In this document: one piece after another, positions 1 through 44,571 of the stretch
Layout of the letters: every line of letters starts with the position of its first letter
Numbering within the stretch: position 1 is the first letter of the stretch
Source of the DNA: Candidatus Gastranaerophilales bacterium
GTDB lineage: Bacteria; Cyanobacteriota; Vampirovibrionia; Gastranaerophilales; Gastranaerophilaceae
Length of the DNA: 44,571 nt
Direction of reading: 5' to 3'
NCBI GenBank assembly: GCA_944323995.1
Contig: CALUUN010000010.1
Location: 1-44,571 of the forward strand
Position numbers and translations under genes: made by a program
Notes under the pieces: generated by a model
Database searches by the model: none
The model's input: the letters and a program-made list of their open reading frames with translations, nothing else
What the model was told of the DNA's origin: nothing

Positions 1-80
1 GGGCTTTAATCGTGATATAGCTGGTTTCCGTAGGTTAAAACTCCGGTGAGAAGTTGTCGGATTAGTAAATCCGACCTGCT
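1..80 (+). repeat. Dispersed intergenic repeat, copy A (cut by window edge)
   Basis: This block recurs in diverged form at 25704-25783 and 25884-25963. All three copies contain the inverted repeat GTCGGATT-AGTA-AATCCGAC, an 8-bp stem with a 4-base loop, and begin with gggcttta. The copy here is probably truncated on its left by the window edge. It lies downstream of the 193-1251 gene. It has no coding potential that I can support; function unknown. Confidence 0.75.
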
Positions 81-106
81 ATGCTGCTTTAATGTCTTAA
101 CAACTT

Positions 107-141
107 AAAAAAAAAACGACTTTTTATACAAAAGCCGTTGG
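107..141 (-). terminator. Rho-independent terminator of the 193-1251 gene
   Basis: On the minus strand an AACGGCTTTT arm, a short GTAT loop and an AAAAGTCGTT arm (one G-T wobble) are followed by a run of about nine T. It lies about 50 bases beyond the stop codon of the minus-strand gene. Confidence 0.7.
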
Positions 142-192
142 AAAATCAATAGGAAAAAGGAAAAAAGGGAAAGGAAAATTTGTTTTTACGGA

Positions 193-1251
193 TTAGCCGA
201 AAGTTTTGAAGGAGCTTTCCGTATTTTTTTCGATAACTTTTTGAACAGCGTCCATTTCGGTTGAAATTGCATCCTGTTCGGTGTCTAACTGTTTCAATCT
301 CAATTCAAGGTTTTTGTCTTGAGCCTGAACAATTTCGATTTGTGCGTTAATTTCCTGGATTGCCTGATCGTACAAATATTTGTCATATTCGTACTGGTTC
401 ATTGCATCGTCATAAGCATCCTGATCGGTTACGGTTGAAGTAGTCAGAGTATATGTAACCGTTTCTGTGCTGCCTTCTGCCACAGGAATATGTATTGCAA
501 TGTATCTGCCTGTTGAATCTTTTTCAATACGGCATCCGGCAACACCTTTTACTTCGGTTGTTGTTGTGGAAGATCCGATTGTATAGCAGGCTACTGATGA
601 ATTTATATTGCCGTTTTTGTCTGTTATACCGTCATCAAGGTCGGATTTTTTGTAGAAATACGGTGACCATACGCCTGTTGAGCTGTTTTCAACGTATCTT
701 ACCATCCAGCCTTTATCTTGTTTGCCGTATTTATTGTCAAGCAATTCTATATAATATTGTTCTTCTTCTTCAAGTTTATCAAGCTGCTCTTTGCTTAATG
801 TGCTCAAATAATCATCCTGCGGGTTGCCGGAATATGTTCCGTCAGCCGCTCTTGGGATTGCATCGCCCATTTTTCTCAAAGTTACCGAGCCGATTTTATA
901 ATCACCGCCGACTTCGGTAACAACGCTTGTACCGGCTGCTATCGGTGAAAAATCGTCTTCAAACTGCGACAGATAACTTACCTTATAAGTTCCGTCGTTT
1001 GCCTGTGTATCATAAATCAAAGATGTAATCGTGTTTGTCAAAGCACCGTCATTAAATGTGTAAACAGTTTTTGTATAACTGTCAACAGAAGGAGGTGTCG
1101 GCACTGACATACCCAGCAAATCATTGTAATAATTTGCTGACTGGTTTGACAATGTTGTACGTTGCTGGTTAATCTGTTGACCTTCGAACTCAACATTGTT
1201 TTTTCTGGCCGTCAGACCTAAAAATCTGGCTTGTGACGCTGCCATACCCAT
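193..1251 (-). CDS. MGxAASQAR-family protein, possible export substrate
   Basis: A 352-residue protein with no enzyme signature I recognise. I chose the ATG at 1251 because it gives the N-terminus MGMAASQARFLGLTARK, shared almost exactly with the protein at 7874-9583; a longer reading frame to 1293 has no support. An AAAGGA Shine-Dalgarno-like sequence lies 12 bases upstream. The last ~55 residues are charged, heptad-rich and probably coiled coil, ending KNTESSFKTFG; the second protein ends KNIEKSFKRYDA. Helical, conserved ends around a variable middle resemble flagellar axial proteins (hook-associated proteins, flagellin) in layout only. The export operon at 9783-13650 makes a role as its substrate or accessory possible, but this is inference. 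Confidence 0.75.
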   Translation of the reverse strand: MGMAASQARFLGLTARKNNVEFEGQQINQQRTTLSNQSANYYNDLLGMSVPTPPSVDSYTKTVYTFNDGALTNTITSLIYDTQANDGTYKVSYLSQFEDDFSPIAAGTSVVTEVGGDYKIGSVTLRKMGDAIPRAADGTYSGNPQDDYLSTLSKEQLDKLEEEEQYYIELLDNKYGKQDKGWMVRYVENSSTGVWSPYFYKKSDLDDGITDKNGNINSSVACYTIGSSTTTTEVKGVAGCRIEKDSTGRYIAIHIPVAEGSTETVTYTLTTSTVTDQDAYDDAMNQYEYDKYLYDQAIQEINAQIEIVQAQDKNLELRLKQLDTEQDAISTEMDAVQKVIEKNTESSFKTFG

Positions 1252-1360
1252 AGCGTGTCGATTTCCTTTCTGTAAGTTTTGGCGCTTACACATGTCATGT
1301 CGGCACTTCGGGGATTATTCTTTAATTTTTAGGGGCATCATGTTACAAAATCGTTACAAA

Positions 1361-1804
1361 CTATTTTCGAAATCTTTCTGACAAATAACTCAAAACCGCG
1401 CCGCCGATTTCCTCGTTAGGGTCGAAATAAGGCGACGGAACAGGGTTTACGGAATTTTGCACAAGCATTTTTACAAGCGGGCCGAATGCATCCGGCACCT
1501 GAATTTTTCTGTAAATTCCGGCAAGAAATGTCTGGATGTTCGGCGATCTTGTGTTATTAAACCTTGATAACACAGGATACATTTTATCGACATTTTTTGT
1601 GCCGCTGTCAATCATTCTGTCCAGAATATACAAGGTCTCGGTAATCTGTTCTTCGTTGTTTGAATGCTGCAAAACATCCGCAATATACGGCAGGGCAGCC
1701 TCTTTTTGCCGGACAAAATAGTCTGTCTTGTTTTTGTCGGCAACGCAATAATTTCGGTATGCGTTTGGCATCTGAAAAGTATTATTAACCGGCTGAACGT
1801 ACAA
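1361..1804 (-). CDS. Small helical-repeat (HEAT-like) protein
   Basis: A 147-residue protein I cannot name. The start is taken as the TTG at 1804 because a strong AAGGAGG lies five bases upstream; a start at 1852 would lie inside the preceding gene. The sequence is mostly amphipathic helices, with segments such as ALPYIADVLQ, ETLYILDRMI and FGPLVKMLVQ spaced like HEAT/ARM repeats, suggesting a protein-binding scaffold. It follows the gene at 1815-3305 by only about ten bases, so the two are probably one transcript, last in a three-gene minus-strand group. The HEAT assignment is by eye and moderate at best. Confidence 0.7.
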   Translation of the reverse strand: MYVQPVNNTFQMPNAYRNYCVADKNKTDYFVRQKEAALPYIADVLQHSNNEEQITETLYILDRMIDSGTKNVDKMYPVLSRFNNTRSPNIQTFLAGIYRKIQVPDAFGPLVKMLVQNSVNPVPSPYFDPNEEIGGAVLSYLSERFRK

Positions 1805-1814
1805 TTTGACCTCC

Positions 1815-3305
1815 TTATGAATATACAAACGGCGCGCCGTTTTTAATCTCAAACAGAATATTTTCCGCCATTGTTTTTAATTCTTGTTTTGATTTACCGG
1901 CATCGACCTGACGGTAAAATTCCTCCACAAGCGGCTGAATTGCGGCATCTTTTTTGGATTTGAAGTTTCTCAACTCGGTTGATACAAGCCGTTTTTGCAG
2001 TTGAAGTTCCGTTTGAGCGTTAATCTTTTTGACCTGAACTTCTTTTATCGCATCGCCGAGAAGTTTGCCGCCGTACCCGATTGCCGTAAGTCCGGTAATT
2101 CCGAAGAATAACTGCTTGAACTGCGGGTTTGAAGTGTCTAAAAGCCAGTTATAGAAAAATGCTCTGTAATCGTCTACGTGCGAATAGAATGAGGGTTTCG
2201 GGGTTCCGTCACCGCCCATTGCCTCGTTAACTTTTGTGGTCGAGGTCTGAACTTCTTCTATAACCTCCTGCGCAAATTTTTCGGAATCTTCCCATTTTAA
2301 ATTTTTTGTATATGATTTTATTTCTTCCGGATCGGAACCGATTGCGCGGAACATGTGTTTAAGATTTATTTTGTCGGTTTCGCGGGTTTCGGGAGTCGAT
2401 TTTTCTATAATCTCGCTGATTACGGCTTTAGTATCTTTTACATACTTATCAAGATGCGTTTTTCCTTTTGCAAGATTTCGCATGGAAACAAAGCCCAGCG
2501 CGATTATTGAGGCAAAAGTTCCCAGCCCGAGAAGGATATATCCCGCCGGATTTTTCTTTTTATTATTGTCTGTGTTTTCTTTTGTGCCGGTAAACTTTAA
2601 CGGATTGAATTTTTTCCTGCCGAAATTAGGCAATATTTTGTCACCGTCATCCGAGAGGTATTTTTCAAATTCAATTGCGTGTTTTGCAAGCATACTGCGC
2701 ACAATCTGCATTTTGCCCGCAAATGACTGAGTTTCGACATCAATCAGGTTTTCCTGAAGATTTTTTTGGATATCTGCTTCGCGCTTTTTGACCCAGACGT
2801 CTTTAAACCCGTCAAAGAAAGTTTTACCCATAAAAGCCATTGCCGTAAGGGTTAAAACACCCGTGCCCGCAAGAATGGTTTTCTGGTTGGGCGCCTGTAT
2901 CATCTGATAAATTGCCTGATGGGTTTCTTCGTTCAATGCAACGTTTCTCGTGGTTGCGGGAAGTTTTTTCATGTTGGAAATGCTTAAATTTATTCGGGCG
3001 TTTCGTCTTACAAACGCAGTCAAAAGCGCGATTGAACCCATTACGCCGAGTACTATTCCGCTGATTGGCAAAAGACTTTTGTTTGCGGGAGTTTCTGTTT
3101 CGGTAAGTTTTTTGGGCATTTTTATGTCGTCAGAAATTATCAAAGTATCGTAAGTGTCCTGCAGGTCAACCTGTTTGCACGGATCTTTATAAAAACTGTT
3201 TACGATAACACCTTCTTTTGTGTACGCGTTGGTGCGCTTTTGAAGCTGGGTTGAATTCCTGTTCTGGCGGGCGGTTTCGCCGTCCCTAAATTGATTGACG
3301 TTCAT
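1815..3305 (-). CDS. Membrane protein with several TM segments, unknown function
   Basis: About 496 residues. After a polar, soluble N-terminus come hydrophobic segments with the cores LLPISGIVLGVMGSIALLTAF, TILAGTGVLTLTAMAFMG, AGYILLGLGTFASIIALGFV and LFFGITGLTAIGYGGKLLG, separated by long charged, mainly helical loops. The last three occur as a repeated pattern of hydrophobic helix, then a K/E-rich helix with QKxL motifs (ADIQKNLQENL, TELQLQKRLVS), suggesting internal duplication. The ATG at 3305 is preferred; a GTG at 3314 is the alternative, and both overlap the end of the upstream gene. It is probably cotranscribed with its neighbours. I do not recognise the family. Confidence 0.75.
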   Translation of the reverse strand: MNVNQFRDGETARQNRNSTQLQKRTNAYTKEGVIVNSFYKDPCKQVDLQDTYDTLIISDDIKMPKKLTETETPANKSLLPISGIVLGVMGSIALLTAFVRRNARINLSISNMKKLPATTRNVALNEETHQAIYQMIQAPNQKTILAGTGVLTLTAMAFMGKTFFDGFKDVWVKKREADIQKNLQENLIDVETQSFAGKMQIVRSMLAKHAIEFEKYLSDDGDKILPNFGRKKFNPLKFTGTKENTDNNKKKNPAGYILLGLGTFASIIALGFVSMRNLAKGKTHLDKYVKDTKAVISEIIEKSTPETRETDKINLKHMFRAIGSDPEEIKSYTKNLKWEDSEKFAQEVIEEVQTSTTKVNEAMGGDGTPKPSFYSHVDDYRAFFYNWLLDTSNPQFKQLFFGITGLTAIGYGGKLLGDAIKEVQVKKINAQTELQLQKRLVSTELRNFKSKKDAAIQPLVEEFYRQVDAGKSKQELKTMAENILFEIKNGAPFVYS

Positions 3306-3981
3306 CTTTTTCACTTTCTGTCAGTTTTTTGTAAAGTTTGTGTATAAAGGTTTTAAGTTCAAATGTCCGCTTGGCTTCGTCGATTTTTTTGTCCTCGTCA
3401 TCGGTGTCCAAGGGTTCAAAAATTCCGAAAATTGATTTGATTTTTTTCTTAATCTCTTTGAAAGATTCCGAAACTTTTTTGGACACGGCAGCCTTGATTT
3501 CGCCGTAAACAGCGGTCAGTTTATCCGTAATATCAGCAAGTTTTTGCGAAAAATTCTGCGAAAAACTTGCGATTGCGGCCGGAAGATTTTTCATTGCGTT
3601 CAAACCGTTTGCAACAATATTATTCATAACAAAAGCCAGAGGCTTTGCAATAACCGCAGGCATTGAATTTTGAACAGCTGCCGCAAACTGTGCGGCTTTT
3701 TGCGCGGCATTTGCCATTGTGGTTTGGAATTTTGCAAGCGCTTGTACATGTGCCTGAAAATCAGCGTTTTTGGCTTGCTGTGCCGCCTTTTGCGCTTTTA
3801 AAAACGCACCTATTGCAGCGCATTCATTCCAGCTCATTTCGCCGGGTTTGGCTGAAAAATCCGCTTTTCTTGAACCTCCGCCGCCCGACATTCCGTTACA
3901 TATAGGACAGGCGCCCATCGGCAGGCCGTGAGGACAGGTGCCTATTCGTGTTTTTTGAGCTTGTAATGTCCCTAAATGCAT
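3286..3981 (-). CDS. Zinc-ribbon-like N-terminus plus Ala-rich helical protein
   Basis: A 231-residue protein. Near the N-terminus (about residues 16-28) is CPHGLPMGACPIC, a Cys/His arrangement that could bind one zinc, followed by a Gly-rich linker GMSGGGGSR. Residues 60-150 are Ala/Gln-rich helix and the C-terminal third is Lys/Glu-rich helix. There is no signal peptide and no clear TM helix. AAGAGGA lies about eight bases before the ATG at 3981. It is first in a group with the two downstream minus-strand genes and overlaps the next by about 20 bases, so a joint role is likely. Function unknown; zinc binding is inferred from the motif only. Confidence 0.75.
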   Translation of the reverse strand: MHLGTLQAQKTRIGTCPHGLPMGACPICNGMSGGGGSRKADFSAKPGEMSWNECAAIGAFLKAQKAAQQAKNADFQAHVQALAKFQTTMANAAQKAAQFAAAVQNSMPAVIAKPLAFVMNNIVANGLNAMKNLPAAIASFSQNFSQKLADITDKLTAVYGEIKAAVSKKVSESFKEIKKKIKSIFGIFEPLDTDDEDKKIDEAKRTFELKTFIHKLYKKLTESEKDERQSI

Positions 3982-4150
3982 TAAAAAATCCTCTTTAAGA
4001 GGACATCCCGTATACTTCCGTCAGCACGCAAAAAGTATATCTTATGAGCATTCCGGCTTTTACGGTTGCGGCTGCAGCCTGAGATATTCACTCCGTTTCC
4101 TCTTTAAAAAAATCTTAAAATAAGCCGAAATTCATGTCAAACAAATGTTT

Positions 4151-5140
4151 TCAATTGTTAACATTACGATACCCCGTGCCGGCTCTGAAACCTGATAAAA
4201 AATACATTACAGGCAGCATAGGCTCTATCCATTTGACTCCTGACAATACACCTGCAGTTGCAATATCGTCACTGTGAAGTGCTATGTCCAGAGCTTCCGG
4301 TTTTCTCTCGGAATATATTCCGTTTTCTTTTTTTTGCGAAAATAACGGATTAATAATTTTTTTGCTCAAAAAATTCGCAATATAACTTCCGCCGACTATT
4401 CCCGCCGCTGTAATCCCGCCGAGGATTACGGCGAGTTTTTTCGCCGGTGTTAAGTTTTTAATAACACCTTTTCGGTTTAATCCCTCTGCCGCAAACAATG
4501 CACAACCCGCCCCGACGTTACATAAAAATATGTTTGCAAAATACTGGTAAAATCCCTCCTTTATTTTATCGGAAGTCTTTTTTAATGAAGATGTTCCGGT
4601 CACCGTGTCTGCCGTAATCCCTCCGGCAATCCCGCTTAATACCGGTACTGCGCCCAGAACTGAAAGCCTTTTGATCTCCGAAAAAATTTCCTTTGATGTC
4701 AAATTTTTGTTTTCCGAAAATAATGTTTTAAATAAAACGGTTCTGTTTGAATCGTCTTTCAACTTTTCAAACAAAACCGGAATCTCGTCCAAGGAAAGGT
4801 GGTTTCTCTTAGACTTATTAAGTATAGACAGTAAAATATTGTCGGAAGGTTTAGTTTTTTCTATAAATTCCTCCACTGCTTTTGTCTGCTCCTTCATAAT
4901 CTTTGAAACAGAAACTGTATCAATAAGTTTGAATTTCTTTATCCCGCCTAAAGTCGCCCCTATAATAAATGCCGAAATAATTGAATTTTTCAACATTCTG
5001 TGTTTTTCTTCCCTGTGCACATAAGCGTCGTGCAAAGAAATTACCGCAGCCGAGCCCGCAAGCAGTTTCGGAACCTGTTTGTTCAGTCTGCCGATTAAAA
5101 GCGGCTGATCCAGATATTTGGCAAGTGTTTGAATTTTCAT
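4151..5140 (-). CDS. Multi-pass membrane protein under an operator-controlled promoter
   Basis: A 329-residue protein. Hydrophobic stretches occur at about residues 26-35, 51-65, 160-180, 205-220, 235-260 and 310-325, including the Gly-rich segment AVILGGITAAGIVGGSYIAN. Between the second and third lies a soluble, helical, Lys-rich stretch. I cannot assign a transporter family. GGAG lies just upstream of the ATG at 5140. The promoter (5191-5219) carries two GTTAG-N6-CTAAC palindromes, one at the -10 and one below the start point, so expression is almost certainly repressed by a dimeric regulator. A DtxR-type regulator is encoded 1.4 kb away, so a metal-related role is possible but not shown. 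Confidence 0.75.
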   Translation of the reverse strand: MKIQTLAKYLDQPLLIGRLNKQVPKLLAGSAAVISLHDAYVHREEKHRMLKNSIISAFIIGATLGGIKKFKLIDTVSVSKIMKEQTKAVEEFIEKTKPSDNILLSILNKSKRNHLSLDEIPVLFEKLKDDSNRTVLFKTLFSENKNLTSKEIFSEIKRLSVLGAVPVLSGIAGGITADTVTGTSSLKKTSDKIKEGFYQYFANIFLCNVGAGCALFAAEGLNRKGVIKNLTPAKKLAVILGGITAAGIVGGSYIANFLSKKIINPLFSQKKENGIYSERKPEALDIALHSDDIATAGVLSGVKWIEPMLPVMYFLSGFRAGTGYRNVNN

Positions 5141-5154
5141 TATTCTCCTGAATA

Positions 5155-5170
5155 GTTAGTCACATCTAAC
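5155..5170. promoter_or_regulatory. Operator-like palindrome GTTAG-N6-CTAAC (site 2)
   Basis: GTTAGTCACATCTAAC lies between the predicted start point and the Shine-Dalgarno of the 4151-5140 gene. It has the same half-sites and spacing as the site at 5177-5192, with centres 22 bp apart, i.e. about two helical turns on the same face of DNA. Confidence 0.7.
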
Positions 5171-5176
5171 TTATTT

Positions 5177-5192
5177 GTTAGGCATGACTAAC
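5177..5192. promoter_or_regulatory. Operator-like palindrome GTTAG-N6-CTAAC (site 1)
   Basis: GTTAGGCATGACTAAC overlaps the -10 element at 5191-5196 of the minus-strand promoter. The half-sites are reminiscent of DtxR/IdeR-type boxes, but the spacing is not the textbook one, so the binding protein is unknown. Confidence 0.7.
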
Positions 5193-5219
5193 TTTATCAG
5201 AAAAATATTTGTCTGTCAA
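5191..5219 (-). promoter_or_regulatory. Sigma70-type promoter of the 4151-5140 gene
   Basis: The minus strand reads TTGACA (5219-5214), a 17-base spacer, then TAAAGT (5196-5191). The -35 is perfect and the -10 matches four of six. It lies 50-80 bases before the ATG at 5140. Confidence 0.7.
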
Positions 5220-5233
5220 GAGAGGGGTAAAAT

Positions 5234-6394
5234 CTAATGTACGCATACTGCCCAATATGGACCATAGGTGAACCTATCCCCCTGATAGAAATAAGCCTGA
5301 AATGGACCGTATGCAAATTCATAAACGTCAGCTCTTTCTCCTTCAACTTCATCACTTGTGTAAGCATAAGCTAGTACGTTTCCTCTAAATACATAGCCAA
5401 ATTCACTGGCTTTTTCAATATTTCTATACAACGACCAAGAAGTATCATCACGATCTGCCGATATCGGCGTTTCGTAGATATAGCTCGCTATTTTAGCTAA
5501 TTCTTCTCTGTTAGTTAATCTGCCGCCCAGACTTCTGCAGGTATTTGCAGCCACTGCAACGGGATCATTACCCGCAAAACACTCTTTTAAATATCCTTCG
5601 CTTATAAGATTATTGCAATCTTCTTCTGTTATAGGACCGGAATCTGGAGTAAAGGCCTCTGCCAGAATACACATACCTTCAAATTCTTTAAAACAACTGA
5701 GACCCAGTTTAGAAACGTTGATTGAACGTAAATCCTTTGAACTGGTATTCGGTAATTTATATGCTGACGTATCATATAAAATGGCCAGACAATTAAGAGT
5801 ATCAACTTGGTTAGAATAAGGATCTTGATAACAATTGGGATTATAAGCTATCAAACCGGTTGTCCCGTTTGCAAATTGCACCCCTAAAATTTCCGTATCC
5901 CATTCTTCCAATCCAAAATTTTTTGCCGTTTTTAAAATGGTTGTATCAATTTCCTCATTTTCACTGCCCCAGTATACTTTATCTTCAAAACAGGATGTTA
6001 TATCGTCGTTTTTACATATCTTTGTTATTTTTATATGTTTGGATAATTCATCAACAAACGCTTCTGTTGTTGTATAGCCTGCCAAAGTCCCCTGAACATT
6101 CATCACTTTCAATGATTCTTCAAGTTTTCTTTGAAATACTTGTGACGCAGTGTCCCATGCTTCTTGCTGAAAATTCTGAATTAGGGTCGGAATTGTCAGT
6201 GCTGCAACAATGCCGATTATTGCCAAGGTAATTAAAACCTCCGCAAGTGTGAAGGCGGCATTTCTTTTAAAGTCGTTAAGTCGATAAGACGCTAGGACGT
6301 TAAGTCCTTTACATTCGCTTCGCTCAATAAATTTGTCATTACGAGCAGACGTAGTCTGCGTAGTAATCGCATTGCCGTCAGATTTTACCGACAC
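5234..6394 (-). CDS. Pilin-like adhesin gene 1, poly-G switched
   Basis: A prepilin-like protein; the frame is open to the GTG at 6394 and beyond, up to the poly-G tract. After a long leader comes AAFTLAEVLITLAIIGIVAALTIPTL, the type III prepilin signal: processing would be before Phe, Glu is at position +5, and the leader residue is Ala rather than the usual Gly. A secreted Cys-containing middle domain follows. The C-terminus has CRSLGGRLTNREELA and ends YWAVCVH, resembling C-type-lectin/FGE folds. Unlike genes 2 and 3, the 3' end is AT-rich with no NNC pattern, so it does not look retro-diversified. The leader encodes translated dispersed repeat. The likely true start is the ATG at 6519, out of frame by one base with the present nine-G tract. 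Confidence 0.85.
   Translation of the reverse strand: MSVKSDGNAITTQTTSARNDKFIERSECKGLNVLASYRLNDFKRNAAFTLAEVLITLAIIGIVAALTIPTLIQNFQQEAWDTASQVFQRKLEESLKVMNVQGTLAGYTTTEAFVDELSKHIKITKICKNDDITSCFEDKVYWGSENEEIDTTILKTAKNFGLEEWDTEILGVQFANGTTGLIAYNPNCYQDPYSNQVDTLNCLAILYDTSAYKLPNTSSKDLRSINVSKLGLSCFKEFEGMCILAEAFTPDSGPITEEDCNNLISEGYLKECFAGNDPVAVAANTCRSLGGRLTNREELAKIASYIYETPISADRDDTSWSLYRNIEKASEFGYVFRGNVLAYAYTSDEVEGERADVYEFAYGPFQAYFYQGDRFTYGPYWAVCVH
6335..6380. repeat. Dispersed repeat fragment inside the pilin 1 leader
   Basis: On the plus strand this starts GTCATTACGAGCAGACG and contains CGTAGTAATCGCATTGCCG. The same core occurs, in either orientation, at 13976-14000, 27337-27398 and 44391-44416. It is read in frame as NAITT...RND in the three poly-G pilins. 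Confidence 0.7.
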
Positions 6395-6477
6395 TGCAAA
6401 TACACCCTGCGCGGTGCTTTCATCTGACGCCTTTACTCCAAAATACCCCGAAACCCTGTCATAGAGAGGGTTATAAT

Positions 6478-6519
6478 TTACCCCCCCCCGTCTTTACATT
6501 TCTTAACAATTTTAAACAT
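6478..6519 (-). other. Poly-G leader reading frame of pilin 1 (OFF)
   Basis: The ATG at 6519 follows AAAGGAG with a short A-rich spacer, the best start signal near pilin 1, and overlaps the last codons of the DtxR-type gene, suggesting translational coupling. It encodes MFKIVKKCKDGGG and stops at TAA immediately after nine G. Ten G would read GGG GGG GGG GTA and stay open for 29 further codons into the frame of the GTG at 6394 and on into the pilin. Confidence 0.75.
6481..6489 (-). repeat. Poly-G tract (9 G on the minus strand) before pilin 1
   Basis: Nine consecutive C on the plus strand, i.e. nine G in the sense of transcription. Runs of nine or more G/C occur only three times in the window, each at the 5' end of a pilin-like gene. 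Ten G would restore the frame from the ATG at 6519. Confidence 0.85.
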
Positions 6520-6895
6520 TTTTTTCTCCTTTGTAACTGTTTACGAACGAATTTATTTTATCAAAATTTTTATCGGAAATCAAGTGTTCTACCGAACACG
6601 CTATCTCCTGCGCATTATCCAGCCTTAATATTTCTTCAAAAAGTTCTTTCAAAAGTTTATGTTTTTTCAAAATTTTTTCTGCTTTATTCCGGCCTTCCTC
6701 AGTCAAAGTTATGGGAGAATAGGGCGCATAGTTTATCAATCCTCTGGATGCCAGAAGATTCAAAGCCGAGGTCACGGATGCCTTGCGAACGTTTAATGAT
6801 GCGGAAATTTCGGTAACCTTGGCATGCCCGTTTTTTAACACCTGTACGTATATTTCTTCCAGATAATCTTCCTGACTTTCGGATAATCTTTCCAT
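6512..6895 (-). CDS. DtxR/MntR-family metal-dependent repressor
   Basis: A 127-residue regulator. Residues 1-65 form the winged helix-turn-helix (SESQEDYLEEIYV, then VTEISASLNVRKASVTSALNLL, wing, ITLTEEG). Residues 66-125 form the dimerisation and metal domain. His79 and the run IACSVEHLISD, with Cys100, Glu103 and His104, line up with DtxR His79, Cys102, Glu105 and His106, so a DtxR-like Fe/Mn site is expected rather than MntR's E-x2-EH version. There is no C-terminal SH3-like domain, as in MntR. It probably senses iron or manganese and represses uptake or stress genes. The transcript should be leaderless, and a perfect palindrome covers its -10 and start codon, suggesting autoregulation. 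The stop overlaps the leader start of pilin 1. Confidence 0.9.
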   Translation of the reverse strand: MERLSESQEDYLEEIYVQVLKNGHAKVTEISASLNVRKASVTSALNLLASRGLINYAPYSPITLTEEGRNKAEKILKKHKLLKELFEEILRLDNAQEIACSVEHLISDKNFDKINSFVNSYKGEKNV

Positions 6896-6912
6896 ATTAT
6901 AATTATAATATG
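6893..6912. promoter_or_regulatory. Perfect 20-bp palindrome over the regulator's start
   Basis: CATATTATAATTATAATATG reads the same on both strands. Its minus strand holds the ATG at 6895 and the -10 TATAAT. A repressor bound here would block initiation, so it is a candidate autoregulatory operator; it is AT-rich, so chance or promoter overlap contributes. Confidence 0.55.
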
Positions 6913-6930
6913 AATCTTACAAACTTGCAA
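6902..6930 (-). promoter_or_regulatory. Leaderless-type promoter of the DtxR-family gene
   Basis: On the minus strand TTGCAA (6930-6925), a 17-base spacer and TATAAT (6907-6902) are followed by only six bases before the ATG. No Shine-Dalgarno can fit, so the start point should coincide with the start codon. Confidence 0.65.
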
Positions 6931-6937
6931 AATTTTC

Positions 6938-6957
6938 ATAATAGCTGTATTATGAGG
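6938..6957. promoter_or_regulatory. Inverted repeat in the divergent intergenic region
   Basis: TCATAATA-GCTG-TATTATGA has perfect 8-bp arms and a 4-base spacer. It lies between the DtxR-type gene and the acyltransferase, upstream of both, so it is a candidate operator for either. Confidence 0.5.
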
Positions 6958-7024
6958 TAAAGTTTTCTTAAAAACTTAGCTTAAAGTGTTTTATATATTT
7001 ATTTGTCGGAGTACAATAATATTT

Positions 7025-7849
7025 ATGAAAGCTGTGGAAGAACAATTATATTCAGATATACCGCCGACAAAGCTGCGGAACAAAGACGAAAAATTCAAAC
7101 CTGCCAAAACAAACAAATTCTGGCTGACAATTGCAAGTTTGTTCTTTTTTAACATGCTGCAAAACAGGTTCTATGCATTCAGATACAAAAATGCAGAAAA
7201 CTATTTTACGCGTGAAGAAAATTATCCTACAATTATTTTTGCACCGCACTGCAACTGGTGGGACGGAATTGTTTTGTATAATATTTCTCACAGAATTTGT
7301 CACAAAGAAATCCGGCTTATGGTGGAAGAATTGAACAGGTTCCCGCTTTTACGCCGCGGCGGCGCGTTCTCCGTGTGCAAAAAATCCGCACAAACCGCAA
7401 TGAAAGCGCTTAAATATTCGGTTGAACTTTTGAGTGATTTGAGGAATATTTTATTCATTTTTCCGCAGGGAATTATAAGACCGCCGCATTTCAGACCGAT
7501 TAAGTTCCAGACAGGACTTGCTTATATCGCACAAAATGCCGCCAGAAAATACGGCAAGGTTAACTTGATTCCGGTTTCTATAGATTACTGTTTCCTGCGC
7601 GATAACAGACCGGAAGTGCTTGTGGAATTCGGCAAAAATATCGTCCTTTCCGATCCGGATGTCGACAGAAAAGAATTTACCCACACTCTGGAAAATGCCA
7701 TGACTCAAGTCTGTGACAACCAGATGAATGACATTTCTCACGGGAATTTGAATGATTACAAAATACTTTTCAAACAGCACCTCAAATGGTACAGAAGAAT
7801 TGAACAGAGGTTGAAAAGTATTGATCTGCCCGATGTTTCAAGCGTATAA
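7025..7849 (+). CDS. PlsC-like lysophospholipid acyltransferase
   Basis: A 274-residue protein. The acyltransferase box is HCNWWD (residues 75-80, the H-x4-D catalytic pair), followed by a basic/aromatic region and FPQGIIRPPHFRPIKFQTGLAYIA, the glycerophosphate-binding part. The family transfers acyl chains to lysophospholipids or related acceptors at the inner face of the membrane; the exact acceptor cannot be read from sequence. The ATG at 7025 is preferred over an upstream in-frame start because GGAG precedes it and the protein then begins MKAVEEQ. It is divergent from the DtxR-type regulator and shares its palindrome-containing intergenic region. It ends in a strong bidirectional terminator. 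Confidence 0.88.
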   Translation: MKAVEEQLYSDIPPTKLRNKDEKFKPAKTNKFWLTIASLFFFNMLQNRFYAFRYKNAENYFTREENYPTIIFAPHCNWWDGIVLYNISHRICHKEIRLMVEELNRFPLLRRGGAFSVCKKSAQTAMKALKYSVELLSDLRNILFIFPQGIIRPPHFRPIKFQTGLAYIAQNAARKYGKVNLIPVSIDYCFLRDNRPEVLVEFGKNIVLSDPDVDRKEFTHTLENAMTQVCDNQMNDISHGNLNDYKILFKQHLKWYRRIEQRLKSIDLPDVSSV

Positions 7850-7876
7850 AAAAATCCCTCAAGAGGGATTTTTTTA
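7850..7876. terminator. Bidirectional terminator between convergent genes
   Basis: AAAATCCCTC, an AA loop, GAGGGATTTT, then further T; on the other strand the upstream A-run gives the T tail. It serves the acyltransferase (+) and the MGxAASQAR gene (-). Confidence 0.85.
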
Positions 7877-9583
7877 AGCATCATATCGTTTAAACGATTT
7901 TTCTATATTTTTGGAAATTAATGACTTAATTGTATCGTATTCGGTTGTGAGTGAAGAAATTTCAGTATCCAGATTTTTCATCTTAAGGTCAAGTATTTCT
8001 TCTTTCTGGTTAAGTTTTTGTTTTTCGGTATTGTATTTTGCTTCAGCTTTTGCTATCGCGTCTTCGTCTGTTACTTCTTTTATGTAAGTATTTGTTGCAT
8101 AATTACCCTGATAATAATATCCGTCATCCGTACAGGTCGATAAGAAGTATTTGCCTGTCTTGAGCATTTCCTGAAGATAATCATTGTCAGTTACATTGTT
8201 ATTTTCAACCCAGCCGTTTGTACAAATCTGGTTGAATATTGCGTCAAAGAATCCCGACTGCAATGCCTGATCCGTATTTACACCGGTATTTACAACAACA
8301 TTAAATTTATAATCACTGTCAAGCGTAATAAGGTTACTGTCTTCAACTTTTCTGTTGTTGGTTGTATCAGATACGGTATATTCACTCTTACCGATACCTT
8401 CCATCGCCTGTATAAAGTATGTCAAATATGCGTAGGCAATGTTTGATACGTCGACAGAAACACCGTCTTTTTTATATTTTTTCTTATTACCCATACCCAA
8501 AAATCCGTTTCTGTCGTTATCGTATGTAGTAATACCTATATATTCGGCAGTGTTATATGAATCTTCAGTTCCTCTGAATATTTTACCGAACCATGTTCTG
8601 TGGTGGTTCTGGTCGTTCATCGCGCTGATAACACCTTTCCATCCGCTCTTTTCCCAGGTTTTACCTGAGAATTGCAATGCAAGGTTGTCTGACTGCAATA
8701 ATTTTCTTGTCTGTGCTTCGGCTGATGCGATTGCGGAACTTACACCCGGGTCGCCTGCAACATTCAACAACGACGCAAATTCACTGAACATCCAATCCCA
8801 TATCGGCGAATTTGCAATAGCGTTTGCAGTATTAAGACGTCCGTCATTTTCATCATCAACTTTACACAAAATTTGATAATGCGGGTTCTGGCCGTTTGCA
8901 TCCGATAAAATCTGATCAAGCGTCAGTGTCTGATTACCGATATCACCGTTAGATTTTGCGCCGGTACGAATTTGTACATCTTCTGCCGCAAGTTCAGCTT
9001 TCAAGGCTTCTCTGTCATACATATAAGATGTTGTTTCAAAATCTCCCGAAGTATAATAATCTATCAATTCAGCCAGAGTCATTTCTTCAACTTTTGTGGT
9101 CACAAGATCTGTTGTGCCCATACCCATTGACTGAGCGTATTCAATACCGACATAAGTTGCAGCCTGCTCATTACTGATAATACCGCTTTTTGCAAGCCCT
9201 TCAATAAATTTGTTACGCATTGTGCTTGACGGCAGGCAGCCCAAACCTTCCTGCGGAATACCCGCTGCACGGGCTGCAGTTGCATAAGCACTGCTCAAGA
9301 CAGTTTTGCCTGATGTGTCGGTTATTAATGTCGGCAGATATCCGTTCATCTGCGACGGTGTCATCAATAAACCGTAGCTTAATGGTGTTGTGGTATCTCC
9401 CGTTCCGTAAAAATCGTACACTAATTTTGTTTGATCTAATGAATTCTGATATTCGGTTGATAAATCTGTCAAATCACGAGAGAGCGCTATTTTTTGATGT
9501 GAATAGCGCATAGACTGATATTCACAGTCCGCTTTGCGTGCCGTGATGGTTAATAGTCTGGCTTGTGATGCTGCTAAACCCAT
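7874..9583 (-). CDS. MGxAASQAR-family protein, long version
   Basis: A 569-residue protein related to that at 193-1251. It begins MGLAASQARLLTITARK and ends in a coiled-coil stretch (KLNQKEEILDLKMKNLDTEISSLT...) closing with ISKNIEKSFKRYDA. The middle ~450 residues are Asn/Thr/Tyr-rich, with no signal peptide or TM helix, consistent with a secreted or filament-associated protein. AAAGGA precedes the ATG at 9583. It is divergent from the export operon starting at 9783, about 200 bases away, which makes it a candidate substrate or capping/adaptor protein for that apparatus; this is inference from position and layout. Function otherwise unknown. Confidence 0.78.
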   Translation of the reverse strand: MGLAASQARLLTITARKADCEYQSMRYSHQKIALSRDLTDLSTEYQNSLDQTKLVYDFYGTGDTTTPLSYGLLMTPSQMNGYLPTLITDTSGKTVLSSAYATAARAAGIPQEGLGCLPSSTMRNKFIEGLAKSGIISNEQAATYVGIEYAQSMGMGTTDLVTTKVEEMTLAELIDYYTSGDFETTSYMYDREALKAELAAEDVQIRTGAKSNGDIGNQTLTLDQILSDANGQNPHYQILCKVDDENDGRLNTANAIANSPIWDWMFSEFASLLNVAGDPGVSSAIASAEAQTRKLLQSDNLALQFSGKTWEKSGWKGVISAMNDQNHHRTWFGKIFRGTEDSYNTAEYIGITTYDNDRNGFLGMGNKKKYKKDGVSVDVSNIAYAYLTYFIQAMEGIGKSEYTVSDTTNNRKVEDSNLITLDSDYKFNVVVNTGVNTDQALQSGFFDAIFNQICTNGWVENNNVTDNDYLQEMLKTGKYFLSTCTDDGYYYQGNYATNTYIKEVTDEDAIAKAEAKYNTEKQKLNQKEEILDLKMKNLDTEISSLTTEYDTIKSLISKNIEKSFKRYDA

Positions 9584-9782
9584 TTCAGCTTAATTTCCTT
9601 TCGTAATTTAGTGACAGTTTCCTTCATGTAGTATTACGTCATTTTGTATAATAATCTTTAAATAAGTTAATCTTTTTCGTTACAAAAATTAACACAATAC
9701 GGGCTGACAACTGTCAAATATCCATTAAATGATTGATGTGAAGTATTAAATAATATTCTATTGTAAATATGGGGCAGGGAAT

Positions 9783-10952
9783 ATGAGTACTCAGACCGTA
9801 AATCCGATAGATTCAAAAGAATTATATGCTGAATATAACTGGTACAGGAACACTTTTCCGCCGGTAGTTCAAAAGTGCTGCGACGAATTCTTTTTGCCCG
9901 GATTTAAATTTTCAATGATAGGGATAAGCAAAAATGTTAATCCTTTGATGGATAAAGATTCTTATTTTGTAACAAAAATCCGCATTGACAAACAGTACGA
10001 TATGTTTTTCAGGAGTTCGGAAAAAGCGATTTCGTTAATTTTGGACAGGGTGCTCGGAAAACCGAACAGATCTTTCAACCTTAACAGAATGACCGATCTT
10101 GAAGCTAAAATTATTACATCATTTAACGATTATATGTTCAATGTTGCATCAGCTCTTCTTAACCCGCCCCCGCCGAATGAATTAAGAAGAACAAACTTTG
10201 ACGTAATCCATCTGACTTTTGTCATAAGAGATGTTGACGAACCAAGGTTCGGAAAATTTATAGTATCACTGCCCGCAGCCCTTTTAAAGCCTGACGCTGT
10301 TGTTTCAAAAGGGCCGAAATTTGATAACACATCTTTTAAGACAAGTACGCTTGACGTGAATATTAAAATCGGCAGCACAAGATTTACGATGATGGATTTA
10401 AAAAATCTTGACGTTGAAGACATAGTAGTTTTTGACAACAGCAACACAAAACACATGACACTTGTCATAGATGACTACGTAAAAGATATAAAACTCAATC
10501 CGAACCTCGGATTAATAACACCGGTAGAAAATAACGGAGGAGATAATATGGGAGCCAACAATTTATGGGACAGCATCGAGGTAGAAATGACCGCTGAATT
10601 CGATGCGGTGAAAATAACTCTCGGAGACCTTAAAAGCATAGAAGACGGCATGGTGGTTGACTTGACGTCAATTTACGATAATAAAGTAACTTTAAAAGTT
10701 GAAGATAAAATAATAGCCCGCGGTGAACTTGTCATAGTAAATGACAGATACGGGGTTAAGATAAACGAAGTTACGGCACAGAAAAAAGAAGCCGCCGCGC
10801 AGCCTGAGGAATTAGCGGATGACTTTGAAGCAGATGAGGCTGAAGTTAATGAAACACCGGCCGGCGGAGAAGAAGAAGCACCGGCAGGCAATGACCAGCA
10901 GGATGAAGAATTTGACTACAGCGACTTTGAACTTGACGATGAAGATATTTAA
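9783..10952 (+). CDS. FliM/FliN/SctQ-type C-ring protein with two SPOA domains
   Basis: A 389-residue protein of the flagellar switch/type III C-ring family. An N-terminal domain (residues 1-170) with FliM-like features is followed by two SPOA domains, about 185-255 (LDVNIKIGSTRFTMMDLKNLDVEDIVV) and 268-335 (IEVEMTAEFDAVKITLGDLKSIEDGMVV), and an acidic tail of ~50 residues rich in Glu/Asp/Pro. Having both SPOA domains in one chain resembles SctQ/YscQ or a FliM-FliN fusion rather than classical FliN. It would form the cytoplasmic ring under the export gate, and in flagella it binds phospho-CheY. It is first gene of the operon through fliR. GGCAGGGA precedes the ATG. Confidence 0.88.
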   Translation: MSTQTVNPIDSKELYAEYNWYRNTFPPVVQKCCDEFFLPGFKFSMIGISKNVNPLMDKDSYFVTKIRIDKQYDMFFRSSEKAISLILDRVLGKPNRSFNLNRMTDLEAKIITSFNDYMFNVASALLNPPPPNELRRTNFDVIHLTFVIRDVDEPRFGKFIVSLPAALLKPDAVVSKGPKFDNTSFKTSTLDVNIKIGSTRFTMMDLKNLDVEDIVVFDNSNTKHMTLVIDDYVKDIKLNPNLGLITPVENNGGDNMGANNLWDSIEVEMTAEFDAVKITLGDLKSIEDGMVVDLTSIYDNKVTLKVEDKIIARGELVIVNDRYGVKINEVTAQKKEAAAQPEELADDFEADEAEVNETPAGGEEEAPAGNDQQDEEFDYSDFELDDEDI

Positions 10953-10961
10953 GGAGAGCTT

Positions 10962-11327
10962 ATGGGAGGATATATCGCAAATTTTACTGTTTATACAATG
11001 GCAATGCTCGGGCTTATATGCTTTGCGCTTTTTGTCTATAAGAAATTTTTAAGCGGAAATTCTTTCAAAAATAAATCAAATTTTTTGGGAGTAGAAGAAT
11101 GCATAAGTCTTGCGCCGAGGAAAAATTTGTATGTAGTACGTGCCGGCAGCGAAAAATTTCTTATCGCTTCCGACGTTGACAAAACAACGCTTATTTCAAA
11201 ACTCGGGACTTCGCAAAGAACCGAACGCAGGGCGGAAGATATTGACGATTTGCCGGTAATAGTTGATTTTCCCGTCAAAGAAAAACCGGTTATAAAAGAA
11301 ATGCTTAAAAAAATTAATGATATGTAA
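10962..11327 (+). CDS. fliO: Flagellar biosynthesis protein FliO
   Basis: A 121-residue protein with one N-terminal TM helix (residues 7-28, FTVYTMAMLGLICFALFVY) and a basic cytoplasmic domain. The run LGVEECISLAPRKNLYVVRAG...FLIASD matches the FliO consensus (sLgp+k.l.lV.vg...ll.g). FliO assists assembly of the FliP ring in the export gate. It lies ten bases after the C-ring gene and directly before fliP, the usual order. GGAG lies before the ATG. Confidence 0.85.
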   Translation: MGGYIANFTVYTMAMLGLICFALFVYKKFLSGNSFKNKSNFLGVEECISLAPRKNLYVVRAGSEKFLIASDVDKTTLISKLGTSQRTERRAEDIDDLPVIVDFPVKEKPVIKEMLKKINDM

Positions 11328-11336
11328 GGATATAAA

Positions 11337-11978
11337 ATGGAAACAATTATAAAAGATATGAACCCTGTATTGCAGATGCTTATAGTAATGACGGTATTTT
11401 CGCTTATACCGTTTGTATTCTGCTGTATGACAAGTTTTTTGAGGTTTGTAATAGTATTTTCAATGCTTAAAACAGCACTCGGAACCCAGCAGGTTCCGCC
11501 CTCAATCGTAATTATCGGACTTGCCATGATTCTTACGTTTTACACAATGGGAACAACATTTACCAAAATGTATGAACTCGGCTCAATTCCGTACCAGCAA
11601 AACAAAAACATGATTGAGGCGATAAACGAGGGTTCAAAACCTTTAAAAGAATTTATGATGAAACAAACACGCGAATCCGATCTGGCGTTTTTTGTTGAAT
11701 TTTCGCAAAAAGAACCTCCGAAATCACCGGAAGAAATAACAATCTGGCAGATTGCGCCGGCGTTTATTATAAGCGAATTGAAAACAGCCTTTGAAATCGG
11801 GTTTATAATATTTGTACCGTTTATCGTACTGGATCTGGTAGTTGCGAACATACTTCTTGCACTCGGTATGTTCATGTTATCACCGACGATCATATCCCTG
11901 CCGTTTAAACTGTTGATATTTATTGCGGTTGACGGCTGGTCGCTCATTGTACAGGGGCTTGTTACAAGTTACAATTAA
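11337..11978 (+). CDS. fliP: Export gate protein FliP
   Basis: A 213-residue FliP/SctR protein. Hallmarks are TSFLRFVIVFSMLKTALGTQQVPPS near the N-terminus, a periplasmic middle with FMMKQTRESDLAFF, and the C-terminal helices ELKTAFEIGFIIFVPFIVLDLVVANILLALGM and SLPFKLLIFIAVDGWSLI. About four TM segments. There is no cleavable signal peptide, unlike FliP of enterobacteria. It forms the pentameric core of the flagellar/type III export gate with FliQ and FliR. It is followed eleven bases later by fliQ. Confidence 0.96.
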   Translation: METIIKDMNPVLQMLIVMTVFSLIPFVFCCMTSFLRFVIVFSMLKTALGTQQVPPSIVIIGLAMILTFYTMGTTFTKMYELGSIPYQQNKNMIEAINEGSKPLKEFMMKQTRESDLAFFVEFSQKEPPKSPEEITIWQIAPAFIISELKTAFEIGFIIFVPFIVLDLVVANILLALGMFMLSPTIISLPFKLLIFIAVDGWSLIVQGLVTSYN

Positions 11979-11989
11979 GGATAGAGATT

Positions 11990-12478
11990 ATGGAACCTTT
12001 AATAGAATATTTAGCAAGAGGATTTATGGTAATGCTGGCGATATCAATGCCATGCGTACTTGTTGCGGCGGGAATCGGGCTTGTGGTAGGTATATTGCAG
12101 GCGGTAACACAGGTTCAGGAACAAACAATTGCGGCGGCGCCGAAAATTCTTGCGGTATTTCTTGTAATAATAATCGGCGGAGTCGGGTTTATAAGAATTC
12201 TGACAAACCTTTTCACCGACGGCATGGCGCTTGCATTTAACGTTGTTCCGAAAAATGAAACCTATGTATTGTCGTCGGATTATTATAAATATACGACGCC
12301 GTTTGAAGGCGAAATGAAAGACAGGTTCAAAAATCAGCCTGACATTAATGAAATTATGAAAAATCCGGGCAAAGTTCCGTTTATAGATAACCAGCAGAGG
12401 ATGAAATACCTGCCGAGTCAGAGAACTCCGATGCCGCGCCCTGATTTTGTGGAAACAAATACCATACTCGGAAGATAA
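11990..12478 (+). CDS. fliQ: Export gate protein FliQ with C-terminal extension
   Basis: Residues 1-90 are a typical FliQ/SctS hairpin: GFMVMLAISMPCVLVAAGIGLVVGILQAVTQVQEQTIAAAPKILAVFLVIIIGGVGF. FliQ is normally about 90 residues; this one has 162. The extra ~70 residues are hydrophilic and Pro/Tyr-rich (YYKYTTPFEGEMKDRF...RTPMPRPDF), with no TM segment, and probably lie in the cytoplasm or periplasm near the gate. I see no frameshift or fusion scar. The stop is followed within a few bases by the next gene, so it is translated as part of the operon. Confidence 0.93.
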   Translation: MEPLIEYLARGFMVMLAISMPCVLVAAGIGLVVGILQAVTQVQEQTIAAAPKILAVFLVIIIGGVGFIRILTNLFTDGMALAFNVVPKNETYVLSSDYYKYTTPFEGEMKDRFKNQPDINEIMKNPGKVPFIDNQQRMKYLPSQRTPMPRPDFVETNTILGR

Positions 12479-12481
12479 TCA

Positions 12482-12871
12482 ATGAAAAAACTGTTTTTGA
12501 CAGCCTTAATACTTATGAATATATTGCCGGCGGCAGCTTTTGAAAATTACATGATAATTTCAAATACGCCGGTCAAATCTGTTGCGGTTAAAGACCCTGA
12601 AATTGCAGATGTAATCCCTGTTTTTACAATTGATAATCAGAAAAAAATTCTTCTGTTAAAATCAAAGAAAAAAGGTTCGACTAAAATTTTTGTAAAATAC
12701 ACAACAGAGGAAAAAGTTCTTGAAGTCAAGGTTACTGCAAAATCCACCAAAATAAAACCTGTTGACGGGTTTGAATATTTTGTTATGGACGAACCGCCCG
12801 CCGAAATTGAAATTCCGGCTCCGCCCGCAAATCCTGTTATTCCTCCGCCGGTTATAAAGGACGGTGAATAA
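12482..12871 (+). CDS. Exported pilus/secretin N-domain protein in the fli operon
   Basis: A 129-residue protein with a signal peptide (MKKLFLTALILMNILPAAAF). The mature part, SNTPVKSVAVKDPEIADVIPVFTIDNQKKILLLKSKKKGSTKIFVK, matches the small N-terminal domain found in CpaC/RcpA-type secretins and pilus formation proteins (T2SS-T3SS_pil_N as I know it). A Pro-rich tail (EIEIPAPPANPVIPPP) follows. It lacks any secretin barrel, so it is a stand-alone periplasmic module. It sits between fliQ and fliR, overlapping fliR by one base, which suggests a role in the same apparatus, perhaps in crossing the outer membrane or peptidoglycan. Confidence 0.8.
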   Translation: MKKLFLTALILMNILPAAAFENYMIISNTPVKSVAVKDPEIADVIPVFTIDNQKKILLLKSKKKGSTKIFVKYTTEEKVLEVKVTAKSTKIKPVDGFEYFVMDEPPAEIEIPAPPANPVIPPPVIKDGE

Positions 12872-13650
12872 TGGAACTTATCATTGAAGAACTGATGAAG
12901 ATGTTTCCGGCGCTTAATACAATGCTTGCGGCGGGTATTATGGTATTTTCGCGGCTGATGGGATTCATAAGATTTGCGCCCGTATTTAATAGAAAAGAAA
13001 TTCCCGGAATGGTGAAACTGGCACTTTGTTTACTTTTAACAATAATTATAACCCCGTTTGTAAAAACTGACAGTCTTTTTGTAATGGAATCTTTTACGCT
13101 GTCGATTATTTTGAATATTGTAACCGGAGCCTTGATAGGATATATGGCGCAGTTAATTTTGATGGCGGTTGAAGCCGGAGCGGATATGATTAATATGCAA
13201 ATGGGTTTGTCCTCCGCAATGGTATTGGAGCCGACAACATCAAGCCAGGTTTCTATTTTAAGTAAAATAATGGCGCTTTTCGGGCTTTTAATATTTATAA
13301 ACCTCGGCGGGGTTTACTGGCTGATACGGGCTTTGATGCGCAGTTTTGAAATATTTCCGATATATGCAACAAGTATTCCGCTTGAACAGCTTGTGAATAT
13401 GAATTATCTTATAACAATGTCCTCAAACGTTTTGTTTATGGGGCTGCAGATAGCGGCACCCGTTCTTCTTGCAACGCTCGGGCAGGATATAATTCTCGGT
13501 GTAATTTCAAAAACAGCCCCGCAGGTAAACGTTTTTCAATTGAGCTTTCTGTTTAAACCGGTTCTTGGTGCTGCAATAATGGTATGGATTCTGCCTATGC
13601 TTTTGAATATAATCGGAGAATATTTTTTGTCCTATACAAATATATTTTAA
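12871..13650 (+). CDS. fliR: Export gate protein FliR
   Basis: A 259-residue FliR/SctT protein. It has about six TM helices and family marks: MVFSRLMGFIRFAPVFNRKEIPGMVKLALCLLLT near the start, then MGLSSAMVLEPTTSSQVSILSKIMALFGLLIFINLGG, and the C-terminal GAAIMVWILPMLLNIIGEYF. It completes the FliP-FliQ-FliR gate. The start codon overlaps the previous stop (TAATG). flhB and flhA, often next, are not here; the operon ends and a pilin-like gene with its own promoter follows. Confidence 0.94.
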   Translation: MELIIEELMKMFPALNTMLAAGIMVFSRLMGFIRFAPVFNRKEIPGMVKLALCLLLTIIITPFVKTDSLFVMESFTLSIILNIVTGALIGYMAQLILMAVEAGADMINMQMGLSSAMVLEPTTSSQVSILSKIMALFGLLIFINLGGVYWLIRALMRSFEIFPIYATSIPLEQLVNMNYLITMSSNVLFMGLQIAAPVLLATLGQDIILGVISKTAPQVNVFQLSFLFKPVLGAAIMVWILPMLLNIIGEYFLSYTNIF

Positions 13651-13688
13651 ATTATTTAGAATTAACCGGCTGCAGAAATGTAAACAAA

Positions 13689-13717
13689 TTGACATTTAAA
13701 ATCAAAAAATCTATAAT
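13689..13717 (+). promoter_or_regulatory. Consensus sigma70 promoter of pilin 2
   Basis: TTGACA (13689-13694), exactly 17 bases, TATAAT (13712-13717): a perfect consensus match. It points at the ATG at 13751, with GGAG at 13738-13741, which argues that the ATG, not the GTG at 13785, is the real start of pilin 2. Confidence 0.9.
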
Positions 13718-13750
13718 AAAACCAGGATAGATAAAATGGAGAAAAAACAA

Positions 13751-13804
13751 ATGGTCAAAAACGCAGACTACATCATTGCTCTAAGTGGGGGGGGGGGGCT
13801 GTAA
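13751..13804 (+). other. Poly-G leader reading frame of pilin 2 (OFF)
   Basis: The ATG has a Shine-Dalgarno nine bases upstream and a consensus promoter. It encodes MVKNADYIIALSGGGG and ends at TAA just after the 12-G tract. With 11 G the sequence after the tract reads GGC TGT AAA TCA, the frame that continues through the whole pilin. The present length is therefore OFF. Confidence 0.8.
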
Positions 13805-15122
13805 ATCAGCTTCACGTACTGAACACAGCAGTTTAATAACCCCAAAAGTTAAATCAGCTTTCACTTTAGCAGAAGTGCCTGAGGCACGACAACATATCGG
13901 ACATTGGTCTAATTCTTACAGTCATTGCGAGGAGCGGAGCGACGTCGCAATCGCAAGGTTGGTAAATTGCAACGACAATGCGATTACTACGTCGAATGCT
14001 GTGCATTCTCCTCGTAATGACAAGGGATACAACCCTCTACCACTGGGAGAGGGTGGCACGCAGTGCCGGGTGAGGGTCAAAAAGGCAGCCTTCACACTTG
14101 CGGAAGTATTGATAACACTGGCGATTATCGGCATTGTTGCAGCACTGACAATCCCGACACTTGTACAGAACTATCAAACAAAAGCATGGGATACTGCATC
14201 AGAAGTATTTCAAAGAAAACTTGAAGAATCGTTAAAGGTTATGAATGTTCAAGGAACCTTAGCAGGCTATACAACAACGGAAGCGTTTGTTGATGAATTA
14301 TCTAAACATATTAAGATAACAAGAATATGCGATAACGATGATATTACAACATGCTTTGCAGATAAAGTTACATGGGGAACAGAGAATGAAGAAGTAGAGA
14401 TGGCGGATGTAAAAAGAGCATCACACTTCGGACAGGATAGCTGGGGAACAAATACTGTAGGAGTACAGTTTGCAAACGGTGTTAACGGAGTAATAGCATA
14501 TAATCCAACAGAGACTTGTAAACAGGATCCATATTCAAATCAAATAACAGGAACAAGCTGCTTGGCAATATTATATGACGTAGACGGATTTAAGAATCCA
14601 AATACCCAGAATAAAGATTTAAGAAGTATAAACGTATCAAGTTTAGGCGGAAGTTCATGTTCATTTGAAGTAGGCGGAATATGTTTCGGAACACTTTTCC
14701 AACCGACAGCATTAACACTTGCAGAATGCGAAGCACAAAAAGGTGAACTTGAAATAAATGAATGTTACTACGATGCTGATTACTGGGCAGGTGCAGTAAA
14801 AGCATGTGCAGATCAAGGAAAGCGATTACCGACCCTCGCAGAACTAAACACATTAGCAAATGATTTGTATAACACCACAGTAAGCGGCGGAGACGGAGAA
14901 GTAGTATATGCAACCATGAACACAGACAAAGCAAGTTCTTACGGCATCCCTCTCTATGACTTTGGTGACGGAATTAGCGGCTTCGGCCTGTGGTCCGGTC
15001 AGGAGACGGGCGCTCGCCGCGCGTACGCACGCGAATTCTACTCCGTGAACACGGGCTGGTACTCGAACGCTAACAGAGACTACTCCGGCCCGAGCTTATG
15101 GGCGGTTTGCGTAGGTGAATAA
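13785..15122 (+). CDS. Pilin-like adhesin gene 2, poly-G switched, DGR-type variable end
   Basis: The open frame runs from the GTG at 13785; the likely start is the ATG at 13751 when the G tract has 11 bases. The leader (residues 1-102) contains a first SAFTLAEV at residues 26-33 that runs into other sequence, then translated dispersed repeat (CEERSDVAIA...), then the working signal KKAAFTLAEVLITLAIIGIVAAL. The secreted body is nearly identical in parts to gene 3. The C-terminal C-lectin/FGE-like domain has ACADQGKRLPTLAELNTLA, LWSGQETGA and LWAVCVGE. The last ~47 codons (14979-15122) are GC-rich, unlike the body, and differ from gene 3 almost only at codon positions 1-2. It probably displays a diversified ligand-binding tip on a pilus. 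Confidence 0.88.
   Translation: MGGGGCKSASRTEHSSLITPKVKSAFTLAEVPEARQHIGHWSNSYSHCEERSDVAIARLVNCNDNAITTSNAVHSPRNDKGYNPLPLGEGGTQCRVRVKKAAFTLAEVLITLAIIGIVAALTIPTLVQNYQTKAWDTASEVFQRKLEESLKVMNVQGTLAGYTTTEAFVDELSKHIKITRICDNDDITTCFADKVTWGTENEEVEMADVKRASHFGQDSWGTNTVGVQFANGVNGVIAYNPTETCKQDPYSNQITGTSCLAILYDVDGFKNPNTQNKDLRSINVSSLGGSSCSFEVGGICFGTLFQPTALTLAECEAQKGELEINECYYDADYWAGAVKACADQGKRLPTLAELNTLANDLYNTTVSGGDGEVVYATMNTDKASSYGIPLYDFGDGISGFGLWSGQETGARRAYAREFYSVNTGWYSNANRDYSGPSLWAVCVGE
13787..13798 (+). repeat. Poly-G tract (12 G) in the pilin 2 leader
   Basis: Twelve consecutive G following CTAAGT. A change to 11 (or 8 or 14) G would join the ATG at 13751 to the pilin frame. It is the longest homopolymer of G or C in the window. 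Confidence 0.9.
13921..14021. repeat. Palindrome-ended dispersed repeat inside the pilin 2 leader
   Basis: A 101-base element bounded by GTCATTGCGAGGAG and CTCCTCGTAATGAC (inverted ends with one mismatch). Parts of it occur at 6335-6380, 27337-27398 and 44391-44416. It is read through in frame, giving CEERSDVAIA and NDNAITTSNAVHSPRND. It looks like a small inverted-repeat (MITE/REP-like) element rather than native pilin sequence. Confidence 0.7.
14979..15122 (+). other. DGR-type variable region of pilin 2
   Basis: Aligned codon by codon with 26384-26239 (minus), from CTG TGG TCC GGT to the stop, 17 sense codons differ. In 14 of them the third base is unchanged, and 11 are NNC/NNC pairs such as CGC/TAC, TAC/GGC, GGC/TCC and AGC/ATC. 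Intervening codons are identical at DNA level. This is what independent mutagenesis of AAC codons copied from one template repeat would leave. A stem-loop follows at 15128-15146. Confidence 0.82.
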
Positions 15123-15127
15123 CTGTG

Positions 15128-15146
15128 TAAGTCGTTAAGACTTAAC
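15128..15146. other. Stem-loop after the pilin 2 variable region
   Basis: GTCGTTAAG-A-CTTAACGAC is an inverted repeat starting six bases after the stop codon. It could terminate transcription between the convergent pilin and panD genes, or be the hairpin/cruciform known to follow DGR variable regions. There is no clear T-run. Confidence 0.6.
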
Positions 15147-15162
15147 GACCTTAAATAACTGC

Positions 15163-15519
15163 TTAACTACCATGCAACAAGCGGTTTTTGTCATCAACCA
15201 TCACAACAGTCGGTTCAAAGTCAGCCGCTTCTTCCGGGGTAAAATAAGCGTAAGAAACTATAATAACCTTGTCACCGGGCTGAACTTTTCTTGCGGCTGC
15301 TCCGTTAAGGCATATACAGCCGGAGTTGGGGGCGCCTTTTATGACATAAGTTTGAAATCTTTCGCCGTTATTAACGTCAAGGATATCAACTTTTTGGCCT
15401 GCTTTTATATTTGCGGCTTTCAACAAAGTTTCGTCTATGGTAATCGAGCCTACGTAATTCAGATTTGCATCGGTTACGGTTGCTCTGTGTATTTTTGAAT
15501 GTAAAAATTCCAGTAACAT
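15163..15519 (-). CDS. panD: Aspartate 1-decarboxylase PanD
   Basis: A 118-residue pyruvoyl-dependent enzyme that makes beta-alanine from aspartate for pantothenate and coenzyme A. The self-processing Gly-Ser is in [10 protein letters not shown] (residues 20-29), giving the pyruvoyl group at Ser. Also present are [13 protein letters not shown] at the start, the conserved GERFQTYVI, and [28 protein letters not shown]. Length is about average for the family (115-130). Convergent with pilin 2; no other pantothenate genes are nearby. Confidence 0.96.
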
Positions 15520-15550
15520 AATCTGACCTCACACATGATTATATATCAGA

Positions 15551-15590
15551 CAAAAAAGCGGTGCAAGTTTTCACCTGCACCTTGCGGTTT
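15551..15590 (-). terminator. Terminator of the GH13 gene
   Basis: On the minus strand, CGCAAGGTGCAG, a GTGAAAA loop and CTTGCACCGC form a mostly paired stem followed by six T. It lies just beyond the GH13 stop and before panD, separating the two. Confidence 0.65.
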
Positions 15591-15604
15591 ATTTAATGTG
15601 TGCC

Positions 15605-17326
15605 TTAATGCTGTTTGAATACTTTCTTTGAATAGCTTTCGATGAAAGGTGTGTCAATCTCAAACACATGAATTCTTGCCGGCCCCAGATCAACGCGCAA
15701 TTCATTGTCAGCTGTCTGGAATATGCTTTCCTGCCCGTATGAAGGAAGCAGGTTGACAAGCTCCTGATTTGCTTTTAAGGTAGGAACCTTAATCTTACAG
15801 GCAACAGCTCTGTCTATGTTTTTGTTAGCAACAACAAGAAGTGTCTTGCCTTTGTAATGTCTTGCATAAGCTATTATCTGATCGTTTTTATCGTCAATTT
15901 TTTCAAGTTCAATAAACGAACCTTTATTGATTATGTTTGCATAATTATCTTTGAGTTTGAAACATTCTGACAAAAACTCGCCTATTTCAGGATTTTTTCC
16001 TCCGGGTTTTCTTGAAAGGTTGAACAAATCAAGTTTGCCGTGGTGAACCGTCATTTCATGAGAATCCGTTGTTGTAACGGGATTATAGCTGTCCTCATAC
16101 GGGAATGCGTAATAATCACCCGATTGGAACCCGTCAACAATATACGGATTAAGCATCGGCAAAGTTGCCTGAAGTCCGCTTGTCAGGTTGCAGTATTCGG
16201 TTTTGCCGTGATACATCGGAGATATATCGTCATGAGTTGCAAACGAGCCGATTATTGATTTGCCTTTATCAAGTCTGTATGACATTTCAAGCTGATCTTC
16301 AACATATTTCATAAACTCGCCTGCAGTCGGAATTTCATGGAAAATATGGTACTGTCCGTATATCATATCAAATCCGGCTCTCAAAGAATCTTCCGGTCTG
16401 TCATAGGGCATATTTGCCTGCGGAGAGGCGTCTTCATAGGTATAAGTTTCGGCAAGCCATCCGAATTCAGGATCAAGTTTTCTTGAATAAGGTATTATTA
16501 TATCCCAGAATTCAACCGGTTTCGCTCTTGCAACGTCGGCTCTTATCCCGTCAACACCCATGTCAACGCAAAAGTCAATGTATTGTTTGTGAAGTTCAAG
16601 GAGTTTCGGGTTCAAAGTTCTTTTTCCTTCGTCCTCCCACGGTTGAAACATTCTGATATCATTCCAGCCCTGCGGAGTTTTCGCAAGCCCGTCACGCTCT
16701 TTTGCCATTAATTCGGGTTTTTCAAGGAACATGTCATACGATGCACAACTCGGCAAATCAAGCATTACCCTTATTCCGCGCTGATGGCAAGCATCTACAA
16801 AGGCTTTGAACTGTTCTCTGTCGCTTCTCGGGTCTTTGGGGTCAATAAGCATCGGATCTATTGCCAGCAAATCCTTCGGCGAATATACAGAACCTGCGGT
16901 TCCCATAGCTTTCAGTTTTCCCGGCGGGTGAATGGGAAGTATGTGAAGCGTATTAAACCCTTGCGCTTTGACTTCGTCAAGTCTTTCGATTGCATTCAGG
17001 AAAGTTCCGTGCTGTTCATTTCCGTCTATGTATTCATTGCCGTTTTCGTCTTTTGCGTTGAATATTCTCGGAAGTATTGCAAGAATTTTTGCCTCATTGT
17101 TGGTAAACATTGTTCTTAAATTGTTTTTATAAGGTTTTTGAGGAATTACGGTATCTTCAACCTTGTTTACAAGCGGCATATTCATTGAAGCCGAGGATTT
17201 CAAAAAGTTTTCCAGCAAATTTTCACCCGAAACCGGCAGCACATTACTGTATTCAACAGGTACAGGAGTCTGATTTGCTTTTATTGTATTAACTTTTTGA
17301 ACTAACAAATTGGTTGAATTAATCAT
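15605..17326 (-). CDS. GH13 alpha-amylase-family enzyme
   Basis: A 573-residue protein. Residues 1-65 are a polar N-terminal extension. The (beta/alpha)8 barrel follows: VKAQGFNTLHILPIHPPG, RGIRVMLDLPSC (region I, atypical, lacking the usual NH), GVDGIRADVARA (region II, nucleophile Asp264), FGWLAETYTYED (region III, acid/base Glu293) and FATHDD (region IV, Asp366). All three catalytic acids are present. A C-terminal beta domain ends at ~560. It acts on alpha-glucans or related glycosides; the specificity is not readable. No signal peptide, so probably cytoplasmic. Its ATG overlaps the stop of the preceding gene (ATGA), after AGGTG. Confidence 0.88.
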   Translation of the reverse strand: MINSTNLLVQKVNTIKANQTPVPVEYSNVLPVSGENLLENFLKSSASMNMPLVNKVEDTVIPQKPYKNNLRTMFTNNEAKILAILPRIFNAKDENGNEYIDGNEQHGTFLNAIERLDEVKAQGFNTLHILPIHPPGKLKAMGTAGSVYSPKDLLAIDPMLIDPKDPRSDREQFKAFVDACHQRGIRVMLDLPSCASYDMFLEKPELMAKERDGLAKTPQGWNDIRMFQPWEDEGKRTLNPKLLELHKQYIDFCVDMGVDGIRADVARAKPVEFWDIIIPYSRKLDPEFGWLAETYTYEDASPQANMPYDRPEDSLRAGFDMIYGQYHIFHEIPTAGEFMKYVEDQLEMSYRLDKGKSIIGSFATHDDISPMYHGKTEYCNLTSGLQATLPMLNPYIVDGFQSGDYYAFPYEDSYNPVTTTDSHEMTVHHGKLDLFNLSRKPGGKNPEIGEFLSECFKLKDNYANIINKGSFIELEKIDDKNDQIIAYARHYKGKTLLVVANKNIDRAVACKIKVPTLKANQELVNLLPSYGQESIFQTADNELRVDLGPARIHVFEIDTPFIESYSKKVFKQH

Positions 17327-19827
17327 TTTTTCACCTCATCGGGAGTTTTCATTTTTCCGAAAGTAAACTGTGCAAGCACCGTCACTCCAAGCAATCCGAG
17401 CCCCAGACCGCCAAACATTTTGAGCCATTTTTTGGTATTAAACAATTCTTTTATGGTTACATTAAACATTTGATCCGGTGACATCCCCATCCGCAGGAAC
17501 TGTTTATAAGAAGAAGCGTCGCTTTGTACGCCGTGAACCAGATGGCGCGGTTTTGCAAAATAGAATGCATCGCCGAGTTCTGACGCGCAGGCTTTTCTGT
17601 ATTCGTTTACTTCGCCCGCAAAAACAGTGTTGGACAGAAGTTCGGTAGTTTTCGGATGAAGGTCGTTTTCAAACAATAATCTTATTGCTTCGGTAAAGAA
17701 GTTTTTGTCATTCGGCAAATCGACCTTTCCGCCTTTGACTTCTCTTGTAAGATATTTATTTTTAACCTTGCCGGCTTCGACAACTATTTGTGAAAAATCA
17801 GTTGTATTCGGGTTCGGGTTTCTTAATTCGTAAAATTTAGTCATGAAATCGGATGTTGTTCCCTCAACCGACATTTTTTTACAAAGTTCAACAAGTTCTT
17901 CTTTGACTTCGCGCGGCATACCGCTGTGCAAAGCCGGAATGTTTTCAAGTGTGGAAATCCGTTTATAAAAATCAAGAGTGTTCAGCAATCTGTAAAGCGA
18001 GCTTCTTACACCTAATAATCTGTTTGATACGTAAGACAATTGAACATTTTTCAATGAGCCTTTTGCACCTGTAAGACGCTCGGCCGTATTCGGCATGCTT
18101 ATCCTTGAATCTTTTAAGGTTGATGACACATCATCAAACACTGAATCTACAATAGAAATATAACTTTCTTTTGAGGCGGACGATGTATCAAGCATTTTGA
18201 TTTTTGCATCAAGGCGTGAAATTTTTTCGGCAAGAGAATTTACTACTCTGTCGTATTCCCCTTCGTTAGATGTAATAAATTCTATCTTGTCACGGAGTAA
18301 TTTGCCTGCCATTTTTCTGTCATGTCTTGCGTTGGTAATTTCGCTTGATGTAATATTAAACAATTTCGGCAGACTTTCCGTAACTTCGTTCCACGCATTT
18401 GCAACAACAGTTTCCGGAGCGGCTGCTGATTTTAAGAATACATATTGATCCAGAACAGCGTTTTTGGCTTTGAAATCAGTGAGAATTTTGGAAATATTTC
18501 TGAGATTTGCCATAACGCTTGAATTAAATCTGCCGGTTGAATTTGAATGCAATGCAGTCGTAATCGGGCCTTCGGATACTTTGCGGTTTATAAGCCTGTT
18601 AAGTATCAACTTCACATTAAGCTGAGATTCTGGGTTTTTAATGTTATATTCAAGAATACTGTCTTTTATATGAGCACCGGTAAGCGCTACCGCCTTTTTC
18701 AATTCGGTTTCGCTGAGTTTTTTGCCGAAAAGTTTATGCTGTCTGAAAAGATTTGCGAATGATTTTTCGTCAGGAACAATTTTCGAGAGTATTTCCGACG
18801 GAATAAGTTTTTGCAGCTCTTTTTTGGTATTTGCAACAAGTTTTTCAGGAACAGTTTTATCTATAATGAATTTCTCGTCGTTTAACTGCAGAATATTATC
18901 CAGATCTTTCCTTATCGCAGAAGCCGTAACCCCATCCATGCCGGAGGTTATATTTTCTTTTATTTCTTCTCTCAGAGCCGGAGTTAAAATATTATCTTTA
19001 TTTAAAGAATACAAAATCTCAAGTCTTTCCATAGCGGAAGAATCTTTGAATTTCGGAAATTCTTTCTGGAAGTTTGCAAGAAGTTTGTCAGCACGCTGCG
19101 AGCGGATATTACCTAAATATCCTTTCAAAGGCTTTTCGCAGGCGTTACATATAAGAGCACTCAATATCGGGGTTGCAAATCCGGCTGTAAGCATCCACAT
19201 TGTATTATTCTGGATTGCCGTTTTTTTCATTTTTTCCTGAATAAATTCACGGCGGTTCGGCATATCTTTAGGAACACCCATCCAGTTTCCGATTTTATTT
19301 ATACGTTCATCGCTTACCATATCCCACGGAATATACTGCGGATCCTGAAAAAACATCTTCTTTCTGCCGAAACTGTCCTGATATTGCTGTCTTATATCAA
19401 AACCGTGAATTAATCTTGCCGGAAACTGAAGAGCAACTTTCGGCCATATTGACATTGCACCGAAAAATGAAGCCAAACCCACAAGTTCCATTGCTTTTGT
19501 TAACGGGGTTTGTTTTCTGGTCATTAAATATGCAGCGATGGCAAGCCCGCCGACTTTCATTCCTATATCGTTAATTTTGCCGAGTTCATGATCATTTGCA
19601 GTACCTTTTGCGGATTTTTTCAGTGATTTGTAATCGTACAGCAAATCTTTTGCCACAACGGCCGGAGTTTCCAAAATTCCGGTATTAACCAGATGTCCGC
19701 GAGGTTTTAGGGGTTTTATAAATGTCCTGTTTGAAAGAACGTATTCAATATCAAGATTACGATCCTTTTTATCGGGAGTTGACACCGGCATATTGCTTAT
19801 GTATGTTTGAATCAAATTCGGACGCAT
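17323..19827 (-). CDS. Large helical protein with TM segments, unknown function
   Basis: An 834-residue protein I cannot name. Hydrophobic segments lie at about 90-145 (GGLAIAAYLMT, AMELVGLASFFGAMSIW) and 205-225 (MWMLTAGFATPILSALIC), with a last TM helix near the C-terminus (MFGGLGLGLLGVTVLAQFTF). Between ~240 and ~800 is a long soluble, Lys/Glu/Asn-rich, largely helical region with FNSSVMANLRNI and KMLDTSSASKESY. It resembles the other large membrane proteins here in composition only. It starts one base after the stop of the preceding gene and overlaps the GH13 start, so three genes form one minus-strand operon. Confidence 0.75.
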   Translation of the reverse strand: MRPNLIQTYISNMPVSTPDKKDRNLDIEYVLSNRTFIKPLKPRGHLVNTGILETPAVVAKDLLYDYKSLKKSAKGTANDHELGKINDIGMKVGGLAIAAYLMTRKQTPLTKAMELVGLASFFGAMSIWPKVALQFPARLIHGFDIRQQYQDSFGRKKMFFQDPQYIPWDMVSDERINKIGNWMGVPKDMPNRREFIQEKMKKTAIQNNTMWMLTAGFATPILSALICNACEKPLKGYLGNIRSQRADKLLANFQKEFPKFKDSSAMERLEILYSLNKDNILTPALREEIKENITSGMDGVTASAIRKDLDNILQLNDEKFIIDKTVPEKLVANTKKELQKLIPSEILSKIVPDEKSFANLFRQHKLFGKKLSETELKKAVALTGAHIKDSILEYNIKNPESQLNVKLILNRLINRKVSEGPITTALHSNSTGRFNSSVMANLRNISKILTDFKAKNAVLDQYVFLKSAAAPETVVANAWNEVTESLPKLFNITSSEITNARHDRKMAGKLLRDKIEFITSNEGEYDRVVNSLAEKISRLDAKIKMLDTSSASKESYISIVDSVFDDVSSTLKDSRISMPNTAERLTGAKGSLKNVQLSYVSNRLLGVRSSLYRLLNTLDFYKRISTLENIPALHSGMPREVKEELVELCKKMSVEGTTSDFMTKFYELRNPNPNTTDFSQIVVEAGKVKNKYLTREVKGGKVDLPNDKNFFTEAIRLLFENDLHPKTTELLSNTVFAGEVNEYRKACASELGDAFYFAKPRHLVHGVQSDASSYKQFLRMGMSPDQMFNVTIKELFNTKKWLKMFGGLGLGLLGVTVLAQFTFGKMKTPDEVKK

Positions 19828-19828
19828 A

Positions 19829-20860
19829 CTAATTCACCACATACTTTCCGTCTTTTTGTATCACATCGCCGGCATCAAGTTTTGAAGGTTTGTTCGTCGA
19901 AGATACAGCATTGACTATTCCGGCCAGAGATGAAAGTGCCGCAACCGCTATCATGGCTTTGCCTGCATGTTTTGCAAACCCTTTTGCACCTTTTGGCCCG
20001 TGTATCAACTCTTTTGCGCTTTCTATCGCGCTGTCTTTAAATATTTTCAAAGAATGCAGGAATTTTTCGCCTTTCCAGAATTTTAACGTTGCAACGTTAA
20101 AATAGTTTTCCCACGGAGATTGAAAAGCGTAAGCAACGCCTGCTGCCGCCCACAGATATGAAGAAAGCGTTTTTGCCATATCAGTTTTTACGGCAATCTC
20201 TTTTATCAAAGGTTTTACCTCCTGATCGGAATCTTTCAGGTTATCGCCGAGTCCGATTTTTTTGGCAACCTTGTCAAAATATTCGTTTCTTGTTTCCCCG
20301 TGCGCCTCGGATTTATAGAAAAGATCCCAGCGCGGAAATTCTTTGCTTTCGTATGCTTTATGATATTCTATGCTCATAATGTCGGTATCATAAACATCAT
20401 CGGGCAATTCGTAATTAACTTTTGCGTAAGGGACTTCGGTATCAACACCGGTAAGCCATTTTACCGGCTGGGTTACGAAAGATTTGGTAAAGGATTTCAA
20501 TATCCCGTAAAATAAAACTCCCAAAGCCATCTTTCTTCCTATAGCACCGGCTTTTGTTCTTGCAAACGGCGCAAAGTGTTTGTTTGCGGAATTAAACACC
20601 GACATAAGCATTAAACTGCCCACTATATAAGGCACTGTTCCCATAGTCAAAAATTCATAAAAATTGGCGTTTCTGTCGCCTTTCAAACCTTTTGCGGCAT
20701 ACAAAGTGAGCGCATTGGTGAATTTTTCATAACCTATGCGGGTACGGGTTATAAAATTATTTTTCAACAGCGTATCTTTATCGTACGGCAGCTTCTTTTT
20801 TTCAGAATTGCCGCTGGTAAAATTTATTTTTCTATCGATATTATTTACCGGTAAAATCAT
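19829..20860 (-). CDS. Membrane protein, unknown function
   Basis: A 343-residue protein beginning MILPVNN. The ATG at 20860 is chosen because GGAG lies five bases upstream; the open frame continues to 20938 without a good start signal. Hydrophobic segments include FLTMGTVPYIVGSLMLMSVF, GAIGRKMALGVLFYGILKSF, and near the end AGKAMIAVAALSSLAGIVNA. It contains an Asp/Glu-rich loop with YELPDDVYDTD. It heads the three-gene operon with the 834-residue protein and the GH13 enzyme. Family not recognised; the KMALGVLFYGI segment shows no catalytic motif. Confidence 0.75.
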   Translation of the reverse strand: MILPVNNIDRKINFTSGNSEKKKLPYDKDTLLKNNFITRTRIGYEKFTNALTLYAAKGLKGDRNANFYEFLTMGTVPYIVGSLMLMSVFNSANKHFAPFARTKAGAIGRKMALGVLFYGILKSFTKSFVTQPVKWLTGVDTEVPYAKVNYELPDDVYDTDIMSIEYHKAYESKEFPRWDLFYKSEAHGETRNEYFDKVAKKIGLGDNLKDSDQEVKPLIKEIAVKTDMAKTLSSYLWAAAGVAYAFQSPWENYFNVATLKFWKGEKFLHSLKIFKDSAIESAKELIHGPKGAKGFAKHAGKAMIAVAALSSLAGIVNAVSSTNKPSKLDAGDVIQKDGKYVVN

Positions 20861-20953
20861 TTTTTCTCCGCACACACTATGTTGTTTATAAGTCATGTCA
20901 AAATATTTTTTGCCATGACTAAAATTCTTATTTAACATTTTTTTACAATATTT

Positions 20954-21796
20954 CTATGCAAAAACCGTAAAAAATATTGCAGTCAAGATGCCGGCTATAA
21001 CGCAGTAATAACCGAATATTGCGAGTGAAAATTTTGAAACAAACTTCAAAAAATATTTTATGCAGGCATAACCGACGAGTCCGGAAACGAGCGTTCCTGC
21101 GGCAATAGCACTCCAGTTGTACATAAGTGCTTCATGCAAATCAATTTTTATAAACGGATACACCATGGATGCTCCGAGAATAATAGGAATACTCAAGAGA
21201 AAAGAATATCTTGCGGCGGACAATCTGTCCAAACCGTTAAAAAGTCCGGTTGCAATTGTCCATCCCGAACGTGAAAACCCCGGCAGCGCCGCAATACCCT
21301 GAGCAATTGCAACAAATATTGAGGTTTTTAAATCAACCTGAGTTTTAACAGGCGTTTTTTTCGAGCGGTATTCGCTGTAAAAAAGCACAAAACCTGTTAT
21401 TACAAGCAAAATTCCGACTATAGCGGGGGAATAAACAAGTTTTTCGGCAACTTTTTCCATAGGAAGCGCAACCGCAACCGTAATTACGGTGCCGAGGATT
21501 ATATAAAGCCCGAGTTTTGCGTTTTTGTCAGAAAAGTCTTTTGACTTTACGCCCTGCCACAGGGCTTTTAAAATCTCTGCTATCTCTTTTCTGAAAAAAA
21601 TCAAAACCGCTATCAAAGTCCCGAAATGCAGCATTATATCAAAGAAAATTTCCTCATTTGAGTGCTGAACAATTTCTATACCTTTAAAAACTTTGTAAAA
21701 ATTTGAAGTAAACACAAGATGCGCCGAACTTGAAATCGGTAAAAACTCACTCAAGCCCTGCACTATCCCCATCAATACAGCCTGTATAAAATTCAT
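20954..21796 (-). CDS. uppP: Undecaprenyl-diphosphatase UppP
   Basis: A 280-residue integral membrane enzyme that recycles undecaprenyl pyrophosphate to the carrier phosphate needed for peptidoglycan and LPS. Signatures are MGIVQGLSEFLPISSSAHLV (residues 9-28, with the catalytic Glu and Ser-rich run) and ALPGFSRSGWTIATGLFNGL (second motif with the PGxSRSG-type run and Arg). About seven or eight TM helices; length is normal. It is last in the kdsD-kdsC-queD-uppP group, two bases after queD. BacA is the older name. Confidence 0.96.
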   Translation of the reverse strand: MNFIQAVLMGIVQGLSEFLPISSSAHLVFTSNFYKVFKGIEIVQHSNEEIFFDIMLHFGTLIAVLIFFRKEIAEILKALWQGVKSKDFSDKNAKLGLYIILGTVITVAVALPMEKVAEKLVYSPAIVGILLVITGFVLFYSEYRSKKTPVKTQVDLKTSIFVAIAQGIAALPGFSRSGWTIATGLFNGLDRLSAARYSFLLSIPIILGASMVYPFIKIDLHEALMYNWSAIAAGTLVSGLVGYACIKYFLKFVSKFSLAIFGYYCVIAGILTAIFFTVFA

Positions 21797-21798
21797 TT

Positions 21799-22161
21799 TT
21801 ATTCCTCTTCAAAATATGATGCACAAGATGTCTGCGTTTCCCAGACGGAAATTTTATTCAACTGAACAATTTTTTCTTTTAATTTTCCGTAAATAAATGC
21901 TGCAATCATTTCACTTGACGGACTTTCGCCTTTAAATTCCGGAAGTTCGTTTATATCTTTATGATCCAGCAAATCCAGAACCGCATTCAATTCACGTTTC
22001 AACACTTTGTAATCTATTAAGATATTGCTTTTATCAAGAATATCTCCTCTCACATACGCTTCAACCATCCAGTTATGGCCGTGCTGATTTTCGCACTCGC
22101 CTTCATAATTCAACAGATGGTGCGCCGCTGAAAAAAATGCCTGTGTTTTAATTTCGTACAT
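21799..22161 (-). CDS. queD: 6-pyruvoyl-tetrahydropterin synthase family, QueD-like
   Basis: A 120-residue protein. Zinc ligands are the His of FSAAHHL and the two of QHGHNW; a Cys in YEGECENQHGH matches the catalytic cysteine position. LDHKDINE and the C-terminal WETQTSCASY complete the family pattern. QueD makes 6-carboxytetrahydropterin, the second step to queuosine. The ATG at 22161 gives the usual start (MYEIKTQAFFSAAHH) and overlaps the end of kdsC by 14 bases. No other queuosine genes are in the window, so a different pterin role remains possible. Confidence 0.92.
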   Translation of the reverse strand: MYEIKTQAFFSAAHHLLNYEGECENQHGHNWMVEAYVRGDILDKSNILIDYKVLKRELNAVLDLLDHKDINELPEFKGESPSSEMIAAFIYGKLKEKIVQLNKISVWETQTSCASYFEEE

Positions 22162-22696
22162 TAGTATCTCCCCCTGCCGCTCCTTCGCAGACAATGTATT
22201 CTTTTTCTATACCCTGACAGTCCAGTATAAAATCACAAAGTTCCCTGACAGCGCCTCTGCCGCCGTTTTTGGATGAAATAAAGTGGCAGACGCCTTTAAC
22301 TTCTTCCACGGCATCATTCGGACAGCAGGCAAGACCGACTTTTTCCAGACAGCAAATATCCGGAAGATCATCGCCCATATAAGAAATTTCATCATAAGAA
22401 AGATTATATTTTTCTTTCAATTCATCAAGCGTAGGCAATTTATATTTTTTACCCTGATGAAGTTCGGTTATATTGAGGTTTTTGGCGCGATGAGCAACTG
22501 TTCCGTTGTTGCGTGCCGTAATAATAGCCGTTATAAATCCGGATTTAGCCATTCTGACAAGTCCGTGGCCGTCTTTTGCGTTAAAAGTTTTGTATTCGAC
22601 GCCGTTTTCATCGTAAGTAACGCTTCCGTCGGTCATAACTCCGTCGACATCGAATGCCATAAGTTTAATTTTTTTTGCTCTTTCTTTCAAATCCAT
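22148..22696 (-). CDS. kdsC: Kdo-8-phosphate phosphatase KdsC
   Basis: A 182-residue HAD-family phosphatase without a cap domain. Motif I is FDVDGVMTDGSV (nucleophile and acid Asp), motif II lies in AIITARNN, and motifs III-IV cover LDELKEKY...YMGDDLPDICCLEKVG, with NGGRGAVREL near the end as in KdsC. It dephosphorylates Kdo-8-phosphate for LPS core synthesis. It overlaps kdsD by one base at 22696. This supports an outer membrane with Kdo-containing LPS. Confidence 0.95.
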   Translation of the reverse strand: MDLKERAKKIKLMAFDVDGVMTDGSVTYDENGVEYKTFNAKDGHGLVRMAKSGFITAIITARNNGTVAHRAKNLNITELHQGKKYKLPTLDELKEKYNLSYDEISYMGDDLPDICCLEKVGLACCPNDAVEEVKGVCHFISSKNGGRGAVRELCDFILDCQGIEKEYIVCEGAAGGDTNVRN

Positions 22697-23670
22697 TATG
22701 CAACACCAGCTTTCAAAATATCGTGGATATGAATAACGCCGATGGGCTGATCATGTTCATCAATAACCGCAAGGGCAGTGATTGAATATTTTTCCATCAA
22801 ATGCAGAGCGCTTGCAGCGTATTCATCTTTGGAAATCCTCTTGGGATTACAAGTCATAATTTCTTTTACGGATAAAGATTCCGTGCTGCCGTATCTGATT
22901 AAAGTTCTTCTGATATCACCGTCAGTCAGGACACCTGAGAGTTTTCCCGAATCCGTGATAATCATTGCCATACCGAGTTTAAATTTTGAAATTATTTCAA
23001 TAACATCTTTAAACTTATCATTTTCGTGAACAATCGGCAGCTTATCTTTATCGGAAAGCATCAAATCTTTAACACGATAAAGAAAACCTTTTCCGAGAGC
23101 GCCTGAGGGGTGGAAGATTAAGAAATCTTCTTCCGAAAAACCGCGTTTTTCCAGCAAACAAACCGCAAGCGCATCGCCCATGGCAAGAGTTGCCGTGGTG
23201 CTTGCCGTGGGGGCTTTATTTAACGGGCAGGCTTCGCGTTCGACAGATATATCAAGGACAACGTCACTTGCTTTTGCAAGTGTGGAATTAAGGTTACCCG
23301 TCATGCCGACCATGGGAACACCGAATCTTTTGATTAAAGGCAAAAGATTCATCAATTCTTGAGTTTCGCCGCTGTTTGAAATTGCGATTACGACATCTTC
23401 TCTTGTAATAAGTCCGGAATCACCGTGGGTGCTTTCAGCCGGATGTAAAAAATAAGACGGAGTGCCGGTTGATGACAGAGTTGCGGCAATTTTTTTACCG
23501 ATAAGACCGGATTTACCCATACCGGTAACGATTACACGGCCTTTGCAATTGTAGAGAATTTCAATTGCTTTGTCAAAATTATTCCCGATACGTTCCACAA
23601 GCCGCAGAATGGAATTTGCTTCAACGGTTAAAACATCTTTTGCCAGATCGTTTATGGATTTTACGTTCAT
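22696..23670 (-). CDS. kdsD: Arabinose-5-phosphate isomerase KdsD
   Basis: A 324-residue protein of the KpsF/GutQ family. The SIS isomerase domain (residues 30-180) has GKSGLIGKKIAATLSSTGTPSYFLHPAESTHGDSGLI and SNSGETQE; two CBS domains follow (about 205-260 and 270-324, with GVLTDGDIRRTLI and GVIHIHDILKA). It interconverts ribulose-5-P and arabinose-5-P, the first Kdo step. It heads the operon with kdsC, queD and uppP. A TATAAT on the minus strand near 23685 may be the -10. Confidence 0.95.
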   Translation of the reverse strand: MNVKSINDLAKDVLTVEANSILRLVERIGNNFDKAIEILYNCKGRVIVTGMGKSGLIGKKIAATLSSTGTPSYFLHPAESTHGDSGLITREDVVIAISNSGETQELMNLLPLIKRFGVPMVGMTGNLNSTLAKASDVVLDISVEREACPLNKAPTASTTATLAMGDALAVCLLEKRGFSEEDFLIFHPSGALGKGFLYRVKDLMLSDKDKLPIVHENDKFKDVIEIISKFKLGMAMIITDSGKLSGVLTDGDIRRTLIRYGSTESLSVKEIMTCNPKRISKDEYAASALHLMEKYSITALAVIDEHDQPIGVIHIHDILKAGVA

Positions 23671-23780
23671 AATCCCCCTTCAACAGAATTATACTATAAA
23701 TATACATTAAACATATTAAAAATAAACAAAAATTTAAAGTTTTTAACCAAATTCCGCGTTTAAGAATTTACGAGGGAAAT

Positions 23781-24065
23781 ATGGTACAAAATGCAATAAA
23801 AAACAGGTTTTTGGATTTAAACTGCGGGAGTTCGGCACAAATTGCCGAGCAGATAAAAAAATATATAAATAACTTTGAATGTCCTGAGATGACACTTGAT
23901 TTATCAAGACTGAACATTCTTGACGCAGCGAAAGTTATGATGCTTTCATCGGCATACCATTACAAAAAATACCCCGAAGGAAAAGTTAAATGCCGCGTAG
24001 CCTCAGACAGCGTAACAGGACTTGTATCATCATTTATAACGAAAAATTTGGAAGTTATTGAATAA
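23781..24065 (+). CDS. Small orphan protein, weak STAS-like pattern
   Basis: A 94-residue protein. The stretch MTLDLSRLNILDAAKVMMLSSAYHY recalls the STAS core (beta strand, then D-aa-helix) but lacks the conserved Ser/Gly signature, so I would not assign it. No signal peptide or TM helix. GAGGG lies seven bases before the ATG. It is flanked by kdsD (divergent) and the HEPN/MNT pair, with no shared operon obvious. Confidence 0.7.
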   Translation: MVQNAIKNRFLDLNCGSSAQIAEQIKKYINNFECPEMTLDLSRLNILDAAKVMMLSSAYHYKKYPEGKVKCRVASDSVTGLVSSFITKNLEVIE

Positions 24066-24175
24066 TACTTACTCGTCAATTTTGCAGAACAAATATCCGT
24101 CATCAAAGCCATACGTCTACTATATTTCTATTTCCTTGACTATAATCTTTTTACGACTTTGAATTAAATGTAAAT

Positions 24176-24204
24176 TTGACAGTACAGCATTAAAAATATA
24201 TAAT
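24176..24204 (+). promoter_or_regulatory. Consensus leaderless-type promoter of the HEPN/MNT pair
   Basis: TTGACA (24176-24181), 17 bases, TATAAT (24199-24204), then only six bases to the ATG at 24211. The start point should fall on the start codon. This is a perfect consensus match. Confidence 0.85.
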
Positions 24205-24210
24205 TAGACT

Positions 24211-24606
24211 ATGGATTACGTAATGAATATTTCAGCGCTGCAAAATGCGCTTAAAAGCCTAAAAGATGCATATTCGGAATATAACAAGACCCAAAACGAA
24301 TATGTACGGGATTCTGTTATTCAAAGATTTGAATATACTTATGCTTTTGCAGTAAAATTCATCCAGCGTTATATTGAGCTGAATATTCCGAATCAGGAAG
24401 ATTTGAGCACTTTAACATTTAATCAATTAATCCGTCAGGCAAATGAAATGGGAATTCTTCTGAATGACCTTGAACAATGGATTATATACAGACAAAAAAG
24501 AAATATAACTTCTCACACTTATAATATAGAAAAAGCAAAAGAAGTTATCTCAATTGTCGGTAAATTTATTGAAGAAATAGAATATCTTATTACTAAATTG
24601 AAATGA
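24211..24606 (+). CDS. HEPN-family toxin, HI0074/nucleotidyltransferase-substrate-binding type
   Basis: A 131-residue all-helical protein of the HI0074 family, a HEPN relative. It carries the R-x4-H active-site pair in RNITSHTY (about residues 97-104), typical of HEPN ribonuclease toxins. The partner MNT gene overlaps its stop by four bases (ATGA). In known pairs HEPN proteins cleave RNA or act as substrate for AMPylation by MNT, which neutralises them. Transcript predicted leaderless. A role in stress or phage defence is likely by family but not shown here. Confidence 0.85.
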   Translation: MDYVMNISALQNALKSLKDAYSEYNKTQNEYVRDSVIQRFEYTYAFAVKFIQRYIELNIPNQEDLSTLTFNQLIRQANEMGILLNDLEQWIIYRQKRNITSHTYNIEKAKEVISIVGKFIEEIEYLITKLK

Positions 24607-24905
24607 TATACCTTGAAGAAAAATATTTAAATACAGTCAAAAAAATTTTATCGGAATACAAAAAACGCATAGATAAAGTTTATGTTTTTGGTTCGAGAAC
24701 AAGGGAAAAACACAAAAAATATTCCGATTTGGATCTGGCAATAAAATTTATTACAGGTACAGATAAAAACACTTTGCTTTTCATAAAAGATGCCTTTGAA
24801 AATTCCGAATTACCCATAGAAGTTGACGTAGTTGACTTAGAAGAAATTTCCGACGAATTCAAAAACGCAATAGCAAAAAGCCTTATAGAAATTAACATGA
24901 ATTAA
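24603..24905 (+). CDS. MNT-type nucleotidyltransferase (antitoxin)
   Basis: A 100-residue minimal nucleotidyltransferase. The catalytic motif is GSRTREKHKKYSDLDLA (residues 31-47), i.e. GSR-x10-SDLDL, with a third acidic residue in PIEVDVVDL (about residues 73-81). It likely neutralises the upstream HEPN partner, by binding or by AMPylation. Translation is coupled by ATGA overlap. No IS or phage remnants flank the pair. Confidence 0.88.
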   Translation: MIYLEEKYLNTVKKILSEYKKRIDKVYVFGSRTREKHKKYSDLDLAIKFITGTDKNTLLFIKDAFENSELPIEVDVVDLEEISDEFKNAIAKSLIEINMN

Positions 24906-25018
24906 CAAACCGCTTGCAAAAAAAGATTTATATAGTAATATAATAATCAGCCGAAAGTTATAGGCTTTGGTATGCCTGTAATTTTTTAGTTACTTTAAAC
25001 CAAAAAGGAGATAAGAAA

Positions 25019-25228
25019 ATGCCAAAAATGAAAACACACAAGTCTGCTGCAAAACGCTACAAAGTTACGGCAACAGGCAAAATCCAAAAAAGACAAGCAG
25101 GTATAGGCCACTTGCTCCAGCACAAATCAGGATCGAGAAAACGCAGAATTTTCAAGATGGTTGGTGTTTCTGAGTCACACGTAAAACTGGTATCGCATGA
25201 GTTACCATACAAGAAGTATTCAAGATAG
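25019..25228 (+). CDS. rpmI: Ribosomal protein bL35
   Basis: A 69-residue basic protein; MPKMKTHKSAAKRYKVTATGKI and the hallmark H-K-S-x-S-R-K-R-R (HKSGSRKRR) are present. AAGGAG lies before the ATG. It is followed after nine bases by rplT. infC, often first in this cluster, is not upstream; the HEPN/MNT pair occupies that place. The ~110-base 5' region (24906-25018) could hold a leader for L20 autoregulation, e.g. AGCC...GGCT pairing near 24950-24967, but I cannot show this. Confidence 0.97.
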   Translation: MPKMKTHKSAAKRYKVTATGKIQKRQAGIGHLLQHKSGSRKRRIFKMVGVSESHVKLVSHELPYKKYSR

Positions 25229-25237
25229 GAGCAAAAC

Positions 25238-25588
25238 ATGAGAGTAAAACGTGGTAATGTTAGTCGTTTAAGACATAAAAAAATATTAAAACTTGCTAAA
25301 GGCTTTAAAGGCGCAAGAAGCAGAATTTTCAAAGTAGCAAACACTGCAGTTATGAAAGCGCTTAAATACGCATACAGAGATCGCCGCACAACAAAACGCA
25401 ATATGCGCCGTCTGTGGATCGTAAGAATTAACGCAGCTGTAAGAGAACGCGGTATGAGCTATTCAAGATTTTTGAATGCATGCAAAAAAGCTAATATTGT
25501 TGTTAACAGAAAAATGCTTGCAGAACTTGCCGTTAATGACAAAGAAGCATTTGACGTTGTATTTGAAGCTGCTAAAGCCGCAAAATAA
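25238..25588 (+). CDS. rplT: Ribosomal protein bL20
   Basis: A 116-residue basic protein. Recognisable L20 segments: [69 protein letters not shown] and [12 protein letters not shown]. It binds 23S rRNA early in 50S assembly and represses its own operon in well-studied bacteria. A strong terminator follows. Confidence 0.98.
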
Positions 25589-25605
25589 AAACTCAAAACT
25601 TAAGA

Positions 25606-25639
25606 AAAAAACAGAACCCTGAAAAGGGTTCTGTTTTTT
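25606..25639 (+). terminator. Rho-independent terminator after rplT
   Basis: AAAACAGAACCCT, a GAAA tetraloop, AGGGTTCTGTTTT and a T-run: a 13-bp perfect stem. Confidence 0.92.
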
Positions 25640-25690
25640 ATGTACAGGATTAATTTTAAAGACGTTACTTGGCTGAAACCACCCCTAGAA

Positions 25691-25829
25691 GGGCTGGGGT
25701 GGGGGGCTTTAGCCGTGATATAACGGCTTTCCACAAGTTTAAAACTCTGATGAGGGATCGTCGGATTAGTAAATCCGACCTGCAATTCCATAACTGTTGC
25801 AAGATGCTGAAACAAGTTCAGCATGACAA
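25691..25829 (+). repeat. Direct repeat unit 1 (contains dispersed repeat copy B)
   Basis: Begins GGGCTGGGGTGGGGGGCTTT and ends GTTCAGCATGACAA. It matches 25871-26009 with scattered substitutions at an exact offset of 180 bases. Copy B of the window-start repeat is at 25704-25783. Confidence 0.85.
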
Positions 25830-25870
25830 ATAATGATATGCCTGAAACTCCCTCCCACCCTTGAGGGGGA

Positions 25871-26009
25871 GGGCTGGGGTGGGGGGCTTTAACCTTGATA
25901 TAGCGGATTTTCATAGGTTTAAAACTCTGGTGAAGGGTTGTCGGATTAGTAAATCCGACCTACAATTCTATAACGGTTGCAAGATGCTGAAACAAGTTCA
26001 GCATGACAA
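25871..26009 (+). repeat. Direct repeat unit 2 (contains dispersed repeat copy C)
   Basis: Second unit of the tandem pair, same ends as the first. Copy C of the dispersed repeat is at 25884-25963. The conserved stem GTCGGATT/AATCCGAC is identical in both units while loops around it vary, suggesting the structure is maintained. Confidence 0.85.
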
Positions 26010-26205
26010 GTTTTACAGCAAAATAGCCTCCCCCCTTGAGGAGTAAAGCGAACCAACGTAAGCAAAGCCTCGCCCCTTGAGGGAGAGGCCGCAGTTGTGT
26101 GAACGCAGTGAACTACAAATGCGGGTGAGGGGTCTGAATACGCATGAAATTCTCAAATTACCCCTCACCTGAATTTCTAACACTCGTTCCTCGTGTTGAA
26201 ATTCT

Positions 26206-26228
26206 GCCTCTCCCACAAGGGGAGAGGC
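26206..26228. other. Stem-loop after the pilin 3 variable region
   Basis: GCCTCTCCC-ACAAG-GGGAGAGGC, a perfect 9-bp stem, ends ten bases beyond the pilin 3 stop (minus strand). Placement mirrors the stem-loop after pilin 2. It could be a transcription-independent DNA cruciform linked to retrohoming, or part of the repeat cluster. Confidence 0.6.
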
Positions 26229-26238
26229 TAGTCTGCTG

Positions 26239-26384
26239 CTATTCACCTACGCAAACCGCCCATAAGATCGGGCCGGAGCCGCCTCTGCCGCCATTCGAGC
26301 CCCAGGACGTGCCCATGGATTCGAATACGCGTTGGTGCGCGTAGCTAGCGTCCGTCTCCTGACCGGACCACAGGTAAAAGCCGC
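26239..26384 (-). other. DGR-type variable region of pilin 3
   Basis: Homologous to 14979-15122. The constant codons are identical at DNA level, while the variable ones (GAC, AGC, TAC, CAC, GGC, TCC, ATC) all fit mutated AAC codons of a shared template. Codon use here is GC-rich against an AT-rich gene body. The stop itself differs (TAG against TAA), again at a template A. Confidence 0.82.
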
Positions 26385-27498
26385 CATAAGTAGTTACATT
26401 GTCAACCGGTAAGCCATATTGTGACATTTTGTTCATGTCTAATGTCTGGACACCGACAGGTTCTCCGTCTCCACCTGACATGTCTTTACCGTACAAATCA
26501 TTCGCTAATGCTAATAGTTCACTGTCATTTGGTAATCGCTTTCCTTGGTCTGCGCATGTTTTCATTGCGCCGCCCCAATAGTCATTATCTCCTGTCATGC
26601 AGTTCTGTATACCGTATTTTCCTTTGTTTGCATTACAATCTGCTGCTGTTAATGCTGTCGGTTGAAATGGTGTTCCAAAACATATTCCGCCTACCTCAAA
26701 TGAACATGAACTTCCACCTAAACTTGATACGTTTATACTTCTTAAATCTTTATTCTGGGTATTCGGATTCTTAAATCCGTCTACGTCATACAATATTGCT
26801 AAGCAGCTTGTTCCTGTTATTTGATTACTAAACTGATTTTGTACGCACTCGGGGTTATATGCTAATACTGCATTTACACCGTTTGCAAACTGTACTCCTA
26901 CAGTATTTGTTCCCCAGCTATCCTGTCCGAAGTGTGATGCTCTTTTTACATCCGCCATCTCTACTTCTTCATTCTCTGTTCCCCAGGTAACTTTATCCGC
27001 AAAACATGTTGTAATATCATCGTTATCACATATTCTTGTTATCTTAATATGTTTAGAAAGTTCATTAACAAATGCTTCCGTTGTTGTATAGCCTGCTAAG
27101 GTTCCTTGAACATTCATAACCTTTAACGATTCTTCAAGTTTTCTTTGGAATACTTCCGATGCTGTATCCCATGCTCTTGATTGGAAGTTCTGCACTAACG
27201 TCGGGATTGTCAGTGCCGCGACTATTCCGATTATTGCAAGAGTGATTAAAACTTCCGCTAAAGTAAAGGCGGCCTTTTTGCGCTTACTGTCATATTTTAT
27301 CGGTTTTGCGATTGAGACGCTCCCTTTTACAGTATTGTCATTACGAGGAGAATGCGCAGCATTCGACGTAGTAATCGCATTATCGTTGCAATTTACCGAG
27401 TCTGCAAATGCACTCTCTGCGGTGCTTTTGCTTATCGCTTTACTCCTAAATACCCCGAAACCCGCACGGTGAGAGCTTAAAGAAGTACCCCCCCCCAT
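26239..27498 (-). CDS. Pilin-like adhesin gene 3, poly-G switched, DGR-type variable end
   Basis: The in-frame ATG at 27498 sits in the G tract and has no Shine-Dalgarno; the likely start is the ATG at 27524 when the tract has ten G. Leader of ~75 residues with translated repeat (NCNDNAITTSNAAHSPRND), then KKAAFTLAEVLITLAIIGIVAALTIPTL. The body from MNVQGTLAGYTTTEAFV to NKDLRSINVSSLGGSSCSFEV is nearly identical to pilin 2, pointing to recent duplication or gene conversion. The C-terminal domain has TCADQGKRLPNDSELLALA, LWSGQETDAS and LWAVCVGE; the variable codons give SYAHQRVFESMGTSWGSNGGRGGSGP. Expected on the cell surface as a binding pilin. Confidence 0.88.
   Translation of the reverse strand: MGGGTSLSSHRAGFGVFRSKAISKSTAESAFADSVNCNDNAITTSNAAHSPRNDNTVKGSVSIAKPIKYDSKRKKAAFTLAEVLITLAIIGIVAALTIPTLVQNFQSRAWDTASEVFQRKLEESLKVMNVQGTLAGYTTTEAFVNELSKHIKITRICDNDDITTCFADKVTWGTENEEVEMADVKRASHFGQDSWGTNTVGVQFANGVNAVLAYNPECVQNQFSNQITGTSCLAILYDVDGFKNPNTQNKDLRSINVSSLGGSSCSFEVGGICFGTPFQPTALTAADCNANKGKYGIQNCMTGDNDYWGGAMKTCADQGKRLPNDSELLALANDLYGKDMSGGDGEPVGVQTLDMNKMSQYGLPVDNVTTYGGFYLWSGQETDASYAHQRVFESMGTSWGSNGGRGGSGPILWAVCVGE
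27337..27398. repeat. Dispersed repeat fragment inside the pilin 3 leader
   Basis: Starts GTCATTACGAGGAG and contains ATTCGACGTAGTAATCGCATT; about 60 bases shared in inverse orientation with 13960-14021 in pilin 2. Read in frame on the minus strand as part of the leader. Confidence 0.75.
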
Positions 27499-27524
27499 TT
27501 AGGCTGAAATCCACTATTCATCAT
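27477..27524 (-). other. Poly-G leader reading frame of pilin 3 (OFF)
   Basis: ATG ATG AAT AGT follows AAAGGGG by eight bases. It encodes MMNSGFQPKWGG and, with nine G, runs into TAA at 27479-27477. Ten G would give TGG GGG GGG GGT ACT, the pilin frame. Confidence 0.75.
27488..27496 (-). repeat. Poly-G tract (9 G on the minus strand) in the pilin 3 leader
   Basis: Nine C on the plus strand. Ten G would fuse the ATG at 27524 to the pilin. Confidence 0.88.
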
Positions 27525-27567
27525 ACTTTTAGCCCCTTTCGTTGTTCTTGTGTCGTACTACTGTTTT

Positions 27568-27596
27568 AATATAGCATTTTTTTAAATTAATGTCAA
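27568..27596 (-). promoter_or_regulatory. Sigma70 promoter of pilin 3, extended -10
   Basis: Minus strand: TTGACA (27596-27591), 17 bases, TATATT (27573-27568), with TGC directly before the -10 (extended -10). About 45 bases before the ATG at 27524. As with pilin 2, a near-perfect promoter aims at the leader ATG, not at the frame start inside the tract. Confidence 0.85.
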
Positions 27597-27604
27597 ACGT
27601 TTAT

Positions 27605-27633
27605 AAAAAAAGAGCCGCGAACGGCTCTTTTTA
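27605..27633. terminator. Terminator of the LysM gene
   Basis: AAAAGAGCCG-CGAA-CGGCTCTTTT with A and T runs on either side. It lies ten bases beyond the LysM stop (minus) and insulates the pilin 3 promoter. Confidence 0.88.
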
Positions 27634-27642
27634 TCAAATTTT

Positions 27643-28170
27643 TTATTCCATCGGAATTGTTAATTTTTGTCCTATTTGCAATCTGTTCAAATTTTGCAGA
27701 TTATTAGCTTCTTGAATAGCTTTTGCTTTTGCGGGGCTGTATGAACCGTAGAATCTTATCAAAATACTTTCGACGGTATCACCGCTTTGAACCGTATAAG
27801 TTTCGGAAACAGCCGCAGGACTTTCATCAGCCGGTATAAGGTTAACCTTTTCCGCTTGAACTTTACCGTTATTTGCCGGAACTTTCACGTCATTGCCTTT
27901 TACCGAAAAACTTACGATAGTTGTGAGCAAAAGCATTGTGACAGCACCTGCAATAAATCCCGTCGCAAGATAAACACTCGGTGACTTTTCGGATTTCTGG
28001 CTGATTTTAAAATTCTGCCACAAAAGGTCTAATTCTTTTTCTTTATTCGGACGAACATAAACATTCGGCGAATTGTCATAAGTTGATTCTTGTTTGTACT
28101 TTGAAAGAGCTTCAAGTACTGCCATTTTTTCTTTGGAAAGATTTGATCTTCTTAGAGTTGAGCTTTTCAT
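27643..28170 (-). CDS. Membrane-anchored LysM protein
   Basis: A 175-residue protein: cytoplasmic N-terminus of ~65 residues, one TM helix (YLATGFIAGAVTMLLLTTIVSF), a linker, and a C-terminal LysM domain (YTVQSGDTVESILIRFYG...LQNLNRLQIGQKLTIP). It should bind peptidoglycan from the inner membrane. The ATG at 28170 is used because GAGG precedes it; the open frame extends to 28221 without signal. LysM domains of this kind often belong to division or envelope proteins; no enzymatic domain is present. Confidence 0.85.
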   Translation of the reverse strand: MKSSTLRRSNLSKEKMAVLEALSKYKQESTYDNSPNVYVRPNKEKELDLLWQNFKISQKSEKSPSVYLATGFIAGAVTMLLLTTIVSFSVKGNDVKVPANNGKVQAEKVNLIPADESPAAVSETYTVQSGDTVESILIRFYGSYSPAKAKAIQEANNLQNLNRLQIGQKLTIPME

Positions 28171-28211
28171 AATTTCGGACCTCACTATCCCTTGATTTGT
28201 TCTGTAATAAA

Positions 28212-28240
28212 ATGCTAGCACGATATTTTTTTAAATTCAA
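28212..28240 (-). promoter_or_regulatory. Promoter of the LysM gene
   Basis: Minus strand TTGAAT (28240-28235), 17 bases, TAGCAT (28217-28212), preceded by TGC (extended -10). Confidence 0.6.
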
Positions 28241-28270
28241 GTCTTTGTAAACTTTTAGAAATTTTCACTC

Positions 28271-28299
28271 TGGACGCGAAAACATTTTTTATATATAAT
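28271..28299 (+). promoter_or_regulatory. Near-leaderless promoter of the ROK kinase gene
   Basis: TGGACG (four of six), 17 bases, TATAAT (28294-28299), then eight bases to the ATG at 28308; no Shine-Dalgarno is possible in the remaining stretch. Confidence 0.6.
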
Positions 28300-28307
28300 T
28301 ATAGTAT

Positions 28308-29258
28308 ATGAAGAAGTATTCAATCGGAATTGACCTCGGCGGAACAAAAGTTCTCATCGCGCTTGTTGACAAAGAAACAGGCAGCGTCATTTATTCGGTC
28401 AAGAAAAAAACAAAAAAAGACAAAGGCCCGAAAAACATAATTCGCAAAATGGTTGAAGGGATTGAAGAATTGCTTGAAGAAAGCAAAGTTTCAGCGGATG
28501 AAATTGTCTCAATCGGTATAGGCGCAGCAGGTCAGGTCGACAGAGAAAACGGTATTCTTATTGCAGCGGCAAACCTTGACTGCTACGACCTTAATATCCG
28601 CGAAAAAATTCAAGAACACTTCAATCTTCCTGTATATTTAGGCAACGACGTTGAAATAGCCGCAATCGGCGAACTGAAATTCGGCGCGGCAAAAGGTTAC
28701 AAAGATGTTGTCTGCATTTTTGTCGGAACAGGCGTAGGCTCCGCAATTGTAAAAGACGGTAAAATAATCCGCGGTGCAACCGGCACTGCCGGCGAAATCG
28801 GACATATAATAGTGGATTTGAACGGCAGGCCATGCGCATGCGGCGCACACGGCTGCCTTGAGGCATACGCTTCGCGCTCCGCTATCGAAAGAAGAATTGA
28901 AGGCGCGCTCAAAAAAGGCAGGAATTCCGTAATCCTTGATTACATGGAAAGCGGCAAGTCAATAACTTCTCACATGATACATGACGCAATAGAACGCAAA
29001 GACGAACTTGTAACTCAATGTGTTGATGAGGCGGCGGAATATTTGTCAGGCGGGATTGCAAGCGTAATTAATTTTATAAATCCGCAGCTTATAGTTCTCG
29101 GCGGAGGCTTAATTGAAGCTGTCGATTATTTCTATCAGAAAGTTATTAAAAAAGCAAAAGCAAAATCGCTGCCGGTTCCCGCTTCCAAAATTGAATTTAA
29201 AAAAGCCGCGCTCGGTGATTTTTCAGGTGTTGTGGGCGCCGCATTTTTAGAAAGGTAA
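28308..29258 (+). CDS. ROK-family sugar kinase (glucokinase-like)
   Basis: A 316-residue kinase. Phosphate-binding IGIDLGGTKVLIALVD at the N-terminus; catalytic LGNDVEIAAIGE; FVGTGVGSAIV; and the ROK zinc motif around GEIGHIIVDLNGRPCACGAHGCLEAYAS (His and three Cys). The C-terminal VLGGGLIEAVDYF matches. Family members phosphorylate glucose or N-acetyl sugars; glucokinase is most likely, but the sugar cannot be read from sequence. It lacks the DNA-binding part of ROK repressors. The GT9 gene follows three bases after the stop. Confidence 0.9.
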   Translation: MKKYSIGIDLGGTKVLIALVDKETGSVIYSVKKKTKKDKGPKNIIRKMVEGIEELLEESKVSADEIVSIGIGAAGQVDRENGILIAAANLDCYDLNIREKIQEHFNLPVYLGNDVEIAAIGELKFGAAKGYKDVVCIFVGTGVGSAIVKDGKIIRGATGTAGEIGHIIVDLNGRPCACGAHGCLEAYASRSAIERRIEGALKKGRNSVILDYMESGKSITSHMIHDAIERKDELVTQCVDEAAEYLSGGIASVINFINPQLIVLGGGLIEAVDYFYQKVIKKAKAKSLPVPASKIEFKKAALGDFSGVVGAAFLER

Positions 29259-29260
29259 CA

Positions 29261-30301
29261 ATGGGCAAAAAAATTCTTTTAATCAGGTTGTCATCATTAG
29301 GGGACGTCATTCATACAATTCCGCTTGCAAATTCACTGAAAGCCGCCGGCCATGAAATCACCTGGCTTGTGAGCGAAAAGGGTATTCAGGTTCTTGAAGG
29401 AAATCCCTGCCTTGACAGAGTAATCCTTGCACCGGTACAGCTATGGAAAAAACGCGGCCCTTCATTGAAAAGTTTTAAAGAATATTTATCAATATTAAAA
29501 CAATTAAGAGCCGAAAAATTCGACATTGCAATTGATGCGCAAATGATGCTAAAAAGCCTTTACTGGATGGCATTTTGCGGTGCCAAAAGAAAAATCATTT
29601 CAAAACAGGCAAGAGAACTTTCCGTTCTCGGCGCAAACGAAGTTATCCCGAGAATAACCGAAAACCTCAATTCTCCGGTTATAAGAAATTACATGAAATA
29701 TGCGGATTACCTCGGAGTTGATACCGAAAAAATAACCGTAACTCTTCCCGAACGCTCAAATGAAGTTAAACAAAAAGCCGACGGGCTTTTAAAAGATATT
29801 AAAAAACCGCTTGTTGTTATTGCGCCCGCAACAACATGGGCTCCCAAACACTGGAATAAAGACCACTGGAAAAAAGTTGTCCAAAACCTGAAAGACAAAT
29901 GTTCAATAGTCTTTACCGGCGGGCCTAAAGATGATGAATTAATAAAATACATCGGCGGAGATGAATTTTTAAACCTTGCAGGAAAAACTAATGTTATTGA
30001 ACTTGCGGAAATATTTTCACGTGCGGATGTTGTTCTGGCACCGGATTCCGGAAGCGCACACCTTGCCTGGGCAACCCAAAAACCCGCAGTTGTTACCATC
30101 TTTACCTGCACACCTTTAAAATATCTGGCACCTCCGGGAGATGAGAACAAATACATTGCAGTTACCGGAAATCTTCCGTGCCAGCCGTGTTTCAAACGTA
30201 AATGCAGATTTAAAACAAGCGCATGTACAAACCTGCCCTCACCCGAAGAAATAATAAATATTGTTAACAAACTGTTATCAAATCGGATAAATCGTGTATA
30301 A
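29261..30301 (+). CDS. Glycosyltransferase family 9 (heptosyltransferase-like)
   Basis: A 346-residue GT-B enzyme: ILLIRLSSLGDVIHTIPLANSLKAAGHEITWLVSEKG at the start, the donor-binding half with IAPATTWAPKHWNKDHW, IVFTGGPKDDELIKYI, LAEIFSRADVVLAPDSGSAHLAWA, and a Cys-rich C-terminus (NLPCQPCFKRKCRF). The family adds heptose to Kdo or to the LPS inner core; WaaC/WaaF are the nearest named members. Together with kdsC/kdsD it points to an LPS core. Follows the ROK kinase by three bases. Confidence 0.9.
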   Translation: MGKKILLIRLSSLGDVIHTIPLANSLKAAGHEITWLVSEKGIQVLEGNPCLDRVILAPVQLWKKRGPSLKSFKEYLSILKQLRAEKFDIAIDAQMMLKSLYWMAFCGAKRKIISKQARELSVLGANEVIPRITENLNSPVIRNYMKYADYLGVDTEKITVTLPERSNEVKQKADGLLKDIKKPLVVIAPATTWAPKHWNKDHWKKVVQNLKDKCSIVFTGGPKDDELIKYIGGDEFLNLAGKTNVIELAEIFSRADVVLAPDSGSAHLAWATQKPAVVTIFTCTPLKYLAPPGDENKYIAVTGNLPCQPCFKRKCRFKTSACTNLPSPEEIINIVNKLLSNRINRV

Positions 30302-30324
30302 TGTAAAAGTAAACAGGGTGATAA

Positions 30325-32223
30325 ATGGGTTTTTTCGATAAAATAAAAGAATACCGAAAAATGGTTTCGCAGGTAGAAAGAAGTATCTACGGCGGAAAAC
30401 AGGATTATCTGGAAATTTACGAACGCAATCTTCAGCTGGAAAAAGAAATTGAAACCAGAACGCTTGAATTGAACATTGCAAACAAACGTATGCTTACCCT
30501 GCAGCATATCTGGGATATGATGAATTCATCAACCCCGCTGGAAAATGTTCTGGAAAAAGTCGTTAACAGTATTCACGGCGAACTCGGATACCTGCACTGT
30601 GCAATTATACGAAAACTCCATGACGAAAAAGGCGATTACATGCAGATTGCAACCCAGTCTAAAGATTCCGCAATCGCAAGAGTTAACAAGATTATCGGCA
30701 TTCCGATTGAAGCAAGACGGCTTGCTTATGACCCTGACGGCATTTACGCGGATGCAATAAAAAATAAAAAAATCATGCAGACACGCGACCTCGGCGGCAC
30801 ATTAAAATACGTTATGCCAGATTTGCCGGATGAAGTCGCACGTGCCGCAGTTACAAACCAACCCTGCAAATCAATAATTATTATTCCGCTGTGCCCGATG
30901 AATACCGAATTTGGCTGGTTCTGCGTATTTACATCACGTGATGAACTCGCCGAAGCCGAAACGGATTTTCTATCGCTTTTTGCACAGCAAATTGAAATGT
31001 CAATAACAATTACCGATCTTTTTCTGGCCGTAAAAGAACAGGCCGTAACTGACAGTTTGACAGGATTATACAACAGACGCCACTTTGAAGAAACACTTAA
31101 ACGCGAAGTTTCGCGCGCACAACGTCAAAACCAGCCGTTCTCCATTATAGGAATTGATCTGGACTTTTTGAAAAAAATTAATGACGAACACGGACACGCC
31201 TACGGTGATTTGGCCATAAAAACAGTGGCCGATGTTTTAAAAAGCAATGCCCGATCGGTCGACGTCGCTGCAAGAATGGGCGGGGAAGAATTTAACGTAC
31301 TTTTGCCTGGTATTGATTCAAAAGGCGCAATGACCGCCGCGGAAAGAATTCGCAAAGCTATTGAATCCAAAGAACTTGACACTATCGGTCATATTACGGC
31401 AAGTATCGGAGTTGCAACTTTTCTTGAGCATTCCGACAACATAGAAGAACTCCTTGAACTTACCGATCAGGCAATGTATCAATCAAAACGCAACGGCAGA
31501 AACAGAGTTACTCTTGCAAAACCGATTACAGAAACCTCATGGCAGGAAATTGCGGTCAATACTTTTCTGGAAATTCTTTCAAAACACAAAATTCCCGTAC
31601 CGAAAGATATCTCCGAAGATTTGCAAAAACGCCTTCAAGATGCCGAAAACAAAAAAGAAATGTCCAAAGATACCCTGTTTACGGTTGCGGATATCCTGAC
31701 ATCAACTTACAACCCGATGCATACTCAGGGAATTATGAAATCAAAAGTATTTATGGCTACAAGTCTTGCAAAACGGTTTGATCTTCCGAAAAACGAAATA
31801 GACAACCTGCGGATTGCAATGCTTTTATACGATATCGGAAACCTTATGCTTCCGCCCGAACTTTTGCAAAAAACAACTCCGCTCACCGAAGAAGAAAAAC
31901 AACACATAAAAGAACACCCGATGATTGCGGCGCAAAAAATCTTAAAGCCGATATCTTATATTCAAGATGTTATACCCATTATTGAACATCACCACGAAAA
32001 CTGGGACGGTTCGGGTTATCCGCAGAAACTTTCGGCTGACGAAATACCTCTGACATCCCAGATAATCCTCATTGTTGACGCTTATTTCGCACTGATTGAA
32101 CACAGACCGTACAGAGCTAAATTAACACCGCAGGATGCACTGGAGCTTATTAAAAAAGACGCCGGCAAAAAATGGAACAAAGCGCTTGTTCAGGAATTTG
32201 TAACGCTTACGGATATGGTGTAA
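30325..32223 (+). CDS. GAF-like, GGDEF and HD-GYP cyclic-di-GMP protein
   Basis: A 632-residue signalling protein. N-terminal coiled coil (25-60), a GAF-like sensor (~60-230), GGDEF domain (~235-400, active motif GGEEF at 319-323, so a diguanylate cyclase is likely), then an HD-GYP domain (~440-630). The GYP motif is intact (HHHENWDGSGYP, GYP at 564-566) and His466 is kept, but the HD motif reads YDIGN (502-506) in place of HDIGK, so a metal ligand His is lost. The phosphodiesterase half is probably weak, inactive or a binding module. AGGGTG precedes the ATG; the stop overlaps thiL by one base. Confidence 0.93.
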   Translation: MGFFDKIKEYRKMVSQVERSIYGGKQDYLEIYERNLQLEKEIETRTLELNIANKRMLTLQHIWDMMNSSTPLENVLEKVVNSIHGELGYLHCAIIRKLHDEKGDYMQIATQSKDSAIARVNKIIGIPIEARRLAYDPDGIYADAIKNKKIMQTRDLGGTLKYVMPDLPDEVARAAVTNQPCKSIIIIPLCPMNTEFGWFCVFTSRDELAEAETDFLSLFAQQIEMSITITDLFLAVKEQAVTDSLTGLYNRRHFEETLKREVSRAQRQNQPFSIIGIDLDFLKKINDEHGHAYGDLAIKTVADVLKSNARSVDVAARMGGEEFNVLLPGIDSKGAMTAAERIRKAIESKELDTIGHITASIGVATFLEHSDNIEELLELTDQAMYQSKRNGRNRVTLAKPITETSWQEIAVNTFLEILSKHKIPVPKDISEDLQKRLQDAENKKEMSKDTLFTVADILTSTYNPMHTQGIMKSKVFMATSLAKRFDLPKNEIDNLRIAMLLYDIGNLMLPPELLQKTTPLTEEEKQHIKEHPMIAAQKILKPISYIQDVIPIIEHHHENWDGSGYPQKLSADEIPLTSQIILIVDAYFALIEHRPYRAKLTPQDALELIKKDAGKKWNKALVQEFVTLTDMV

Positions 32224-33116
32224 TGAAAGAAAAAGAATTTATAAAATTAATCCAAAATACCGTAAAGTCTGAATACATCGGTGATGATTGCGCTTATTTA
32301 AAAGATTTGGGAATTGTTATTACGCAGGACAATCTGGTTGAAGATGTCCATTTTTCAATGAAATTTACAGATGCCCGCAAACTCGGATACAAATCCGCAA
32401 TGGTAAATATTTCGGATATTGCGGCAAGCGGCGCCGAACCGGCATATCTGTCAGTCGGGCTTTCACTGCCTAAAAATACGGATGAAAATTTTATAAAAGA
32501 TTTTTATCAGGGAATAACAGATGCCGCGCAAGGTGTTAAAATTACCGGCGGCGACATAACAGGCAGCGATAAAATTTTCATTTCAATAACCGCAATCGGA
32601 AAAACCGGAGGCAGAAAAATTTCCTCAAGAAAAAACGCCGAACCAGGATATAAAATAATCGTTTCCGGAAACCACGGCTCAAGTGCGGCAGGTTTGAAAG
32701 AATTATATCTGGGTAAAAAAGATAAATTTACCAAAATTCATCTCATGCCGGAGGCAAAAATCGAATTTTCAAAAAAAATCGCAGCAAATATCAAAACTGA
32801 TTACGCAATGACCGACACATCCGACGGACTCATTGATGCCCTGATGCAAATCGCAAACGCAAGCGGTGTTTTGATGTCGGTTAATTTCGACAAAATTCCC
32901 TACGACAAAGATATTGAAAAATTCAAAGATTTCAAAGACTTAATCCTGTACGGCGGAGAAGACTATGAACTTTTGGCCTGCGTGCCGGATGATTTTTATG
33001 TCGAAGGCGCATTTGAAATCGGTAAAGTCAAAAGCGGCTGCGGTGTCGAAATTGACGGGAAAATACTTAAAGAAAGCGACACAAAATTTTTTAACCACTT
33101 TGAGGAGAAAAAATGA
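32223..33116 (+). CDS. thiL: Thiamine-monophosphate kinase ThiL
   Basis: A 297-residue kinase of the PurM/AIR-synthase fold. Marks: IGDDCAYL (Asp for metal), TQDNLVEDVHF, GYKSAMVNISDIAASGAEPAYLSVGLSLP, ITGGDITGS and the C-terminal MTDTSDGLIDAL and GGEDYELLA. It makes thiamine diphosphate, the last step of vitamin B1 activation. Translation restarts from TAATG at the end of the GGDEF gene, so the longer frame to 32172 is not used. It overlaps ispD by four bases. Confidence 0.94.
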   Translation: MKEKEFIKLIQNTVKSEYIGDDCAYLKDLGIVITQDNLVEDVHFSMKFTDARKLGYKSAMVNISDIAASGAEPAYLSVGLSLPKNTDENFIKDFYQGITDAAQGVKITGGDITGSDKIFISITAIGKTGGRKISSRKNAEPGYKIIVSGNHGSSAAGLKELYLGKKDKFTKIHLMPEAKIEFSKKIAANIKTDYAMTDTSDGLIDALMQIANASGVLMSVNFDKIPYDKDIEKFKDFKDLILYGGEDYELLACVPDDFYVEGAFEIGKVKSGCGVEIDGKILKESDTKFFNHFEEKK

Positions 33117-33748
33117 AAACATCAGTAATAATTACAGCCGGCGGAACATCCAGCCGGTTCGGAAACAGAAACAAACTTCTTGAAAAAATTAACGGCAAAG
33201 AAGTTATAAAATATACGGTTGAAGCGTTTGAAAAATCAGATATTGACGAAATCGTAATTTGTGCAAATAAAGCGATAATACCGGAGCTTTCCGAAATATT
33301 CAGCCACAAAATAGTTGAAGGCGGCCCCACCCGTCAGGCTTCAGTTTACAACGGACTGAAAGCCGTAATGTGTGATTACGTTCTTATCCACGACGGCGCA
33401 AGACCGATTATAACACCGGAAATAATTAACCGCACAATTGAAACGGTTAAAGAAAAAAACGCCGTAAGCGTGATGACAAAAACAATTGACACGATAAAAG
33501 AAGTTCAAGACGGCAAAATCATAAAAACGATTGACCGTTCAAAACTCTATAATACCCAGACTCCGCAGGCTTTTAAATACGAACTTATAAAATCCGCACA
33601 CGAAAAACTCGCAGGTAAAAATTTTACCGATGACGCCGGAATGCTTGAGGCTCTCGGATACGACGTCCGGATTGTCGACGGAAGTTATAAGAATATAAAA
33701 ATAACAACTCAAAGCGATATTGAACTAGCTAAAATTTTTCTCAAATAA
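33113..33748 (+). CDS. ispD: 2-C-methyl-D-erythritol 4-phosphate cytidylyltransferase IspD
   Basis: A 211-residue nucleotidyltransferase of the non-mevalonate isoprenoid pathway. Signatures: VIITAGGTSSRFGNRNKLLEKINGKEVI, GGPTRQASVYNGL, VLIHDGARPIITPE, VMTKTIDTIKEV, NTQTPQAFKYELI and the C-terminal DDAGMLEALG. It makes CDP-ME. The ATGA overlap with thiL shows coupling. isp partners are not adjacent. A weak terminator follows. Confidence 0.96.
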   Translation: MKTSVIITAGGTSSRFGNRNKLLEKINGKEVIKYTVEAFEKSDIDEIVICANKAIIPELSEIFSHKIVEGGPTRQASVYNGLKAVMCDYVLIHDGARPIITPEIINRTIETVKEKNAVSVMTKTIDTIKEVQDGKIIKTIDRSKLYNTQTPQAFKYELIKSAHEKLAGKNFTDDAGMLEALGYDVRIVDGSYKNIKITTQSDIELAKIFLK

Positions 33749-33749
33749 A

Positions 33750-33772
33750 AAGGCTCATAAAGAGCCTTGTAA
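33750..33772 (+). terminator. Weak terminator after ispD
   Basis: AAGGCTC-ATAAA-GAGCCTT hairpin directly after the ispD stop, preceded by A-run; the T-run is poor (TGTAAAC), so efficiency is uncertain. Confidence 0.5.
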
Positions 33773-33819
33773 ACACCTACAATCTAACCTTTTACTAATA
33801 TGAGGAATCTGATATAAAC

Positions 33820-34899
33820 TTATTTTTCAGCGGTTTCGGCTGCAACAATTTTTTCAAAGATTGCGTCGAAGTCTTTGCTGATATTGTTTTTAATCCACCA
33901 GCTGTTCAATTCACGTCTGATTTTAACTGCTTCTCTGTCAATGTCAATTCCTGCGGCATCGGCACGTTCCTGCAGCTGTTCGAGAATGTATTTTCCGAAA
34001 TCGCGTTTTTGACCGTGATCTGCATCCCACATAAATGTTTCCATAAATGTTTCGTTGTATTCTTCTTTGTAAGTTTTGTTCCACTGCTGCATAACTTCAA
34101 TTACGTTGTCGGAATTTATTGCTGATAAAGCAGCCTCAAAATCTTTATCTTTAGTACCCCAGCCGTCAATAGAATCGGCAAAAGCATCACAGATTATTCT
34201 GGCTTCTTTTCTTTTTGTCAACGTATCAACGTTACCCTGCGGATCAGTATCGCCCTGCGGTTCAGTTGTTTCGGCTCCTTCATGACCCGGAGTTGTTTCT
34301 TCTGCAGCTTCTTCACCTTCCTCTATTTCGGTTTTGATTTCCTGAGCTGTTTTTTGAACATCGTCACGCAGAGTTTTAAATTCGTTGTTAAGTTCACTCA
34401 AAGCTGCTTTTACAGACTGCGGATCCGCACCTTGCTGCTGAAGTACGGTCAAATCTTTTAATTTATTTTCAAGTGCTTCAAGTTTTGCAAGAAGCGAATT
34501 GAGTTTATCTTTTTGTTCATCGGTCAATTTGTCGGATTCAAGTGCCTGTTTAAGCTGGCCTTTCAAAGATGCAATATCGCCCGTAAGCATTCTGACGCTG
34601 TTTTGATTGCTCAAAGTGATACCGATATTAACACCGCTTGCATAAGCAGCCTGACCGAGCATCATCTGCTGCATATTTGCAAACGGATTCATCATGCTGT
34701 ATAACGAAGCGTTCATTTGGGTAAAATGATAAAAAGGATTAAAAACATTTTGAATACCAAATGCCTGAGCCGGATTCAAATATGACGGCATAACATTGAA
34801 CTGGTATTGTCCGCCGTAATTTGAAGAATAATTATACGGATATAATGAATTCCAAGTAAAGAAATTTATTGGTCCTCCAGAAATTGTTCCCCAAGTCAT
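33820..34899 (-). CDS. Asn/Tyr-rich, coiled-coil protein of unknown function
   Basis: A 359-residue protein. Residues 1-80 are rich in aromatic residues, Asn, Gln and Gly (SLYPYNYSSNYGGQYQFN), low-complexity. Residues 90-180 are coiled coil (SLKGQLKQALESDKLTDEQKDKLNSLLAKLEALENKLKDL). Residues 185-225 are an acidic linker, then a C-terminal ~130 residue helical region with DSIDGWGTKDKDFEAALSAINSDNVIEVMQQW that recalls annexin-like repeat style. No signal peptide or TM helix by eye. It starts close to the repeat-rich region at 34961. Function unknown; secreted or structural use is a guess. Confidence 0.75.
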   Translation of the reverse strand: MTWGTISGGPINFFTWNSLYPYNYSSNYGGQYQFNVMPSYLNPAQAFGIQNVFNPFYHFTQMNASLYSMMNPFANMQQMMLGQAAYASGVNIGITLSNQNSVRMLTGDIASLKGQLKQALESDKLTDEQKDKLNSLLAKLEALENKLKDLTVLQQQGADPQSVKAALSELNNEFKTLRDDVQKTAQEIKTEIEEGEEAAEETTPGHEGAETTEPQGDTDPQGNVDTLTKRKEARIICDAFADSIDGWGTKDKDFEAALSAINSDNVIEVMQQWNKTYKEEYNETFMETFMWDADHGQKRDFGKYILEQLQERADAAGIDIDREAVKIRRELNSWWIKNNISKDFDAIFEKIVAAETAEK

Positions 34900-34960
34900 A
34901 ATCCTTATCCCCTTGATTTGTTCCCCGTACTTATATAAAAAAAATTTGTTTCCGAAAATT

Positions 34961-34974
34961 GCATGCCGGCATGC
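34961..34974. promoter_or_regulatory. Perfect palindrome GCATGCCGGCATGC
   Basis: A 14-bp perfect palindrome, GC-rich within an AT-rich region, about 60 bases upstream of the minus-strand gene starting at 34899. Candidate operator. Confidence 0.5.
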
Positions 34975-35050
34975 GTTTTTGGGCTTACTGCATGTCTGAA
35001 ATCCTTATAATAAAAGAATTTAGGGAATATTAAATCTATATTTACATTTC

Positions 35051-35090
35051 TTAATAAAGCGGTTGTCATATATGACAACCGCTTTATTAA
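35051..35090. terminator. 40-base perfect palindrome, terminator of pilin 4
   Basis: Two 20-base arms (TTAATAAAGCGGTTGTCATA and its complement) meet with no spacer. It lies one base after the pilin 4 stop (minus) and ends in T/A-rich sequence, so it acts most simply as a rho-independent terminator. Another AAAGCGG...CCGCTTT hairpin is at 44457-44501. Confidence 0.7.
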
Positions 35091-35091
35091 A

Positions 35092-35925
35092 CTATAATTT
35101 CGGATAATTATCGGGGTATTCCCAGTTGTTCTGCATAATCATCGCACCGCAATACATTCCGTTACCCTCTGACGAACACCCATATTCGCCCGATGTTAAG
35201 TCACTTTGCCCGTATCCGAATGGCTGAACTTTATTATTTGTTACCGTTAATACGAACTTATCCGCACCGTATTTGTTTGGTGATGCACTTCCGTTTACGT
35301 CAAGGTATAAATAGAAAAATGCATCCTTTTTAACCAAACCAAGAGTTGAGCCATTCACCAAGAAATATGAAATATCCGGCTCCTCCGGTGGTGTGTTATC
35401 GGCTTCCGCAGTTGCAAGCCAGCTTTTGCATTCTTCAGTATCAAGTTCACCATTCAGGCATTGGTCAAAAACATTAGCACAAGACTCAAAATACTCAGGA
35501 TTTTCTTTATATTGATCTACCGTAGCGAAATTGTCAAAGCAACCGCTATCTCCAGACCCAGGTTCAGGGACAAATGATGCACCATACGCAGGAGTTTCAA
35601 AGAACAATCCTTTTGGTTGCCGGCTTATCCAACATTCATCGCATTTTTGGGTTTTAAGATATGGAGCCAGATATTCGCCGAAAAACTCTTCATCTTCCAA
35701 AGTATAATCCCAGTTTGATGTTGAACCGTTATCTATCGTTGAAAGGTTAATTGCGTGGGTCAATTCGGCATATTTCTTTTTAAATGCTACTAAATGCTGT
35801 TTTCTTGATACATCACTTATCAATGTCGGAATTGTAAGTGCCGCCACAATACCTATAACCGCAAGAGTTATCAAGACTTCTGCAAGTGTAAATGCAGCGC
35901 GTGTGTAACAAAATGTTTTTTTCAT
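35092..35925 (-). CDS. Pilin-like protein 4, not poly-G switched
   Basis: A 277-residue protein starting MKKTFCYTRAAFTLAEVLITLAVIGIVAAL; the ATG at 35925 is chosen because AAAGGA lies nine bases upstream and it gives the shortest, basic leader (processing before Phe; Ala at -1). After the N-terminal helix comes SRKQHLVAFKKKYAELTHAIN, a long secreted domain with several Cys (KCDECWISRQP, SCANVFDQCLNGELDTEEC), and a C-terminal YGCSSEGNGMYCGAMI. No lectin-like end or G tract. Likely another pseudopilin/minor pilin. Divergent from the Xre gene. Confidence 0.88.
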   Translation of the reverse strand: MKKTFCYTRAAFTLAEVLITLAVIGIVAALTIPTLISDVSRKQHLVAFKKKYAELTHAINLSTIDNGSTSNWDYTLEDEEFFGEYLAPYLKTQKCDECWISRQPKGLFFETPAYGASFVPEPGSGDSGCFDNFATVDQYKENPEYFESCANVFDQCLNGELDTEECKSWLATAEADNTPPEEPDISYFLVNGSTLGLVKKDAFFYLYLDVNGSASPNKYGADKFVLTVTNNKVQPFGYGQSDLTSGEYGCSSEGNGMYCGAMIMQNNWEYPDNYPKL

Positions 35926-36002
35926 AAAATTTTTTCCTTTCTTTTTTGTTTCGGACAAATAGGTCACAGACAATACATTAACTTTAAGGCAAAATAAGTC
36001 AC

Positions 36003-36212
36003 ATGTCAAGACTGCAAATATTAGGACAAAATATAGCTTATTTTCGGCGTCAGAAGGGTTGGTCGCAGGAATTTCTGGCCGAAAAAGCAGACCTGTCGCG
36101 TGAATACGTTACAAGGGTTGAACGCGGTCAAAAAAATATCAGTCTGAAAAAACTTTTTTTAATTACGGATATCCTCGGAGTAAAATTTTCGCAGCTGACC
36201 AATTTTGATTAA
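36003..36212 (+). CDS. Small Xre-family DNA-binding protein
   Basis: A 69-residue helix-turn-helix protein: LGQNIAYFRRQKGWSQEFLAEKADLSREYVTRVERGQKNISLKKLFLITDILGVKF, the Cro/C1 fold in nearly full length. Divergent from pilin 4; 77 bases of shared intergenic DNA contain direct repeats TAGGTCACA and TAAGTCACA. It may control pilin 4 and itself. Its stop overlaps the convergent LipM/LplA-like gene. Confidence 0.9.
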   Translation: MSRLQILGQNIAYFRRQKGWSQEFLAEKADLSREYVTRVERGQKNISLKKLFLITDILGVKFSQLTNFD

Positions 36213-36856
36213 TCTGAAAAGATTTTAATAATATCGTTTTGGGAAATTTCAGGATTAATTTCTTTTATGGAAGTTATTGAATTTGTATCGACTTTTTCTT
36301 TAAAAATATCTTCAAGCAGTTTTTTATCATAATCATAGAGGATTGAACCGTGCTGAAGTATGTAGCCTTGTTTGCGGCACTGGGCGGAGCCTATCAGTTT
36401 TTTGCCGTGATAGCACAAATCCGCGCCGGTTGAAATCAGCATGCAGTAATCAAACTTTGTATGAACACCTTTTTCGCCGCCAAAAGTGAGGTCTATATTG
36501 AGTTTTTTAAACTTATCAATCAAAATTTCCGAAATTTCTTTATAAGATTTCGTGACATTTTCACCGTTTTTGAGGTAATCAACCGGACAGACAAAGCTGT
36601 ATGTAATTTCATTATCATGCAGCAGGGCGCGGCCTCCCGTAAGCCGTCTTACAACATCAATATTTTTTGATTTTAAATACTCATAATCAATAAAATCGTC
36701 TTTCTGGTTTCTGCCCAGAGAAACGCACGCGGGCGACCAGCCGTAGAGTCTGAACAAGGGTGTTTTCAGCTGCTTTTGGATTGCACCGTCCAGAAGTTCG
36801 GAATCAATCCGCATATTTTCCTGACCTGATTTTACATCATAGGGGATAATTTTCAT
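36209..36856 (-). CDS. Lipoate/octanoate transferase family (LipM/LplA-like)
   Basis: A 215-residue protein. Family marks: RRLTGGRALLHDNEITYS (residues ~70-87, adenylate/lipoate pocket), CMLISTGADLCYHGKKLIGSAQCRKQGYILQHGSILYD. The Cys before GADL is at the site expected for octanoyltransferase LipM. It is shorter than LplA and lacks the C-terminal domain. It probably loads lipoyl domains of dehydrogenase complexes; whether it transfers octanoyl or ligates lipoate is open. Overlaps the end of the upstream gene by four bases. Confidence 0.87.
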   Translation of the reverse strand: MKIIPYDVKSGQENMRIDSELLDGAIQKQLKTPLFRLYGWSPACVSLGRNQKDDFIDYEYLKSKNIDVVRRLTGGRALLHDNEITYSFVCPVDYLKNGENVTKSYKEISEILIDKFKKLNIDLTFGGEKGVHTKFDYCMLISTGADLCYHGKKLIGSAQCRKQGYILQHGSILYDYDKKLLEDIFKEKVDTNSITSIKEINPEISQNDIIKIFSD

Positions 36857-37743
36857 TTTTCAGCTTTTTCCCTTGCTGCAACCTCTTTTTCAAATTCGGT
36901 GAAAACTTCATTTCCGACAAACTGTTCAAGAGCGGCCCGTTTTGCAAAAAAATCCGATTTTGCTTTTGACTGCATATCAATAGCCGACCTGTAGTAAGCA
37001 TCCGTTATAAGAATTATTTCTCTTGATGCATCCTGCGCAAGCTCGTAATTTTTCTTGCGCTGTTGAACGAGTTTATCCAGCATATCAAGCTGTTTTCTTG
37101 CAGTCATGTAATCGTAATAAAGGTTAACCGCTCTTTGCTGCAAATCTTCAATTTTTCTTACAAGAATAATCATATCCGCGTCGGTAACTTTTGTATACTT
37201 GTAATTCAGGGCTTTAGTATCCTGCGACATAATCCCGAGGACATTTCCGCCGATTAAAGAACTTGCCGCAAGCAAAGGGTTCCCCATGCCGGCGCCGACC
37301 ATTGTTGACATGCTGGCAATTGTTGTAAGAACTTTTTTAACTGATTTTTCATCTGGTTTATCAGCATCCGGATTTGCAAGTTTGTAGAGTGCAAAATTTA
37401 TTGTATCGCTCTGAGTTGCGGCACCGCGCCACAAAAGTGACAAATCCGATGTCATCTCCTTTTCTTCCAGAGCAAGCTCGGATGCAATCTCCGCCGACAT
37501 CCGTTTGAGGCTTAAATCCGCATAGGTCAAATCATCCGGTGTATGTTCAATTGAATTATCTTTTTGCACGTATTCTTTTTCGACAGGCTGAACTTCGGCT
37601 TCCACATAAATTTTTTCGGGCTCGTCAGAAATTCCGAGTCTGTATGCGGGATCTTTCGGAAAATTCATATCATTATATCCGATTGCAAATACACTGTTTC
37701 CGAGTGCAAGAATAAGCGCTAAAATTATACTATTTTTTTTCAT
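36853..37743 (-). CDS. Exported helical protein, paralogue 2
   Basis: A 296-residue protein with signal peptide (MKKNSIILALILALGNSVFA). After a Glu/Pro-rich N-region comes LLWRGAATQSDTINFALYKLANPDADKP, then a Gly/Ala-rich hydrophobic stretch, then long helices (IEDLQQRAVNLYYDYMTARKQLDMLDKLVQQRKKNYELAQ). The same order is found in the upstream gene (LWKGTVENNQVIGFALKKLSTPESQ). The ATG at 37743 follows GGAGG and overlaps the upstream gene by 14 bases. Coiled-coil helices resemble those of periplasmic adaptor or TolC-like proteins in style only. Function unknown. Confidence 0.78.
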   Translation of the reverse strand: MKKNSIILALILALGNSVFAIGYNDMNFPKDPAYRLGISDEPEKIYVEAEVQPVEKEYVQKDNSIEHTPDDLTYADLSLKRMSAEIASELALEEKEMTSDLSLLWRGAATQSDTINFALYKLANPDADKPDEKSVKKVLTTIASMSTMVGAGMGNPLLAASSLIGGNVLGIMSQDTKALNYKYTKVTDADMIILVRKIEDLQQRAVNLYYDYMTARKQLDMLDKLVQQRKKNYELAQDASREIILITDAYYRSAIDMQSKAKSDFFAKRAALEQFVGNEVFTEFEKEVAAREKAEK

Positions 37744-38560
37744 TTTTAGCACCTCCCGCCTTTTCGCCCACAAGTGCGGCGTTGTAATTATACTGATACA
37801 AATTAAGATTATCCACAATTTTTTTACCCGCAAGCCGCTGAAGTTCAAGGTGATATTTTTTGGCAACCTGCATATAATAATATTCCTCAATTACAACATT
37901 ATCGTAAAGTGATGAGGATATCGCTATTTCCAGAAAATCTTCTTCGTCCATGGCTTTTGCGTAATTTTTGCTGTACAAAAGCTGTCTTGAACGGGTTTCT
38001 TTCAGCTGGATAAGTGAATTTTTGTAATTGTAATATGCGTTAATAATTTTGTCCTGCAAACTTTCAACCAATCCTGCAAGTTCAATTAATTCGGTATCTG
38101 TTAAGGGAATTTCCTGCGGGATATTTTTTCTGTTAATAAGGTTCTGTGCAATTCTTCCCGCCGCAAAAGCACCTGTTGCAATTGTATAATCCGAACCCAT
38201 CGCATAAGGAAGAAAAGATGTGCCCGCAACAATTGCCGAAAGAGTTTTCGCCATAAGTGAAGAATGTATTCTTCTCTGGCTTTCGGGAGTCGAAAGTTTT
38301 TTCAGCGCAAATCCTATTACCTGATTGTTTTCAACCGTGCCTTTCCACAAATTTTCTATATCTTCAAGATCTTTTTCTTTCTGGCGTTTTACTATCTCAT
38401 CCATCACCGCTTTGTCATTTATAACCATGGAATCTTTCATTTTGACGTCGGTTTTCGGAATTTCAATTTTTTGCGCCTCAACATTCTCCAGCTTGATTTC
38501 ATCAGCCGGACAAGGCAATCCCAGCATTAATATAATTACAGATACTAAAACCCTTCTCAT
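37730..38560 (-). CDS. Exported helical protein, paralogue 1
   Basis: A 276-residue protein with signal peptide (MRRVLVSVIILMLGLPCPADE; the Cys is not in a canonical lipobox). Core: ENLWKGTVENNQVIGFALKKLSTPESQ, a glycine/alanine-rich section with YAMGSDYTIATGAFAAGRIA, and long helices (LAGLVESLQDKIINAYYNYKNSLIQLKETR). It is clearly paralogous to the next gene and cotranscribed with it, so the pair may make a heteromeric envelope structure. No enzyme motif seen. Confidence 0.78.
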   Translation of the reverse strand: MRRVLVSVIILMLGLPCPADEIKLENVEAQKIEIPKTDVKMKDSMVINDKAVMDEIVKRQKEKDLEDIENLWKGTVENNQVIGFALKKLSTPESQRRIHSSLMAKTLSAIVAGTSFLPYAMGSDYTIATGAFAAGRIAQNLINRKNIPQEIPLTDTELIELAGLVESLQDKIINAYYNYKNSLIQLKETRSRQLLYSKNYAKAMDEEDFLEIAISSSLYDNVVIEEYYYMQVAKKYHLELQRLAGKKIVDNLNLYQYNYNAALVGEKAGGAKNEKK

Positions 38561-38676
38561 AATAAAGTTATAACATAAGAAAATAATAAATCCAATGATT
38601 GATTAAGTTTTACATCTTTTGGAGGTACTGCAAAGTCAAAAAAACTTTTAAAATCAAATAAGACAGGTGGGAGAGC

Positions 38677-39411
38677 ATGACAAAGAAATCACAATACATG
38701 AGCAATCCTGTAAAGGACTCCGAGGATTTATGCAAAAAGGCTGATTTGCTGCGTGCAAAAAGCGCTTTTAAAGAAGCTGTACCGGATTATTTGAATTCAA
38801 TACTCATTGAACGCAATAATGCAAAATCGTATTACGGACTCGGAATTTGTTACAAACACATGGAAAACTATTCAAAAGCAATCCGCTATCTTGAAAAGGC
38901 GGCCGAGCTTGATGAAAACAGCTATGAAACTTTTTTTGAACTCGGAGTGTGCCATCTTCTGGAAGGTATACCCTGCGGTGCCATTAAAAATTTCGTCCGC
39001 GCAATACAGATTAATCCGGAAAATCCCGACGCAATTTTGCAGTTAGGAATTTCTCACGAACTATGTGAAGAATACGACATGGCGCTTATGATTTATCAAA
39101 AACTTATTGAAAATTCTCCCGATTACATAAGAGCATACGACCACAAATCCTCTCTTTTGATGAAAATGGAACGGTACAAAGAAGCCTCTTTTGTCCTGAA
39201 CCGGATAATGAAACTCGATCCGACCTATCACAAAGCATACGTAGGTATCGGTATCTGTTTTGACAAACTCGGTAAAAAAGCCGACGCGCAAAGATATTAC
39301 AGAAAATTTCTGCTTAATAAACCCGAGTCTGCTCAAGCTGACTTTGTAAAAACGAGAATGCAAAAACTCCGCGGACAAAAAACACCCACAAATGTTCTGT
39401 CTTTAGTGTAA
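38677..39411 (+). CDS. Tetratricopeptide-repeat protein
   Basis: A 244-residue protein of about six TPR units, e.g. AKSYYGLGICYKHMENYSKAIRYLEKAAELDENSYETFFELGVC, ...NPDAILQLGISHELCEEYDMALMIYQKLIENSPDY and AYVGIGICFDKLGKKADAQRYYRKFLLNKPE. No signal peptide, so cytoplasmic. TPR proteins bind partners; none is suggested by the neighbours. GGTGGGAG precedes the ATG. Confidence 0.92.
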   Translation: MTKKSQYMSNPVKDSEDLCKKADLLRAKSAFKEAVPDYLNSILIERNNAKSYYGLGICYKHMENYSKAIRYLEKAAELDENSYETFFELGVCHLLEGIPCGAIKNFVRAIQINPENPDAILQLGISHELCEEYDMALMIYQKLIENSPDYIRAYDHKSSLLMKMERYKEASFVLNRIMKLDPTYHKAYVGIGICFDKLGKKADAQRYYRKFLLNKPESAQADFVKTRMQKLRGQKTPTNVLSLV

Positions 39412-39473
39412 AACAACCGGAAAAAGCCAACCTTTCAATCCTTTATTTAGTACATATTGTTCAGGATTAAGAG

Positions 39474-39496
39474 TTCCGGCATCTCCGGTGCCGGAA
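39474..39496. terminator. Hairpin between TPR gene and miaB
   Basis: TTCCGGCA-TCTCCGG-TGCCGGAA, an 8-bp perfect stem in the gap between the convergent TPR and miaB genes. No long T-run; a weak, possibly bidirectional terminator. Confidence 0.45.
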
Positions 39497-39500
39497 AATA

Positions 39501-40826
39501 TTATGAAATTATTTCGCCGTTGAGGTACCAGGTTTTTGCGCCCGAGATTTTAACATTAACGAATTGTCCGGTCAAATCTTTGCCGCAAGGTATGTGAACT
39601 GTTTTATTGTTGCGGGTTTTGCCGGTATTAATAAGTTTGCCTCTGCGTTCATAAAAACTTTCGACGAGAACTTCCATTTCGCACCCGACGAATTTAAGAT
39701 TTGACTTAAGGCAGTTTTCCTGAACTTTTTTATTAAGCCGCTGAAAGCGTTCGTTTTTAATATCTTCGGGAATATATTTGTCAACCCATTTTGCGGCGAC
39801 TGTTTTTTCTCTGGGAGAATACGCCGCGACATTGGAATAATCCAATTCAAACTCATCAATTGCCGAGAGAGTTTCTTCAAACTGTTCATCGGTTTCACCG
39901 GGGAATCCTGCTATAAAGTCACTCGTAATGGTAACATCAGGAACCATTGCGCGTACTTTTTTAACAATTTGGGCATATTCTTCTCTTGTATAGCGTCTGT
40001 TCATTTTTTTCAAAACTTCGGTTGAACCTGACTGCATCGGGATATGAAAGTATTCGCAGACTTTGTCAAGTTCGGCCGCTGTTTTAATGAGTTCATCCGT
40101 AATATCCGTCGGGTAAGAGGTTACGAAACGTATTCTGAACTTGCCCTCCAGTGAGTTCAAATCACGCAAAAGATCAGCGAGTCTGTAGTTTCTGTCTTTA
40201 AAATCTTTTCCGTAACTGTCGACATTCTGACCCAGAAGCGTAATTTCTTTATGCCCTTCCCTAAGCGCATCAGCAGCTTCTTTAATAATAACTTCGGGGA
40301 GTCTTGAACGTTCGCGTCCGCGCGTATAAGGAACAATGCAATAGGTGCAGAAATTGTTGCAGCCCTCTGTTATATTAACCCATGCATTAACTGATTTTAC
40401 GCGTTTAATACCGAACCCGCGGGTATCGGCAGTTTTATGGGTTTCAGTACATTCGCAGATTTTTTCTCCGTTTTCAACGGATTTTATAATCTCGGGTAAT
40501 TTATAAATATTATGCGTGCCGAGCACAAAATCAACATAAGGTGCACGTTTAAAAATTTGTTCGGCTTTTTGCTGGGCAACACATCCGCAGAATCCTATTT
40601 TCAAATCCGGATTAAATTCTTTTTTCCATCTTCCCCAGACACCTATCTGGCTGTATGCTTTATCTTCGCTTAACTGTCTTATTGAGCAGGTATTAACCAT
40701 CAACAAATCAGCCTCTTTGGGTTTGTCGGTTTCTTCGTAGTCAAAATGAGAAAGAATACCGAGCATTCTTTCCGAATCTGATTTATTCATCTGGCAGCCC
40801 ATTGTTTCTATATATACTTTTTTCAT
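39501..40826 (-). CDS. miaB: tRNA methylthiotransferase MiaB
   Basis: A 441-residue radical-SAM enzyme that thiomethylates i6A37 in tRNA. N-terminal UPF0004 domain with three Cys (ETMGCQMNKSDSERM, VNTCSIR, GCVAQQ), radical SAM domain with CNNFCTYCIVPYTRGRERSR (C-x3-C-x2-C) and a C-terminal TRAM domain (GKTRNNKTVHIP...FVNVKI). The full set of six cluster cysteines is present. Length is normal (~440). Confidence 0.97.
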   Translation of the reverse strand: MKKVYIETMGCQMNKSDSERMLGILSHFDYEETDKPKEADLLMVNTCSIRQLSEDKAYSQIGVWGRWKKEFNPDLKIGFCGCVAQQKAEQIFKRAPYVDFVLGTHNIYKLPEIIKSVENGEKICECTETHKTADTRGFGIKRVKSVNAWVNITEGCNNFCTYCIVPYTRGRERSRLPEVIIKEAADALREGHKEITLLGQNVDSYGKDFKDRNYRLADLLRDLNSLEGKFRIRFVTSYPTDITDELIKTAAELDKVCEYFHIPMQSGSTEVLKKMNRRYTREEYAQIVKKVRAMVPDVTITSDFIAGFPGETDEQFEETLSAIDEFELDYSNVAAYSPREKTVAAKWVDKYIPEDIKNERFQRLNKKVQENCLKSNLKFVGCEMEVLVESFYERRGKLINTGKTRNNKTVHIPCGKDLTGQFVNVKISGAKTWYLNGEIIS

Positions 40827-40876
40827 AATTTCCTTTCAATATATTAAAAATTATAATACAAAAAAACAATAATAAC

Positions 40877-40905
40877 TTGACTTTTAAAGATATAGATTAT
40901 ATGCT
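40877..40905 (+). promoter_or_regulatory. Promoter of the acyl-CoA synthetase-like gene
   Basis: TTGACT (40877-40882), 17 bases, TATGCT (40900-40905), about 34 bases before the ATG at 40939. Confidence 0.6.
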
Positions 40906-40938
40906 TTAATTAGTCGTTATATGGAATTTGGAGTTAGT

Positions 40939-42612
40939 ATGGGGTCAACAAGATACAACATTTTATCATTACTGGAGGAAAGAACAAACGCTTTCAGTGA
41001 CAGAATTGCGCTGGGCATAAGGACACAATTGGGGTGGAAAGAGTTTTCTTATAAGGGTATAGGGCTTTTATCAAGAAAACTTGCGAGTCACTTGATAATG
41101 GACGTACAGGTAAAAAAAGGTGAGCGGGTCGCAATATTGTCCGAATCAAAACCCGAATACGGAGCATGCGTTTTTGCATCAATTATGGCTGGAATGACGG
41201 TTGTTCCGCTGGATGTAAAACTTACCGAATATGAATTGACATCAATTCTTTCCGACTGCGAACCTTCGGTTATGCTTGTCTCGCAATCATTTGTACAAAC
41301 TGCGCTTGATTTACAAAAAGAAATCAAATCAATAAAAAACATTTTTGTAATAGATGAGCCGTCATATAATTTAGGATTAACCAGTATCTATGAGTTTCCG
41401 AATGTATATGAATGCAAATGGCGCCACAGAAGTTCAAAATCAACCGCCCTGATAATTTACACATCAGGCACAACCGGTGCGCCGAAAGGTGTTGAAATAT
41501 CTTTTGCAAACATGTTTGCGCAGCTTCATGACCTTGAATATGCGCTCAATGAGATTTTACCGAACAGAAAAGTTACTGTGCTTTCAATTCTGCCAATGAA
41601 TCATTTGTTTGAACTGACGGTGGGATTTTCAACCTTTTTGAATTTCGGATTTACGGTTTATTATACACAGAGTTTGAAACCAAAAGATATTTTGGGCATT
41701 ATGGTTGAGAAAAAAGTCGATTTTATGATAGTTGTTCCGGCATTTTTGAAACTTTTAAAAACAGCCATTGAAACAGAATTGAATAATTCGCCCAAACATG
41801 TACAGATTGCTTTTAAGATAATGTATACAATTGCGGGATTTATTCCTTCATACGGAATTAAAAAGGCGATGTTCAAAAAAATTCATGACAAATTCGGCGG
41901 GCATTTTATGGGATGTATATCAGGCGGAGCGCCGCTTGATGTTGCGGTCGGCCACTTTTTTGAAAGAATAGGCATAAAAGTATATCAAGGCTACGGACTT
42001 TCGGAAACAAGCCCTGTTGTGTCGGTTAATACAAACAAACGCGGCGATCTTGCATCTGTCGGACAACCGTTAAAGAGCTATGAAGCAAAAACCGATTCCG
42101 AAACCGGCGAACTTTTATTAAAAGGCCCGTCTGTTATGAAAGGCTACCACAACCAGCCCGAATTAACAGCGGAAGTTATTGATCAGGACGGCTGGCTCCA
42201 TACGGGAGATATTGCAAAAATCACTCCGGACGGCCATATATATATTACCGGCAGAATTAAGAATATGATTGTTCTGTCCGGCGGCAAAAAAGTTTTTCCG
42301 GAAGAAGTTGAATCCGTAATAGAAAAAAGCGAATACATTGCGGAAGTATGCGTTTTAGGTGTTTCAAGAACCTTCGGTTCTAAAGACGGAACAGAAGAAA
42401 TCGTTGCCGTCGTGGTTCCGAAAGATTACTTGTACGAAAAATATGATAATGCTACAATAGAAAAGCTGATACGCGATGATATTAAATTATTATGCCAGCA
42501 GCTGACGTTATTCAAACGTCCGACGAATATAGTTATCAAAAAAGACCCTCTTCCGAAAACCACAACACGGAAGATTAAAAGAAAAGAAGTTAAAGAGTTG
42601 GTTAATGTATAG
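40939..42612 (+). CDS. AMP-forming acyl-CoA/acyl-ACP synthetase
   Basis: A 557-residue ANL-superfamily enzyme. Motifs: LIIYTSGTTGAPKGVEIS (P-loop), YQGYGLSETSPVVSVN (A5), DGWLHTGDIAKITPDGHIYITGRIKNMIVLSGGKKVFPEEVE (A7-A8 hinge) and the C-terminal PLPKTTTRKIKRKE (catalytic Lys region). It activates fatty or carboxylic acids with ATP; the substrate is not readable. The ATG at 40939 is preferred (GGAG five bases before) over the in-frame ATG at 40921, which has no site. Confidence 0.92.
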   Translation: MGSTRYNILSLLEERTNAFSDRIALGIRTQLGWKEFSYKGIGLLSRKLASHLIMDVQVKKGERVAILSESKPEYGACVFASIMAGMTVVPLDVKLTEYELTSILSDCEPSVMLVSQSFVQTALDLQKEIKSIKNIFVIDEPSYNLGLTSIYEFPNVYECKWRHRSSKSTALIIYTSGTTGAPKGVEISFANMFAQLHDLEYALNEILPNRKVTVLSILPMNHLFELTVGFSTFLNFGFTVYYTQSLKPKDILGIMVEKKVDFMIVVPAFLKLLKTAIETELNNSPKHVQIAFKIMYTIAGFIPSYGIKKAMFKKIHDKFGGHFMGCISGGAPLDVAVGHFFERIGIKVYQGYGLSETSPVVSVNTNKRGDLASVGQPLKSYEAKTDSETGELLLKGPSVMKGYHNQPELTAEVIDQDGWLHTGDIAKITPDGHIYITGRIKNMIVLSGGKKVFPEEVESVIEKSEYIAEVCVLGVSRTFGSKDGTEEIVAVVVPKDYLYEKYDNATIEKLIRDDIKLLCQQLTLFKRPTNIVIKKDPLPKTTTRKIKRKEVKELVNV

Positions 42613-42625
42613 AAAGGAAAGTAAA

Positions 42626-42913
42626 ATGAAAAAGATTTTAACACTCGTAATTTTATTGGCAATGGCCGGAACATTCACTCCTGCACTGGCCGGCGGAACA
42701 ACGGGCCAGCCCGGTGAAGTTTCTGGAAAAAGTGTCGGAGCCGCAGCTTTGTCACTGTTAATATGGCCGGGTATCGGACAGCTTATACTTGACAACCCTG
42801 TTGACAAAAACGTAACCCACGCAATATTAGGTTTGACAGTTGTTTTCAGATTCTGGTCAGCATACGATGCTTTTGTAGACCGCAAAGGCGGGGTTTGGCA
42901 TAACAGAATTTAG
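42626..42913 (+). CDS. Small exported hydrophobic protein
   Basis: A 95-residue protein: signal peptide (MKKILTLVILLAMAGTFTPALA), a Gly/Thr-rich segment, two hydrophobic stretches (GAAALSLLIWPGIGQLIL and THAILGLTVVFRFW). Probably membrane-associated after export. AAAGGA precedes the ATG; it follows the synthetase-like gene closely. Family not recognised. Confidence 0.75.
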   Translation: MKKILTLVILLAMAGTFTPALAGGTTGQPGEVSGKSVGAAALSLLIWPGIGQLILDNPVDKNVTHAILGLTVVFRFWSAYDAFVDRKGGVWHNRI

Positions 42914-42914
42914 T

Positions 42915-42952
42915 TAAAAAAAATGGCTGAACAAAAGTTCAGCCATTTTTTT
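42915..42952. terminator. Bidirectional terminator
   Basis: A-run, TGGCTGAAC-AAAA-GTTCAGCCA, T-run: a 9-bp perfect stem between the convergent small exported gene and rubrerythrin. Confidence 0.92.
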
Positions 42953-42965
42953 ATGGTTATTGAAT

Positions 42966-43502
42966 TTATGAAAAATATCTTTTCAAAAGTCCGTCAAAAC
43001 CTTTGCCGTGGCGGGCTTCATCTTTTGCCATTTCATGAACGGTGTCATGAATTGCATCGTAGCCCAATTCTTTAGCGCGTCTTGCAATTGCAAGTTTGCC
43101 TTCGCAGGCACCGTGTTCGGCTTCAGCACGGAGTTCAAGGTTTTTCTTAGTTGAATCTGTTACGACTTCGCCGAGCAATTCGGCAAATTTTGCGGCATGT
43201 TCAGCTTCTTCAAAAGCGTATCTTTTATACGCTTCAGCAACTTCCGGATAGCCTTCTCTTTCGGCAACTCTTGCCATTGCAAGATACATGCCGACTTCGG
43301 TGCATTCACCGGTAAAGTGTGCTCTCAAGCCTTCCATTACCTCTTTATCTTCTACAACGCCGTCGCCAACCTTGTGTTCGCAAGCGTAAACTTTGTCGCC
43401 GCCGCCTACTGCTTTAAATGTTGTTGCACCGCACAAAGGACATTTTTCGGGAGCTTTGTCGGCTTCGGTTGACCAACCGCATACTGTACATACATATTTC
43501 AT
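42966..43502 (-). CDS. Rubrerythrin-like protein with N-terminal rubredoxin
   Basis: A 178-residue 'reverse' rubrerythrin. The rubredoxin-like domain is at the N-terminus (CTVCGW...CPLCGATTF, two C-x2-C pairs), followed by the ferritin-like di-iron four-helix domain: [62 protein letters not shown], with E-x2-H and DEARHG ligands. It reduces hydrogen peroxide in anaerobes. A Fur/PerR-like box lies upstream at 43562-43576. Confidence 0.93.
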
Positions 43503-43561
43503 ATCTAACCGCCTTTCTTCTTAACATTGTTATTCTAGCATATTAATTCAAATTTGTAAAG

Positions 43562-43576
43562 TGAGAATTATTCTCA
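43562..43576. promoter_or_regulatory. Fur/PerR-like box upstream of rubrerythrin
   Basis: TGAGAAT-T-ATTCTCA is a perfect 7-1-7 palindrome about 60 bases before the ATG at 43502. It differs from the Fur/PerR 7-1-7 consensus (TGATAAT-N-ATTATCA) by one base in each arm. Peroxide- or iron-responsive control fits a rubrerythrin. Confidence 0.75.
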
Positions 43577-43862
43577 TTTTTAATTTTTGTTAAGACTATA
43601 CCACTACCCTAAAAATCGTCTTCACATTAAACGATAACGCTCACAAAACAATGAAAACTCAACGTTTACGTTGATGTTGTTCGGCTCTCGCTTCGCTCGT
43701 GCCTCTGCCCGGACGAAAAAAAAAGACCTCAATACAGAGGTCAAGGTTGGTTATTTTTTAGGTTATATAGTATTATGTCAGTATTTGCATGTTTTTAAAT
43801 TCTCCTCAAGATTTTATATTGCCTGACGGGTAAAAAAAGTTTACAAAAATTAATATTAAAGA
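43577..43862. other. Intergenic region with an orphan hairpin
   Basis: A ~285-base stretch with no gene I can support. It holds a short GC-rich sector (43680-43718) and, at 43719-43743, a minus-strand hairpin GACCTC-TGTATT-GAGGTC followed by nine T. No minus-strand gene lies just to its right, so it may end a small RNA; on the plus strand only A-run precedes it. Confidence 0.5.
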
Positions 43863-43865
43863 TTG

Positions 43866-43871
43866 TATAAT
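43866..43871 (+). promoter_or_regulatory. Leaderless-type -10 of the cysteine-cluster gene
   Basis: TATAAT lies six bases before the ATG at 43878, so transcription would begin at the start codon. No good -35 with 17-base spacing is visible. Confidence 0.5.
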
Positions 43872-43877
43872 AGAGAT

Positions 43878-44315
43878 ATGTGGACAGGGATAAAAAAATG
43901 GTTTTTGTCGAAGGTATTACGCAAAAAATATTACCGGACGGGTAAATGCAAAGCCTGCGGCAAATGCTGCACACAAATTTACGTCAAACATTACAAACAC
44001 GTTGTTCAGGACGAAAAAGAGTTTGAAAAGCTGCAGCTTCTTCATAAATTTTATACATACTTAAAAATAATCGGAAAAGACGAAATCGGTCTGATATTTG
44101 AATGCCAAAATCTTGATCCCGTGACGCACAAATGTAAAATCCACAGCCACAGACCCGGAATTTGCAGACGCTACCCTCAGGAGGAGCTTTTTTCAATGGG
44201 CGGAGCGCTGTCAGACGACTGCGGGTATAAAATGGAGCCTATAATCCCTTTCAAAGATGTGATTAAAAAAATGTCAAAAAAATTAAACGTAAGGGCGGGT
44301 TCTGATAAATTTTAA
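43878..44315 (+). CDS. YkgJ-family cysteine-cluster protein
   Basis: A 145-residue protein with CKACGKCC (Cys cluster 1), FECQNLDPVTHKCKIHSHRPGICRRYP (cluster 2), and a DDCG near the C-terminus. The family probably binds zinc or an Fe-S cluster; function unproven. The ATG at 43878 starts MWTGIKKWF; a TTG at 43863 is possible but no Shine-Dalgarno precedes either. Predicted leaderless. Confidence 0.85.
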   Translation: MWTGIKKWFLSKVLRKKYYRTGKCKACGKCCTQIYVKHYKHVVQDEKEFEKLQLLHKFYTYLKIIGKDEIGLIFECQNLDPVTHKCKIHSHRPGICRRYPQEELFSMGGALSDDCGYKMEPIIPFKDVIKKMSKKLNVRAGSDKF

Positions 44316-44390
44316 TTCATAGCCCAGAATTTCCCCGATTAATTTTGCTTCTTCATACTTTAAGGTTTTCCTGAGAAGTTTCCGGGAAAT

Positions 44391-44440
44391 ATTCGACGTA
44401 GTAATCGCATTGCCGCAGTAATGATATGCCTGAAATTCCC
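44391..44440. repeat. Dispersed repeat fragments
   Basis: ATTCGACGTAGTAATCGCATTGCC matches the element in the pilin leaders; the following TAATGATATGCCTGAAATTCCCT matches 25830-25852. Two different repeat pieces are thus joined here. Confidence 0.7.
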
Positions 44441-44456
44441 TGAGGATGTGCTGCTG

Positions 44457-44501
44457 TTAAAAAGCGGCACTTGTGGAATGTCACAAATACCGCTTTATTA
44501 A
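44457..44501. terminator. Terminator-like hairpin at the right edge
   Basis: AAAGCGG and CCGCTTT arms with inner TTGTG/CACAA pairing, flanked by TTAA; imperfect stem. It would terminate the minus-strand gene ending at 44521. Confidence 0.55.
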
Positions 44502-44520
44502 AGAACTTATCGTTTTAATT

Positions 44521-44571
44521 CTACGTTCCGTTTTGTGGTCTGTACGCCCCGGCGGCGCTGAATGATTGAAT
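44521..44571 (-). CDS. C-terminal end of a gene cut by the window edge
   Basis: On the minus strand a frame enters from the right edge and reads IQSFSAAGAYRPQNGT, then TAG at 44523-44521, followed 20 bases later by the hairpin at 44457-44501. Only 16 residues are visible, so no family can be given; the Gly/Ala/Tyr-rich end would fit a secreted protein. Support is the open frame plus downstream terminator only. Confidence 0.4.
   Translation of the reverse strand: MQSFSAAGAYRPQNGT

What the first reader, a model, noticed from the sequence alone, without database searches (positions are those of the whole stretch)
9783..13650. Unusual flagellar/type III export operon
The C-ring protein carries two SPOA domains in one chain, FliQ has about 70 extra residues, and a stand-alone pilus/secretin N-domain protein is inserted between fliQ and fliR. 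flhA, flhB, fliI and flagellin are absent from the window. The apparatus may be a flagellum with an added outer-membrane adaptor or a distinct export machine.
Basis: partly seen in the sequence, partly recalled or inferred. Interest (0 to 1): 0.55.

Follow-up and report, generated by a model that had tools for sequence, protein, structure and literature searches.

The report
Flagellum-derived secretion machine in gut bacteria
Gut bacteria that are non-photosynthetic relatives of cyanobacteria carry, whether or not they have a real flagellum, a second flagellum-like export machine with no detected filament protein, together with a large family of proteins of flagellin-like predicted shape that it may send out of the cell.

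Summary
In detail: window 9783-13650 encodes fliMN (two SPOA domains)-fliO-fliP-long fliQ-PF13629 protein-fliR. The host is a Candidatus Gastranaerophilales genome. It is neither an ordinary flagellum nor a decaying one. The rest of a flagellar-type basal body lies elsewhere in the genome (FliE, FliF, a FliG-position protein, FliH, FlhA, FliI, FlhB, FlgB/FlgC-like); no flagellin was found and the only secretin sits in a type IV pilus cluster. Relatives show two systems. Class A FlhA tracks flagellin (26/29 flagellin-positive, 0/30 negative genomes). Class B, the one here, is in 54/59 genomes regardless, and its FlhA is more conserved than the flagellar FlhA in 45/45 genome pairs. A multi-copy protein family X accompanies class B; 24 class members with only a weaker FlhA hit and 54 with none carry no X. 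X has conserved ends and a variable middle, and its AlphaFold model best resembles flagellin, FlgL and FliD structures, though sequence methods find no homology. Best reading: an order-wide, hookless, flagellar-type secretion machine, earlier taken for leftover flagellar genes, probably exporting X proteins. Export itself is inferred, not shown.

The parts
9783..10952 (+). fliMN-like C-ring protein (389 aa), two SPOA domains in one chain, SctQ-like architecture
   Evidence: Pfam FliMN_C, two stretches; a match at E<=0.001 in 57 of 59 genomes, in all but one of these with the class B protein
10962..11327 (+). fliO (121 aa)
   Evidence: Pfam FliO 24.4 bits; TIGR03500 below its cut-off
11337..11978 (+). 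fliP (213 aa), export gate
   Evidence: TIGR01103 fliP 234 bits, over cut-off
11990..12478 (+). fliQ with ~70-residue C-terminal extension, conserved in class B
12482..12871 (+). 129-aa protein with an N-terminal hydrophobic segment that looks like a signal peptide (by eye) and a PF13629 N-domain; accessory
   Evidence: Pfam PF13629 24.7 bits; in 18 of 59 genomes by protein search; a protein of this kind sits between fliQ and fliR in 15 of 26 operons
12871..13650 (+). fliR (259 aa), export gate; start overlaps the stop of the N-domain gene
   Evidence: Pfam 175 bits; TIGR01400 150.7 against SctT model 111
7874..9583 (-). family X protein (569 aa), divergent from fliMN; candidate substrate
   Evidence: A1/A2 family; divergent X gene next to fliMN in 12 of 12 own/congener loci with room upstream
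193..1251 (-). family X protein (352 aa from MGMAASQAR); candidate substrate; AlphaFold model flagellin-like

Best explanation
The operon is one locus of a flagellar-type type III secretion system ('class B') conserved across the order Gastranaerophilales and present beside, but independent of, true flagella. Shown by sequence: export gate (FliPQR-FlhB-FlhA) with FliO, ATPase complex (FliH, FliI), MS-ring FliF, FliE, rod-type proteins (FlgB/C/F/G, in the complete operons of relatives), a lytic transglycosylase (in relatives), a C-ring protein fusing two SPOA domains, and an all-helical protein in the fliG position. No flagellin and no dedicated secretin were found. Inferred: it builds an inner-membrane base and rod but no rotating hook-filament, and secretes members of family X, a multi-copy family with flagellin-like architecture (N- and C-terminal helices around a variable beta-rich middle), either as strain-variable filament/tip subunits or as released proteins. 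The PF13629 protein is an optional periplasmic stabiliser of the gate/rod. Not shown: secretion, structure, or absence of stators.
For: Own genome (99.9% complete): full FlhA, FlhB, FliI, FliE-FliF-G'-FliH-FlhA operon, no flagellin, two Flg_bb_rod genes. Class A FlhA in 26/29 flagellin-positive and 0/30 flagellin-negative genomes; class B FlhA in 54/59, with 29/29 flagellin-negative genomes of the order. Class B FlhA 70-100% identical to own (n=91), class A 36-39% (n=25); B more conserved than A in 45/45 pairs of ten genomes. Run flgF-flgG-flgB-flgC-SLT-fliE-fliF-G'-fliH-flhA in 8 of 22 loci; classes A and B side by side in G045. X in 58/59 relatives, 3-29 matching stretches each; in a class-wide draw of 289, X is in 193/193 genomes of the order and 18/18 outside it with a strong (17) or fragmentary (1) class-B-like FlhA hit, 0/24 with only a weaker FlhA hit, 0/54 without. 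X model: top ten VIA rows all flagellar filament, junction or cap complexes, Z 8.3-10.2. X genes lie beside both class B loci of this genome.
Against: X shows no sequence homology to flagellin: Pfam 0 of 14 members, hhalign against five class A flagellins probability 0.2%, no flagellar PDB sequence match; the model has mean pLDDT 71.8, pTM 0.44, Foldseek gave no E<=0.001, and Z near 8-10 can arise from long helices. X distribution follows phylogeny, so co-occurrence alone does not prove function. Four in-order genomes of the class draw lack a full class B FlhA hit yet have X (G136, G213, G238, G297). The fliG-position protein is not shown to be FliG. MotA/B, FlgH/I, a dedicated FlgE search and FliK were not run in this genome. 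No experiment.
Confidence: 0.7

Rival explanations
1. Flagellar remnant: the genes are what is left after loss of motility and are decaying (the reading in Soo et al. 2014).
For: No flagellin; genes scattered in the own genome; Soo et al. [quoted passage not shown]
Against: Flagellated relatives carry class B in addition to class A; A and B FlhA are only about 36% identical; B is more conserved than A in 45/45 pairs; retained in 29/29 flagellin-negative genomes of the order.
Confidence: 0.05
2. A complete but highly diverged motile flagellum whose filament is made of family X and whose hook and stators were not recognised.
For: X model resembles flagellin/HAPs; rod proteins present; C-ring present; stators not searched.
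Against: Flagellated relatives keep a separate ordinary flagellum with its own FlhA and flagellin; no Flg_bb_rod gene beyond two in own genome, where FlgE would be expected; the fliG-position protein shows no FliG_C by Pfam in 21 members.
Confidence: 0.12
3. A non-motile secretion system whose substrates are not X: X proteins are cytoplasmic or surface proteins that merely share the lineage.
For: X distribution follows phylogeny; no sequence link to axial proteins; in other genera X is not within 1.5 kb of fliMN (0 of 15 loci).
Against: X lies next to fliMN in the genus and in a cluster upstream of fliE in 5 of 22 loci; conserved ends/variable middle; structural resemblance; 18/18 against 0/24 split outside the order.
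Confidence: 0.2
4. The PF13629 protein makes the system an outer-membrane-docked injectisome by linking to the genome's single secretin.
For: PF13629 is named for the N domain of pilus formation proteins; five of 16 proteins at this place match CagX/VirB9.
Against: The gene is missing in 11 of 26 operons; the only secretin lies in a pilB/pilC cluster.
Confidence: 0.05

Closest known systems
Bacterial flagellar basal body / flagellar type III export apparatus
   Same: FliE, FliF, FliH, FliI, FlhA, FlhB, FliO-R and rod proteins are flagellar by family models
   Different: No flagellin, two-SPOA fused C-ring chain, long FliQ, unrecognised fliG-position protein, lytic transglycosylase in the operon of relatives, PF13629 accessory; coexists with a true flagellum in other species
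Non-flagellar T3SS (injectisome; Abby and Rocha 2012)
   Same: Shared export core; SctQ-like two-SPOA chain; no flagellin
   Different: Has FliE, FlgB, FlgC and FliO; no own secretin; FlhA, FliP and FliR score better with flagellar than with Sct models
Myxococcales 'Myxo' secretin-less NF-T3SS
   Same: Conserved export core without secretin or motility, once annotated as relics (Abby and Rocha 2012, passages)
   Different: Myxo systems lack FlgBC and FliE; class B has them
Buchnera flagellar basal bodies
   Same: Non-motile, flagellin-less basal body with proposed secretion role (PMC8109811, passages)
   Different: Buchnera keeps hook genes (flgD, flgE) and has reduced its one flagellum; class B is a second system beside a flagellum in other species

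Membership tests
Flagellum | flagellin (PF00669) in the genome | tested here: not met
   0 in own genome; 29 of 59 genomes positive, controls ring in 4 of 14
Flagellum | flagellar export core FlhA, FlhB, FliI, FliOPQR | tested here: met
Flagellum | rod genes FlgB/FlgC and FliE | tested here: met
   FliE 64 bits; two Flg_bb_rod matches in own genome, places not listed; FlgB/C/F/G cluster read in congener G002
Flagellum | hook FlgE | tested here: inconclusive
   Only two PF00460 matches in own genome, against 5-9 in most flagellated relatives; no FlgE-specific search
Flagellum | FliG with torque domain | tested here: inconclusive
   The fliG-position protein has no FliG_C in 21 members; FliG_M in 1 at E 0.0021; hhalign to E. 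coli FliG 0.5%; VIA rows to FliG residues 1-187 at Z 5.2-7.0, under the helical threshold
Flagellum | stators MotA/MotB | not tested
Non-flagellar T3SS (Abby and Rocha criteria) | own secretin with the core genes | tested here: not met
   One secretin in own genome, in a pilB/pilC cluster
Non-flagellar T3SS (Abby and Rocha criteria) | lacks flgB, flgC and fliE | tested here: not met
Flagellin / axial protein family (for X) | sequence match to flagellin models | tested here: not met
   Pfam 0 of 14; hhalign 0.2%
Flagellin / axial protein family (for X) | N- and C-terminal helices packed together around a variable domain | tested here: met
   AF2 model helices 2-46 and 277-351 (low pTM); invariant columns only in residues 1-52 and 287-349 of 352; VIA top ten rows flagellar, aligned over both ends

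The most novel reading that the evidence does not exclude
An independent, order-wide conversion of the flagellar basal body into a non-motile surface organelle, a third kind besides flagellum and injectisome, that assembles or releases a diversified repertoire of flagellin-fold proteins differing between strains, in gut relatives of cyanobacteria.
Probability: 0.38. Interest if true: 0.87.

Novelty: new variant of a known kind. Interest (0 to 1): 0.72.

Why it matters
Abby and Rocha concluded that NF-T3SSs are monophyletic, so that exaptation to the NF-T3SS happened once (passage read), while noting that flagellar T3SSs may have been exapted repeatedly. Class B is a candidate for a second, independent and ancient conversion that keeps the rod proteins, so tools that use fliE/flgB/flgC to call flagella would file it as a flagellum. 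It would change the reading of 'incomplete flagella' in Melainabacteria, and it gives common, poorly understood gut bacteria a candidate secretion route and a candidate secretome (family X).

Tried and rejected
An N-terminal '[VI]xFx[GSA]' motif seen by eye in several proteins without signal peptide was tested as a secretion signal on 1252 proteins of the loci in hand: weak N-terminal excess for one motif (30 matches starting in residues 0-79, 10 in residues 100-199), none clear for the other; no class-B-negative control was run; left as a lead.

X against flagellin by sequence and the fliG-position protein against E. coli FliG gave nothing. Foldseek against PDB gave no match at E<=0.001 for either model.

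A dedicated secretin was looked for and not found. Literature: listings for Gastranaerophilales+flagell (25 papers, 20 seen), Melainabacteria+type III secretion (3), Vampirovibrionia+flagell+secretion system (0), flagellin-like+Gastranaerophilales (0), Gastranaerophilales+secretion system (17, 10 seen) showed no paper that by title or abstract start describes this system; only open-licence PMC text is searched.
Full report
What was checked. The operon 9783-13650 is as described: fliMN (two SPOA domains), fliO, fliP, fliQ (162 aa), a PF13629 protein and fliR, all on the plus strand with short gaps or overlaps. The window is contig C10 of a 1.75-Mb, 99.9%-complete genome.

The rest of the machine. 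The genome has a full FlhA at C4:10401-12377 in an operon fliE-fliF-(333-aa protein)-fliH-flhA, FlhB on C22 followed by a sigma-70 region-4 protein, FliI on C7 and two Flg_bb_rod genes. It has no flagellin match. Its single secretin lies next to pilB- and pilC-like genes (these two named from sequence by eye). The rod cluster was read in congener G002: FlgF-like, FlgG-like, FlgB, FlgC.

Two systems in the order. Among 59 genomes (own included), full-length FlhA falls into two classes. Class A (E about 1e-260 to PF00771) is in 26, all flagellin-positive; three flagellin-positive genomes (G014, G042, G051) lack a full copy; no flagellin-negative genome has it. Class B (E 1e-200 to 1e-220) is in 54 of 59; the five without are G058 (another order) and four genomes at most 88% complete (G019, G039, G049, G053); all 29 flagellin-negative genomes of the order have it (counted by hand from the tables). 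By alignment, 91 distinct class B FlhA are 70-100% identical to the own protein, 25 class A 36-39%, E. coli 37%; class A is nearer to E. coli FlhA (mean 42.5%) than class B is (35.9%). In ten genomes that have both, B-B identity exceeds A-A identity in 45 of 45 pairs. Class B is therefore not a decaying copy of the flagellum. In G045 the flagellar fliP-fliQ(88 aa)-fliR-flhB-flhA set and the class B operon lie side by side.

Anatomy of class B. Of 22 class B flhA loci read (some cut by contig ends), eight show flgF-flgG-flgB-flgC-SLT transglycosylase-fliE-fliF-G'-fliH-flhA in one run (one of them with small ORFs between fliF and G', one with two G' genes), and eight have fliI beside flhA (SLT by Pfam). 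The fliMN-O-P-Q-R order holds in 27 of 27 loci read (fliR beyond the contig end in one), with FliQ 146-189 aa. A protein of 114-176 aa sits between fliQ and fliR in 15 of 26; of the 16 such proteins scanned, own included, three match PF13629 and five CagX/VirB9 at E<=0.01. The N-domain gene is thus an accessory.

The fliG-position protein (21 sequences) gives an all-helical model (pLDDT 86). Its C-terminal part aligns to FliG residues 1-187 or to the FliG middle domain in seven of 50 VIA rows (Z 5.2-7.0; for some rows the chain was taken to be FliG from the entry title and range), below the threshold for helical folds. One of 21 members matches FliG_M at E 0.0021; none matches FliG_C. A FliG without torque domain is possible but not shown.

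Family X. The proteins at 193-1251 and 7874-9583 (minus strand) share ends with two proteins of the flhA locus (419 and 108 aa). In 14 diverse members all invariant and near-invariant columns lie in the first 52 or last 66 residues of 352. The family is in 58 of 59 relatives, 3-29 matching stretches each, 21 in the own genome, several genes giving two stretches. X lies divergent from fliMN in 12 of 12 own or congener loci with room upstream (three further congener loci end too soon), but in 0 of 15 loci of other genera, one of them with only 153 bases upstream. A cluster X-270 aa-90 aa-108 aa lies upstream of fliE in five of the 22 loci, its 90-aa gene unlabelled in one. In a class-wide draw of 289 genomes X is in 193 of 193 genomes of the order (four of them without a full class B FlhA hit: G136, G213, G238, G297); outside the order in 18 of 18 genomes of families f9, f14 and f15, 17 with a FlhA hit of 1e-271 to 1e-303 and one fragmentary (G131, 1e-151); in 0 of 24 genomes of f10-f12 with FlhA hits of 1e-123 to 1e-205; and in 0 of 54 without FlhA. 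That f9/f14/f15 hold class B is inferred from score, since their loci were not read.

Structure of X. The model of the 352-aa protein (pLDDT 71.8, pTM 0.44) has a 45-residue N-terminal helix and a 75-residue C-terminal helix, both confident, around a low-confidence beta-rich middle. In VIA-align the ten best rows are all flagellar filament, cap or junction complexes (Z 8.3-10.2, 98-136 residues, rmsd 2.5-6.1), and 25 of the 50 rows are flagellar axial proteins by entry title (FlgL, FlgK, FlgG, hook included). Unrelated helical chains reach Z 8.3, and no sequence method supports homology, so this is an architecture match, not proof of descent.

Mechanism proposed. Shown: gene content, conservation, co-occurrence. 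Inferred: a base and rod cross the periplasm, the transglycosylase opens the wall, and X proteins are exported through FlhAB-FliPQR as axial-like subunits or released proteins. The outer-membrane exit is unknown.

Literature. Di Rienzi et al. 2013 (passages and section 36 read) built their flagellar tree from 13 genes shared by four genomes; their list has two flhA and a numbering gap of one gene between fliQ and fliR, which fits class B; this is my inference. Soo et al. 2014 (passages) inferred flagellar loss; the 2015 Vampirovibrio paper (passages) gives a monophyletic fliI tree. Abby and Rocha 2012 (passages) use fliE, flgB and flgC as flagellum markers. No paper describing this system turned up in the searches listed under Tried and rejected.

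Noticed in passing
L064:11818-13296 (minus), own genome C7: A stand-alone ~490-aa protein carrying only the cytoplasmic FlhA domain, no membrane part; such a short FlhA match is in 55 of 59 relatives (hand count). Role unknown, perhaps a chaperone or substrate docking platform.
   Followed up: partly
L071:4432-5094; L073:8184-8849: A sigma-70 region-4 protein directly downstream of class B flhB in own genome and in G041: possible dedicated regulator.
   Followed up: partly
window 5234-6394, 13785-15122, 26239-27498; L063:68-1150, 12739-13830: Multi-copy type IV pilin-like genes with near-identical N-termini flank both class B loci; a shared 21-base sequence near the start occurs in both L063 copies.
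   Followed up: partly
G231, G247, G256, G260, G265, G266 (TAA); G129, G209 (TAG): Class B FlhA carries one in-frame stop in several related genomes.
   Followed up: no
G014: The only congener with a flagellin-family match, plus an extra FlhA fragment and extra rod genes; 4% contamination, so possibly foreign contigs.
   Followed up: no
L070:9674-17000: Apparent prophage-like gene block downstream of class B fliI in the own genome (from translations only).
   Followed up: no
window 19829-20938 (minus), L064:9657-11768, L071:6589-7962: N-terminal stretches ending in motifs such as INFTS or ITFQS in proteins without an evident signal peptide; weak enrichment only.
   Followed up: partly
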